DNA of 64,000 nucleotides, from the NCBI GenBank assembly GCA_006384855.1, contig VCJN01003381.1:1-64000 (forward strand), given 5' to 3'. The stretch comes from Tetraselmis striata. Its lineage: Eukaryota; Chlorophyta; Chlorodendrophyceae; Chlorodendrales; Chlorodendraceae. The notes under the pieces are model-generated. The model was not told the DNA's origin. It was given only the letters and a program-made list of their open reading frames with translations, and did no database searches. Positions 1-64,000 of this stretch are shown in pieces. How positions within the stretch are numbered: the stretch's first letter is position 1; the number at the start of each line of letters is the position of its first letter. The position numbers and the translations under genes were made by a program.

Positions 1-76
1 CCCGCGGCAGCTGCACCACATGCATGGGAAGCGCAATCTACAGCCGCGACTACATGTCTATGACATAGCTTTTATG

Positions 77-77
77 T

Positions 78-108
<31 letters not shown>

Positions 109-135
109 GGGAAGGAGAGGGAGAGGGAGAGGGAG

Positions 136-174
<39 letters not shown>

Positions 175-211
175 TAACGAGAGGCAGACACAGAGAGAGA
201 GAGAGAGAGAA
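77..211. repeat. GA/CT microsatellite
   Basis: An interrupted (GA)n tract with GGGA and GGAGA variants. Its translations are pure Ser-Leu repeats and are not genes. Confidence 0.95.
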
Positions 212-3010
212 ACATAACATGGGGCTGCAGGTGGTTTGAGGGCACCATGGCATCCCAGTTGGGTAAACAGTTTTATGCAATCTATGTGCATTGTTTTACA
301 TCTTTACTAGTGCGAAGGTGCATTTTCCCTGGTGATAAAGCCGGACGATGTGTTGCCACCTTCCAGGGCATTCAGCGTCGCCGGTACACACTGTTATTGG
401 AAAACGCATTGAAAGGCTGCTGGGATGCTGTCGCGTAATCAGTAACACAATCGGTAGTGCGCGAATATTCATAGTTTGTGCCGGAATCTACGGATGACTC
501 AAACATAAAAAGTACTAAGTAATCCATAATCGATGGAAGTAACCGACCCAAACAACGCACTTTCTTCTTGCAAAAATCGACTCCCAACACTGCTAAGATG
601 TACCTGTCAGTTTTTCTTTCGACCAATCCAAACCATCAGCAAATTTATTTCATTCTATACAGATTCCATTTCGATTGCCCCAGAGGGCCTCATGATAGAC
701 TGCTAATCTGAATAATTCCCCTGTAAGTAGATATGTGCGTGCATGGCACAAAGATGCGCAACATTGCGGGCAGGGGATAGGGGGGGGGGGGGGGGGGGGG
801 GGGGCATCGTGACTGCATCTATGAACACCAGTTCACAGAGTTTGTGGATTGGCAATGGATGCTTCCGGGGTTTGGCGTGAAGGACTCCCCGCAAGCAGGC
901 ACAGCTTGTTTAACGGTTTTCCTATTGTATGGCTGACCACCTCCGCGATTCCGGCAATGGAAACACACTACCCGAAGGGCACCTCCGGCGGGAAGACGAC
1001 CCGCCGCCGGGCGCTGTGACACTATCGATGGCTCCGCCCCTCCCTCGGCTAGATTTGGCATAGCACCAGGGAGGCGATTGCTGGACTACGCAGCATGGAG
1101 ACTTGTCAGCTGTTTATCTAGGGAGGAAGCAAAGCTAACACAGTACATAGTGTACTAAACATATTGATGGGGAATGTGTACGAGCTCAAAGCCCCCCCCC
1201 CCCCCCCCCCTGCCCCCTCAAGCAGATGCCCGCAGGGGTGGGGGTGCGCCTACGCTCAGCACTGCGGGCGGCTGGGAGGCGTCACCTAGGGGAAGTGGGC
1301 ACCATGTTCTTGAGCTTGCCGGGAACTGTGAGGTGGGTGGGATCTGCGGGCGGAGAGCAGCATATGTCAGGGACACGCCAGGCCGCAGCGGGTTCCCAGA
1401 AGCGTTTTGGCACCAGCTGAGAAATGAATGCCAGGGCAAACCAAGCTTTGGGGTAACCCGCCAGTAGCACGCACCATTGCTGCGCTCGGCGATGTCGGCG
1501 ATGGTGAGCTTGATAGCCTGCTTCCCAGCAGGGGTGTCCTACAGGCATGGCAAGTTCTGCCATGGTTAGCAGCTGGGTTATGAAAAATGATTTCAAAACG
1601 TGCATGTCCCATGACCGATATGGCCGGGGTCCTTGCCATGATTTTCTTGAAATCATCGAGCCAGTCCTGCGGCTCGCGGTGAAGTTCCACGAAGACCATT
1701 GTGACGGATTTGTCTACCAGCCCTGACTAGCCTTCTACACCTGTTCAGGAGATGCAGTCGGTCAGTCCCTGAAGGCAAAACGAAATACACGCAAGGGGAA
1801 AGAAAAAGCTCCGCCCGATCAGTAACACCACCAAATACGCAAGCGAGCACATGGCTTTGACGTTTTGTTGCGCCTCTTTTTCGAAACCACTGATATTCAG
1901 AATGGTTGCAGGCCGCGTGGCATCTCGCGCGCACGAAGGCCCGGAAGGGGGGGGGGGCGGGGGGGATCCGCAATAGACATAGATAGGTAGGGTGCCTGAG
2001 CCACGGGGACTCCGAGATGTCCCCAGAGCCACAGCTTCCGCCACAGTCCCAATATCGAACCACACCAAGAATCCCAGCCCGGGTGCATTTCGCCCGCGCG
2101 TTACCGCCGTCGCACGGCGTAGATGTGAGTATCCCGCCGAGGGATGCATGCGACACCCGGTGAGCGCCACGATCGCCCGCCCGTACGCCACATGTCGCAT
2201 GGAGACAACTCCAGCGGAGCGGGCGCTGCGAGAACCCCAGCGCCCGTCCAACGCCGCTAGCCAAAACGCGTCAGATGAGGCGGCCGGAAGGCACGGGGGC
2301 GGCAGTGGGGGAGAGGCCAGCGGCGGAGTGGCGACACCCGGGTGGCGTACGCGGGGTGTCCGCCGACGGGCATTGTTTCGCGCCAACACATACATAAACT
2401 GCTAGCGTACTACGCGGAGGTGTACTGTACGCACTCAAGCGGCAGCATGTCTGCCCAGCGACGAAGGACGGCACCAGCAAACCCCGGAACGAACAGCCCG
2501 GACCCAAGGGCATCGGACGAGCATGTGTCATGATGGAGTGCAGAGCTACAGATGGCGCTCAAACCCAAGCGCAATCTCCCCGGTTCTCGAGGAGTGCCCC
2601 CGCGCGTGCGTCCGCTTCTAGAAGCTGCCCCTCGGAGGAATCAAGACAAAATATTACCTGCAAACCTATGCTGCCGGACGAGTGCTGCGATGGGAGCGTG
2701 CAGAGTGGGCACCCACCGTTGCTGCGCCGTGTTGGAGACAGCGGATACTCCGTGGCCTCGAGCCGCCTGTGCGTTTGCGTAACTTTGGCTTCCTGCGTGT
2801 TCCTACTGAGCGAGGCGAAGGGGCGTACTTATCGCTGGACTGAGCACGCAATGCTGAACACGGCGCAGCGCTGCTCGGCACACTCGGTCTGGCACGATGC
2901 TGTCTGGCCGGCATGCGCTCACGGCCAAGGACATGCGCCGTTCTACATTAATACAATTACAGCTACACGCAATGCGGGAATACATTACTTACCGGTACCA
3001 GTACCGCAGC
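212..3010. other. no firm gene; homopolymer tracts and a weak exon candidate
   Basis: I see no complete gene in this stretch. It holds a 25-base G run (780-804), a 19-base C run (1192-1210) and a G-rich patch near 1948-1965. Apart from the weak minus-strand exon pair listed separately, the open frames overlap on both strands and lack recognisable motifs. Confidence 0.5.
1488..1720 (-). CDS. possible exon pair, tautomerase-like (weak)
   Basis: Two short minus-strand pieces look coding. The first, near 1636-1715, reads VTMVFVELHREPQDW, which resembles the C-terminal VTVVF-x-E-x(3)-E-x-W stretch of 4-oxalocrotonate tautomerase-like proteins. After a possible intron ending in TGCCTGTAG, the second (about 1488-1548) reads TPAGKQAIKLTIADIAERSN, which resembles the helix after the N-terminal strand of the same fold. 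The order, end of one domain then start of another, would fit tandem tautomerase domains. No complete model could be built, no start is visible, and the similarity is short. This could equally be a gene remnant or chance. Confidence 0.2.
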
Positions 3011-3156
3011 GACTGGTGTGAATTACAAAAAGGACAGTTCCCCAGAATTAGAAAATCAACACAGCAAGCCGCCTAAAAGCGGCCCGCATCCCGCATGAGG
3101 CGGGATGGATGAGTGATATGCGCACGGTTCAGAGTCCGGGCCACGCGAGCACGTGT
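3011..3156 (-). mobile_element. 5'-truncated non-LTR element, copy 1 of a tandem triplet
   Basis: This is only the 3' end of the element whose longest copy starts at 3528. Read on the minus strand it holds two hairpin-forming segments (GCGGGATG... and GCCGC-TTTTAG-GCGGC) followed by the tail TTTTTGTAATTCACACCAGT. The copy is about 145 bp, with the same 3' terminus as its two neighbours and a different 5' truncation point. Confidence 0.8.
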
Positions 3157-3527
3157 AGCGACTGGTGTGAATTACAAAAAGGACAGTTCCCCAGAATTAG
3201 AAAATCAACACAGCAAGCCGCCTAAAAGCGGCCCGCATCCCGCATGAGGCGGGATGGATGAGTGATATGCGCACGGTTCAGAGTCCAAGCCACGCGAGCA
3301 CGTGTGTGTGTGGGTGATCCTCGGACGTGCTGTGCAGCTTCAGCAACGGGATGGCAGACGAATCTGCGCCGTCTGATGAGGCAGCGAGCGCGCTCTCGAG
3401 CGGCCACCAAGCTCAGGACCCCGAGGAAATGTCTTGCGAGCAAGGCCTCCTGGTGAGCCCGGGTGATGCACCGAGTGCCCCGCGATGAGAGGGCACCCCG
3501 ATCCGCAGCCAAGCATGCGATACCACA
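3157..3527 (-). mobile_element. 5'-truncated non-LTR element, copy 2 of a tandem triplet
   Basis: About 370 bp of the same 3' region, including the last part of the reading frame, truncated where the longer copy continues (after GCATGCGATACCAC in + orientation). It lies head-to-tail with copies 1 and 3, and each junction falls at ACTGGTGTGAATTAC. Confidence 0.8.
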
Positions 3528-5112
3528 ACTGGTGTGAATTACAAAAAGGGCAGTTCCCCAGAATTAGAAAATCAACACAGCAAGCCGCCTAAAAGCGGCC
3601 CGCATCCCGCATAAGGCGGGATGGATGAGTGATGCGCACACGGTTCAGAGTCCGGGCCACGCGAGCACGTGTGTGTGTAGGTGATCCTCGGACGTGCTGT
3701 GCAGCTTCAGCAACGGGATGGGAGACGAATCTACGCCGTCTGATGAGGCAGCGAGCACGCTCTCGAGCGGCCACTAAGCTCAGGACCCCGAGGAAATCTC
3801 TTGCGAGCAAGGCCTCCTGGTGAGCCCGGGTGATGCACCGAGTGCCCCGCGATGAGAGGGCACCCTGGTCCGCAGCCAAGCATGCGATACCACGCACTGT
3901 GCGGTGCACCCCCTTGCTCACCTCACCCACTGTGCCGAAGACCATGCCCGTGTAATCCGACATATCCAGGATGTCTCGAAGAGGACCCTTCTGTCCGGGC
4001 TCTGTGTTGTGCCACGCCGCGTCCCGCGCAGCCAACCCCCGTTGTATGTCGCCCAACAGGGAGCGCTCAAACCGATCCACAGCTGTGGCCCGGGGCACCG
4101 AAGTGTACTTGACCCCGTACCGCATAGTCTTGAACTCTAGCAGCGTGGACTTCAAGCTCCGGGGATCATAGCTCCCGGTCACGACGTTGAACACCGGAAG
4201 GGAGAGCTCTGCGTCCGGAACTAGGTCCTTGAGTTCATCCCGGGGTACGGTGTTGCCGAGAGGCACTGCCTGCTGGAACAAGTCATCCACCTCCCGCCGT
4301 ACCGCGATACCTAGGTCGTGAACACAGTGATCGCGGAAGGCATCTGCGATAGCGTCGTGCTGTACACGCCAGTGAGCGTCTCCAGGCGCCGGGAGGTTCA
4401 TGAGCGCGTCGCCGTATAGATCAACAAGGACGGGGTTGTGCTCCGTCGAGGGCAGAATAATCTGGCACCCAACCACCGGGGCCAAGCACGGGCTAGGCAG
4501 AAAGAAGTACCCGGCAGCGACCTCTCGCAGCTCATGCGGAGTCATGGCTGTCCGCGCGGTGGGGATGGCCACTGTCCACATGCCTGACGCCGCGTCGAGC
4601 TGGTTGAACAAGATCCGTTCCCTACATGTGGCAGGGAGAGCGCACACCTCATTTCGAAGCCGGGAGTTGTTGGCCTGGTCTAGAAATGCCGTCAGCTCCT
4701 TTTGCGAGCCCGACGCAGCCTCCACTTCCCGCTCCATCTGGCGTGCATCTGCGTCACCGAGATGGCCGGCAGTAGCCGCTTGGAGGCGGCCCCACGCCTC
4801 GCGCATCTCCACGGCGTAGCTGTCCGACCCATGAGCATCGTTGAGGAAGTGGTCATACTGGCGGGCGGAAGAATTTGCGTTGAAGCTGCCTCGGCCAAGT
4901 ACGGACCCGAGCTGTGGGTCGAAGAAACCAGGGGTGGGGGTGTTGGTGCCGGAGTTCCTAGTCAGGAACCTTGGGAGGATGGCGTTCATGCAGCCGATGA
5001 AGGCGGCATCACGAACGGTAGCCATGCGGCGGATGCCAGCTCCCTTCAATCGAGTGGGGACAACTGGTACAGCGGTACCGTAAGCGACTACTCGTACTCG
5101 TTTTATACTCAC
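3528..5112 (-). mobile_element. 5'-truncated non-LTR retroelement, long copy
   Basis: This is the longest copy of the family in the window. It contains a single open frame (3589-5112) and the shared 3' terminal region. It is related to the diverged copy at 58350-59570. The 5' end fades into a TAGCGACTAC-rich sequence near 5090-5112, so no natural start codon or reverse transcriptase domain is present. The element is inferred to be a LINE because copies share one 3' end, differ in 5' truncation, and in one case (14767-14832) carry a flanking target duplication. Confidence 0.7.
3589..5112 (-). CDS. C-terminal part of a non-LTR element protein with PD-(D/E)XK-like motif
   Basis: An open frame of about 500 codons without a credible start, so probably the tail of a longer polyprotein. 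Around codons 210-245 it has LVDLYGDALMNLPAPGD and HWRVQHDAIADAFRDH, which parallel the GDHAL...GD...RHNAIRDAL stretch found downstream of reverse transcriptase in many eukaryotic non-LTR elements. Further on, LVPDAEL is followed about 25 residues later by LLEFKT, which fits the PD-...-(D/E)XK active site of restriction-like endonucleases carried by R2/CRE/NeSL-type elements. The last ~90 residues are Arg-rich and end in the repeated 3' region. The same protein, broken by a stop, is encoded at 58366-59465. The nuclease reading is an inference from motif spacing; no finger or RT motif is visible here. Confidence 0.6.
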   Translation of the reverse strand: MSIKRVRVVAYGTAVPVVPTRLKGAGIRRMATVRDAAFIGCMNAILPRFLTRNSGTNTPTPGFFDPQLGSVLGRGSFNANSSARQYDHFLNDAHGSDSYAVEMREAWGRLQAATAGHLGDADARQMEREVEAASGSQKELTAFLDQANNSRLRNEVCALPATCRERILFNQLDAASGMWTVAIPTARTAMTPHELREVAAGYFFLPSPCLAPVVGCQIILPSTEHNPVLVDLYGDALMNLPAPGDAHWRVQHDAIADAFRDHCVHDLGIAVRREVDDLFQQAVPLGNTVPRDELKDLVPDAELSLPVFNVVTGSYDPRSLKSTLLEFKTMRYGVKYTSVPRATAVDRFERSLLGDIQRGLAARDAAWHNTEPGQKGPLRDILDMSDYTGMVFGTVGEVSKGVHRTVRGIACLAADQGALSSRGTRCITRAHQEALLARDFLGVLSLVAARERARCLIRRRRFVSHPVAEAAQHVRGSPTHTRARVARTLNRVRITHPSRLMRDAGRF

Positions 5113-5355
5113 CTGCTGAAGTAGTGATGTGGCTATACAGGTATGCGTGTGCCTGCGGGAAGGTACGAGTTTATACCGTCGTGCCGCACCTACCGTGCCC
5201 GCAATATAGCCATTGGTACCGGCCGGTAGTGTGTACCTGTACCTGCTGACTGCTGCTGAAGTAGTTACGTGACTATGCGTATGCTTACGGTAAGGTACGA
5301 GTTTATACCGTCGTGGCGCACCTACCGTGCCCGCAATATAGCCACTGGTAGTGCG
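5113..5355. repeat. two-copy tandem repeat, ~140 bp period
   Basis: CTGCTGAAGTAG occurs at 5113 and 5253, and in both units it is followed by AAGGTACGAGTTTATACCGT and GCAATATAGCCA. The two units differ by a few substitutions and indels. Confidence 0.85.
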
Positions 5356-6656
5356 TACCTGTATTGGTACTGCGTAGAACTGATGGTAGCGACGTAGTAA
5401 GCGTAGTAGTCCGATAAACTGGTGAACTAATAAACTAGATGAACGGGTGTGAACTAAAAATGGGGCAGCGACAATCCACCTACCGGTACTAGATTTGTAG
5501 TAGTGCGCATTTGTTTTAGCCGCCCTGATGTAATTAATACCAAAAATCCACCTACTGATAAAAAATAATAAGGAATAGTACTTAAAGAAATCACAACAAT
5601 CCTCCTGATGATGCGGCCTGATGAACTGTTAGTGCGTGTGTAGGGTACCTCTACATCGTCCTTTTTTGGTGATTTCCTGATATATATATATTTGCATGAG
5701 CTAGCTACATTTCCTGATATATCGCCTTCTGCTGCTAGCTCATATAAATACCGGTACCTGTGTACTTACAACCTGTACTGATGCGTCGAGTCCGATTGCA
5801 AGTACCCGGGTCCCAATTTGCGACCATGCGAGCTTTCGTATCCCCGCGCCGCGATGAGCAGCACGGTACCTGTAGCGCCGCTTGTGCGGGCCGCCACGAC
5901 AACCTTATCCAATCCATGATTTCAGCGTTATGACACCGTACTTTTATCGTATGGACTCACGACATTCGCTCGCCGTCGTCCGGCGGCGGCGCAACCTGCT
6001 ACTGCGGGGCGCATTGGCGTGCCCGGTCCCAGGGAAGCTAGCCTCGGAGCCTCTGCAATCCACACAGGTGTCGTCCAAACACAGAAACATCCCAAGGAGC
6101 TGCCACTCTTCGCTTCAGCATGTCTCTCCTCGCGTCAACCATGACCCGCTTCGGTGCGCTGCTGCTTGGGAGTTGTTGCCGGCGAGCGGGGGTCATGTTT
6201 GACGTTCCCAACCGGCCGGACCGCTGCTGGCCCGTAGATCCACTGCACCGTTGGGCCGCCAGTCCCCGTGCTGCACCAGTCACCCCCCTCCCCCAGCACA
6301 TTATCACCCACACAGTGCAAAAGAAGCAAAAGAGGAGCACCGAGTCGCCATTCCCCACGGAAAGCGCGTTTCTGACTTACCTGGGCAGTATGCTTGCCGC
6401 TAGCGACTATACGGGCGCCTTAGACACTGGCGCCTCTTAATACGACTTATATGGACCCCTTTTTGCTCTTTGCGCCCCCCCCCTTCCCCCGGGAAGCGAG
6501 CCGTGTTTTTTATCAAAGGGAAACTGTGGCGAGCCTGCCAGTAGGATGTGAGGGATGTTGGCCCGTGTGCTACGCAGGTGCCAGCATGTCTGGCGTGTCT
6601 GTGCAGAGCAGGCCCGCCTCATCTCAGGCGATGCTGGCCGGCCCCCGCATGGTATT

Positions 6657-6698
<42 letters not shown>

Positions 6699-6789
6699 AA
6701 GCACACACACGCACCGCTAGAATTGCTGGCAGGAGATCCGCTTCGCGTCAGGGGCAGGAACATGTTCTGGTCACTGATGCCCCCCTGCC
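5356..6789. other. mostly noncoding; possible presequence exon near 6120
   Basis: 5356-5990 is AT-richer with short TATATA runs and no coding signal. A plus-strand ATG at 6120 opens a frame beginning MSLLASTMTRFGALLL, which resembles an organelle presequence and might be the first exon of the gene ending at 7158, but no continuous splice model joins them. At 6658-6700 there is a 31-base C run followed directly by a 12-base A run. Confidence 0.35.
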
Positions 6790-7158
6790 GTTGTGAAGGC
6801 CCCCGTCATCGAGTGCGCCAGCCGCCGCAACCCCAAGAAGGAGAAGGCGCAGCGTAACAGGCGGCGCGCCAACGAGCTGAGGAGGCTGGTGCGATCCCCC
6901 ACTCAGCGTTTCTGTCCCCTGTGTCCCACCTTTGGCAACCTTCTGCACCCCTAACGCGTCATGGCGCAGTGCTTACCCCCCTCCCTTTTCTGTTGTGTTT
7001 TGCAGAAGATGCAGAAGAGTGGCCAGAGGCCCGGCTTCTTCCAGAGGCGCAACAACAACAACAACAATGACGAGGCCACCGTGTCCGAGGACTACGTCAG
7101 CCCGTTCCAGTACGACGCACGCGGCGAGCCCCTGGTGTCCACCTCCACCGAGAACTGA
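6790..7158 (+). CDS. last two exons of a small basic, Asn-rich protein
   Basis: Two exons join in frame. The first (from about 6790 to 6888) encodes VVKAPVIECASRRNPKKEK and a run of Arg/Lys, and ends at a GTGCGA donor. The second (7006-7158) follows a TTTTGCAG acceptor and encodes KMQKSGQRPGFFQRR, six Asn residues, then an acidic tail ending in STSTEN and TGA. An in-frame stop lies just before the first exon, so at least one more exon is upstream. I do not recognise the family. The very basic first part would suit an RNA-binding or organellar ribosomal protein, but that is only a guess. A TGTAA signal follows 35 bases after the stop. Confidence 0.5.
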
Positions 7159-7192
7159 GTACACAAATTGCCGACATGTTACCTTTTGTGCG

Positions 7193-7197
7193 TGTAA
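7193..7197 (+). promoter_or_regulatory. TGTAA poly(A)-type signal
   Basis: TGTAA, the chlorophyte polyadenylation signal, lies 35 bases after the TGA of the small basic protein. A five-base motif alone is weak; its position after a stop is the support. Confidence 0.45.
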
Positions 7198-8329
7198 TAG
7201 TTCTGGCAAGGTCCGTTGGGTGAGCCTCCGAGGTTGCTGGGCCCGCTGTGTGTGCTGGCTGTGATCTGCGCCGGTTTTGCTGAACTCTCCTTGGAAGCGA
7301 GTAGGGGCGCGTATCAAAACCGCGACAGCTGCATCGCTCACGGGAGGGGTGTGTGTCGGCGGGTGTATGTGTGTGTGGGGGGGTCTCCTGGGACTCGACT
7401 GTGGACATTCTGCGTGCAGCCGTATGGGCTATGAACCGAATGCACTCGCGAGGGCCAAGCATGCCAACATGTCTCAGCTGGCTGCGTAAATGTGTGAGCT
7501 GCACTACACCTTGAGCTGCAGGAATGCCTCCGGCGGCCTCGCTGTCTTTGCTCAACAGCCAGCATTTCGGCCAACCAAACCACTGTGTGGATTCCGGGGA
7601 CGGGACATGCTCCATCTACCCGGTAGGCGGCCTTCTGCGACCATTGGATAATTACGCGGATAATGTGTCGTCTGCACATGCAGATGGTGTGCCTGGGATC
7701 ACCGGTGTCGGCATGTGCACCGCCTAACAATCGGGCCTTGTCTAATGGCGCCGTCCCTACAGATGGCGGTTTGATGTATGTTTTTTAGCGCCTGGGGGGG
7801 GGAGAGTAGGGGGGGGAGGGGGGGGGCGGGGGGGGGGGGGGAGGGGGAGGGCAGACTGTGTGCCGTTGTTGTAAACAAATACACATTTGGAAAAAGTACC
7901 TGTGTGTTTGCTGTCGTCTGGTTGAGAGTAATGTAATCCTTATGTGGAGGTCAGCCTGGGCACTGGGGCCTGACTTTAGCTGAGGGTCAATTTGGACATC
8001 GCACTGCCTCGAACAGATATCCCTTCCCCCACTGCGGGCATGCGTCCCCACGCTGTCAGCAGCCCTCCGTCCGGAAATCTGCAAGGGCGCGTGGTTGTGT
8101 CATCCAGCCCAGGTAGTGACATTTAAAATAACGCCAGCATGCCACTCGAAGCCGTGGCAAGGCGTTCCGCAGCACTGCTAGTAGCCACCCCTCCTGGCAT
8201 TGCGGGGCCATAACCGGCCTCCTTACTAGTGGTAGCTACCCTGTTTAGCTAGCTCATAGTTTTCAAGCCGCCTCCCTACTGATGGCTCCCATATGATCGC
8301 ACCGAACGCGCCCACCGCATTTCTTTATA
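7198..8329. other. noncoding, with a G-rich tract at 7795-7852
   Basis: I see no supportable gene here. 7795-7852 is almost pure G on the plus strand with occasional A, T or C interruptions. Confidence 0.6.
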
Positions 8330-8592
8330 TAAGGAGTACGAGCACAGAGTGCCAGTACGCTGCCTCATCGGATATTCAGATGCTGGCGTGGATTCGTCCG
8401 CCGTCCCGTCACGTGGCATAAGCTGAAAAGCGCGTCTGTGGATCACCCTCGCACACACGTGCACGCGTGGCCGCGCATTACTCATCCCGCGTCGTGCGGG
8501 CGGATGCGTGGGCTTGTGTCGATCTCCTAGCGCTGCTTTTAGCGGTGGAATTAATTGTTACTGCCCTACTTCTGATGTAATTCACACGAGTA
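8330..8592 (+). mobile_element. diverged 3' end of the same non-LTR family
   Basis: The order of landmarks matches the 3' region of the 3528-5112 element: GCCTCATCGGA, CCGCCGTCCCGT, GATCACCCTCGCACACACGT, CATCCCGC-GTC-GTGCGGG, GCTGCTTTTAGCGGT and finally TGTAATTCACACGAGTAGCG. It is clearly more diverged than the 3 kb copies and carries no intact frame. Confidence 0.6.
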
Positions 8593-9010
8593 GCGACTAC
8601 AGGTCCTGCCGTAGAGCTCCTCAGTGGCGGAGTGCTACTGAGAAGGTGCACTTAGCCGTTCAGAACCGTATCGCGAACTGCTGACCATTTCTAAATCCAC
8701 CTACCTGCCCGTACAAGCACTACGGTTTTGAATATACATTACCCGTACCAACCACCCGTGCGAAGCAGTGCTGCTGCTTGTGCTTCTACCCATATACCGA
8801 AACCCACTCGATCACGACACTGCTGTCACCAGCACCTAGCAGCCACCCGTCAGGTACCCCGCCACCCAGCAGCGCTGCTGTCACCGCCCAGCGGCACCCG
8901 CGACCACAAACCCATCTGTCTGCCGCGGCACGGCTGCGGTCCCGGGTCGGCAGTGCCTCCTCCCTCGTATAACCAGCTTTCCCCTGCGCAGCTACTTCTT
9001 CGCAGCTGTG
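8593..9010. other. upstream region of the 9011 gene
   Basis: No open frame with coding character. This presumably holds the promoter and 5' UTR of the intronless gene; I see no convincing TATA box or other named element. Confidence 0.5.
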
Positions 9011-9311
9011 ATGGACGCGGGCCGGAGCTCGCAGGACGGCGGGCCGGAGCGGGGGGAGCTGGGGTACAGCGGCGGCTGGGCGGGCGGGCGCGGCGGGTTC
9101 CCCAGCTCGGCGGGGGGGCAGCAGCATCAGCAGCAGCCTCGCCCACAGAACGACAGCACGCCCTGGCGCCTGGCGCAGCATGAAGGATTCTACCATGACG
9201 CCATTCCCTATGCGGGGGGTCAGGCGCAGCAGGCGGCGTACATGCACTACGCTTCCGAGCTATACCGGCACCAACAGCAGCAGCACCGCCAGCAGGATCA
9301 CCACGGACACA

Positions 9312-9343
<32 letters not shown>

Positions 9344-11110
9344 GAGGCGGAGCGAGGCTCCTCCTTCCTGGCGCCCTACCGCATGTCCGCACCCAGCCGA
9401 CTACACGCGGACTATACAGACGAGTGGGGCTCGCTGGGGTCTAGGCGCATCGCGCCGAACGGAGGCGGCCCCCGGCGAGGGGTGATGCAGGCGGAGGAGG
9501 CGCTGCACGCTGACGCCAGCGAGGACGCGGGGCGACACGGCCGGCGCGGCTGGTCAGAGATGGGGGCGGTGCTGGCGGGCGGCGATAGGCTGCACGCAGC
9601 GGGGCTGTCTCCGGAGGTGGCGGGCCTGCCGGCGTGGAGCAACGAGCAGTTTGAGGAGGCGACAGTGGAGAAGGCGCGCGACAGTTTCTCGGGCCTGGGC
9701 GGCTTCTTCGCGGCGCAGCGCGAGGGGCAGACGGTGGAGGAGCTCATCTCCAGCGTGGGCGATGAGGAGCTGGCGGTGCCGGACGTCGCGCTGCCCTCCT
9801 CGATCGACCCCAGCTGGCTGCGCGGGCCCAGCTTCCTCACCAACAGCCTTCCCGCCGCGCTGGCCGCGCGCGCCGCCTCCTTCTCGCGCGACGGGCCCGG
9901 CGCCAGCCCCTCCCGCCCCCCCAACGCCAAGCCCACCGGGCGCGGTCCCTCCTTCTCAGGCCGCTCCAACTTAACAGGCGGCGTGGCGTCCATGCTGCTG
10001 GCGGGCCGCGAGCAGCTCATCCAGCTCGCCAGGGAGGGCACCTTTGAGAAGCTGCCGGACAGTGTGGACGGCGCCGAGCAGGGCGGGGGCGGCGGCGACC
10101 CCCTGGCGCGCGGGCGCGCGGAGCTCATCCGGCTGGCCTCCGAGGGCGCCTTTGCCAAGCGGGGCGAGGACGGCGCGGGTGCGGGCGCCGCCGGGGAGGC
10201 GCAGGCGTCCCCGGACAGCCCGCGCCTCCCCGGCGGCGAGCGCGTGCCCTCCTTCACCCTCGCCGGCTCCTTCTTCGCCAAGCAGGCGCCCCCCCGCGCC
10301 CGCAGCCCCACCTACAGCTGCCCCAAGCTCCCCGCCGCGGACTCCCCGCTGGACGCCGCCCGCCCCGTCGCGCGGAGCCCCTGGCCCGCGGGCCCCCACC
10401 CCACGGCCGCGGGGCGCTCGGAGCTGGCGCAGCTGGCGGCGGAGGGCGCCTTCGAGCTGCGCTCCTCCCCGGGCAGCAGCCGCCACAAGCCGGGGTACCC
10501 CAGCGCCCTGGGGCTGCTGGCCGGCGCCACCTGGGACGACACCGCCGCCGGGGCGGCCGCGGCCGCGGCGGCGGGGGAGGGGGAGGGGGAGGGGCTGGAG
10601 GAGATGGTGGTGCGGCGCTCCAGCGCCTCGTGGTCGCGCAAGGAGGCGGCGCGGCGGGCGATGCGGCAGGGGCAGCCGGGCGCGGCGGGGCGGACCTCCG
10701 GGGAGGCCACCCCGGGCCCCGCCTCTGCCCCGCCCGCGTCGCAGGCGCCGGCGCAGCCCGAGGGCGCGGTGCCGTCTCCCAAGCGGTCGCGCCTGGGCGG
10801 CGCCCCCGCGGAGCCGCCCGCGATGGCGGCACAGGAGCTGCACAGGGAGCGCGCCAAGGCGCGGAAGCGCGAGGCGGCGCGGCGGCGCTACCACGACCAG
10901 TTTGCCAAGATCAAGGTGGCGGAGGCGCAGCTGGGGGCGCTGAGGGAGGTGAACGCCGGGCTGGCGGGGGAGCTGGCGGGGGAGGCGGAGGCGGAGGAGG
11001 CGCTGTTCCAGCGGCGCATGGAGCTGGAGGCGGTGCAGCGAGTGCTGACCATGGCCAACCGCACCCTCAAGCGGGAGCTGGCGGACCTGCAGGCGGGCAG
11101 CGGCGACTAG
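9011..11110 (+). CDS. basic-region/coiled-coil regulator, possibly bZIP-like
   Basis: An intronless 699-residue frame with strongly GC-ending codons. The ATG at 9011 is chosen because the codon before it is GTG. A Gln run sits near residues 101-111 (CAG-rich). A 12-15 residue motif occurs three times: REQLIQLAREGTFEK (333), RAELIRLASEGAFAK (369) and RSELAQLAAEGAFEL (469), and related Phe-rich pieces (VPSFTLAGSFFAKQ) lie between them. Residues 609-640 are highly basic (ERAKARKREAARRRYHDQF) and are followed by Leu-rich helical sequence to the end, the layout of a C-terminal bZIP. The basic region lacks the canonical Asn-x7-Arg and the heptads are irregular, so plain coiled coil is possible. The middle is low complexity. 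A nuclear transcriptional role is inferred. TGTAA lies at 11355. Confidence 0.75.
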
Positions 11111-11559
11111 GCATGGGACAGAAGTGCAGGCACTCCTGTCCTCTCCGGGCACGATTGACCTCGCATACAGAGCGGAGCCCCTGCGAGCAGTCGCCGAAGC
11201 CCCAGCAGTGACAATAGCAACAGGACGGACACACCGGGGCCGCGCCCCGCCCCCTCCGTACCCGCGCCCACCTCCCCACCCCATCTACGGGTGGGACGCA
11301 CCTACTACAGTAGCCCTAGTTATAATAAGCCTGGAACTGCTCCTGCATGCAACTTGTAAGAGCATTCACGCACTCTCGTTCTGCTAAGGTTGTGTCTACG
11401 CCCTGACCTCGGACGGGAAGGGCAGGCGCTGATGGCATTACGGCTGATGGCATTACCGCCCCAGCACCTCGCGCCATCCCATCCCTCCGCTGCGCACATC
11501 TGGGTCTTCGGCATGGCGTCCGGGCGGGGGAAGCGCCACAAGAAGTAGGGGTGGGGGTG

Positions 11560-11590
<31 letters not shown>

Positions 11591-12377
11591 TGCTGCCAAA
11601 GGAGGAAAGGATGGAGAAAGACGGGGGGCATCAGGCCGCAGCCAAGGGTCGAGAACTGGGGCGGGTATTGCTGCAGCTGGTAAGAACCCCTATGTTGGGG
11701 TCTTCGCTCCTTGAGTCTCTTCAGCACATGGTACAGGTGCCACGGCATTTGGAAGAAGATAGCCATAAAATGACAGCGCATTGTATGTTTCCGCCCAACG
11801 CCAGACGAATCCATAACTGATACACAACGCAACTAGGAAAGTGCCGCCGGGCGCCCCCAAAAGGCCTTTGAAAATTAGGGGTTTCTTAGAAGAGCGTCAG
11901 CACCCGTACCGTACTGTACAGTACAGAGTACTACACAGGCCATGGGAAGCGGGGAGGGGACACATTGCGCCCCCCCTTGATCGGAGTTAATATTTAAGTG
12001 CAACATGCCGTCTTGGAGCGCACATCCGCTCCCGCCGAAATGCTCTCATGGCTGGTCCTTGGGTTGCACTGGGCGACCTACTATGCGCTATCGTAACATG
12101 CAGCCTTGAAGCTGAGTCCCCTCCCTCTTCGGGCTTGTGGCCGGGTGGGTGCGTGGAAGCACAACACCTTATTGTGCTATTTTGCGCGTGGGGTTTACAA
12201 TCCCCGGCAAAAAAAACCCTTTAACCCCCAGAATTCCCCTTCACCCTTTACATGATAGGGCGCAAGGACGCGGCGGCCCCACGAAGGACAATGCCGCACC
12301 ATCCCAGGCAGCAGGGGCACCCTCACTCGGCCCAGCCCTGGGCATGGCGGCCCGGGGCATCTTGTTTGGGCGCGTCC
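11111..12377. other. 3' UTR and intergenic spacer with a 30-base G run
   Basis: Two TGTAA-type signals face each other: 11355-11359 on the plus strand for the upstream gene and 12195-12199 (TTACA on +) for the minus-strand gene ending at 12378. 11559-11588 is an uninterrupted run of 30 G. No further gene is supported. Confidence 0.55.
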
Positions 12378-12570
12378 TCAGTCGCCGCTGGGCATCTCGC
12401 CCGCCACGATGGGCGCGTGGTCCTGCCAGTACGCGGTGGACGCCTCGTACGCGCCGCGGTCCAGCGTCACGCCGCTGCCGCCCTCCTCCTTGCCCAGCGC
12501 GTTGCGCATCATGGTGATCGGCTGCATCGGCGTCTCAAAGGCCTCGTCCTGAGCCTGCAGGGAATGAGAG

Positions 12571-12604
<34 letters not shown>

Positions 12605-14531
12605 GAACATGTAGCTGAGGGGGGCCCAAGCAATGCTTGGCAATGTAGATTCTGAAGTTCAGTGCCAACGCGCTGGGCTCGCTGCTGCCTTACGTTTGGA
12701 CCCCTCCCCCCCTTCCCCCCGCGCCTAGCGAAGAGGAAAACACAATGTTTTCCATGAGGAATCCCAACTCGTGGGTCAACATAATAATTGGTGTCCTGTA
12801 CGGATGCCCTATAATCATCTGGCAGCATTGCTTCTTCTCCTTAGGATAGGTGGTGGTGGTAGCGGTGGTGCTTAGGGGTGTTGGGGGGGAGGGCAGGGGC
12901 AGAAAGGGGTGGGGTGGTGGTGGGGGGGGGGGGGGGGGGGGGTACCTTGATGGAGATGATGCCCCAGGGAGAGTCCGGCAGGTCCGGGTCCTCCACGGGG
13001 CCGCCCTGCCGCTCCTGCAGCCGCACCGCCGGGGATCACCTCAGCGCTGGCGGAAACCAGGAGGGGACATCATCCGATCTAGTGCAGCCAGATGAGTGAG
13101 GGTGATGGAAGGGGGGGGGGGGGGGGGGGGGGCTCGCCATTCGGGCGCGGTACTCCTGGATGAGCTGCTCACGCGAGTAGAGGATCACGTCCAGCATCTT
13201 GGCGTCAGGAACCTGCCGCCACGTGGGCGCCAAGGGCTGCTCACCACTGACGCCCGAGAGCCACCCCCCCCCCCCCCCCCCCTAACCCCCCCCAAAAAGG
13301 CAGCACGGCGAATGGGGAGCGGGGGCTGTGGCTCGCGCACCTCCACAAGGGACTCCGGGAACCAGCGCGTGAGGACTGCGAGCTCGTCGGGCCGCCGGCG
13401 GGAGTACCCGCAGCGCAGGAGGCCCTTGTTCTCCTCCGTGATCGCCAGGCAGCCCACCTTGGCGCCCACAAAGTTGGGGATGATGACTGCGCGTGGCCCG
13501 GGGGGGGGGGCACCCGTCAGCGGCGGGGGTTCCCGGGCAGGCGGGTAGAGAGCGTGGTTCAAAGAGGGCCCGAGGACGAGGGGATTGGTGCCGAAACCCT
13601 GGATGTCCGCATTTAATATTGTCAGGAATATGCCATTTTGTTTCTGCGGGAATCGCCACCGGTATTTCGAGGACGGACATAGCGACTTTTGTAATGTTAC
13701 GCCATTTATTCCGGCGTTTTGTTACTTCCGGGAAATTTCGATTCTATTATTTCCAAAATAGTCACTAAATACTATTCGCGACCGGGGGGCGCACCGTGCT
13801 TGCAGAAGGGCGCGTATCCATCGACCAGCGCCTTCCCGCCCTCCTCATAGGATTTCTGCACCCGGGCGACGAACTCCGCCTTGTCGAAGCTGCGCGGGAA
13901 GGCACTCGCCGTCAGGGGCGCATCTGTGGTGGGGGCAGGCGGGAGGGCGGGCAAGCGTCTGGTTGGCCAAGTTGGGGGGCTCACCTGATGCGGGTGCCGC
14001 TGTAGTTGGGGTCATCCCACTGCCGCTGGGCGAACTGGGGGAAATTGGGGGAAAGCGGGGCGATGGAGAGGGGAGGGAGAGGGGGTGAAAGTGAGTGACC
14101 TCCGCTTGGGGGTTGAAAGCCAGTAGCTGACGGATCAGCGCACTACTGTACTGTACCCGGTATATTGGACACTCGCCCCCCTTCCCCTCCAAGCTCACGA
14201 TAGGGGTGGGTTCATGGGTTCATCTCAGGGGTCCAATATTTGTGGATGGTATCACTGGGGTTCATCGGGACCGCACCTCGTCCAGGAAGAAGGTCTCGCT
14301 CACCAGGCCGGCGTCCATCGCGCCCACTGGTGTCGCGCAGCCGCCGGTGGCGGTGGCGAGGCTGCGGCGGCGGTGCGGCCACGGGGTCACCACCCGCTTG
14401 TTGGCGCTGCGCGGGTCCCCGCCAGCGGCTGGGCGCCGAGTGGGCGGGGCGACGGCGGCGAGGCGGCGGGAGCCTGCGCGCGCAGCCCGGGGCAGGAGGG
14501 CAGAGCAGACGCGGGCGGCAAGCAGCGGCAT
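12378..14531 (-). CDS. DUF3228-family protein, seven exons, presequence-like N-terminus
   Basis: Exons on the minus strand are 14531-14277, 14034-13985, 13889-13795, 13486-13341, 13212-13138, 13014-12946 and 12554-12378. They total 867 nt and stay in frame to a TGA (288 aa). The first ~65 residues are Arg/Ala-rich and almost free of acidic residues, like an organelle transit peptide. From about residue 75 the protein follows the DUF3228 pattern: FLDE, QWDDPNYSGTRI, SFDKAEFVARVQ, IIPNFVGAKVGCLAITEENK, LLRCGYSRRRPDELAVLTRW, FPESLVE, KMLDVILYSREQLI and SPWGIISIK. The biochemical role of DUF3228 is unknown. Six introns are inferred. The one after ...EYRARM starts with GC (GCGAGC), a probable GC-AG intron. 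Four introns carry G/C homopolymers. A TGTAA signal lies about 180 bases past the stop. Confidence 0.85.
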
Positions 14532-14766
14532 GCCAAACTGCGGCAGCCTGGCGGGTTCAGACGGATACGGGCGAGATGCTGCCGAGCAGTCTACAGGGTA
14601 TGGCAGTCTCGGCAGTGTGCTGTGAGTTTGCGGAACTGAATACCATCTGCTCTCTGCCACCAGCCATATGATCCAGCACACGGCGGGTGGATTGATCTCT
14701 CGCGACAAGTATACCTGGTACTGATAGCAGCGCCCTGGAGATCGATTCTCGCTCTAGCGACCCTAC

Positions 14767-14832
14767 CAGGTACCGGTGTGAATTACAAAAAGGACAGTTC
14801 CCCAGAATTAGAAAATCAACACAGGTACCGGT
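14767..14832 (-). mobile_element. minimal (~45 bp) non-LTR 3'-end insertion with target duplication
   Basis: Only the last ~45 bp of the 3 kb family are present (TGTGAATTACAAAAAGGACA through AATCAACA in + orientation). They are flanked on both sides by the 11-mer CAGGTACCGGT (14767-14777 and 14822-14832). This is the expected product of target-primed reverse transcription that stopped almost at once. Confidence 0.8.
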
Positions 14833-15066
14833 ACAGGGTACTTGTCGTATGATATCGTTATTTTCTATGGCGGGTAAATACGTAAATACCACCCGGGTAC
14901 CAGTACTGGGACCTGCTGTAGCAGCGCAGTAGCAGCGCAGTGAAGTGCTGCCAGCCAACGGCGGGAGAATTCCGTTGCGGCACAGTATGTAAAGTATTAA
15001 GAACTCGACGATGTCATTATTATTATAGATATATGTTTATTATGTAATCAACAATAGATCCATAAA

Positions 15067-16413
15067 TACACCCCTCCACATAAGTCCGGGTTTTGCATTT
15101 TCGATCGCAAAGCGCATGCATGGGCGAGGATAACGCCGGCTGCATGTGCATACATGCCAACTACAGTGGGAATAGTTCGGGCAACCGCCTATTGTGCGCT
15201 TTATACCCACCCGCGCGACAACACGACCATTTGTGGGCGCCCTTGAAAAAACGCGAAATCATTGCATGATGCGTTGGCGCTAGAAAATTGTGGGTTGCGC
15301 CAACCGTCCAAACCTATGGAAATAGCGGCACTCGTCGCACCAAACTCGGTGAATACGGCCCTTGGCATAAGTTGCACACACCGTGCGTGTAGGCCACTGA
15401 AAGCATGTCGCTATAGGCACGACGTGACACCCCAACGACAAGTTGGCCACTGTGGGGGGCAGTTTTGGGGTGAAAATGCTGCTGTTTCTGTGGCGAACGC
15501 ACGTAGGAGAGGCGTTCGATGGCCCCCTTGGCGTAGGGCAATGCTCTACTATGGGGGCGCGTGGTGGAATCCCAGTTGCACCGTTTCGTGGGCGGGGTGG
15601 CGCGGTAGGGGCGTGGACTTTAATTAATATGAAATTCCTTGAAAAATGCTGTGGAAAATGGCATTTTGGCTGGTAGGTTTGTGTATCGCTAGGAGGCGGC
15701 ACATGCCAAGTGTTGGTGGTCCGTGGTCATCCACACACATAACGCTCTCGCGCAACCGAGTATGGGGCTTAGACACGCACTTGGCGCAAAGCCACGCGCC
15801 CGACATGGGTGCGCACATGAGGCAGTGAGGGGCAACTTGGATGATCATCTTTGGGGATTTTTCCCGGGGCCTCAAAAATCGATTTTTGATATTGGAAGAC
15901 TGATTTTGACGCAGATTTGAACGAGAAATTGCGTGGTATTTTTAAAAAGTTTTTCTGAGCAAACCCTGAGAAGTTATAGCGTTTTAAAGCCGAGGGGGTG
16001 TTGCTGAGCGTGGCCAACACTGATGCCATGTCAGTATCGCAACGCGACATGTACTAGCAGCCACCCACACGGCTGCACCCCAACCAAATGCACCCGAGCC
16101 CCTCACCAATGTGTTTCCTCACGCGTTCATGGCCATCCCGCCGTGTGGTTGTCTATTCACGCGCGTCGGCGTGTGCGCGATACCGACCCTGGTTTTGGTG
16201 CAGTTGCAGGCGACGCCCATCCACGCACCAAGTGCAGCGTGACACCCTAGTCAAAGGTCTTTACGCTTCGGTTTGAGCCACTCGTTATGCAGGTCTTATA
16301 AAACCCTCTGAGATTCCAGGGTTTCATCTCATATAACCTACGTTCAGGTACCCTAGACTTCTGAAGTCTTGAGACTGCCGAAAAGGGACCCCAAACTTAT
16401 GTGGAGGGGTGTA
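15067..16413. mobile_element. DNA element bounded by 19-bp terminal inverted repeats
   Basis: TACACCCCTCCACATAAGT at 15067-15085 is repeated as its exact reverse complement at 16395-16413, and both ends are flanked by AAA, a possible 3-bp target duplication. The 1347-bp interior has no recognisable transposase, so it would be non-autonomous. It includes a short palindrome (AAAAATCGATTTTT near 15876). A superfamily cannot be named; 3-bp duplications occur in CACTA-type and PIF/Harbinger elements, but the terminal sequence is not diagnostic. Confidence 0.65.
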
Positions 16414-17382
16414 AAACTATACATAATAAAACTATATATAGGCATCTATATAGATTATGTGGACCGCCTGGTTTCTGGCTTCGGTGCGTGAGGCGCAGCA
16501 GTAGGTGCATATGGAAAATAACATCGGATTAGTTCGGATTGTGGTATTGCAATATCATTATTTGTATGGCATGACTGGTATGCATGTGGCCCCGCGGGCC
16601 GCCGCCCCGTTCATTTGTTAAACAATACAAAATATGCTCCGCAATTTTCTAGATTGCTACGTATACCGGGAATACAGAATAGTATTTATATATTACCTGC
16701 AAAAAAGCGCATCACATTCGGCGCATGCGCTAGTTGCTGACTACCCCTGAAACATGGAGAAAGGGAGTGTATCATGACTGGGCATGGGTGTAGTGTGCAA
16801 GCGACATGACATGGGCATCATTACTCCCCGCAGGGGCAACGACACATTGTGGGCAAGCTGTAATAGTGTGCGTGCGAGTAACTAATGTATGTGTGGTATG
16901 CGCGTGGGCAAAATATATGCCAGTGAGGGGGAATTGGTGTCTGGCATGCCTTTAGCATGTACATGCGCCCAATAATTGCTTACTTAATTACCGTGACGTG
17001 AGTGACTTGCCTATGTAGTAGTGCCCCACGAGCGGCGTGTAAGCCTTTCTCATGAGTGTAGGAAGTTCCCATGCTCATGTCACGTGTGTGTGAGGGGGGG
17101 GAGGGGGGGCTGCGCACCAAGTTATTTGTATTGCTTGTATTTGCGGCATTGTTTGCCGCACCACCGGCGGCGTTAGTAACGGCATTGTCGGTGTTGGTCT
17201 TGCGCCATTGTGTCCTGCACGTTTGCAGTGCATGCACCACACGACACGAGTTAGAAAAATATAAGAAGACGATTAGAAGATTGGAAACAATGAGACATGG
17301 CAACTTAGATACAAATAGGCGGCATCGACATGCATTCACAACGTTTGTAAAATACAATAATCTTTCATGTTTTTTCGCAGGT
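16414..17382. other. AT-richer spacer; one short hydrophobic frame
   Basis: No firm gene. A plus-strand frame at 17071-17391 encodes a hydrophobic stretch (KLFVLLVFAALFAAPPAALV) followed by a basic helix, but it runs into the LINE remnant and has no support beyond its length. Confidence 0.45.
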
Positions 17383-17466
17383 TTTCTGTAACTGGATCGC
17401 TGCCTCAACGGCCGTCGTAGAGACGCTGCGCAAGGGTTTCATTGTTCAGTCCTGTCCCGGGGGCGA
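17383..17466 (+). mobile_element. 3'-end remnant of the 28-31 kb LINE
   Basis: TTCTGTAACTGGATCGCTGC through GTCCTGTCCCGGGGGCGAAA matches the 3' UTR of the LINE at 30970-31053 with a few substitutions. Similarity stops abruptly upstream, as expected for 5' truncation. Confidence 0.75.
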
Positions 17467-17761
17467 AATATATATGTTTCACATAGACTGTTTCATGTAT
17501 ATGGAACTGCTGATTCATGACAGAAAGAAGTGATACAGCTAAAATAAAGAGTACTGGCGGTGACGATAAGCGGAGACAGCTCAAAGAGAAAACTTACAAT
17601 AGCTGTTGATTGGGTAGAATGTTAAGCGCCATCGATTATGATGATGATAGTATGGCAATACCCAAGGGGGGGGGGGGGGTTTGGAGATGAGGAGATATGG
17701 TTTCGGAGCAGGTTACCTTTTTTTGCGGCCGCGGACATGTGAATCCGTTGTCGCGGCATAG

Positions 17762-17983
17762 TGGGCGGAGATTACCGAGACGCCGAGTCGCCCGTCGTCA
17801 CCTTTCGCGCACTACAGCGACAAGGGCTACGCCGGGCGCATCTACTTCCACGTGGAGGAACTGCACACTCCTGGCAGCGCTGCGGCGGAAAATGTTGACG
17901 CGCTGATGTCGATGATGACTTCGAAGACGATGCTGCTCACGACGGACGTCGACGAGGAGTGCCCGTATTATGTATACATATGA
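17762..17983 (+). CDS. unrecognised terminal exon or gene fragment
   Basis: After a possible acceptor (GCGGCATAG) a frame of 73 codons runs to TGA and looks coding: it contains AHYSDKGYAGRIYFHVEELH and KTMLLTTDVDEECPYYVYI. An in-frame TAG lies just before it, so it needs an upstream exon or is a fragment. I do not recognise the family and found no partner exon; a 13-base G run lies 80 bases upstream. Confidence 0.35.
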   Translation, partial: WAEITETPSRPSSPFAHYSDKGYAGRIYFHVEELHTPGSAAAENVDALMSMMTSKTMLLTTDVDEECPYYVYI

Positions 17984-18163
17984 TGATAAAGCACTATTTC
18001 GCAAAATGGGTGGCACGCACATTGCATGCCGCGTTCATCCTTATCACTGGCCGCCCTTGCAGCTTGCCGCCGCTATGACTACATTGCCTGCTTGTTTTGG
18101 GGATTACAGCAAGCATTTATAGTAGCAACAGCCGGCATGGCGGAGTAGCCATCACTGCCCGCG

Positions 18164-18164
<1 letters not shown>

Positions 18165-18242
<78 letters not shown>
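18165..18242. repeat. CA/TG microsatellite
   Basis: About 38 uninterrupted CA units. Confidence 0.97.
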
Positions 18243-18243
<1 letters not shown>

Positions 18244-19034
18244 GCCCATCATGCGTGATCTGCAGTTTCTTTTCGGGGACTGCCTCTGAGCTGATGTATC
18301 TCTAGGCATCGGCCATTGCTGGATTGTCAGGGCCATTGCTTAGGGCTTCTGGGCTTAGGGCATTTGCTTGGGGCTTCTAATCCTCGTAGAAAAAAATGAC
18401 ATTTCTTACAACTTTATTTTTGTTATTTATTCCAAAACTTAGGGCTACAGCCCGGCACCCAATTGAGGTCAGGCGATGCCCTTTAGCATTCTCAGGCCTC
18501 CGGACTGGGCGCGTCCAATCACACCATACAATACCATATTCCAAAACTACACACGCCAGTTGTCTCATGGCCCGGCTCCACAATCCCGCATAGGGTCGGC
18601 CGGAGCCCGCAGCATGCAGCCCTCTGAAGGCCAACCCTCGTAAAATCGTAGTGAGGGGACATGCAGTGCCAGTTCCTAACTACCCATGTGCGTTTGCCGC
18701 CCATAATGCCGCATGTGGCTGCACAAAGCACATCAGGATGAGCAGAGGCTGGCTGTCCAACTCGTCCTGAGCATACTTCCGTCCAGGACACACGCAGCGA
18801 CGGAGGGTGCGCAACCTTTAACAGCTGCTTTGAAACCTTTAGAAGGCAGTACCGCCACAGAAGCCCGCAGCCGGTTTATTGCTTCTATCGGCTGTCGCAT
18901 AAGTCGCACCTATTGCTGCGGGCGGTCGAGTTGATATTCGTTGAGCGGCGTACACGCCGGCCACGCCAACTGATAAGCTGCAGCTTTACTGTCAAGTCCG
19001 CTCTTGATGAGCACGCCAGCGCGGGCGCGGTGGC
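18243..19034. other. noncoding spacer
   Basis: It contains a short imperfect repeat of GCTTAGGGC / GGGCTTCT at 18310-18380 and nothing else I can support. Confidence 0.5.
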
Positions 19035-19376
19035 TTAGCCGGCATGCACACCGCTGACGTCAACGGACAGTAAGGCGCCAAAGGCAGCCAGAGGCGGCCC
19101 TAAGAACAACTCGGCTTGGGCGGCGGAGAGCATCAAGCCAGCACGGCGAAAGGCAATTTCAATTTCCAGGCGGGTGCAGGCTGGCTGGAGCTTCTGGCGC
19201 AGGAGCACACGCCACTGCTTCAAGGCGCTAATGGAGGGCTCTGGCGAGACGAGCAGCATGGCAAGAGCGTTGCCCTGTGGGTCGGACACAGGCGGGCTGT
19301 CCGCAGCTTCGGGAGCAGGTGCACTGGGAGTTGCGGCGTTGAGTGGAGATACGGCACCGCTAAGCGGATGCGGCAT
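19035..19376 (-). CDS. hypothetical 113-residue frame downstream of the methyltransferase
   Basis: It starts at an ATG 43 bases after the methyltransferase stop on the same strand and ends SVDVSGVHAG. The N-terminal third is Pro/Ala-rich; the rest is helical (QWRVLLRQKLQPACTRLEIE, AAQAELFLGPPLAAFGALL). The family is not recognised. It may be a separate small gene, an alternative 3' exon, or just open frame within a 3' UTR. Confidence 0.3.
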   Translation of the reverse strand: MPHPLSGAVSPLNAATPSAPAPEAADSPPVSDPQGNALAMLLVSPEPSISALKQWRVLLRQKLQPACTRLEIEIAFRRAGLMLSAAQAELFLGPPLAAFGALLSVDVSGVHAG

Positions 19377-19418
19377 GCTGATGCACACACCTAAAGCAGC
19401 AGCATGCCATGGCGCCCC

Positions 19419-20870
19419 TCAGGATGGATGCCATGCACCTGGGGACGCCTCCAGCACCCCCCGCGTGACCCCGGGCGCCAAGCTCTCCGGACCGTAGATG
19501 GCCACCAGGCGCTCGCCCACCGTGTCCGTGTCCAGTGTCTTGTCCGCCAGGACTGCCCACCGCCAGGCGGGGAATTGCGTGGAAAGCGTGCGCGTCAGGA
19601 TGTCGCAGTGGTAGACGTCCTCCACCAAGTAGAGACCCGTTGGCTTGAGGGACCTGGCCAGTGCGAGGAAGGTGGCCACCTGCCACGGCTGCCGGTGGTC
19701 CCCGTCGTCGATGATGATATCGAACTTCACGCCCGCAACTGCGCGCACCTGACATGTGTGGGAACAAAGACGGGAAGGCGCGTCGTTAGTGATTGTCTGC
19801 AGTTATGGTCTGCGATTGGCGAGGCGTCGCGGGGCTTAGTTTCTATAGCGGTGAGGGAGGGAGGGGGCAATCATGACGCGGCATGGCATCCCGCCACGGC
19901 GCATCACATGACCCTATATCTGCGGAATGTGGCACTCATGGGTGCGCACTTTGATTGACATAGATATAAAGGGTGTTAATAGCAAGGACAGCTAGCCCGG
20001 GACTTCCCTGAGGGCAGTTAGCACATTAGAAGCTACATGCCCTCTTTTTCGGCACCATGTGGCAAAGTGGTAAGCATTGGGGTAGTGCAGATGGTCGATG
20101 ACAGTGTGATGCAAGGCAGCTTGAAGGGAGGCAGCGGAAAGGCCACTGAATAGTGCACAGGCGCCGCCGCTGCCGAAAGCGGCGTGGTGGGCAGCAGGAC
20201 TGCACCAGGTCGAGAGTGCGGGACGAATCCAGGACCATGGTTTTGATGTTGGCGTCCATGGGGAAGGAGGGGATGGCGGGGTCGATGTCCACCCCAAAGA
20301 TGCGCGACTCCTGGCTGAACAGCTCCCGCCACATCTTGATGCTGCCGCCTTTCTTCACTCCGATCTCCTGCCAGCACACAGCGCCGGCATGATAGGTGAT
20401 GCCAGTCACAGGACACGGCGTCGTGTAGGTGTCTTGCGGCAAGACACCTACACCAGGCAAGACAAGGCGGCTTGCGGCCGTACCATGACGTTGACAGTCT
20501 GCTTGACGTACGACTCCAGCAGGATGTCGTAGTAGTCCGTGTAGTTATGACGATCCATCTTGTCTGTGCCGAAGTCGGCCGAGAGGGCGCTCTGCCCCGC
20601 CCTCTGCCCGTGCCGGGTGAGCACGTCGGTGACGGATGTGAACACGGCCCCCGTCTTCTGGTGCCTGTCCACGCTGGCGTAGGACTTGTACACGCACTGG
20701 ACCAGGATGCCCGCGAAGGAGTCGCCGCCGACGCCCGTGGAGGCGGCGCGGTAGAGGTAGTAACCAAGCAGCCCCAGGCAGCACCCCGCCATAGCCAGCC
20801 TCTGGGCCGCGCTTCGCCGACCGCGCACGTTGCCCTGGGATGGCAGGATGCCCTGCTGCCTCCGCTGCAT
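19419..20870 (-). CDS. membrane-anchored class I SAM-dependent methyltransferase
   Basis: Three exons (20870-20484, 20367-20206, 19748-19419) join in frame into 292 residues. An in-frame TAG lies upstream, and the ATG at 20870 is the first Met. Residues 25-40 (LAMAGCCLGLLGYYLY), after an Arg-rich start, form a signal anchor, suggesting a type II Golgi/ER protein. GTDKMDRHNYTDYYDILLES (101-120) and EIGVKKGGSIKMW (130-142, SAM motif I) match the GTDK...H-x-Y...EIG-x(2)-GGS-x(2)-MW pattern of the CmcI/TylF-like and Methyltransf_24-type enzymes that often methylate sugars. FGVDIDP (153-159) and FDIIIDDGDH (192-201) supply the acidic ribose contact and the catalytic-site loop. The acceptor is probably a glycan, but this is inferred from family and topology. 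Splice sites are GTACGG, GTGCAG and standard AG acceptors. Confidence 0.8.
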
Positions 20871-21892
20871 CGCTGCCGATGCCGCCCAGCGCAGCCCCTG
20901 CCTGCGCTGTATGGGCCTTTGGGAGATGGGCCCCACTCGCCGCCGCAGCAACTAAGGAAATAAAGTATCTCGCGTAGTATGGTAGTGAGTAGTCGCTAAT
21001 CCTTATACCATATGGTGTCCGAGCTTCTGTTGCGAGTTGTTACCGTGCTGCCTTCCCATTCGTCGCCCATCGCGGTTATTGGGCGGTGGAGCGCGATTGC
21101 ACGACGACGACTTCGTCCAAGTCGCGGCGCAACAACCTGGTGCGTCCCTCACCTGCCGACTCTGAACTAATAATCCTCCCGCCTGATGTTTACTTATGGA
21201 AGACTGGCAATGCAGCTCTATTTTTACTGACTAGGTCACCTACAGATCCTAGATTTTTCTTCGCGCATAAGGATTACATCTCATTAGCGTGACGCGCGCG
21301 CCTGAGCTCGGAGCCGGGAGCTCGGAGCCCGCGCAGTGGAGCACGGAGCTCGGAGCTCGGGGCACGCTTGTCACGGAGGGGCTCATCAGCGCTTGTAATC
21401 ACTTCGCATTTATTTCCAGCTCCTTTTCGCCTCACCCTCAGCCTCTGCACTCACGCACACACAAGAGTAGCCGGCCTCAAATTCTGCGCTCTTAGAGTAA
21501 TAGTAGCTTTGGAGCGTTAGGCGCAGCGCATCGACGACTTGTTCCCGGCGGCCACCGCACTACTCACCGCGGCTCTAACCTGTCAACTGACCACCCGCTT
21601 TCAAGGCACCTTGCATGCCATCTCCGCCTGGGCATCGAGTCGGGGGCGGAGTGTGGTATTGCGCACACCGACGGCCGCAGCGCAGTACAAACCCTTGCTC
21701 ACTGGCGTACATCCCGGTTTAACGCATGTAATAATAAACGCCCGGTAACGCTACAGCCGACCCCGACAGCCGCGCCCCCGCGCCGGCGACTGCGGCACCG
21801 GCACCCACAGTCGCGATGCTCAATAATAGGAGCAACGCAGCCACCAGGATGTGTAGGTAGGGCAAGCACAGCAGGCGTCTGTCGTACAACAT
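20871..21892. other. spacer; GAGCTCGGAG-rich patch at 21300-21365
   Basis: Upstream of the methyltransferase and before the retroelement. GAGCTCGGAG-like units recur four to five times. No gene is supported. Confidence 0.5.
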
Positions 21893-22519
21893 ATGAGCGC
21901 GATTATGTCGACACCGACACCGAGAACTACAGCCATATTATCGGCCCCGGGCTCGAATCCAGCCCCCGGCATCTACAAGCACCCCAAGTGTACCACCTCC
22001 ACAGCGACGATAGCTACCGCACTCTTGAGCGCAAGGGGCACTCCGCTAGCCTCGAAGACTACCGCAACTACTGCGTGCTATGCAACTTTATATTCCAGCT
22101 CCGCTAACGCGGCGGCAGCTGCGGCTCTGGCAGCGCTTGCGAGCCTTCCCCCGGACTCACCGTGGTACACGGCGCTCGTGGTCCTGCGTGAGAGCCATCG
22201 CACCAACCGCGTGGTGGAAGAGGCCTCCCGTGTGCCTTGTCTGACGTATCCAACACACCAAGATAGGAGGGGCGACGTCGGACCTCAACGGAGTCTTCAC
22301 GGAACTCGGCGAAGGGCCGACCACGACCTCAAGCCCGACCCCACCCTCGCGTCGTCGGCGTACATCGAGGAGTATGTCCGGTTCCGGGCGCAGGCGCGGA
22401 ATGTCTCCGTTGCGGCAGATGCTAAGGGCGTCGAAGGAGCGGCCTTCGCATGCGTTACGCCGGGCAAGCCCCAAGGACCCCCTCGCCCAGGCAACCCCAG
22501 AACCGCCCCCAAGAAGTGA
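21893..22519 (+). CDS. possible gag-like frame of the DIRS-like element
   Basis: A 208-codon Ala/Thr-rich frame lies directly upstream of the reverse transcriptase region on the same strand. It has no zinc knuckle or known gag motif, so the assignment rests on position alone. The middle carries SLPPDSPWYTALVVLRESHR and the end is Pro-rich. Confidence 0.3.
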   Translation: MSAIMSTPTPRTTAILSAPGSNPAPGIYKHPKCTTSTATIATALLSARGTPLASKTTATTACYATLYSSSANAAAAAALAALASLPPDSPWYTALVVLRESHRTNRVVEEASRVPCLTYPTHQDRRGDVGPQRSLHGTRRRADHDLKPDPTLASSAYIEEYVRFRAQARNVSVAADAKGVEGAAFACVTPGKPQGPPRPGNPRTAPKK

Positions 22520-22569
22520 CGGGATGGACCGCCGGGCCGATATTCGTGCACTCCTACTTCTCTCTATAT

Positions 22570-24500
22570 ATGCGTCATCACGTGCGGAAGAAGGTAGCCG
22601 AATGGCGAGCTATCGGCGCGAGCGGGCATGTTTTGGATTGGATCTGCTAGGGGGTGCGGATACCATGGATCAACAACAAAAACTCCACCGTTCAACAACG
22701 GCGTCTCTATGAAGGACGCGTCCCCCGAGCAGCTAGTTTTATGGACAAGGAGCTACCGCGGTTTGTACGCGCCGGCGCGCGTGTGAGCAGGGCTGCTCAC
22801 GGCGGTGGGCGTCCCGGCTCTTTTTGGTGCCGAAGTCATGCGCCAACAAGTGGCGTCTGATTATCGACCTCCGGGACCTCAATGACTACAACAAGGAGCA
22901 CCCTCTCATCTACAAGACCCTGAAACTGCTCAATAACCTAACCCGGGCGGGCGACTGCTTGGATTGTGTCCTTTGACCTGGCGGACGGCTACTACATATT
23001 GCCTCGGCAGCAACAAGTAAGGCCGACCGCGATTTTTTTACAGACTACTGACTACCGCAGGACCTTGTACCGCATGGCCGGACTACCTATGGGATCGAGG
23101 TATAGCAGTTACTACTATTTCAAGCTAACGAAAGTGTTCGCGAGCGGCACCTACGCAACCCGGTGCCTACCCCGCCATCGGACTCGCTTGTGGAGGCCAA
23201 CCCCATCAAGAAGCCGACGCGACGCTACCTTCGCAACACGCAATGGCGGGAGGAGCAACTCCTACCCTTCATGGTCGAGTACCTCCTCTTCGCCGACTCG
23301 TACGCGGCCGCTCTCCGTCTACTCGAGCACATCGAGGAGCTCCTGGACCGGCCATGCCTCGCTCGCACCCCTGACAAGGGCTGTTGGGAGCCGGCGCATG
23401 TGTGCGACGAACACCTGGGCCTCACCATCGACACTGTGCGGCTCGAATTCCGCGCGCCCTAGACCACGTTGGCGGCCATTGCGCGCCTGGCTACCGATCT
23501 ACTCCGGCGCGGTGCGTCGGACAAGCGATGGCTGCCGGCACGGCGTCTGGCGGTGCTGGCGGGCAAGGCACGATTCCTATACATGGCTGTCCCCGCGGCA
23601 ATATTCTACCTCCGCGAACTGCACTCCGTCACTCCTTGCCACGCGCACGGGTTGGGGGGAACGGGTGCGCATGACTCACCAGCTCAAGCGCGACCTCCGG
23701 TGGTGGGCGGACGTCCCCTCCGCCAAGAACGGCCGCTCCATCTTCCGGCCGATGGAGTCTGCGTACCTGCACTTCGACAGTTCGAGATATGGATGGGGCG
23801 TTGTGCCCAACGACAAAGCAAATGCCAGGGGCTATTGGCGCAGCCCAGACTTGACGGAGCACATTACCGTAAAGGAGCTAAAGGCATTGCGGCTGGCCGA
23901 GCTCTCGTTCCTCTTCCTGATGCGCGGGTGCCATGTCCTCCTTCACGATCACAACCAAGCCTTCATGGCTGAGCTCAACCACCTCATCTCCCGCTCTCCG
24001 GCCACGATGGCCGAGCGACGCAAGCTCTGGGAGGTGTTGGGTACCCACGACATCTACATCCGGCCGCGATATATTCGTAGCGCGGCGAATGTGTACGCCG
24101 ACCGTCTCAACCGCGAAACGGACCCACCCGACTGGCAGCTCAACCCACGGGTTTTCGCGTACCCGTATGATGGGCTGAGGGGCCCGCACTCCGTGATTGG
24201 ACCGCTTTGCCTCCCATGGTATCGCACAGCTCCCGCGCTACGACTCCAAGTGGCGCGATCCGGTTTAGTTGTGAGGCTGTGGATAGCATGCATCCATCGG
24301 ACGAGGACTGGCGACGGGAGCGGAACTTGGCCAACCCGCCGTGGCATCTGCTACCTAGTATGCTTCACTGGCGCGGAAGTTGCAGAAGCCCGGCGCGGCG
24401 TGTACTATCATCGCGCCTCAATGGCCGGGCCAGTAATGGTACCCCCTGCTGGCCGAGCTGTCGGGCGAGGTAATACTTTATCCGCCTCCTCGTGACACTC
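22570..24500 (+). mobile_element. degenerate DIRS-like retroelement (RT and RNase H)
   Basis: In several frames the order is: WRAIGASGHVLDWI (about 22600), the lead-in helix typical of DIRS RTs; KWRLIIDLRDLNDYNKEHPL (22850); SFDLADGYY (22968) and LYRMAGLPMGSRYS; then EYLLFADSYAAALRLLEHIE (23278) and PDKGCWEPAHVCDEHLGL (23372); then DLRWWADVPSAKNG (23692), an RNase H with DSSRYGWG and HITVKELKALRLAEL; and finally NPPWHLL...WYPLLAELSGEV near 24331-24460. The last block is characteristic of DIRS/PAT elements. The Y-x-D-D box reads YLLF, and several frame changes are needed, so the copy is dead. I could not find the tyrosine recombinase expected downstream. Confidence 0.65.
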
Positions 24501-25725
24501 TCTTCCCGGGTCGCTTGGCTCGTACATGGGCGTTGGTTGCCTGAGATGGAGCGTCGCCGTGTTTTATTCGGTACCCCTGAGACCTAGATCGGCCGATTAT
24601 TGTTGATTGGGTCTACTTGTGCACCGCGACCCCCGTCATCCACTGTGACATGACAACTCCAATCGGCGGTGGTACCATACGGCGCGTACCACGCGTTGTC
24701 CACGAACGCGTCGCTCTCGGCCGCGTACCTGAGAGACGCATGGAGCCGGCGCAGCGCGCCCCGTGGGCCGCGTCCATGTCTGCCCATGTCTGGGCCCTCG
24801 TGCTAGGCCGCGACGACCTGGGTACCCGGGAACTGGACCTACTACCTGGAGCCTTGGATACGAACAGCAAATACGGCATGGGCGTGCGCCTATATCTGCA
24901 ATAATGCACTACGGAGCAGAACATTGAGCCGCTACGACATGCGACGTTTTGTGGCCTAAATCGGCGACTCATGTACCGTCGCCGCGACGAGCCTGAAATA
25001 GTACATGTCCGTTGTGAACACATTTTTCGGCGATCACATTGGTCGAGCCGGTGGCCATCGGCCCGCTCTTGTCTGCTGCCACACGTGGGCTCGGTAGCTT
25101 GTGGACTCGGTGGGCCAGACGTGGTACAACAACAGCCCATATCGCGGACCCGAAGCTGCGAGCAACCGTCTTAGCCCCAGTGATGCGCCAGATCCTTGAT
25201 TCTGCGGTTACCCTCTGTACCACCCGGGTATGGCAGTTTTGGGCTCTTTATCCGAAGGATCCGGCTCACACCTGGGTCTTCAGCATGATGAGTGACTGGC
25301 CGAGCGAGCGGCCGTGTCGGTGGGCGCGACCCCCCCCCCCCCCCCCATCCAGCCATGGCATTTTTAAGTGGATATCGCATAACTGCTTACAAATCGGCTC
25401 GGCATCGGCGGCTGCGTGCATCATGGCGCCGCTTCCCAAGATACGGCACTTCGATCACTTGTCTCCTACCATAGTATCAGCACGGTGCTAGAGACCAAGT
25501 ATATCGATCCCGCCATACATGATGCCCACTCCCGCAGCTTGGTATTTCTTATTTTGGCGGGTTGGTCGCTTTACGACCGGATTCTAATCATTATAAGCGT
25601 TAATGATTCTAACGCTTCACGACCGGAGCCTTGTGCCGGCTTTCACCCGAGTTCTTGGCATATACTGTCGGTCTCGTCGCGGTAATTGCTTATATTGACA
25701 AATAGGAAGTAGCTTGACAGTTGAA
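24501..25725. other. no recognised gene; probable retroelement debris
   Basis: Both strands carry medium-length overlapping frames without motifs. A 17-18-base C run lies at about 25329-25346. The tyrosine recombinase of the preceding element would be expected here but is not recognisable. Confidence 0.4.
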
Positions 25726-26186
25726 TCAGCGATGCGTCGATTTTTCAGAAAATTTTAAAGGAACGAGTTCTATATCATTGGCCTTCACTGGTTTCATGAA
25801 TTCCATTGCCAGCGCTTTGAAGTAGCGACTATGAACTCGCGTGTGGCTTGCATAGAAGTCGTCAGGCGCAGAGTTTCGAGCAGCGGCGGCTCACCGGATA
25901 CTAGTACTTGGTAGTGCATATCAGTAGATAAGCGCTTGTGACGACTAGCGAGTACCATTTTTGTGAACCAGTACCAGTACCTCCCAACCGTGAGATCGTA
26001 ATCGGACGGCTGTGTAATTAAGAACCGTGGGCGGGCGGGCGGGCGGGCGGGCGGGTGGATTATAGTACTTAGTAGTACATTCCAGTAGATAAGCGCTTTA
26101 GTCATGCACCTATAGGCCCAATCCGCAGTATACGGGTACCCGTACGGCAATAAAGCTCACCGCCGAAAAATCGACGCTTCGCTGGA
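25726..26186. mobile_element. short TIR element, copy A (MITE-like)
   Basis: TCAGCGATGCGTCGATTTTTC at the left and GAAAAATCGACGCTTCGCTGGA at the right are imperfect inverted repeats (about 19 of 21 match). The interior has no coding capacity and includes a GGGC tetranucleotide repeat (26031-26054) and the CCATTGCCAGCGCTTTGAAG motif shared with the copies at 28165 and 34480. Confidence 0.75.
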
Positions 26187-26693
26187 TTAGGGTTTGTGAA
26201 ACCCTGAATATGTTCAAGTTATGACGCGGATGACCATCACGTAATGTTGGGCACCGGCCGTAGCCGCCCCTACCTGCCTGACACTACAAGGCAGCGTACA
26301 CAGTTGGGCTAGCAGCTACTCTCTGCTTTTCGTCTCTGTCATTTGCATGCACGAACCCGCCCTCCCACCCAAATTTCTTTGTGTAGGCACCCGCCAAGTT
26401 GTGTGCTTTCTGGCACTTTAGCCAACGATGTAAGCAAGTTGAATGACCTATTTTGGCATAACTGACTGCCCCATCGGTAAATATGCATGTTTCGGATTAA
26501 TTAAGGATTATGACTGCTCATTCATCCATCCATATCGTAGAATTCATCATCGCCGGCCGCGCGCAAGGAGGGAGTTTGTGGGGGGAGGGGGGGGGGGGGG
26601 GGGGGAGCGAGGGGGAAGGAATCGAGGAGGCACGGCGCGCGCCCGCGTGGGCGGCGGATGAATATCTCAGTCATATGTTCATCGTACTCGCTC
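26187..26693. other. spacer with a broken G run near 26576-26606
   Basis: A mostly G tract with single A/C interruptions. No gene is supported. Confidence 0.5.
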
Positions 26694-26985
26694 GCCGCAG
26701 TTAGTTACGACTGCTACGCGCGGCTTGCATGCGGCGGGCAGCTACGACTACGGCGCGGCGGGCGGCTCCGGGAGCAGCGACATCGCGGCGGCACCCGGTA
26801 TTTTCTCGCTCGCGCGCGGCAGTTAGTTACGACTGCTACGCGGCTTGCCTGCGGCGGGAAGCTGCGACTACGGCGCGGCGGGCGGCTCCATGAGCGGCGA
26901 AATCGCGGCGGCACCCGGTATTTTCTCGCTCGCGGCAGTTAGTTACGACTGCTACGCGGCTTGCCTGCGGCGGGTAGCTACGTGC
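26694..26985. repeat. tandem repeat, ~118 bp period, 2.5 units
   Basis: GCAGTTAGTTACGACTGCTA recurs at about 26696, 26818 and 26935, each followed by CGCG(CG)GCTTGC(A/C)TGCGGCGGG. The units differ by small indels and substitutions. Confidence 0.85.
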
Positions 26986-28164
26986 CCCCGGTGTTCCCGT
27001 CGGCCGAGGAGGTGGGCCAGGCGGCCCGCTTTATATGGCCAACGACATGCGGTGTGGCGGGCAGTGGGGCGCACCCTAGGTGGCTTACGTCCTGTCGGCG
27101 GAGACTTCCACTGAGACATGGGGCTGCTGGGGCTCCACATCGAGGCGAGGGAGAAGCAAGAGCATCGGCGGGCGACTGCGGCGACTCAGCGCGACGGGAA
27201 GCATAAGAAGCGGGCGAAGTGACACCGTCCATCTTCACATTTGCTTGCTTGTTCTTTGCGTGCCTGCCTTGTGTATGGCGCGAGGCTATGTGTTTTGTGT
27301 TATCGCTCCATGATTATGCTTTGCCCCTTGCCCAATACTCAGGCCAAGGTTCCACATGTTCCCTCGAGACCTCGGGGACCCGCCTGCGGTGCTAGGCGTT
27401 GCACCGGGTCCTGGCCTGTCGAATCGCACGCCCCCATCCCCACGCAGGGAGTAGGGTTGCGTGTCCGTTATGGCCCGAGCTGGTTTACATCCCCGCCCCC
27501 GCTTGCAACCGAGGGTGCACCCCTCCCATTGCGGCAGGCGGCTTGCCCCGCGTGCGGCAGTGGGTGCAGCCGTGCGTCGGGGTCAAACCTTGCCGTCCAG
27601 TCCACTCAGCTCGAATCCCTAATGGAGCTGTTTTTCCAGGGCCAGGCTCTCAAATTGCGAGGAAGCCCCTAGAGCCCCCGCTCCCACCCTCTTGCACAGC
27701 ATTGAAGGTTCCGAGAGGTTGAGCAACTCGGGTATGTGCACAACGCGGGAGAGGGGCACGGAGATACACTTCTGTGCAGCGCATGGTTCCCCAAATACCA
27801 GCGCCACCCCAGGATCGGGCCACACGCAGCCAAGCCCCTCCACCTACGGCCGAGTGCAGGCCCGTGCCTGGCTATGACACGCAATGAATATGCTCGGAGG
27901 GGAGGGTGCAGAGACTAGACGGGAGCCGGTGCAACGGGGCACCGCCGTGCTCAAGATATAGTCCCTCACCACCTGAGAGGGTGCATGTAGTGAGCTACCC
28001 ATGGAGGGCTGAGCTACATGGGCTGGGCCGTTCCTAGCTATGTGAGATCGTATGATATGGAGCTGGTATGGGAGTGAGCTCCGCGGCTCGGGGGTTGGTG
28101 GAACGGCATGCCGCCCTCGTAACTGCCTATGTTTGTAAATATATGAAGTAACTTGACAGTTGCA
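26986..28164. other. no recognised gene
   Basis: A short plus-strand stretch near 27118-27222 (MGLLGLHIEAREKQEHRRAT, ending KHKKRAK and TGA) has coding character but no identifiable family. The remainder holds nothing I can support. Confidence 0.4.
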
Positions 28165-28357
28165 TCAGCGATGCGTCGATTTTTCAGAAAAGTTTAAAAG
28201 AACGGGTTCTATATCACTGGCCTACAGTTCCATGAATTGCATTGCCAGCGCTTCGAAGTACCAGCAGCGAGCGTTTGCATTACCAGCGCTTTCAAGTACC
28301 ATAGTTTTTTTTTCCATTACAGTAATACCAGCAGCGAGTAGCGAGTACCAGTACCAG

Positions 28358-31057
28358 AGACGGGAGTTCGAGCTGGAAGTGGGCGCGCTCTCTCTCTAAG
28401 GGGCAGGGTTCATTCGAGGGCGCGAACGACCAGCCAGTACGCGATCCGGTATCGGGGGTACTTCATACCGAGCCGGGCGAAATCAATGCGTGCTGGGCGC
28501 GGCACTATCGTGAGCTGCTGCGTGACCCCCACCCCCTAGCACAACGGGTTGCGATATACCGTACGGCGTGGGAACACCGCCACGGTACATCGCCACCCAT
28601 TGCCCCCGCACTAAACGGGATTAATGGGCATATAACCTAGGAGGAACTAGTCAAGGTTCTTAGGCGTTCAAAAAATGATAAGGCCCAGGGGCAGGATGGG
28701 ATCACTGCAGAGGCTTTAAAATTGGCGATATACGCCCCAAATAGCCATTTTGGCAAGGCATTGCTGGCCTTAAGTAACGGAATATGGACTAAGAACTAGA
28801 TCCCCTAGCAGTGGCGTAGCTCGGCCATAGTATCGGTGCCCAAGAATAAAGGCGACGCGACCGTTATGGACAATTATCGGGGTATTTCGATTATGGGTGC
28901 CGCTATGAAACTCCTTATGACCGTCATTTTCCAACGCTTGCAAGACGTCTGCCAAGCTAAAGGGATAATCCGCCGTTGGCAAGCGGGTTTTATGCGGAAT
29001 GAGGAGGGCCCCATGCACGTCGCCAGCTTGTTCGATATCGCGGCTCGTCGCCAAGCGGCAGGTCTACCCACGTACGCGGGTTTTATTGACTTTAGGAAGA
29101 CATATGACACCGTACCTCATGAGCTTTTATTCCTAAAACTACAAGCCATAGGAGTTACGGGTCATATGCTTACCTTCATTAAAACTTTATAATTATAGGG
29201 ATAGTATGGTATGGGTCAAGACATGGGTGGCCCTGGGGACACTATCAAACCCCATACCCATAGAGCGTGGCCTCCGACAGGGATGCCCCGCTTCCCCCAT
29301 CCTATTTAACATATTTATTAACGATATATTCGATGGGGTAGAACATCTAGGGTGTGATGTACCAGGGTGCACCGACACATTAGCGGCAAGCAAGGCAAGC
29401 ACTAAGGGTGCCAGGTCAGTTATACGCGGACGACGCTGTTGGTATCACAAGCTCGTTCGATAACCTGCATGCCATGTTTGCCCACTTCTCGCAGTGGGCG
29501 GAGGACCATTTTATGGGGTTTGGGGTACTTAAGTGTGGGGTGATGGCATTAGGCCGATATTCCGACGAGACCGCGTTACGCGATCAAGCTGCCCGATGGC
29601 AGCTTGGGGGGAACGGGTACCGGTTGTAAATGAATATAGGTACTCGGGTACGGTCATTAAGTCGGATTTAGGTATGCAACGCATAGTAGACGACCGGGTT
29701 AAGAAGGGTAAACGCGCCATTGAGGCGCTCGATTCGGTATTAGTCGGTGGACGGGACATAATTCCTAATAATGTGCGTGTGTCGGTCTTTAAAACCTGTG
29801 TACTACCGGTTTTAACCTATGGGTGTGAAGTATGGGGCATGGATAGAACTAGCGGCGCAAATAAATTACATACCGTACTCAATCAGTGCTTGCGGTGCCT
29901 CATTGGGGTAGGTAAAAACTCCCTTGGGGTGGCCACTGCACCGATGATGCGGGAATTGGATATTGCGCCCACAGAGGCTACGGCCGCTGCGGCACGGGCT
30001 CGGGCGTTCCTTAAAGCATCCGACTTGAATACATGTATAATCCATTTAGTAGATCAACGAAGTCGGGCGCGCCCTAACACGTGGACGTCAAGGACTGTGC
30101 GGGGGTTAGATCGACTAGCTAGGGCGAACGTAGGGCTAGCTGAGGGGGCGCACCTTCCACTTGAGTGGAGGTCACTAGCCGCGCGCGATGCCGCTAAACT
30201 ATTAAAGGCATCGGTGTGGGCGCGTTACGAATCGTCGGCATCGTTAGCACGCAATAACACATGGGGTATATATGTCCAGGCGTCCTATGCGTCAAACCCG
30301 TTGCCACAATACGGTGTGGGTGTCCCCGCGGGGGGTGTGGCCGGGTTGCACATTATGATACAATTACGCACCCGAGTATTTCCCACTGCCCGCCGATTGG
30401 CCCGGATTCATGCCATGCCTGAGCGGTTCCTTGAACACTGCCCTGCATGTGGCGGGGGTGAATCTGAGACCATCGAACATATGTTGGTGGAGTGCCCGCG
30501 GTGGGGGTATCACCGTCATAATTTTGGGTTGTTAGTTCCGGAGTTCAGGGATTTTATTAGTAGTCAGGTTATTGCGTCAACCCCTGAAGACTTAACTGCC
30601 TTCATTTTGGGCGGGGTCCCCCCTCCCTTTACGGCGCCCTGGATTTTACTGGGACTGGGTAAATTTTCCAGCTATGGCGTCGGGCCCTCCCTCACATTGC
30701 CATGAAAATTTTTGTTGCACATGTATCGCACTCCCGAAATGCTTTGCTCCGCGGGTTGGGGCTTGCCCCAACTCGCATTACTCGAATGGGCCGACGTCCA
30801 AACGGGTAGGGCGGACTTTTTGTGGTCAGTGCCGGGTATTTTGATGGCAGTGTTTTAGACGGTGATCCAACAGTGTTGGGAATTCCGTCACTGGCCTCCA
30901 ATTAATCTTGCAGAATGCTTCGGCATGTTGCTTGATGACTATAACGGAGCGTCGCCTACCCATGGCTTTCCGTAACTGGATTGCTGCCTAAACGGCCGTC
31001 TTAGACACGCTGCAAGGGTTTCACTGGTGCCAGTCCTGTCCCGGGGCCGGAAAAAAA
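28358..31057 (+). mobile_element. 5'-truncated, frameshifted LINE (non-LTR retrotransposon)
   Basis: The reverse transcriptase reads through in successive frames: a thumbless lead-in ending in RSKNDKAQGQDGITAEALKL (about 28655); PKNKGDATVMDNYRGISIMG (28839); QAGFMRNEEG and FIDFRKTYDTVPHE (29075); RGLRQGCPASPILFNIFIND (29265); and the catalytic LYADDAVG with YADD at 29423-29434. A 390-codon frame (29533-30705) holds the thumb region and a C-terminal CPACGGGESETIEHMLVECP, the Cys/His motif common in this class. In-frame stops and shifts (for example near 28640, 29190 and 29460) make it inactive. It ends in a 7-A tail. ACCAGTAC(C/T)AG flanks both ends (28347-28357, 31057-31067), a possible 11-bp target duplication with one mismatch. 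A, T-ending codons are far commoner than in the host genes. Confidence 0.8.
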
Positions 31058-31080
31058 CCAGTACTAGTACCAGCGCAGTT

Positions 31081-31112
31081 CTAGAGAACTGCCCTTTTTG
31101 TAGTTCACACCA
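31081..31112 (+). mobile_element. very short 3'-end fragment of the 3 kb LINE family
   Basis: GAACTGCCCTTTTTGTAGTT followed by CACACCAGTAGCG matches the extreme 3' terminus of the element at 3011-5112, here on the plus strand. Confidence 0.6.
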
Positions 31113-31149
31113 GTAGCGCTACCAGCAATACCAGCAGTGAGGTACATCC

Positions 31150-31398
31150 CTTGTCCGCTCGGTAGAGCGGTCGTCTCGTATGCGAGAGACCCGGGTTCGA
31201 TTCCTGGCCCGCCCGATGCATTTCGGCAATATCGGCCCGACGTGTCCCGGGTTTACCCGGTTGATGCATTAGCCCTTCGGGGTTCGAATGAGGCAGTGGT
31301 CTATGGGCTGTGCCAGACCTACGACTGCAGTTGGCGCACGAGGTCAAGTGCTGGGGCGGCTTCGGCCGATGTCCCGGGGCGAACTTTACTTTTACTTT
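31150..31398 (+). mobile_element. tRNA-derived SINE, copy 1
   Basis: The head resembles a tRNA: an A-box region GCTCGGTAGAGCGG and a B box GGGTTCGATTCC, spaced as in tRNA genes. It continues into a conserved non-tRNA body (GGCAATATCGGCCCGACGTG, GATGCATTAGCCCTTCG, ACGACTGCAGTTGGCGC) and ends in a TTTTACTTTTA tail. The same body occurs at 38169-38375. The acceptor stem does not close, so it is not a functional tRNA gene. Confidence 0.8.
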
Positions 31399-31758
31399 TA
31401 CCAGCAGTGAGTGGCGAGTACCGGTAAGGATTACCAGCAGCGAGCGTTCGTCGCATTGCCAGCGCTTTGAAGTAGTCGCTACCAGAGTTTTTTTTTCCAT
31501 TACTAGCAGCGAGTAGCGAATACCAGTACAGGACCTCCCAGCCGTGAGATCGTAATCGTCGGACGGCTGTGTAATTAAGGGCCGTGGGCGGGCGGGTGGG
31601 TGGGCGGGTGGGCGGGTGGGTGGGTGGATTATAGTACTTAGTACTACATGCCAGTAGATAAGCGTTTTAGTCATGCACCCATAGGCCCGATCCGCTGCAC
31701 TACACGGGTACCCGTACGGCAATAAAGCTCACCGCCGAAAAATCGACGCTTCGCTGGA

Positions 31759-33212
31759 TGATCTCGAGGTGCGATTCACTTGCGTGACTTCGTGGCCCTC
31801 GCTCTTGGCTTCTAGCGTATGGGTGCCGCTGTCTCGCGCCTTGCTTGATACCCTGCGCTTGTACATCGCGTGCGGGCCGGGCTCCCTATCGCTTTTCCAG
31901 TTGAATCACGAGTCGGCCCGCAAGATTCCGGAGGGGGTTCCGCGCCTATCACATGTCCTGGCCCCACGTGTGGTATTGGGCCCTTATGGCCTCGCTCCAC
32001 GGATGGCTCGATCCGGAATGCCACGGATTTCGTCGTGGATCATCATCTGCCCATCTTCCCCGTTGCGCACTACAAGCACCGCATGCATACCGCTTTGATA
32101 AATCTGTGGGCTTCCGTGGCGATCGAAGCGGGGGTGGTGCTCGATGGACCGGGACCGCTCGGGAGTCGGCGACTTGACCCTTGACACGGGTGGGCTGCGC
32201 CCAGCGGACCGCTCGCGGCCGTCAAATTTGACGGTGGCGGGGTGTGGGGGGGGGGGGGGGGGGGGGGCGGCGTGCGATTACATGATCGACTTCGCGTGTG
32301 TGTCCTCCACGACCCCCACTTGGGGCAACGACCCCCGCTAGTGCACCCCGGGGATCGCGGCGACCGAGGCGGAGCGCAACAAGCTAGCGGCGGACCGGGC
32401 GTTTTCCGCCCCGGTGCAGGGTGTTCACCGGTACTACCCTTTGTGGCTGAAGACCGCGGCCGCCTCGGAAAATCCGCTTTTACGGTGGTCTACATCTTTG
32501 CGGTGTTACTTGCTGTGCGCAACTTCCCTGGCGGTCCTTCCGCCCCGACTTCATGCTTCCTTCGTGGTCAGTCCGTCCAAGCTCTTCGAAACTTTGTTGC
32601 CAGCCAGCCCGCCGAGTTCCGCCATCAATTGTCGCGCACGTGGCGGGAGTCGTTGCAACGAGTCTAGGCTTACGTGCATGGTACCTTGGGCGGCATTCAC
32701 TCTGCCGGAGTGCAGACGGCCAGGTCTGATGCGTTTGCCCGTACTCATTCCGCACCCTCTTCTGGTGATGCTTCCACATCGCAACTGTTGTAGTGGACGT
32801 TTTCTATTATCTACTCGGGTGGTTTCCTGGTCGCCTTTTGCAGCTAGCTCATGCAACTCTTTAATCGTACTCGTACTCGTAGCACAGCCTGTATGTACTA
32901 CTGGGAGTAATAATTTGAATTTGAAGGCAGCGCGCAGCAGCGGCATACCGCCGCGCGCGCGCAGCATGATCGCGTCGTGTCATTGTTTGCTCCCTTCGCA
33001 CTTCGTCGGCGCGTCTGGCCTCATCTAGGATGCACGAGTACAATAAGCGTTGACATACGACAAGCAATCAACAAGTACAGCAGTCAAGCAAGGAAAGACG
33101 ACCGCGTCCGTTTGGTCTCTTGAGACACCGTGTCCTAACTCCCATCCGTTGCCCTGGTCCGCTCCCCGTCGCGGAGAAACGGGACTACCAGCGCCGCGTG
33201 TGATTCGCCGGG
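31759..33212 (+). other. coding-like remnants, family not recognised
   Basis: A plus-strand frame ending at 32184 contains FVVDHHLPIFPVAHYKHRMH and ALINLWASVAIEAG. A second frame ending at 32667 contains GKSAFTVVYIFAVLLAVRNF and RHQLSRTWRESLQRV. Both have coding-like codon choice, neither has a clear start, and a 22-base G run (about 32246-32267) separates them. They may be pieces of one decayed gene or element; I do not recognise the product. Confidence 0.3.
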
Positions 33213-34257
33213 ATGGTCGGCCTAGCTGCGCCTTGTGCCGTTCGCGGTTGCTCGGCCGACGCCAGGATTCGCTGCTCGGCGTGCGGGCTGACTATTGCGG
33301 CCGCGACTGCCATCGCGTTGACTGGCGATTCCACAAGTACGAGGGCAAGGTCCTCGCCCGCGCTCTCAAGCTCATGGACGCCGAGGCTGAGACGAGCCCG
33401 AAATCCCAGTCGGGGGCTCCTATCTTCACTGCGGATGCGTCGCCATGCTCGTTGTCGCAGGCCTTCACCGTCGCTCGCGCCGCTGGCCTCGCCAAGACGC
33501 ACGGCCTCCTCGATGACGCTCCGGTTAGCCCCTTCCGCATGACTCTAGTCGGGTCCAGAAGCCACGTGGAGGGCGCGATGGACTTCGCGCTGGTGCGACG
33601 TCTCCTGATTCGTGTCCTGCCGGGCCTTAAGAACGTGCAGTTTGACCTAGTCGGGCCCGAAGTGGTGTCGGCTCGTCCGCTCTCGGGGGACGGCTACGTG
33701 GTCCACTCGGTCAACGGCACGTATCACGAGGCCGTCGAGGCCGGCAATCGCCAGCTCGCTCCCGACCTCGCCTGCGTGCTCAATGGCGGCATCGACAACT
33801 TCTTTGCCTCCTGGGCTCCGTCGCTTGAGCTTCTTCGCAAGCAAGGGACGCCCGTTGCCTTCACCGGATACGTCGGCATAGACGATCCCGGCTGTGAGCG
33901 CCTGCTGAAGTTGTTTGATGTCCCCCGCAAACCCAACCCCTTCGGCTGGCACGCCAGACCCGGCATGGCTCGGGATGGCTTAATGGTGCTGACGTGCGGG
34001 AAGGGTTCTCCCCAAGAGCACACACCGAACGACATGCTGTCGGTGCACAAGGCGGAGCACCTCGCCCGGCTGCTCGACCTGGCCTCTATCAACGAGGAGG
34101 AGGGCAACACCCATGTGGTCCGCAAGCTGAATTTCTGCGAGACTTGTTGAAGGCGGACTCGGTTGACATTCCGCCAGAGGTGACCCACACTCACATGGAG
34201 AATTGGGCCATTGGGTATGGCCCCCCCATGTGGGAGACAAAGCCGGCAAAGGCATGA
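33213..34257 (+). pseudogene. MYND-type zinc-finger protein, frameshifted
   Basis: From ATG 33213 the frame reads CAVRGCSADARIRCSACG and then, about one base out of phase, YCGRDCHRVDWRFHK. Together these give the MYND ligand order C-x4-C, C-x2-C, YC-x3-C, DW-x2-H. The following ~280 residues (33300-34140) resemble the C-terminal domain of MSS51-type MYND proteins: FRMTLVGSRSHVEG, LLIRVLPGLKNVQFDLVGPE, YHEAVEAGNRQLAPDLACVL and FFASWAPSLELLRKQGTPVA. Near 34135 a second phase change allows a further FLRDLLKADSVDIPPEVTHT...MWETKPAKA ending in TGA at 34257. MSS51 acts in mitochondrial COX1 translation in yeast; the role of algal relatives is unknown. Two frameshifts argue for a pseudogene or sequence errors; short introns are less likely. 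Confidence 0.6.
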
Positions 34258-34479
34258 CATTGGACCTGGACGACAGATGGGGATAGGCGTGGCAAGGATA
34301 TGTATATGTGGTCGGCTTAATGCCCATGTGGGGCCTATGCGCATCCTGTTGTTGCTCGTAATCCGCCGCGCCGTGACAGCAAAGACCGCGCTATGCCTCC
34401 ATCGCATTAGCGCAGCATGCAGGATTATGCACAGCATTCTGCCTAGGTATATGAAGTAGTCGCTAACTTGACAGTTGAA

Positions 34480-34992
34480 TCAGCGATGCGTCGATTTTTC
34501 AGAAAAGTTTAAAAGAACGGGTTCTATATCACTGGCCTACAGTTCGATCAATTGCATTGCCAGCGCTTTGAAGGACCAGCAACGAGCGTTTGCATTGCCA
34601 GCGCTTTGAAGTACCAGAGTTTTTTTTCCATTACCAGCAGCGAGTAGCAAGTACCAATACCAGCAGTACCAGTAGCGAGTAGCGAGTACCAATACCAGCA
34701 GCGAGCGTTCGCATTGCCAGCGCTTTGAAGTACCTGAGTTTTTTGTTCCATTACCAACAGCGAGTAGCGAGTACCAGTACTCATAGCCTCCCAACTGAGA
34801 GATCGTAATCGGACGGCTGTGAAATTAAGGACGGTGGGCGGGCGGGCGGGCGGGTGGGTGGATTATAGTACTTAGTAGCACATGCCAGTAGATAAGCGCT
34901 TTAGTCATGCACCTATAGGCCCGATCCGCTGCACTACACGGGTACCCGTACGGCAATAAAGCTCACCGCCGAAAAATCGACGCTTCGCTGGA
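34480..34992. mobile_element. short TIR element, copy D
   Basis: Complete copy with left TIR 34480-34500 and right TIR 34971-34992. The interior has internally duplicated CATTGCCAGCGCTTTGAAG units joined by AG(T)n-CCATTACCA, and a GGGC repeat. No coding capacity. Confidence 0.75.
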
Positions 34993-36070
34993 ATATGTTG
35001 CAAATGTCGATCCATCTGGTGGGCTCATCCTGAATCACATGCACGGGCATCATTCATGTAGCAACACTCAGGGAATAATATGTGCATACTATACATGGTC
35101 GTCCGACATGCTGGGCAAGTCTATCTACTAATATCACTTGGTGTGTGGGAAATCGTTGACGACCATCAAGTGCGTGCGTCTCACCGTGCATGTAATTCAA
35201 GAGTATGTATAAATCAGCAGTAATGCATGTAGTGCAGAGAATAATGTACCATAGCGGTCAGATGTCACCCTCTGAATGCACAAAGTAGCTCGTTAAAAGC
35301 GCTAGAGCTGTGACCATGCAAGTAATTGGCTGACATTTACTAGCGCGTAGGTGGCAAAAATTTTAACGGCGGTGCCAGGCCGTCTTCGCCACCCTTGTAG
35401 CGTATTTTATATTTCTATTCTATTTTAAAAATTATTCATTCTACTCTTATTGTTGCTTAAGCTCCATTGTAAGTGTCTCTTCAGAGGCGATGGTAAGGGT
35501 TACATAATCCTACTTCATGCCTGCAATGATCATTATCGTTACCAAACGCGCTGTGTAATCCTTACCAGTATATATACGCGTTAAGCTATACCGTATATGT
35601 GGATTATCTAACACGTTTAGGTATAACGCGTAATGCTGCCAGTGTGATTACCGTTATTCTCTTAATATCGGTGTTCATCGGTCCGCATTCCTGTATCACT
35701 ATATAATTTCAAAAAATGCGCGTATACTTTTCCTGATTAAATGGGCAATACAAACTCAAACGACGTCCGTAATGCTTTTCGAAATCGAATCACAGTACGA
35801 TTGAGATGTAATTCTCTTTCAATCAATCCAAACTGAACACTATTCTATTCTATTTATATTTGCCGAACTCCCATCCAAGTAGACTGCGGAATTTGTTACA
35901 AGGCCCACCGGCACCTGCTGGCAGGCGCCCTCCTGATCGATGTATTGCCAAACGATGGCCAGGCCACGGGAGCATCCCAGCCGCACCGGCCGATTTCGCT
36001 AGACGTCCAACTGTTAATACTACAACTATATAATACAGGAGCCAATGCCGACACACCGAAGCCGGGATGC
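34993..36070. other. AT-rich spacer and DGAT2 3' UTR
   Basis: No gene is supported. TTACA at 35896-35900 (TGTAA on the minus strand) lies 171 bases past the DGAT2 stop and is its likely poly(A) signal. Confidence 0.55.
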
Positions 36071-38917
36071 TCAGAGAACAACAAGCTCCGTGCCGCCTTG
36101 TCCGGACACGTGCTTGTATTTCTCAAAGATATCTTGCAAGCTGTGGATGAACATCTGGAGATAAACTTCCACCTGGGCACATGGCAACGAAAGAATGTCA
36201 GACAGCAGACAGACACGCAAACATAGTTGGGAAGGGGTAAACTCGAGAATCGTCGCGTAAACAGTGCACTTGAAAAGGGAAATTGAGGGCTCCGCAGAAA
36301 ACACACGCCTGTAACCTGTGCCAACAGAGTCTGGTAACGGTCGCAGGCCGCCTCACCTCTTCCTTGGACGGGTCCTCTATCTTGGGCACGGGGATCGGCT
36401 CTCCGATGACGACGTGCATCGGGTTGTCGAGAGGAATGGGCGTCCCCATGAAGCCGCCAATGAGCATGGGCAGGCACCTCAGCCGCCTCGCCAGAGTCCG
36501 AACCACAAACTGCGGCAGCAGCGGGGGGCCAAGCCTGGAGCGGGGACATCGGCAAGTCAGAGCGGCGGCGCGGCATCCCACACAAAACTGCACCCTTGCG
36601 AGGACAGGGATGCATGCGGTGGCTCTGAGTGGGTGCCTTACCGCCAGTAGTTGTACGCAGAGGTCTGTCCAAAGGCAAAGACGGGAACAAGAGGGGCCCT
36701 GGTGGAAAGCCAGGGGGGGGGGGGGGGGGAGGCTCAACCCTAGGCTCAAGTCAATCATTGGGCAATATGCCTTGGCGGGGCTGTGCATGCGGTGGGCGGG
36801 CGGCTACGGCGGGGCGCACCCAGCAGACAGGGCGACGCGAACAAAGCCCCTCCGCTGACGCAGGAAGGCCACCTCTCTCCCCGCCCCCATCTCAATGCAC
36901 TCCTGGACGCCGCCAGGGTTCAGGACCACCGAATGACCTGCGGCGGGTCGTGCAGGCAAAGCCCGGCGGTCAGCAACGCACTGTACGCTTGCTTAGATAG
37001 CCCGATAGCCCGATAGCAGTCACAAGTATGGGCCCTACGCCAAAGCCGAAGCCATTGACCTGATACAACCAGACATCTGTTCGATCTGCTTATATTCTGA
37101 GAGCCGCAGTGGTCTCGTAGTTGTTGACTTGCATGGTTACTGCCTTGAGGTACATGAGGGGTGTTCCATTTTTGTTGGGGTCATTTTTAATCCGCTGAAT
37201 AATGTGTGGTAAGGGCGGAACAAGAGGCTACATAAAGAGCAACGCTCGCCGGCCGCTCACCGGTGCGCAGCAGCTGGCTGATGCTCTTGCGCGACACAGG
37301 GCGGACCCCCAGCCAGTAGTAGAGATGAGCCACAAAGGGGCACCAGAACACCTGCGAGCGTGGTCATAATGAGGAGTGAAAAGGGGGGGGGGGGGGGGGG
37401 GTGTCAGCTGCTGTGGGCATCGGTTGGCGCTCTGACCGCATATGGAGGGCCGCCTTATCGCCGTCTAGGCCAATCAAAGTACCGGCAGGTGTGCTTCATC
37501 GCTTGGCGCGCGCGTACCGCCGTTGATGCCAGCACCCGGCACTTCTTCAGAGCTTTGGGCAGCAGGGCGGAGCTCTGGTGGAAGATGATGGGCATGCAGA
37601 TGGGCATGGCGGAGTGCGGCTCAAATCCTGCAGTGTCAAGACCGGGTCATGGTCAGGGGGGTAGCTCGAAGCATGATGGGGAAACCGGTGCTGCTGTGCC
37701 TCGAGCACGGCATGGCGGCCAAGCTTAGCAGCGGGCGCTGCAAGGCAGTAGCTGCCATATAACAACAGCCAATTCTGTAAGGAATAATTGAGATCAGGGG
37801 AGGGGGGGGGGGGGGGGGGCACCGATGACGTAGGCCTGGCCGTCCTTTATGGCCGAGGGGTTGACGACGGTGAGCTTCACGCCCCAGTACTCCTCCGCGC
37901 TCTTCACGGCAAACGCGCAGAGTGCCTGCGTGCCGGGGAACCGCGTCGACAGCGGGATGGCAAGCGTGCCGAGCTGGAAGGCAATCCACGCCGCTGCAGC
38001 TGGGTGCGGCAGGTAGAGCAGCGCCGCCAGGAAAGAGAACAAGCTGTGGGAGCGGCGGTCGGAGGGTGAGATAGCAGCACGTGTCCTCGTCTGCCATCAT
38101 GCATAAAATGTAATAGGACTAGCGGGTTATACTAACAGTATTATAGCGGCCAATGATAGCAATGCTATCTTGTCCGCTCGGTTGAGCGGCGGTCTCTTTT
38201 ACAAGATGCCCCGGGTTCGACCCCAGGTTCTCCCAATTGAGGGCAATATCGACCCGGCGTGTCCAGGCTTTACCTGGTTGATGCATTAGCCCTTCGAGGT
38301 TCGAATCAGGATATACTACCCTGGTCGAAGGGATATAATGCCAGCCCTACGACTGCAGTTGGCGCAAGGGGTCAAGCGCCATTGACTAAAGGATTAAACC
38401 ACATACATGCATTGCACTGGTTAGGCAAATTATGCCATCCGCACTTCGGTGGAGGAGAAACGCTGAGGATCACTATAAAATTGATTCGCACCTTTTCGGA
38501 ATAATCATCCGGAAAGTGGTATTGACGGGCACATGGACGACAAAACTATGCTCGGTAGTTGGTTTTGGCAGCCAAAGCGCTCCGACCGCCCAAGACTAGC
38601 AGACGGATGCACACATCCCCTCGCAGAGATTTCAAATGGAATGGCATTTTGTAGGGCTCCGACCTGAAGAAGATGGTGCCGACCCAGATGGACACCGCCA
38701 GGGTGCGGGCTGCGCGCTGGACAATTTCGCTGACTAGCAGCAGCGCCGTCTGCAGCAGCAGCGGCACGTCGATGCAGGGCACGAAGCTGCGGGTGACCAG
38801 GAAGTGCTTGGCTGCGCCTGCCTGTGACGACATCTTCCCGCCGGAGACACACTGGTGCCCGGCCGCGGTGGAGCCGCGCCAGCGCGTGTGGGATACGCCG
38901 CTGCTGCTCGCCGCCAT
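36071..38917 (-). CDS. DGAT2: type-2 acyl-CoA:diacylglycerol acyltransferase
   Basis: Eight exons (38917-38664, 38043-37823, 37627-37518, 37351-37261, 36937-36820, 36698-36642, 36534-36357, 36172-36071) total 1131 nt and stay in frame to TGA, giving 376 residues. The enzyme makes triacylglycerol from diacylglycerol and acyl-CoA in the ER. Hydrophobic segments span residues 45-63 and about 72-115. The plant/algal active-site block FEPHSAMP (160-167) replaces the animal HPHG. It is followed by PVSRKSISQLLRTG, HSVVLNPGGVQECIEM (PGGVQE at 233-238), EVAFLRQRRGFVRVAL, PLVPVFAFGQTSAYNYWR, PMHVVIGEPIPVPKIEDPSK and LQDIFEKYK, all DGAT2 hallmarks in the right order. Length is normal for the family. Start is the Met before ASSSGVSH; an upstream exon cannot be excluded. 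Intron 1 contains an antisense SINE, and three introns carry long G runs on the plus strand. Confidence 0.92.
38169..38375 (+). mobile_element. tRNA-derived SINE, copy 2, in DGAT2 intron 1
   Basis: It begins CTTGTCCGCTCGGTTGAGCG with B box GGGTTCGACCCC, then shares GGCAATATCGACCCGGCGTG, GATGCATTAGCCCTTCGAGG and ACGACTGCAGTTGGCGC with the copy at 31150. It is antisense to DGAT2 and lies wholly inside intron 1. Confidence 0.8.
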
Positions 38918-39612
38918 GGCGCCAACCTGTGGGAACCTCGCACCAACCGTTCGATACCGCTGGACGCCCTCGTGTGCCTGCTTACGCCTTAGTTGCGACA
39001 ATGGGCCGGTGTCGTCGTCGTATCTCAACGCCTGGGCAGTGGTGCGCAATACGTCCTCGGCACTCTTAAAATGTCAGTGTCAAGATGTCGAGGCACAGAG
39101 TAGGGGCGCCAAATACTATCCGCGTTTCTCCCGCCGGCTCACCGCGTTTCTCCGTCTGAGCGCCCTGACCCCAAGGCAGAGCGTATCTCTACTACGACTA
39201 TTTGCTGGCGGTGCCTAGCACCTCTAGGGCACGTTGGCCGGAAATCGTACGTGCAGGTAACGAACTTCAGCGTCGCTCAATGCGCGTGGGTGATGCTGCC
39301 TGAGTGCCTGGCGACCAATGCTCCGGGCTTGCTGAGTGAACTGCGTCAGCAGCTCCCCGTCAGCTGCCAGCTGTTGAAGGAACGCGGCGGACCGTCCGCG
39401 GACCTCGCCGGACTACAAAGAGCTACCCTGTACTGCCCATAGACATTTATATATGGTACCTGTACCTGTACCGTAGGTTACTACGGTAGGTAGTTTCCTC
39501 ACAAGGGCAATCGAACATGGCATTGCCAAAACGAATGATGAGGCTGTATTACACAGAAGAAGCGCCATTTTTGGCTGCTGCAGGTAGCCAGAAGGCTTAG
39601 CGAAAGGAGAGG
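38918..39612. other. upstream region of DGAT2; no gene seen
   Basis: A doubled CCGCGTTTCTCC motif occurs near 39119-39155. I see no coding signal or recognised promoter element. Confidence 0.5.
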
Positions 39613-39800
39613 CGGGGGGGGGGGGGGGGTGGCGGAGGGCGCCCAACGCGCCGCGGCGGGGGCAGCGCGGCGCCAACTCGCCCAACGCGCCGCGGCCGGG
39701 GCAGCGCGGCGCCAACGCGCCGCGCCCACGCACCGCGGCCGGGGCAGCGCGGCGCCAACGCGCCGCGGCCGCGGCAGCGCGGGACAACGAGCCGCGGCGG
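39613..39800. repeat. G run plus GC-rich minisatellite
   Basis: A 17-base G run is followed by repeats built from GGGGCAGCGCGGCGCCAAC and CGCGCCGCGGC units to about 39800. Confidence 0.8.
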
Positions 39801-39820
39801 GGGATCCTGTTGGTGATTCA

Positions 39821-40680
39821 AGCAACCCCGCATACTAAATGGTTTGCAGCCATCTCGGCCATTAAAGCATGCCTTAAGGCAGCATCTGCGGTGCAGCGCT
39901 GCAGCAATCTGCGGGGTGCCGCCAGCAAATATCAGGTATTAGCCCTACTGCCTTGCAAACAGCACAGTGAGTAACGTCAAGCCGGTGCGTGTTCACATCC
40001 CTTCTATGCCATGCAACCCCGCATACTAAATGGTTTGCAGCCATGTAGGCAGCTAAAATATGCCTAAAGGCAGCAATCAGCGGTGCAACGCTGCAGCAAT
40101 CTGCGGGGTGCCGCCAGCAAATATCAGGTATTAGCCCTACTGCCTTGCAAACTGCACAGTGAGTAACGTCAAGCCGGTGCGTGTTCACATCCCTTCTATG
40201 CCATGCAACCCCGCATACTAAATGGTTTGCAGCCATGTAGGCAGCTAAAATATGCCTAAAGGAAGCAATCTGCGGTGCAACGCTGCAGCAATCTGCGGCT
40301 TGCCGCCAGCAAATATCAGGTATTACCGGTACTGCCTTGCAATCTGTATAGTATCGTCAAGCCGGTGCGTGTTCACATCCCTTCTATGCCATGCAACCCC
40401 GCATACTAAATGGTTTGCAGCCATCTAGGCAGCCAATTGAAGCATGCCTAAATGCACCATCTGCGGTGCAGCGCTGCAGCATTCTGCGGCGTGCCGCCAG
40501 CAAATATCAGGTATTGGCGGTACTGCCTTGCAATTTGTATGGTATTGTAAAGCATGTATATGCGCAATAAATTACATTCCCTTTTTGTCATATCAATTCG
40601 CATACTGAAAGGTTGGCAGCCATCTATAAGGCCGTTATAGCCTGCCTAGATGCAGCAATCTGCGGTGCAACGCTGTAGCA
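39821..40680. repeat. satellite array, ~190 bp period, four to five units
   Basis: GCAACCCCGCATACTAAATG recurs at 39822, 40013, 40204 and 40393, with a decayed fifth start near 40595. Each unit contains CTGCAGCAATCTGCGG, GCCGCCAGCAAATATCAGGT and CAAGCCGGTGCGTGTTCACA. Divergence increases rightwards. Open frames here are repeat artefacts. Confidence 0.9.
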
Positions 40681-40803
40681 ATCACTGTGTGAACAACGAC
40701 TGGCATCCCGCAGATGTGCAATGAGGCATGGATCGTCTTCATCCACAAGGTCAGCTTTCTCCGCCTCCGGAAGATTGCACAGTCACGATTGCCCTGAGAT
40801 ACC

Positions 40804-41888
40804 ACGGACTGGCCCACGAAGCTCATGAGATTCCCCATCGAGTTCTTCCCTTCGACCACAAAGTCAACCTGGTTCATGGTGGGAAACTTGGCGCAAACTG
40901 TGAGGCACTTTGGCTTCTCCGACACAGCCGCGAACAAGATTGCGTCGGCTCTCGACATGGTGCCGACCAACGTGTTCTCTCACACTGCTGCAAGTGGAGT
41001 TCGGAAGCTGTGGGTGCGTGTGCTCCCTGACCATGTCAACGAGCATGCGTACGCCGACCGCAAGCGCGCATTCCAAGACTCCAATGGGATCCAGAAAGCC
41101 TGGCCGGTGGCCTCTTGGCAACATGCCGTGGAGTCCGCCCTCTTCGTGGAGTGCCAAAGCAAGACTGTAAAACACTGAGGCTACTCGATTCGCAGCGTGC
41201 GCGAATGGCACAACGACAACGAGATGCGGCGCGGCATTCAACACATCAAGAACCAGCGCTACACGAAGTCCACCAACACCTGCCAGCCCTGCCGAGCCGG
41301 CTCTCTACCCCCCACCGTCTTGGTCGACGACCGCTACTACCAGGTCGTAGCGGCGCCGAGTGAGGCTTGCGGGTCCTCCAAGCCCGCATCGCAACCACCG
41401 CCAGCGGGGTCCGGCGGAGATGGCTCCCAAAACGGCGCTGCAGCGGGTCTCTTGTAGCTTCGAGCAGCTCCGCCTTCTCCCCGGAGCAGACTTGGTCCCT
41501 CGGAGACTGCCAAGCCGCCGAGTGAGCCTCAGCCTTCGAGTGCGACGAAGCGCCCGCACGGTGCGTTGAGCACGGGAGGCAAGAGCACCTTGTCGCCGAT
41601 CGGAGTTGGAGGACGACGACCCCTTCGTTCAAGGCGCCTAAGCCGAAACGCGAGGCCACATCAAGCCGTCAGGCGCCTTCGGGTGCCGCTGGTGGGAGTC
41701 GCATGGCCACATCTACCCGTGGCGGTGCCCCATCTCCGCCTCCCCGACCCGCATCTCCGCCTAAGGAGCCCTCATCTCGGGACGCGAAGCCCGCACCTCC
41801 GCCTGCGCCGACATATCTCGCCCCCACGCCGCGTCGCTGTCAGCAGAGTTCAGAGGTAGCATCTCGTTGCGACGAACCCAATCTCTGA
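40804..41888 (+). pseudogene. decayed plus-strand gene, family not recognised
   Basis: A frame with coding character (DTTDWPTKLMRFPIEFFPST ... WPVASWQHAVESALFVECQS) meets a TGA at 41176 and continues in the same frame as YSIRSVREWHNDNEMRRGIQ and IKNQRYTKSTNTCQPCRAG. After a phase change a Pro-rich stretch (PSPPPRPASPPKEPSSRDAK) runs to TGA at 41888. The uninterrupted frame across one stop suggests a recently broken gene or element protein. I cannot name it. Confidence 0.4.
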
Positions 41889-42448
41889 GGTCGGCGATAG
41901 ACTCGTAGGCCCAGGGCCCCTTCCATTCTTTGCTCGAGTGAGGCTCTTTTTCCGGGCTTTAAACGCCAGTCGCCACGCCCTCGCGTCCGCAATCTTGCTA
42001 AGTAGGTGAGGCGGAGAGTACTTTACGCGACTGAGGGCGCGAAGAGGACACGCCGATTTGTCATTTTTAGTACTCTCGTATAGTATTTCATTGTACCTCA
42101 AACGTGCCCGAAAAGTGATTGGGTACATATCCCAGCCTAAGCGATCACGTGGGGGGCACATTTTTGAGTCCATGAATAGGACCGTTTTTACTCAAAAATG
42201 CCCCCTGTACCCGAGGTAGGGGGGTCATCCAGCAGTTGAGCTGCCATGGTTCGCTGTGCGGCGGTCACCAAACGGTGACCTCGCAAAGCTACAGCAGCTC
42301 CGACGGAAGGCGCCCCACGCCGTCACTCGTGCTCACCTTCCCAGCCAGCCACGCCCTCAACCGCCACCATATCCACGTCCACCCCCGCGACATGCAAGCG
42401 TCGCCGCCACCCGAGCAGTGGCGATAGCTTTCGCGCTGATGGCGACTA

Positions 42449-43018
42449 TCACCTCGATGACCCGACGCTCGTAATCACGCATTCACGCATCATGTCGCCA
42501 AAAACCGCAAAGCCCAAATGGGGCTGAAAATGCGGAGCCCGCAGTACGCCCAACACCCCTTGATCACCGTGCACACGCTTGATCTCGTTCAGCCCCTGCC
42601 GGAAGGCTAGACGAAAGCGAAACGCCTTGTCGATGGCCTCGGCATCGTGCCGGGCGCACGCTAGGTAGCGTGAAGTCTTGAGTAGCAGCAGGAACGCAGG
42701 GCAGCAACAGTTCGTCGAGACCCACGAAGAGAGCGGTTGTGTGAGCCCCAAAACACATCATCCAAATGTAATCCTCATGTGCCGGCAAATGCCGGTCATC
42801 CTGCTGAAGGTAGTCGTTCATCGGGTCAGTACGCAAAGGAAAAGGCAAGTAGCAGCAGGAACGCAGGGCAGCAACAGTTCGTCGAGTCAGACCCATGAAG
42901 AGAGCGGTTGTGTGAGCCCCAAAACACGTCATCCAAATGTAATCCTCATGTGCCGGCAAATGCCGGTCATCCTACTGCGGGTAGTCGTTCATCAGGTCAG
43001 TACGCAAAGGAAAAAGCC
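42449..43018 (-). pseudogene. minus-strand coding remnant containing a tandem duplication
   Basis: The distal part reads HDAEAIDKAFRFRLAFRQGL, then HGDQGVLGVLRAPHFQPHLG and FAVFGDMMRECVI, clearly protein-like. Upstream, MNDYLQQDDRHLPAHEDYIW followed by CFGAHTTALF(V/M)GL appears twice because of a ~167-bp duplication (42681-42847 and 42848-43014). The second copy is out of phase. The family is not recognised. Confidence 0.4.
42681..43014. repeat. ~167-bp tandem duplication inside a coding remnant
   Basis: AGTAGCAGCAGGAACGCAGG starts both units, and GTGCCGGCAAATGCCGGTCA followed by AGTACGCAAAGGAAAA ends both. They differ at a handful of positions. Confidence 0.9.
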
Positions 43019-44310
43019 TAGGCACTCGGCTGACCGGTTGAAGTAACGTCCACGTAACTAGACTCTCCTCGTAGTTACAGTAGCTCTAGCACCGCAAGGT
43101 AGTGAGTCGTGCTCGCTACTCGCGGATTTTGCTCCGACACGGCCGCTCTGGGCTAGCTCTAGGGCGGGGCGCACTGCGGCCCCCCCGCTGCATGTCGGCT
43201 GTCCCGCGACGCGCTGCCCGGGCGGAGCCATGTGCTCCGTCTCCATCGACACCTCGTTTACAAGCCGTCAATTGGGCCAGCGACGATGTGAGCTCAAGCA
43301 GCAATGAATACAAACTAGGCATACATGTGTGCTTGCAGCGATTCGAGCGTCGGCCCGGCGACGGGGTCTTTTCCATTTGGCGTGGTGGACGCACGGACTT
43401 CGTACGGATGAGTAGAATTACACACACGGATCGTGAACCGGGTGTGGTCTTGAAACGACGTGTGACCTTGCCCGCAAGTGGCTACTACCGGGGCAATTAA
43501 TCGCTGTGTGTAACATCACAGCGAAATTGGAAGATGGCAAGCTAGCATGTTACGGCTACTTCTATGTCTGTTCGTGCTGCACACGAACGGGCGCAGCGAC
43601 CAATGAACTAGTAACATGTACCACTACTTAGCAGCACATGTAGCCGGAAAAGCGGTCAGGAAAGGAGGAAACCCACAATCTAGCTTAGATCACAACATAG
43701 TGTACATGTCATACACTGACATATATTACATATATGTATGATATACATGTATGTATATGTATATCCTTGTACATATGCACGACGCAGCAGCAGCATAATG
43801 CAGGACATGATATATGATGAGGCGCATGACGTCGCGTCAGCAGGTATATATGTACAAATACAAGGTACTCGTACCGCCGGAATCGGCGCGCGTCCACGCG
43901 CGCACTACACATATAATATAAGCACTAATAAATTCATATGCATTGCTGTCACAGCGTACAGCCGTACAACGTTTCAACGTACCGGGTACGCATGCGCGCG
44001 TACGAGGACTGGCTTACTTGGCATACGTTGAATACTCGTCGCCTGTCATACGGGTATCACTTTTAGTACTGGCAGTACTGCTTTGTATGTGTATGCCTGA
44101 TGTCCGAGCAAGCATACAACCCGTGGCGCAACAACCAACTGTCTGTCCCTCAACTCTCACACCTAGAACCACCGACAGACCTAGGGCCCGTACCAACGGC
44201 TAACTGCTGCTAACCACGGTGCCAACCAATAGCGCGTGAGAAGGCCTAGTGGCTTAGTCGGCTCGCGCGCCCACGGGATGCCTTTAGCATCCTGTCGTCT
44301 CGCTGCCCGC
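43019..44310. other. spacer with ATGTAT-type simple sequence
   Basis: 43717-43765 is an imperfect (ATGTAT)n tract. GGATGC-CTTTA-GCATCC (about 44277-44293) can form a small hairpin. No gene is supported. Confidence 0.5.
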
Positions 44311-45027
44311 CCACTCTTTGGCTTTCCAAACGTCATGCCCACCCATTTTGTAACCACGCTACTATACCACAAACACCTCGGCTCTGTGCACATCACACCT
44401 GCACATGCATGCCTCGTCCGTTTCTGTCCTTTAGGGGCATTGCAACCTGCTGTCGAGCTGCGAGTGATATCGCGCAGCAAGCAACGGTGGTGAGTCGCGG
44501 TTACCCCTGTGTTGTTGGTGTCGTGACGCCCGTCTTGCCTTTACCTCATGTGAACCCGTCGTACCGACTGCCTGGACTTGTCGACCGGCCGACCGACCGA
44601 TTAGCGTACCGAACGTGCCTGATCAGCACTGGCTTGCTTGTTGCCATACGCGAGCAGTCGGTATTGCGCGTCGTCGTCGAGTCGTGTCGTGATACCGTAC
44701 GAGTACGTGTGCGCATATGCGCGCGTGCGGGCACTCATAGTCCATTCGCGAGAGGCATGTCATACGGTAAAGCGTGAGGAGTGCTTGACGTATTTCGCGT
44801 CGACCGACCACACACATACACACACCTCTGTCACGCCGAGTAACCAAGCAACTCGCACGCGTGCGTAGTGCCGGCGAATAGGGCCGACGGCACTGTGAGA
44901 CGTACTTCTACTGGAACAGAGGCCAAGAGTCAGCAAGTCTTAGACAGAGACTTAGAGGCCAGGACACGTACATAAGACCACCTGCCTAAGAGTCTGTTAG
45001 GCGATCGTTTGGAAAGCCAAAGAGTGG
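44311..45027. mobile_element. 717-bp segment bounded by a perfect 22-bp inverted repeat
   Basis: CCACTCTTTGGCTTTCCAAA plus CG at 44311-44332 is exactly reverse-complemented at 45006-45027. The interior has no recognisable coding region. It may be a MITE-like element, but no clear target duplication flanks it. Confidence 0.45.
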
Positions 45028-45398
45028 TTGTTCCCAAGTGGTCTTAGTCCTGAACGCCCACATCCCAATACCTTCACTTGGACGCTGACCTCGAGGTTGT
45101 TCAGGGGACGCCCTCACCTCCTGCAGCCAGCCACGTCTTCACAAGTGGAGAGAGCAAGCCATCACAGTGCAACGTTCATCGGCGCCGATCTTCTGCGCTT
45201 TTGTTGGCAAGGCACTGTGCAAGGCGCGCGTAGGAGACATCGCCTACACTTACAACGCGTGCAACGAGCTGAGAGGAGCCGCGTGTGGTGGTTACCTCAG
45301 CCTAGAGCGCGTTCGTCGGCAACCGCTTCATCAACATGTTCAGTATCGACTTTTGCGCGCCCATCGGGGGGGTGGGGTGCAGCCACTAAGCAAGGCGC

Positions 45399-46170
45399 AT
45401 GTCAGAGGGAGAGAGCCCGCGCCAACTCAGCCGGCGCTTCACGAGGAGTACCGGAGCACCTATGGCAGCACCCTTATCGGAGCCGGAGCGTGTCTTGCGT
45501 CAAGCGCTCCGTGACGCCATGGCGCAGCGCGGTGGAGACCTCAGCGCCGTAGGATCTGGAACACCATCAAGACGACGACCACCTGGCAGTCAGCACTACG
45601 CGCCCAATCAGATCATGGGTGACCTGAGTGCAACGGAGGAGCGCATCTACGAGGAGCGAGAAGGCGCGCGGACAATCGCCGGTGGTCTATACGCAAGGAG
45701 ACAACACCACGCCATGAGCGCTTCGACGGCGCTACCTCGATATGAACGGAGTGGTTCAACTCATACAACGCCAACGTGTTGGTGCCATACACGCTTGCGA
45801 AGGCGCGACCTAGACCAGCCCCGAGGGCTGACGGAGCTGGTTCATCGGAGGGCGAGAGCACCGGACCGGAGTGGATGTTCAGCCCGGCGGAGTCCCTTCA
45901 ACTTCTTCAAGAGTACGTCGAGGTCACGCTGTCACCAAGCCCATCATCGATCAATGGCAGAAGGACACTCAACGCTATCAACAACAAACTCTCCGCTTCG
46001 ACCCTGCATCCGGACGCATTAGAGTACCATCGCGCGAGGGGGCGGACGCCTTTCACGACTTCCGTTGTCGACGCTACGTGGGGGTCTTTGAGACCAAGTT
46101 CAATGGGGCGCCGAAGATGCGCACTAGGTACGACGCCTACACCCGTGAGGGCTTCCGTGAGACCCCTTGA
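45399..46170 (+). pseudogene. gag-like frame, left palindrome arm (frameshifted)
   Basis: It starts MSEGESPRQLSRRFTRSTGA like its mirror copy, but a 2-base insertion (TATACGC against TACGC in the right arm, near 45690) shifts the frame after about 95 codons. The original phase is recoverable later as PIIDQWQKDTQRYQQ and SREGADAFHDFRCRRYVGVF. Confidence 0.5.
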
Positions 46171-46492
46171 GCTCGCAAAGAGTCATTGCCAAGCTGGCAG
46201 GGGTCTCACGGAAGCCCCCACGGGTGAAGGCGTCGTACCTAGTCCGCATCTTCGGCGCCTCGTTGAACTTGGTCTCAAAGAGCTCCACGTAGCGTCGATA
46301 ACGGAAGTCGTGAAAGGCGTCCGCCCCCTCGCGCGATGGTACTCTAATGCGTCCGGATGCAGGGTCGAAGCGGGGAGTTGGTTGTTGATAGCGTTGAGTG
46401 TCCTTCTGCCATTGATCGATGATGGGCCTAGTGACGGCGTTGACCTCGACGTACTCTTGAAGAAGTTGAAGGGAGTCCGCCGGACTGAAGAT

Positions 46493-46966
46493 CTACTCCG
46501 GTCCGGTGCTCTTGCCCTCCGATGAACCAGCTCCGTCAGCCCTCGGGGCTGGTCTAGATGGCGCCTTGGTAAGCGCGTATGGCACCAACACGTTGACGTT
46601 GTATGAGTTGAACCACTCCGTCCATTTCGAGGTAGCGCCGTCGAAGCGCTCATGGCGTGGTGTTGTCTCCTTGCGTAGACCACCGGCGATTGTCCGCGCG
46701 TCTTCTCGCTCCTCGTAGATGCGCTCCTCCACTGCACTCAGGTCACCCATGATCTGATTGGGCGCGTAGTGCTGACTGCCAGGTGGTCGTCGTCTTGATG
46801 GTGTTCCAGATCCTACGGCGCTGGGGTCTCCACCGCGCTGCGCCATGGCGTCACGGAGCGCTTGACGCAAGACACGCTCCGGCTCCGATAAGGGTGCTGC
46901 CACAGGTGCTCCGGTACTCCTCGTGAAGCGCCGGCTGAGTTGGCGCGGGCTCTCTCCCTCTGACAT
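46493..46966 (-). CDS. gag-like protein fragment, right palindrome arm
   Basis: 157 residues from MSEGESPRQLSRRFTR to a TAG where the left arm has TGG. The centre (RFDGATSKWTEWFNSYNVNV) has the FDG...W..WF pattern common near the start of retroelement gag proteins of the copia type. The N-terminal half is rich in Arg, Ser and Pro. I infer a capsid-type protein from that short pattern and the repetitive context; no zinc knuckle is present. Confidence 0.4.
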   Translation of the reverse strand: MSEGESPRQLSRRFTRSTGAPVAAPLSEPERVLRQALRDAMAQRGGDPSAVGSGTPSRRRPPGSQHYAPNQIMGDLSAVEERIYEEREDARTIAGGLRKETTPRHERFDGATSKWTEWFNSYNVNVLVPYALTKAPSRPAPRADGAGSSEGKSTGPE

Positions 46967-47432
46967 GCGCCTTGCTTAGTGGCTGCCCCCCAGCTTGGCG
47001 ATGACTCTTCGCGAGTATGCAGTGCGGGGCCGACAGTTTACCATCACCATCCCATTTCTCTTTTTCCTACGACACTGCCACTAATACATATACACTATTT
47101 CACAAATATGAGTTTCGCAAAATCGAGCGACATGCCCATACGTGGCTGCATCAAGCTAACTTGTGCACTCGGTCATGTGTGTTGCTACGAGTAAGGGCAG
47201 CATTACGGTCAGGTGAGTGAAATTGCTGTGATGGCGCGTGAGAGTGACCCGATAATTAAATACACCATGCAGTAGCCGTCGCCACGCACACACCACCGCC
47301 CCTGTTGTACCACCATGATAATTCCACTTAGGCAAATAGAACAATGCATGGTCTCGCGGCGTGGCGGTGAGTCAGGCTTTAAAAATAACTACACCATGGT
47401 AACTCGCGCCATTCGTGCGCATTTTTAGACGC

Positions 47433-47714
47433 CCGCCATGGGCCACACTTGCCGCCGTGCGTACTCATACTAGATCATTATCCATGGCTTGGTACCATGC
47501 CGCGGCGGATGATGACGAGGTGGAAGCTCTACACACTTTTTGTTTCTTCGTCTTATTAGAAAGCGCATGTTTCGCACTGCGAGCAGTAGTTTCCCCTGCC
47601 AGTCAGCAGCATAATCAAGCGCTGCGTGGATGTCAGCCAATCCACGGAACACAATGTAACAGATGGAATGGAGGTTGATTTCTGTGTTTGTTTGGGCGTA
47701 GCCCCTATAGACAC
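47433..47714. repeat. 282-bp direct repeat, left copy (LTR-like)
   Basis: It begins CCGCCATGGGCCACACTTGC and ends GGCGTAGCCCCTATAGACAC. The copy 656 bp downstream (48089-48370) is almost identical, with one visible difference near the 3' end. The 374 bp between them open with a pyrimidine-rich leader and a short frame MSTSINTGMMNTPLANLA. It could be the LTR pair of a deletion-derived element or a segmental tandem duplication; no TG...CA ends or target duplication are visible. Confidence 0.85.
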
Positions 47715-48088
47715 GCCGACACGCATACACGCCGACTCTCGCCGACTCTCTTTCCATCAGTGACAGTGCCACTCAGCCATCACTTCGACAATCTCCCTCC
47801 GTCAGGTTTTTGGGCCCTCTCCTTTGGTTCGACGTCTTGCTCCGTGCTCGACGCCTGCCAGAGGCTTCAACCTGCGTGTATCTCGACCCTCGACAACTTT
47901 CGACGATCGACGGCGCCGTGCGACGAGTTTTTCTTCCCACCCGCCCACCCTTACAGTTATACATCCTCAAGCACAAGTGCGCCGTCCCTTCGCAATGTCT
48001 ACCAGCATCAACACCGGCATGATGAACACCCCCCTGGCCAATCTGGCTCGGCAGAGTGCGATCAAGACCGACCCTTGTCTGCCTATGT

Positions 48089-48370
48089 CCGCCATGGGCC
48101 ACACTTGCCGCCGTGCGTACTCATACTAGATCATTATCCATGGCTTGGTACCATGCCGCGGCGGATGATGACGAGGTGGAAGCTCTACACACTTTTTGTT
48201 TCTTCGTCTTATTAGAAAGCGCATGTTTCGCACTGCGAGCAGTAGTTTCCCCTGCCAGTCAGCAGCATAATCAAGCGCTGCGTGGATGTCAGCCAATCCA
48301 CGGAACACAATGTAACAGATGGAATGGAGGTTGATTTCTGTGTTTGTTTGGGCGTAGCCCTTATAGACAC
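48089..48370. repeat. 282-bp direct repeat, right copy (LTR-like)
   Basis: Second member of the pair that starts at 47433. The near-identity implies a recent duplication event. Confidence 0.85.
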
Positions 48371-49118
48371 CAAAGGGTGCCGTTACGTACGACATCGCTC
48401 GGTGAAAATACACACAAAAAGCCACTCTGCCTAATGCATCTCAAACCGCATCCCCACTACCGGGTACAACTCGGGTGGACCTTGACTGCCCTCCAGCACA
48501 TCTCGACACATCAGTGCGCTCGACATTCATGCGGTGATAATGAGGCGAGGAGCAGGTCGAGACTCCCGAAGCGGTGATGAGAACAACAGCACCTTCCCTT
48601 CCTGCGGCTTGCTGTGCGGGCATTAAATGATCTGCATGATTACATGCCGTAACCACTCCCGCGCGGAGAACGCTTAATAACAATCACACGCATCCAGCTC
48701 GCTGGCAAAGGATGCAGAACATAATTGGCGCCACCTAGTACGTCCGTTGCTCAGCACAGGTAACAAGTCCCGGCTATAAATTTCTGTGCGCTGCCAGTCC
48801 TGCGGGACTAGAGGCACAGCCAGTTCATCGCACGCTCCTGCTACTGCCAAAGACAGCAGATGGCATCGCCGCTGCACCCAGTGGGGGTGGCCGGCGCTTG
48901 GCATCCTGCTCGCTGAGAAGCCGCACGGGGATGGAGAAAGCATGCTGTGTTGGTGCATTCAAAGGCGCCAGGGGCTAGTGGAGTCCAGGTGTACGGGCCG
49001 GCGGACGAAAGTGGATATGCTCTGGTGGTTGCATGAGAGTCCGAGGTGCGGGCGGACACGGCGATGTGCAGCCTGGCCGCTCGCACCTCCAGACCGGCCC
49101 GACCCCAACATGGCCGCA
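48371..49118. other. spacer; likely 3' UTR of the 49119 gene
   Basis: TTACA near 48637 (TGTAA on the minus strand) is a possible poly(A) signal, though nearly 480 bases from the stop. No gene is supported. Confidence 0.4.
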
Positions 49119-51925
49119 TCATGAGCGCGATGCTGCGGAGAGGTACGACTCCAGGCGGTCCATCCCCCGCTGCGCTGCGTGCATGGCCTGCCGGTGCAGG
49201 ATCTGCCGCTGGATGTCGCCCGCCCTGCCCCACATGACCAGAAACGTGTCGGCCACGCCGCGCAGCTCGGGCCTCCTGGCCGCCACCTCCTCCAGCAGCG
49301 CCTCTAGCTCGTCGCTCATGCGCAGCGACTCGATGACGGCGCAGGCTGCGACAGCGTGCGGGTCACCCTCGAGCGCGGTGCGCTGCCGCTTTGGCAGAAC
49401 CACCGCCAAGGTGCCGGCCTGCTGGCCGGCAACGGGTGGCGCGTTCTCCGATGTGGCCTGCACGGCGCATCGCAGCAGACGGTGTCAGGGGGAGGGGGTG
49501 GCTAAGCAGCCAGATCGGCGCAGAGCACCGCCAGGGGGGGGGAGGGGGGGGGGGGGGGCGTGTGCGTGCTGGGGCGGTGCCCGCACCTCCCGGAAGCCAC
49601 CCATGCCCAGCTGCCTCCTGAGCCCGCTGTGGGCAAGCGTTGGCGGCCGGCCCCACATGGACGGAGTCCCCATCTTGGAGCAGATGGACTTCACGCGCTG
49701 CCGGGACAGCAGGCTGCGGCCGTCCAGCTGCGCCCACTGCCAGCTGCGCGCGGTGAGGTCCTGCACAAAGATCTGCGAGGCCTGCGGGCAGGTGGCGGGA
49801 AGTGCATCGCCGGGTGCATTACGGCCCCCGCCCATTCCACATTGCATGCATGTGCACATACATGTGCTCATGTGGGCGTGCGTTTGTGTCCACGTGTGGC
49901 GGATCCAACGCAATCTTGTTACCGCAAGCATGCAGCGGTATGCACGCGAGCACACCATGGCAAGGACCAGCAGGATGTCCTCGCCGCTGCCCTCCACGTC
50001 CAGCGAGCGTTCCAAGATGATGGACGCCACGCTCTGCGTACCGCAGCGGCACAGCGGGCTGTCAAAGGAGCGAGGCCGGCTGGGAGGGGGGGAGGGCGGG
50101 GGTAACGGCGGGCGCTTCCACGCGCGATTGGTTGGGTCCGGGCGTACCTCCTTGATTTTGTCTGTGTCGCTCAGAAAGTGGCCGTCGTACCCCTCCGCCA
50201 GCAGGCCAAGGTGCGCCAGGTGGCCGCCCGCGTCCGCCTGCCCGGCCACCTCTGCGACCGGCCGGTACACTACCTCCCACGGTGTCCCCGCGTGCGCCTG
50301 CGCATCCGGGTTCAGCTCTGCGGCACGGCAGTGGGGGCAGCCGGCCACCGAGAGGGCTCCATCAGCCATGCACATTCGCCAGCTCCGGCCTGGGAAGCTC
50401 GAGACACGCCGGGCGGTCCCCTTGAGCCCGCACCTTTGACCGTCTCTGTATTCCTTGGCTCCTCTGACGAGGGAGGCGCAGAAAGGGGGGCCCGTCTTGA
50501 GGGGGGGCGAGCTTTGGCCGGGGTGGCGGGCTCCGGGGTCGGCTTGCGCCGCAGCTTGCAGGGCGACGAGGACACGGGCTTGGCCGGAGCTGCCTTTCTG
50601 CTCCTCCCTCCCGCGCGCCCCCGCGGCGCCACGCCCCCACCCCCATCCCCATCCCCATCCTCACCCCCGTCCACGTCAGGCGCCAGCAGCTGCTCGAGGC
50701 TGTGCCCCAGCTTTGGCTCCGGCGGGTCTATCCTGGTGCCGGGCTTTATGATCTCGCCAGCCAGGAGCAGCGGCCCCTCAACTGAGTCGTCCGCGGTGTA
50801 CTCCACCTGCAGACGTGCACGGCACGGTCACCCACCCACCGCCATTTCCCCTCTCCACTCCATTATCCACCCCACGAGCAACTACCTCTTGGGAGGGGAC
50901 AAGGCGGGCCACACCATAGACTCTCCCGTGGCTGGGTTGTGATCCACCACTGCGCAATGGTACCATTTGGCTTCTCCGGGCCTGTCAGGGAGGGGAATGG
51001 GCATCGGGGCGGGGTGTGTGTGGTTGGGGGAGGGGGGGGGGGGGTATGTAGGAGTCGGCTGCATTGCAAAAAGCGCCAACAAGAGCAGGTAGCACTCTGC
51101 CCTCAGCCACCCACCAGTACAACCAAAGCCTCCTGCTGCCCGTGAGGTTTCCGGCGTCGCGGTCATGAATGGCTGCCGACTCGCGACGCAGCCACTCCCC
51201 CAGCGGCACATTCTGCGATCGAGACAGGCAGAATCAGGCACATCGACAATCACCCCCCCCCCCCCCCCCCCCCTTCCATTTTTCTCCTCCTACCCGGCGT
51301 CGTCGTTACCTTGTAGGTGGGCGCCGACGTCATGGTGATGGCCTCCCGCCAGGCGGCGGGGTCCTCCTCCGACCGCCGCCCCGTGCCGTGCTCATAGAAC
51401 TGCTCCAACGTGAACACCCGGCCGTTGTACTCCCGGTAGTTGAGCCCGCGGTCGGCACAGCCCCCGCAGAGGCACACCACGAAGTAGGCGCACCCCTGCT
51501 GGTCGCGCCCGGCGGCGTGGCCGCCAAGGAACCTGCCGCACGGGGTCGAGCACACTGCTTAACGCACGGCCTGCGAGGTGAGACAGCCCCTCCCCTTCCG
51601 TTACCGAAAGCGGACGAACTATATGACGCACAGCGAGATAGTAAAAAACCCAGAAAAAACTCGCGATTGGGGCTCGCTTTGCTGCAGCGCCGGGTTGTTC
51701 CGGCTTCCTTCGCTGGCGGTAGCATGTTAGAGCACAGTAGCCAGGGTCAGGAACTTGCCTTCCCGTCTTATCACCGCACGCGACGTGGCTGCGGCGAGAG
51801 TACGAGGAGTTCACGACAAAGCAGAGCTTCTCCGCCTCCACCGCGCCGGTTTTTCGCCCGAAGGTGGCCCCAGGCGCCCTCTTCTGCTTGGGTGGCGCCA
51901 GGCCGCGCAGCTCATCCCGGCCCAT
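49119..51925 (-). CDS. SAND-like / Tudor-like / NF-YC-like histone-fold protein
   Basis: Nine exons (51925-51775, 51554-51310, 51212-51124, 50981-50915, 50806-50434, 50317-50148, 50033-49956, 49781-49587, 49457-49119) total 1707 nt and stay in frame (568 aa). Residues 50-145 are Cys-rich (C50, C52, C56, C72, C78, C80, C83), then GRVFTLEQFYEHGTG (95-109), W119 and VPLGEWL (134-140), the pattern of algal SAND domains (TPxxFExHAG...W..SI...PLGxWL). Residues 167-204 (KWYHCAVVDHNPATGE, VEYTADDS) resemble a Tudor-type reader. Residues 205-308 are low complexity. Residues about 355-430 (ILLVLAMASQIFVQDLTARS, WQWAQLDGRSLLS) align without gaps to the NF-YC histone-fold core (LFAKACELFILELTIRSW). The last 110 residues are helical. 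A nuclear chromatin or transcription role is inferred. The combination is one I do not know from any described family. Confidence 0.75.
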
Positions 51926-52479
51926 CGGTGGCCGCCTTGCGAGAGTGGCGGCGGGGATATTTAGCCGCTAAGTGCTGTCACGGGAGGCGATTGCCTGGGC
52001 AGAGCCGTAGGAATGCGACCTCGGCGGCCCCGACTGCTGATTCTCGCCACACGCATGCGCCGCGATGGTCTGCAGCGCATCCGCTGCTGATGCAAGATGG
52101 TGCTGGCGCGTATCCGGTGCGCTGCTGCCTCGAAAACGCAAGGCCGCGAGCCCTCATGTATTAATGGGGGTACTATGTATGGAAAATTTCCCCAGAAATC
52201 CCTATTATTTCTACCTTCGTGGTATCTAGGACATGACTACAGTTTAAAGCGCATTCATGATACACCGACGGTGGTTAGAATCCATGAGGGCCGTAGGCTG
52301 GTACGATCACCTACATGCGACTAATCCTTACCTGATTTGCCTCAAGGCCGCCGCACTAAGAAAACCTCGCCTGGCAGTAAAATTTATGTAGAGCAGCATT
52401 ATGAAAATAAAAAGTAACTGATGATGATGTCATCATCCACGACGGTATGATCTAGCGACTATCATACCATATCCTTAAG
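51926..52479. other. upstream region of the 49119-51925 gene
   Basis: No coding frame with recognisable motifs. The Met at 51925 is the first usable start; an additional 5' exon here cannot be excluded. Confidence 0.45.
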
Positions 52480-52720
52480 CCTGTTTATTTATGGGGTTTC
52501 CCAACAATTTAACTGTCTTACTGCGACCCGTACGGTCTGTGGGTGGCTATAACCGATTGTTTACCGGTACCATCGAGTTTTAGTACGGGCTGCCCGACGC
52601 CCGCGAGCCGCCCGCGAGCCCTGCGCTGCCGGCCGGGGTTGTACCTACGACAGCCAGCAGCAGCGCGCCTGCCATCTTCCAGCTCGCTGCCTTCGGCAGC
52701 GGCTTCGCCTACTTTTGGCG
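52480..52720. repeat. diverged direct repeat, left copy (LTR-like)
   Basis: GGGGTTTCCCAACAATTT, GCGACCCGTACGGTCTGT and TCTTCCAGCTCGCTGCCTTC occur in the same order here and at 54590-54850, with indels between. This may be the decayed LTR pair of an element about 2.4 kb long. Confidence 0.55.
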
Positions 52721-52974
52721 TACGCGTACGCTAGGTCACAGAGGCAGCGGCTTCGTGCACTCGTACGCGAGGGTCACAGAGGCTGATCAAGTCCGCACCG
52801 AGGTTCTTTTTCCCGGTAGTAAGTCACCGTGCCGCGCACATGCGGTACATCATCAAGCAGCGATAGACAGCCCCTCGGTGATGTGGTTTTCCCTATTCGT
52901 GCGCCCGGAGTAGTTTTTGTTTTCGCCCTGGCTCTGCAGCTGGGACGTTTTCGGGAAGCGATGCGCACGGTAAT

Positions 52975-53787
52975 ATGGAATTGGAGCTAGGGGGTCCCCG
53001 GTGGGGGGGGGGGGGGGGGGGGGGGGAGTTCAACCTCAACACCCGAAGCCGAGTCGCAGTACGGGCCTTCGCGGGCTCCCGCAGTGGAGCACCGTCTCGC
53101 AGTAGTCATGTCTTGAGGTTAGGTGAGGTGGACGCGCTTGGTACCATGGCCGATGCTCGTCGCGGTTGTCAACGACAACAACTACGCCTACCGCAACAAA
53201 TCGGCACGGACGGAGGAGGACGTCCGTGTCATTTGGGCGGCCGCTTGCCGTCCAGCAAGACACTTCAACCCTGTCGTCCGCGTGTCCTCGCAGAAGGGCG
53301 TCGTGGCATCGACGGTCGTTACACGTTGTTTTTTTTCGAAACTACCCGCGTAATTGGCCCGTTACGGGGACAACGCCGCTCATGCGCATGCGTTTGGAGA
53401 GGGCTCGTTGCCCTCAGTCGCCCTAACCGTGTTGCCGCAGCAACGTTTGCTGTGGTCGCAGTGGGAGGCGTCTGCGCGGCTTTGTCCGGGGCGTCTTCTA
53501 CGCCTCCTGCTGCAACGTTGTCGTCACAAGAACAACGACAACCTGCAGCTGCCCGCCGGGGGCAGCTCTACTATTTGACGTGCTCGACGTCTCCTGGTAT
53601 CCGTAACTATCCGCCCTGTCCAACTCAGGGTTTGGTACTTCGGCGGCCGTCGCTGGTGCAGCAGCGGCGGCTGCCTCGTCAATACCCTCGTCCCAACGAC
53701 ACTGGCATCGTTATACGGGCCGGCGTAGGCTTTCAGAGCCTCTACGCCGGCCAACCCGTTTCCGAGGTCACGACATCCTACATTTGA
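52975..53787 (+). CDS. unrecognised frame between the direct repeats
   Basis: A 270-codon frame beginning MELELGGPRW and running over a 24-base G run, with a hydrophobic stretch VAAATFAVVAVGGVCAALSG. Part of its sequence recurs ~238 bp downstream (CCGTCGCTG...CAGCAGCGGCGG near 53650 and 53886), so it is at least partly repetitive. I cannot assign a function and it may not be a real gene. Confidence 0.2.
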   Translation: MELELGGPRWGGGGGGGEFNLNTRSRVAVRAFAGSRSGAPSRSSHVLRLGEVDALGTMADARRGCQRQQLRLPQQIGTDGGGRPCHLGGRLPSSKTLQPCRPRVLAEGRRGIDGRYTLFFFETTRVIGPLRGQRRSCACVWRGLVALSRPNRVAAATFAVVAVGGVCAALSGASSTPPAATLSSQEQRQPAAARRGQLYYLTCSTSPGIRNYPPCPTQGLVLRRPSLVQQRRLPRQYPRPNDTGIVIRAGVGFQSLYAGQPVSEVTTSYI

Positions 53788-54589
53788 CGACACGGGCTGC
53801 CCGCCGGGGGGCAGCTTCGCTACTTAACGTGACCTATCCGTTTCGTGGCGTCATCGTAAATCTGCGCCGTGCGGGGTGGTCGGCAGCCGTCGCTGATACA
53901 ACAGCGGCGGCCGCCTCGCTACACTCTGCGATGCGAGTCTTACCGTGCCAACAACTTACCGAGTCGGTGGGTCTTCTGCTACGGTCGCCGGCATCCGACC
54001 CCGACACACGTCAGAACTGGTAAAACGCGGCCACACTGGGCCCATGTTCCAGCGCCCCGGTGCCGGCCCTCTAGCGTTTGAGAATCACGTGGTGCTGTCC
54101 GGTCCTCGTAACGTACGACGCCGGTCCATGTGCATGGTTACCGTCGCATCGTCGCGAACAGCGTGCCGTATTTTGCCTAGCTGTATGCCTGCGCGAGCTG
54201 TTCTCGCCTTATCTGTGTCGTTCTACTGGGCCCTCGTCGCCAACTTGCCCGCTCCTGCTGGCCTACGGTTCCAGTTCATGTCGCGCGCCGCCACAGCGCG
54301 CGGCAATTGATGCATGCATGGCGCCGGTGAGGGATAGCACATTGATTTCGCCACACTTCCGGCTTACGTCGGGCCGATGTTCGCGCCGTCCACATCTCCC
54401 ATCTGCGTCCGTTCTGCGCTTGCGCCTTGATCGAGGTTCCTAAACCTTTCGGCGCGAGACCCCTTCTACAACTCAAGACATCTTCTGCCTTCGTCCGGTC
54501 GGCACGCCTGCCGACTGCCCACGCTCGCAGTTGTAAACGAACCGCGTGTAAAATGGAAAAACCAGGCTCGATTGCATGATGTTTGAAAT

Positions 54590-54850
54590 GATCTAAACCT
54601 GTTTATGGGGTTTCCCAACAATTTGGCTCGTCCTATTAGCGGCTAATGCGACCCGTACGGTCTGTTGGTGGTTATAACCGGTAAGTTATATCGGGTTCCA
54701 GTATGGGATCAGTTCCAGTTCCATCGGGTTTCAGTATGTCCCATAGCCTTCGAGCCCTGAGCTCCCGGCCGGGGTAGGTGCTACTTAGGACAGCCACCAG
54801 CAGCTCGCCTGGCGTCTTCCAGCTCGCTGCCTTCGGCACCGCCCTCCCGT
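54590..54850. repeat. diverged direct repeat, right copy (LTR-like)
   Basis: Partner of 52480-52720. A related sub-block (GCGTGTAA...AAACCA-GCTCG-TTGCAT) is repeated again near 54962-55015. Confidence 0.55.
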
Positions 54851-55706
54851 TTTCCGTTTCCGCCATGCAGACTCCTCCTCCGACGCTCTCCCTCCCCCCC
54901 CCCCCCCCCCCCCAACCTTTCCCTGACGAACCTTCCGCCTAGCCATACAATGACGTTATTTCGTGTAAGACAGCCTCCGCACCTTTCTTGGCAAAACCAT
55001 GCTCGGTTGCATATATGAAATGAGATACCCTGGCCTGTGTGTACCCAGGTACTAGTGCTGGAAGGCGTTTTACTCCTAAAGCGATTACATTCGCGCTAGT
55101 ATATATAGAAATTCGGCCGCGTTTAAAATTTCGATTCCTCCGAACACGCTTGCAAGGCACAATCCGTCAGCGTATGAATATGTCGCGCGTTCACCACTTG
55201 TCGCTAGAGGCGAACCAACCTCCGGCGCAACAAATTCTGGCGATTTTAGGGTTTAAAACTTGCGACATGATGGGCGGGGGTTCGCGACAGTGCACCTGCT
55301 AGTTCCGCAGTTGAGTGTTGTCATCAAACCAAGTTGGTATGTGGCATCCACCAAGCTGGGCTGGAGCAGGTTCGTCTGCATGCCCAAATGATAAATAAGC
55401 AGACTGCGGTAGAGAGATATTATCATTTCACATGCGTTGCCATAATCTCCCCCCCCCCATGGACTGCACATAGCGGACAAGGAGCCATATCAGCAGGCCC
55501 TTTTATGGCGCAGTTGCAAACTCTACCAGCCAGGAGCTCGACGCTTGAGTCACTGCCGCTGATGTGTAAGCCCACGCACATGCCACTGCCGCTGTGATTG
55601 TCGCTGCCCGTTTGCGCGCTTGAGCTCCCATCCCGGGGCCGCGGACGTAGTACAAGCCACAGAGCATGGCACTCTCACTTGCTAGTGGGGCGGTGCATCC
55701 ATCACC
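54851..55706. other. spacer with a 21-base C run and one short coding-like frame
   Basis: The C run is at about 54893-54913. A minus-strand frame at 54939-55160 (YTSANVIALGVKRLPALVPG, HFIYATEHGFAKKGAEAVLH) has some coding character but no recognisable family. Confidence 0.35.
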
Positions 55707-57296
55707 TCACACGGCGATCTTGAACTCGGCGGCGATGAGAATGTGGTCAGAGGGCTCGGCGAAGGTGGGCAGCGGTCCGCCCACCTGCTCGCGTGTCGGC
55801 AGCGGCTTCACCGCCACCGGCGTGAGCCGTCCATCGGCGGAGTAGAAGATGTAGTCGAGGCAGTCGATGAAGGGCGGCTCGTCGCGCACCTGCGCGTAGT
55901 TGGTGAAGTCCGGCTCGGCGCCATCAACCGTGGCGTATGCACTGGCCAGCGGGGTAGGCACTGTTGGCGTCCAGTCGTCCCACTCCCTGTATAACGAAGC
56001 GGGGGGCGCAAGGGGAAGGGGATGGGGGGGGGGGGAGGGGGGCAGTCAGATTGAGCAGATGCCCAGCCTGCTGCCCTAACTCACGGATATTTTACCCAGG
56101 TCATGCAGTCGCCGGCATGCAGCTCCTGGGGGATATGATGGAGCACCTTTCCCCCCCTGCCTGTATTAACTGGGCATTGTCAGTTTAGTACATTGCTTAT
56201 CCGAACATATTTGCCACTACAAGACTACGGTTATAGGCTTGTGAGATATGGCCCTAAAACAAACTCAAGGCCGGCACGTGTGTATGTTGGGCTTTGTCCG
56301 TGTATCCATGTGATTGTCGTATAGCAGCGTATTACAATGATGCCATGTGAGAAATGAGAAGGAGTAAACTATAATGTACAATATATATACATATAAATGT
56401 ATGTAAATGTATATATGTGTGTACATACGTGTTTGGGTGTGTGAACATTTCAGTGATGGAGCATCCATCAAGAAAAACCAATCTGCTCACAACGGTCGAA
56501 GCGGCCCGGGAAGGAATTTGGGGGGGGGGGGGGGGGGGGGGGGGTTGTGTGAATGGGAGGTGCTGCCGAAGGGATCCTTACCGCGCAGGCGGCAGCTCAG
56601 GGTGCCCAGGGGGCAGCGTGCCAGAAGAGCTGGTGAGCAGCTCGTAGGTGGCGTCGCCGGGCTTAATGTTGAAGTCGCCGCAGAGCACAAAGGGCGCGTC
56701 GCCCGCAAGCGAGGCCGCCGCCTGTGCCGCCAGCGCGCAGTGGATCACCATGGCTGGCGGCAGGAAGAAGGCGCACGGCATGTGGTAGGTGGCGACGCCC
56801 AGCGAGGCGCCACTGGAGCGGCAGCGCAGGCGCAGGAAGACGAGGCTGTTAAAGCGGCGCTGCGAGAAGGCCCACGGGTCCTCAGGCGGTCGGGGGCGCG
56901 GCCCCAGCAGCAGCCGCCTCAGCAGCCCCACCGGCGCGCCTAGCACCTGCCGCACCGGCCGCAGCGCACCCGCCAGCCGCGCCGGCAGCGAGCAGTCCAC
57001 CGGCGCCTTGGGCCAGGGCTTGCTGTCGCTCAGACGGCAAAGCTCCGCGCCCTGCAGCTCGTACTTGGTCAGCGGGTACGCGATGCCGACGCCCATGTAG
57101 CCGTTGAAGGCGTTGCCGTAGTTGCTGTGGATGAAGCTGTACCCGCGCTCCGCAAACCACACCTACGCAGTAGCCATAGCAAGGTGGCATCATGCCCAGA
57201 AAGAGGACAAAGTCAGTGATAAGCACGCTGCGTTTCAGGTGGTGATGGGTGACATCACAAGGGACGATAAGGAATATTGATGGCGAGAAGCAGAAG

Positions 57297-57332
<36 letters not shown>

Positions 57333-57741
57333 TAGCCCGAACGCTCGCCGGCTGCGTAATCAAATGTGTCCACAGTCAAACACATATAACAGCGTTTGTG
57401 CATTACAGGCTAGATACTCTTAGATTGTTTGGTTCAATTCACTTTTTCCGCTAGAGCGGGCGGAAGGCGGGGGGGGGGGGGGGGTAAATAACCTGTAGCG
57501 GCCCCGCCCATGAAAGTGCCACCTCCTGCAACGCCACGATGCTTTCGCTCTCCACCTCGTGCGACAGCTGCTGCATAACCGCCGCCAGCCGCGCGCTGGG
57601 GTCGAGCGCCTTTGGGTCGCACTTGCGGAAGTAGCCGGGGCTGGCCAGCCTTGGGGACAGCACGTTGTAGGTCGCCACGCGGTGGGTGCCGCCGCCGGCC
57701 CGCGGCCCCGGGGACACGCCCGCCAGCACTTTGGCCAGCAT
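55707..57741 (-). CDS. CCR4/ANGEL-type endonuclease/exonuclease/phosphatase-family protein
   Basis: Three exons (57741-57493, 57162-56582, 55986-55707) join in frame into 369 residues. The fold's metal and catalytic positions are all visible: N26 in VATYNVLS, E73 in IVALQEV, the substrate loop GYMGVGIAYP, GDFN at 245-248, DYIFYS near 325, and D357-H358 in EPSDHILIAAEF. The TYNVLS/LQEV/GDFNIKP spacing is that of CCR4-type deadenylases and their ANGEL/PDE12 relatives. They remove poly(A) or other 3' ends of RNA with Mg2+. There are no Leu-rich repeats as in yeast CCR4. A long insert (about residues 140-195, PVRQVLGAPVGLLRRLLLGP) lies in the middle of the domain. The N-terminus is short; an upstream exon adding a targeting sequence is possible. 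Substrate and compartment cannot be told. Introns hold C and G runs of up to 34 bases. Confidence 0.85.
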
Positions 57742-58106
57742 CCTGCCCGAACTGCCAGTTATATAGGGAGGATTGATCGGAAGGTCTACCGCACCGAGTT
57801 GCTGGGGAGTGACCTGATTCGGCCGATTTTCGGTGCGCCGGTGACCCCTCACTCACGGAACGCCACCTCGGCGCATCGTTGCGGCCTGGCGCGCGGCGCG
57901 CGGCGCGGTCATCGGCGGCGCCATCATCTGCGCCGCAGCATGCTTATTACTCATCATATTAGTATTGAACAGATACCCTACAGGTAAAGCCCTTATTTAC
58001 CGGCAAGCCCCGACCGCCGGCAATCGTCAGTTCAAAAATGGGGAAGCGCAGAACAACAGTTGTCGCTACCTGCAGCAGCCTGGAACAAATAATAGTTGGG
58101 GTCTCC
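57742..58106. other. upstream region of the CCR4-like gene
   Basis: The open frame continues upstream of the chosen Met to about 57850 without a further ATG. No other feature is supported. Confidence 0.5.
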
Positions 58107-58230
58107 TGTTGCTAATAGTTGCTAATAGTTGCTAATAGTTGCTAATAGTTGCTAATAGTTGGGGTCTCCTGTCGGAATGTTGCTAACTGTTGCTAATAGT
58201 TGCTAATAGTTGGGGTCTCCTGTCGGAATC
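58107..58230. repeat. decamer repeat GTTGCTAATA
   Basis: Five or more consecutive units are followed by TTGGGGTCTCCTGTCGGAAT, which then recurs after three more units. Confidence 0.9.
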
Positions 58231-58349
58231 GCCAATATTATTGTCCAGCGCAGCCGCCGCCTGCTCGCCTTATTGCCACCTCAGCGTGCATCATCATCCA
58301 CCGCGTATGATTGAAATGAGCGGCGCGCGCGCAACTCGGCGGCAGTGGC

Positions 58350-59570
58350 AGCATGAGATATACGAGTGTCGCGACCAGGCCAACAACTCTCGGCTAACTT
58401 CATAATGTGGCCGCTCTGCCTATCAAATGTACAGAACGGATCTTGTTCGGCCACTCAGCTCGACGCATCGTCGGGCATGTGGACGGTGGCCATTTCCACC
58501 GCGTGGACGGTCATGACTCCGCATAAGCTGCGGGAGGTTGCTGCCGGGCACTTCTTTCTGCCTAGCCCATGCATGGCCCCGGTGGTTGGGAGCCATATCA
58601 TTTTTCCCTCGAAAAGGCACAACCTCGTCATTGTCGACCTCTATGGCGACACGCTCCTGAGCCTCTCGGCACATGGAGACGCTCACTGGCGTGTACAACA
58701 CGACGCTATCCCATACGCCTTCCGCAATCACTGTGTTCACAACCTGGGTATCGTTGCACGCCGAGAGGTGGATGACTTGTTCCAGCTGGCAGTGCCTCTT
58801 GGCAACACTGTACCCATGGATGAACTCAAGGACCTTGTGCCTGACGTAGAGCTCTCCCTCCGGGCGTTTAACGACCCGACCGGGAGCTAAAATTATCCCC
58901 GGAGCTTGAAGTCTGCGCAGCTGGAATTCAAGAGACAGTAAGCATGCGGTACGGGGTCGATGAAGTATATACACTACCGCGGTGGCTGCCCCGGGTCACG
59001 GCGGCTGTGTATCGGTTTGAGCGCTCCCTGATGGGCGACATATACAACGGCGGTTGGCAGTGCGGGATGCGGCGTAGTGGCACAACACGGAGCTGGGACA
59101 GGAGGGCCCTCTTCAAGACATCCTATATATGTCGGAGTACATGGGCATGGTGTTCCCCAATCGGCACAATCGTGGGTGAGGTGAGCAAGGGGGTACGCTG
59201 TGCACAGGGATGTCGCAATCCATGCCTGGCCGCGGATCGGGGTGCCCTCTCATCGCGGGGGACTCGGTGCACCACCCGGGCTTTCCATGAGGCCTTAGTC
59301 GCAAGAGGTTTTCTCGGGCTCCTGAGCTTGGTGGCGACTCGAGAGCGTGCTCGCTGCCTCATCAGACGGAGCTTATTCGTCCGCCATCCCGTTGGCGAAA
59401 CTACTGCACAGCACGCGTCCGTGGATCACCCTCGCACGCACGTGCACGCATGGCCCGGACTCTGAACCGTGCGCGCATCATCCATCCCGCCTCGTGCGGG
59501 TTGCGGCCGCTTTTAGGCGGTTGGCTGTGATCTTTTAGCACTGTTTTTTGGAGTTGGTGCAGGTTGCCTT
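58350..59570 (+). mobile_element. second copy of the PD-(D/E)XK non-LTR element (decayed)
   Basis: 58366-58890 reads HDAIPYAFRNHCVHNLGI, EVDDLFQLAVPLGNTVP and DELKDLVPDVELSL, matching the protein at 3589-5112. A stop after NDPTGS and frame changes follow. 58944-59465 continues with RYGVDEVYT and VDHPRTHVH equivalents, then the CATCCCGCC...GTGCGGG hairpin. The final ~50 bp differ from the 3 kb copies, so it is a diverged subfamily or has a replaced tail. Confidence 0.75.
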
Positions 59571-59599
59571 GGAGACAAGCAGCAGCTGAGGGTGGCTTA

Positions 59600-60060
59600 G
59601 AATCTGTTACAATTCTCAGGGCTCAACAGAGCCCTTAGTACTATCAGCAGCTACACCTGCTGGCTATGGGCTCAGCTGGGGTTGCTAGCTGGTGCACCTT
59701 GGCACTGTTGTATTCTAGTATATAAAGCATGTTGAGCCGCCATTCTGGCGGCTCCTGTCTCTAAACTACTGGCTGAGGTGGTGCCCAGAGTTGCATGACC
59801 ATCTGAGGTCATTCTAGAGTGGGCATGTTCGCCTCATGCCTGCTGATGGCTCTCTAGGAACTGGGCTCCTGGTGGAGCTCTCAGCTCCTTAATACGTTAT
59901 GCCATGTATGAACTACACCTAAGTACTACTGCCAAATATTGGCGCAACACATGCAGCTCTCAGTGGGCAGTGCAGTCTGCCTAACACTGCAGCTGGTGGC
60001 CTTAGAGTCAGATCAGTAGATCAGTAACTGACCAGTGTAATCTATTATTACTACTCAACA
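59600..60060 (-). mobile_element. 3' LTR of the Ty1/copia element (left boundary approximate)
   Basis: Read on the minus strand the LTR begins TGTTGAGTAGTAATAATAGA immediately after the polypurine tract at 60061-60072. Its outer end cannot be fixed because the 5' LTR is outside the window; about 59600 is an estimate based on the TGTTAC nearby. Confidence 0.5.
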
Positions 60061-61607
60061 CCCCTCCTCGCTGGTTGCTGCGGCTTGCATATCATTCATG
60101 ACCTCAGCCCTGAGTGCCTCAAATTGAAGTCGTGGCAGTGCTTTGGTAAACATGTCTGCAAGCATCTCATGAGTGGGCACATAGTGGATGTGCACGGCAC
60201 CTACTTGATGGGCGTCGCGCACAAAGTGAAGTCGGATGTCCAAATGCTTGGTGCGCGCTGATGTCACATCCGTGGTGGCGATGACTATGCACGCCTGGTT
60301 GTCCTCACCGACGGGAGTGGGTGCTGTCTGCTAGAAGCCCAGTTCTTCTAACATTTGGCGCAGGAACACTGCCTCTTGCACTGTCATGCAGAGAGCGATG
60401 TACTATGCCTCTGCTATGGACAGGGCCACATGTGCCTGTAATTTCGACAGAAAGCTGATTGCTCCTCCGCAAAGGAAGAAAACATAGCCGGTAGTAGACT
60501 TGCATTGACTGGGGTAGGTCGTCGGGAAGTTGGCGTCACTGTATCCATGTAGTGCCAGCTTGTCGTCGCCACCAAAGGTGATTCCATGGCTGTGTGTCCC
60601 CTTGAGGTAACTCAGACAGTGTCGTGCGTCCTCCATGTGTGCCTTGATTGGGGTAGACATGAATCGGCACAGCCAGGCGACTGCCTCTGCGATATCTGGC
60701 CGAGTGCCGACTGCGGCGTAGAGAAGAGCTCCCACAAGGCTGCGGTAGGTGCTGACCGCAGTCTCGATGCATTGTTCGGACTCGCGGGGGTCGTTGGCCA
60801 CACTGGGAACCTTGGCTGCACAACACTGCTCCATTCCAAATCGAGCGAGCAGGTCATGTATGTACTTTGACTGATGAATGGTGATGGTGCGTGCTGCTCG
60901 GTCTCGCTCAACCTTGACTCCCAATAGCCATGAGCAGCTGCCGAGGTCCTTGATGTCAAATCGGGCTGCCATGGACTCCTTGAATGATGCGATCCAGGTC
61001 ATAGAGTTGATGGCGATCAGGATGTCGTCAACGTAGATGGCGATGATTGCCAGGATTGCTGAGTCGCTGCTGCGGTAGACATAGGCACCAGGATCTGTTC
61101 GTAGCCGTCTGCAGTTCATATGGTGGTCATGAAGTCCTGAAGAACACGGTGCCAATTGTGTGGCGCTTGCTTCAATCCATAGACGGCTTTGAGGAGGTGA
61201 CAGACGAGGGGGCTCCCATCAGGGCCATATTCAACAAAGCCCTTTGGTTGCTCCATGTAGATTTCCTCATCCAGGCTGGCGTAGAGGAAGGCGCAGTCGA
61301 CATCGTTTGTTCATGTGCAGGTCAAGGTAAGCAGCAATGGAGAAGATGACTCGGAGGGTGGTGAACTTCACTGTTGGTGCGAAGGTTTCCGTGAAGTCGA
61401 GGCCTTGCACTTGGGTGAAGCCTTTGGCGCAGAGCCTGGCTTTCTCCTTTGACACAGTCCCATCTGCATTGTGTTTGGTTTTGCATTGTGTTTGGTTTTG
61501 TACACCCACTTGGATTTAACGACTCTGCGACCACCTCCAGGCTTGGGTACCAACTTCCACGTACCACGGTTAACCAGTGACGTGTATTCATGTTTCATGG
61601 ACTCCAT
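60055..61607 (-). pseudogene. Ty1/copia reverse transcriptase and RNase H (decayed)
   Basis: Continues the element protein in several frames. It holds TSLVNRGTWKLVPKPGGGRR and KWVYKTKHNA, then KEKARLCAKGFTQVQGLDFT and ETFAPTVKFTTLRVI, DVDCAFLYASLDEEIYMEQP, YGLKQAPHNWH, IYVDDILIAINS (catalytic YVDD), DIKDLGSCSWLLGVKVERD, YRSLVGALLYAAVGTRPDIA, the RNase H core YSDANFPTTYPSQCKSTTGY with ALSIAEA, and HLDIRLHFVRDA. Lesions: a TGA at 61608 where relatives have Trp, a 17-bp tandem duplication at 61467-61500, and further shifts near 61315 and 61150. The polypurine tract GAGGAGGGG is at 60061-60069. Confidence 0.85.
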
Positions 61608-63965
61608 TCATTGTGGTGCCTTGGGGCCATTAATCGCCTCCTCAAATGTGATAGGGTCACCAGGCGCCTCGCCTGCCACGAGTGCCCAGTCGGCTGGGTC
61701 AATGTTGCGGCTGAAGCACAGTAATGACAGCTCATCCTGTACGGGGCACTCGCCAGTCATCACCGCTGCTGCATAGGACTGAGTCTGCCACGAACCATCA
61801 TCTGGGATGTACACTCTGCGGTGTCTGTTGCGCACTCCTCGGGTGCCCTGTCGGGTACGCGTTGCTGCAGCTGGCGTTGGCGCGGTTGATGAAGACAGTG
61901 CGGTCGCAGGTACAGTGCCGGATTTTAGTGGCTGATTGGGGACGATCGGTGCGCGAATGATTGGTGTCGGGGGCAGTGGGGTGATAATTGGGGGCTGAGC
62001 TCGTGGCATAGGAGGAGGAGTGATTTCTCTGCTCAGAGACGGAGGTGTTGGCTCGCGAGGCGCTGTAGGCGCTGAGGAACGGGGAGCCGGGGGTACGGTG
62101 CTGTCAGGAGTATCACTGTGGTTGCTGTCGTCGCTGCCGCTGTCGCTGTCGCTGTCACTGTGGATACGGTTGCAGCTCCGGGTAGAGTCCAAGGCACGAG
62201 GTAGCGGGTCGATGGGCTGCGGTGCTGCGCATGTGGGGCAGCGGGGGTTCGGGGCTTTTCCAGGGGAGGATGCCCCTCCTGAGGTGGACGCCCCTCCTGA
62301 GGCTGATGGTGGTCTCAACCCTTCCTGAGTGGCAGCAGGCCACTCATCTGGCACATCAGTCGCCACGGCGGGACCATGGGGCGTCTCATCGAAGGCGACG
62401 GACCGGCTGGCGATGACGGTGCGTGTGTCAGGCATGTAGACGAGCCACGCTGGGGAGTCGGGCGAGTAGCCAACGAAGATGCCCTTGCGGGCTGAGTGAG
62501 CGAGTTTGCGCCGATTTTCTCGGGGGGTGTGGACATAGGCTGGACATCCGAACACTCGCAGGTAGGACAGGTCGGGCACGGCGCCGGTGATTTTCCGCAG
62601 TGGGATATCCGCGACGCCTCGCCGCATGGTGCGATTGTGGATATGGACGGCGACCATCATACCAAACTCCCAGTACAAGTCCGCGAGAGCGGCATGGGTA
62701 AGCATGCAGCGCGTCCATGTACTGAGATTGCGCCACGAGCGTTCAGAGAGGCCATTCTGGAACTGGTTGTACGGGGCTGCATATGTGCGACGCACTTGTA
62801 GCTCGTCGCAGGCGGCAATGTATGATGCGCTCCGGAACGCGGTGTCATTGTCAAGTCGCATGGCTTGTACAGTGAATCCGAGGTTGACGACCATTGTGTT
62901 GAAGGCGCGGAGACAGGTAACTGCCGCAGAGCGAGAGCACACAAAGTACAGGCATGCCATGGACGAGGCGTAGTCGAAGGCGCCACAGCAGTATGTATTG
63001 CCTTGTAAAGATGGAGTCCTGGTTTCCGAGAAGTCCCAGCCCACCAGTGAGAAGGGGGCAGTGGGTTTGTCGTGGCATCGGCGCGGCATCGGTGCAATGG
63101 TCGACTTGACCAGTGCACATGCCTCACAGAACGGTAAGCTGATGTGCTGGAGGTGACCATAGCGGGGGACGTCGTGGTCTGCCAGGGCGGCATCCATTGC
63201 ACGCTCATGGAGATGACCGAGACGAGCGTGCCACAGCATCTTGATATGTTCCTTCGACAAGCGCACGGCTAGCAGGCATGTGGAGCTAGATGTGTCGGCG
63301 GACAGCGATGACTGAGCGGTAGTGATTGTTGTGTTCAGCACAAAGAGCTGACCATTGATCTCAATGGGGACAGATACAGCATCGGATAGCTGCATGGCAT
63401 TGCGCTGAGCTGTCATCAGCACTTTGAAATCTGGATTGGCTATCCGAGCGGCTCGCGCATTGAACAGCCGAAGCACGCGTCCACTTGATTTCGATGCCAG
63501 GTCGGGGACGTGCAGGCAGTTGCGGACCATGGAAGACACAGAGCGTCCATCCTCAGTCTGCATGGGAAGGTGGACTGTGCCCACACCCACTGCGTACGCG
63601 CCAAGCCCACTGATCCATCGTCGGGTTATAGTTCGGTAATCACCGGCGCTGGCGTAGTCTGCGAAGCAAGCGGCCATATGGGACGTGGCGCCGGTGTCGA
63701 GCATCCACTGGTCAGGAAAGGTGTGGATGCTGGGCAAGGCTGTTTCATCCTTCCAGGATGTCACGGAGATAGCGAGAGCCAACCAGCGAGCAACGTTGGC
63801 ATCAATACACGCTCCAAGTGCACGACGTCGTAGGACCTCAGATATGCCAGGGAGGTTGAGCGTGGACTGATCGAAGCCCATGCTTTCACAGCGGATGTCG
63901 CAGTCAGGTTCCGTCCAGACTCCATCGAGGAGCAGGATGCCGCGGCCCGGGGTTGGGCCGTGCAT
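61608..63965 (-). CDS. Ty1/copia protease-integrase region
   Basis: An open frame of about 785 codons entering from the right edge, so gag and the 5' LTR lie outside the window. The aspartic protease active site is WMLDTGATSHM. The pre-integrase finger region is LWHARLGHL...HLQHISLPFCEACALV. The integrase core follows with GWDFSETRTPS (first D), MRLDNDTAF (second D) and NGLSERSWRNL (E), then the copia-type YLRVFGCPAYVHTPRENRRK and GIFVGYSPDSPAWLVY. The last ~200 residues are Pro/Ser-rich and link to the reverse transcriptase. This order (PR-INT-RT-RH) identifies Ty1/copia. The long uninterrupted frame suggests a fairly young insertion despite the RT lesions. Confidence 0.88.
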   Translation of the reverse strand: MHGPTPGRGILLLDGVWTEPDCDIRCESMGFDQSTLNLPGISEVLRRRALGACIDANVARWLALAISVTSWKDETALPSIHTFPDQWMLDTGATSHMAACFADYASAGDYRTITRRWISGLGAYAVGVGTVHLPMQTEDGRSVSSMVRNCLHVPDLASKSSGRVLRLFNARAARIANPDFKVLMTAQRNAMQLSDAVSVPIEINGQLFVLNTTITTAQSSLSADTSSSTCLLAVRLSKEHIKMLWHARLGHLHERAMDAALADHDVPRYGHLQHISLPFCEACALVKSTIAPMPRRCHDKPTAPFSLVGWDFSETRTPSLQGNTYCCGAFDYASSMACLYFVCSRSAAVTCLRAFNTMVVNLGFTVQAMRLDNDTAFRSASYIAACDELQVRRTYAAPYNQFQNGLSERSWRNLSTWTRCMLTHAALADLYWEFGMMVAVHIHNRTMRRGVADIPLRKITGAVPDLSYLRVFGCPAYVHTPRENRRKLAHSARKGIFVGYSPDSPAWLVYMPDTRTVIASRSVAFDETPHGPAVATDVPDEWPAATQEGLRPPSASGGASTSGGASSPGKAPNPRCPTCAAPQPIDPLPRALDSTRSCNRIHSDSDSDSGSDDSNHSDTPDSTVPPAPRSSAPTAPREPTPPSLSREITPPPMPRAQPPIITPLPPTPIIRAPIVPNQPLKSGTVPATALSSSTAPTPAAATRTRQGTRGVRNRHRRVYIPDDGSWQTQSYAAAVMTGECPVQDELSLLCFSRNIDPADWALVAGEAPGDPITFEEAINGPKAPQ

Positions 63966-64000
63966 TCTATATGCCCAGGTTCCCTTGCGAGACAGGAGCT

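Follow-up and report, generated by a model that had tools for sequence, protein, structure and literature searches.

As a rule, NF-YC-type folds are small subunits that NF-YA or other factors bring to DNA. The basic residues of NF-YC in α1 and loop 2 contact DNA, and its C-terminal helix serves NF-YA. Such folds are already known outside NF-Y, as in ORP2; Plasmodium ORP1 and ORP2 are described as histone-fold proteins outside the canonical NF-Y setting (PMC5172368). Histone folds are called obligate dimers, with an exception in insects, in another report (PMC12678787). With regard to chromatin readers, the work on Arabidopsis RDM15 (7DE9) describes it as an H3K4me1 reader, with a Tudor cage formed by Trp616, Tyr623 and Tyr641 together with Asp643 and Asp645 (PMC8184781). 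KDWK is given as the DNA-binding motif of SAND domains in PMC4274154, and PMC10137558 describes green algae as richly equipped with SAND architectures. Here we describe a gene in a 64,000-nucleotide stretch of Tetraselmis striata DNA (the window), which probably joins distant relatives of all three modules in one chain.

The gene lies on the minus strand at 49119-51925 and, judged by the joined frame and codon usage, consists of nine exons encoding 569 amino acids, with the TGA at 49119. The nine exons in perfect phase that an earlier note had claimed from the letters alone were borne out, and every peptide quoted there is present in the translation. The junction phases are, in order, 2,0,2,0,1,0,0,0, and all of the eight introns but the first, which is GC-AG, have GT-AG ends. 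Exon 1 (51759-51925, minus strand) encodes the N-terminus and ends at the GC splice donor; upstream of its ATG at 51925 the frame runs into a stop before any other ATG. The G+C contents at codon positions 1, 2 and 3 are 0.69, 0.53 and 0.85, respectively. When we scored codon usage against a reference of 385 codons from other genes in the same genome, the proposed frame was the best of the three forward frames in all nine exons, and the reverse frames ranked below it, again in 9/9; the score of the proposed frame itself was slightly negative in exons 3, 4 and 5. Since the reverse frames scored lower throughout, the long plus-strand open reading frames under the gene (e.g. 48979-50439) were not preferred. 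Introns 6, 7 and 8 have lengths divisible by three, and introns 6 and 7 are free of stops; all three gave a negative codon-usage score whatever the frame. Introns 6 and 7 were rejected as coding sequence because of these negative scores, because intron 7 is shared with NF-YC and because the histone fold becomes gap-free only once intron 7 is removed. In the alga's own genome (224 Mb, 2903 contigs) the gene is single-copy at the DNA level, the 16 other matches being stretches of 30-55 bases. The rubisco large chain of this genome gave its best score (1044 bits) against 1gk8, that of Chlamydomonas reinhardtii, a match that suggests a chlamydomonad-type green alga.

Searches with the whole protein gave nothing above the cut-off in Pfam or NCBIfam, and sequence searches of the PDB gave no SAND or Tudor name above any cut-off. 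The matches to EndoU, T4_Rnl2_C and TAF10 were all under the cut-off. The earlier note had named profile searches without a SAND, Tudor or histone-fold match as evidence against its reading; such searches did fail at the level of Pfam, where only TAF10 appeared (E 0.16, under the cut-off), and were overruled by more sensitive comparisons. TAF10 is itself a histone-fold family. When we compared the protein with 5000 shuffles of itself by best-domain score, using three profiles built without it, it outscored all shuffles with each profile and at the expected location; two of the three profiles contain PDB stretches found earlier as matches of this protein. The scores of the protein and of its best shuffle were 15.1 and 4.6 bits for NF-YC, 8.4 and 4.2 for Tudor, and 10.4 and 9.0 for SAND, with E-values in the set of 5001 sequences of 0.002, 0.28 and 0.061, respectively. 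Each domain match is distant, and the assignments below are predictions from sequence.

The SAND-like part spans residues about 70-142. Most of it is encoded by exon 2 (51310-51532, minus strand), which was assigned by profile and pairwise comparison and contains C76-x-C78-x2-C81, F..H104 and W117, and its final strand (NVPLGEWL, to about residue 142) lies in exon 3 (51115-51212, minus strand). Pfam SAND (PF01342) did not match the protein at E up to 10, and the PDB gave no match either for the SAND-like part alone or for a two-row algal profile. Profiles were also built from the alga's own SAND domains, of which nine matches were found, seven of them over the cut-off. The profile A3 was built from L009, L010, L011, L013, L015 and L017, the last being under the cut-off; L012 and L014 were omitted as second copies, with scores equal to those of L011 and L015, and L016 was omitted as unlike SAND. 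A first profile, A1, had held five of the nine matches, without L010. When A3 was searched against the PDB, the best four of seven matches were SAND chains of SP140, SP100-B and GMEB1 (E 1.2e-6 to 0.0015), followed by 1ufn at 0.041 and two unrelated chains at E 0.77 and 0.83. The pair of algal SAND-like sequences (A4, comprising this protein and that of the second gene described below) matched A3 with an hhalign probability of 95.9 and a single-pair E of 5.6e-9, so the SAND-like module proposed from the letters holds. In the shuffle set the protein ranked first of 5001 by best domain, although narrowly, and with a smaller SAND profile one shuffle equalled its full score. In pairwise comparisons none of 2000 shuffles matched the protein against L015 (z 5.6), while the signal against L010 was weak (59 of 2000 shuffles as good) and that against L009 was absent (399 of 2000). 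The second gene gave a clear signal against both L010 and L015 and none against L009. C-x-C-x2-C is common to this protein, the second gene and three of the six A3 rows (L010, L011 and L015). The pattern FT..F..H.....W...I......G.WL is likewise shared with SAND proteins such as SP140, SP100, DEAF1, GMEB1 and the algal VARL/RegA, but this protein differs from them in having no Pfam match and no KDWK, which reads A115-A116-W117-R118 in the alignment anchored on W117. Exon 2 folded alone, without relatives, gave a mean pLDDT of 42.8. The SAND-like part alone has no relative in prokaryote genomes or viral contigs, as expected for a eukaryotic gene. We suggest that this part would fold round a metal site made of C-x-C-x2-C, plus H104, and that it would make protein contacts rather than bind DNA sequence-specifically.

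The Tudor-like part covers residues about 155-205. It begins in exon 3 (from about residue 155), continues through exon 4 (50915-50981, minus strand), which by alignment carries W163, with a codon split by the junction, and Y170 of the predicted cage, and ends in exon 5 (50434-50806, minus strand) with Y188 and D192. Exon 5 also encodes a P/G/A/R-rich linker, residues 212-309, which is presumably disordered. No Tudor family exceeded the Pfam cut-off, including the Tudor of the PTM/DIR17 and RDM15 type. When the single sequence was searched against the PDB, only an unrelated chain was found, and a two-row algal profile gave two matches, RDM15 (7DE9) at E 0.47, which is weak alone, and a PHD finger at E 0.5. 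Comparison by profile gave a probability of 64 and an E of 6.5e-5, in agreement with the Tudor-like module first noticed by eye. The Tudor profile A6 holds six of the seven own-genome Tudor matches, L079 being excluded for an in-frame stop, together with the RDM15 stretch, and the first rank of the protein among 5001 was obtained with a Tudor profile that includes this stretch. Compared directly with the RDM15 stretch, the protein and the second gene gave z 6.2 and 7.8, respectively, with 0/2000 shuffles as good in each case. The aromatic cage W/Y/Y is kept: W163, Y170 and Y188, plus D192, align with W616, Y623, Y641 and D645 of RDM15, whose residues we numbered by counting the stretch from Glu647. 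At RDM15 D643 the protein has A190, and the position aligned with E647 does not carry a glutamate; the second gene reads W, F, Y, N and D at positions 616, 623, 641, 643 and 645. The 569-residue protein and RDM15 thus have all three cage aromatics and D645 in common, but their identity is low, and the excerpts of the RDM15 report mention no SAND or histone fold for RDM15 (PMC8184781). Based on the cage residues aligned with RDM15, a methyl-lysine reader is a fair prediction for the Tudor-like part, whereas the choice of RDM15 for the mono-methyl form would not be a fair prediction to carry over.

The genome contains a second SAND-Tudor gene. In a tblastn search exon 2 recurred on contigs C1727 and C273 (L054 and L055) with 46-47% identity; the SAND parts of the two proteins are 41-48% identical and their Tudor exons are homologous. 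The copies on C1727 and C273 share 97% identity across 8.7 kb and are probably alleles or assembly duplicates; they differ by 0-1.9% in five exons and by 2.9% elsewhere in the 3.2 kb that were compared. A search of the genome with the module of the second gene reached E < 0.01 at only three places, namely these two copies and the 569-residue gene. Its exons comprise a SAND exon, an AWL exon (GEWL in the 569-residue gene), a YWPGE exon and an exon with the last Tudor strands, and four introns lie at identical places and phases (2,0,2,0) in both genes, the first being judged from its acceptor alone. At this locus we located neither the exon that precedes the SAND exon nor the precise end of the last Tudor exon. 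As with the 569-residue protein, Pfam and PDB searches with this module gave no SAND or Tudor name over the cut-off. The two genes agree in module order, in the four introns, in C-x-C-x2-C and in the cage residues (W/F/Y in the second gene). However, the C-terminal end of the second gene is different, being acidic and serine-rich, and the forward frames of the locus, read over 9.9 kb, contained no NF-YC-like fold. Its C-terminal frame (L054 6822-7697) is acidic and serine-rich and then reads MISIIEVLVAEGHMSVRDKSSFLFYFW...; the last 85 residues have no Pfam match.

The back half of the 569-residue protein begins with exon 6 (50148-50317, minus strand), the stretch preceding the histone fold, for which a search with the back half of the protein found no relative in the own genome. 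The fold itself covers residues about 362-430. By alignment, exon 7 (49956-50033, minus strand) encodes α1 and the first part of α2, and exon 8 (49587-49781, minus strand) the remainder of α2, loop 2, α3 (ASQIFVQDLTARSW...RVKSICSK) and then a tail; exon 9 (49119-49457, minus strand) encodes the C-terminal part, which is helical by eye only and has no Pfam match. Pfam CBFD_NFYB_HMF and Histone did not match. When we searched the PDB with phmmer, all 14 matches up to E 10, with E-values from 0.063 to 0.9, bore the names of NF-YC, HapE or further subunits of histone-fold type. ORP2 is among the 14, and for ORP1/ORP2 no SAND or Tudor is mentioned in the portions of the source used, which sets them apart from the present protein (PMC5172368). 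We compared the fold with seven own-genome histone folds, a selection of those in the genome, to which protein names were assigned from their sequences. The alga's NF-YC gave z 10.8, followed by POLE4-like (7.6) and POLE3-like (7.3), and NC2-alpha, Dr1, NF-YB and H2B-like gave no signal; the NF-YC-like assignment made from the letters is thus upheld. The alignment with the alga's NF-YC is gap-free over 58 residues. Furthermore, intron 7 (49782-49955, minus strand) matches an intron of the canonical NF-YC gene in position and phase: the latter interrupts VLFAK|ACDMF in phase 0, and intron 7 follows LVLAM, also in phase 0, at the aligned position, whereas the introns of NC2-alpha and POLE4-like are displaced by about two codons. 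Own-genome tblastn searches with the whole protein or its back half did not list NF-YC, so the link to NF-YC rests on the direct comparison and the intron. From the similarity and the shared intron position, descent of the histone fold from NF-YC appears most likely, although the aspartate of the NF-YC motif RND is an arginine in this protein. The NF-YC profile (A8) consisted of the alga's NF-YC and two PDB stretches. The identity of the fold to three NF-YC sequences is 23-28%. The protein shares with NF-YC/HapE (CBF-C) the core A.A..F...LT.RSW......R..L.R, but differs in having neither the basic patches nor the end behind α3, and in being fused to reader modules. The canonical NF-YC is encoded elsewhere in the genome and is 69% identical over 36 residues to an NF-Y gamma stretch; the alga also has NF-YB (C121/C1002), Dr1 (C713) and POLE3-like (C1619) genes. 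An NF-YA match (PF02045, E 2.7e-24) was observed at C2005:74202-74366; NF-YA was reportedly not identified in Chlamydomonas reinhardtii, according to part of PMC4827209.

Since its fold is nearest to NF-YC and NF-YA and NF-YB genes exist in the genome, the protein might be regarded as a plain NF-YC subunit with added domains, joining NF-YB and NF-YA and binding CCAAT. However, a canonical NF-YC is already present, and the NF-YC basic residues of α1 and loop 2 and the C-terminal helix are not kept in the alignments: loop 2 has DGRS where NF-YC has NKRR, and GTPSMWG stands in place of DIFDFLV behind α3. The missing basic patches and DIFDFLV speak against binding of CCAAT together with NF-YA, and we regard a plain NF-YC subunit as unlikely. 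A small chance may be left to a replication or remodelling histone fold (POLE3/POLE4, CHRAC-type) carrying reader domains, for which the second-best similarity to POLE4-like and POLE3-like would speak, but NF-YC scores clearly higher and has the exact same intron.

The predicted fusion depends on the join between exons 5 and 6, and exons 1-5 could instead form a SAND-Tudor gene next to a separate, small NF-YC-like gene made of exons 6-9. The second SAND-Tudor gene, which lacks the NF-YC-like fold, would fit such an arrangement, and the exon 5-6 join has no counterpart in a relative in the own genome. The frame of exon 6 is also open upstream into exon 5, with ATG codons within intron 5; yet the unspliced upstream frame stops at 50314-50312 in exon 6, behind these candidate ATGs, so that two separate genes would have to overlap. 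Intron 5 is moreover just 116 bases long, has the ends GTGCGG and GCAG, and joins in phase. TGTAA is the usual poly-A signal of such algae, and the minus strand has none between 53319 and 48644, which is weak evidence against two genes, since the density in the window (36 per 64 kb) predicts about 1.6 for the length of the gene. The sole TGTAA on the minus strand between 53319 and 47951 lies at 48640-48644, 475 bases behind the stop. Taken together, we consider two genes improbable. That the gene is decayed or neutral and the fusion a functionless accident seems to us very unlikely: several signature residues are lost, the gene is single-copy with no second relative of its back half in the own genome, and codon usage is slightly negative in three exons, but none of the nine exons is interrupted or out of frame, third-position G+C is high, the proposed frame ranks first in every exon, and the cage and core residues are retained.

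Based on these comparisons, we favor a single gene for a chromatin adaptor as the probable explanation, in which a SAND-Tudor module, a low-complexity linker and an NF-YC-derived histone fold would be combined in one chain that pairs with an H2B-type partner. The gene may have originated by attachment of a copy of NF-YC to the 3' side of a SAND-Tudor gene. The Tudor-like part would bind methylated lysine, with a histone tail as the most likely target, and the histone fold would pair with NF-YB, Dr1 or a POLE3-like protein as its H2B-type partner. Such a dimer would sit at marked chromatin rather than at CCAAT boxes, where it would co-regulate or compete with NF-YC. The earlier note had gone further and proposed a self-contained recruiter with a DNA-reading module. 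The latter is unsupported, given the A-A-W-R in place of KDWK and the missing NF-YC basic stretches, and so is the former: a histone fold normally requires a partner, and the protein is thus more likely half of a dimer. Its view that the layout belongs to no described family stands in part, as the SAND-Tudor half also occurs in the second gene and the new aspect would be the fusion of this half to an NF-YC fold, which looks new. A literature search by title or the start of the abstract, which did not cover a survey of algal SAND architectures, found no protein uniting a SAND, a Tudor and an NF-YC fold, and SAND-Tudor or similar proteins may already have been described in algae. A natural fusion of an NF-YC fold to a methyl reader would offer a direct test of whether chromatin marks can address histone-fold dimers, and it would show green algae building regulators by module joining. 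More speculatively, and with considerable doubt, green algae might have a class of reader-fused histone-fold subunits in which a diverged NF-YC fold, borne by a SAND-Tudor reader, takes the place of NF-YC beside NF-YB (or Dr1) and moves these dimers from CCAAT boxes to methylated histones; if so, a histone-fold pair would be addressed by a histone mark and not by DNA sequence.

With respect to the surroundings, tRNA and Rfam scans of the whole window were empty. Near-identical genes in two or three copies were observed on separate contigs of the genome (C448, C2588 and C2296; C1727 and C273; C2891 and C2750), as would be seen when both haplotypes are retained in an assembly, and the 569-residue gene has one copy. 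Beyond the 3' end of the gene, a 282-base direct repeat occurs at 47433-47714 and 48089-48370, the two copies being 100% identical and 656 bases apart. A nested inverted repeat at 45362-47003, with arms of 328, 237 and 242 bases that are 95-97% complementary and a 31-base centre, is possibly a mobile element or a source of hairpin RNA.
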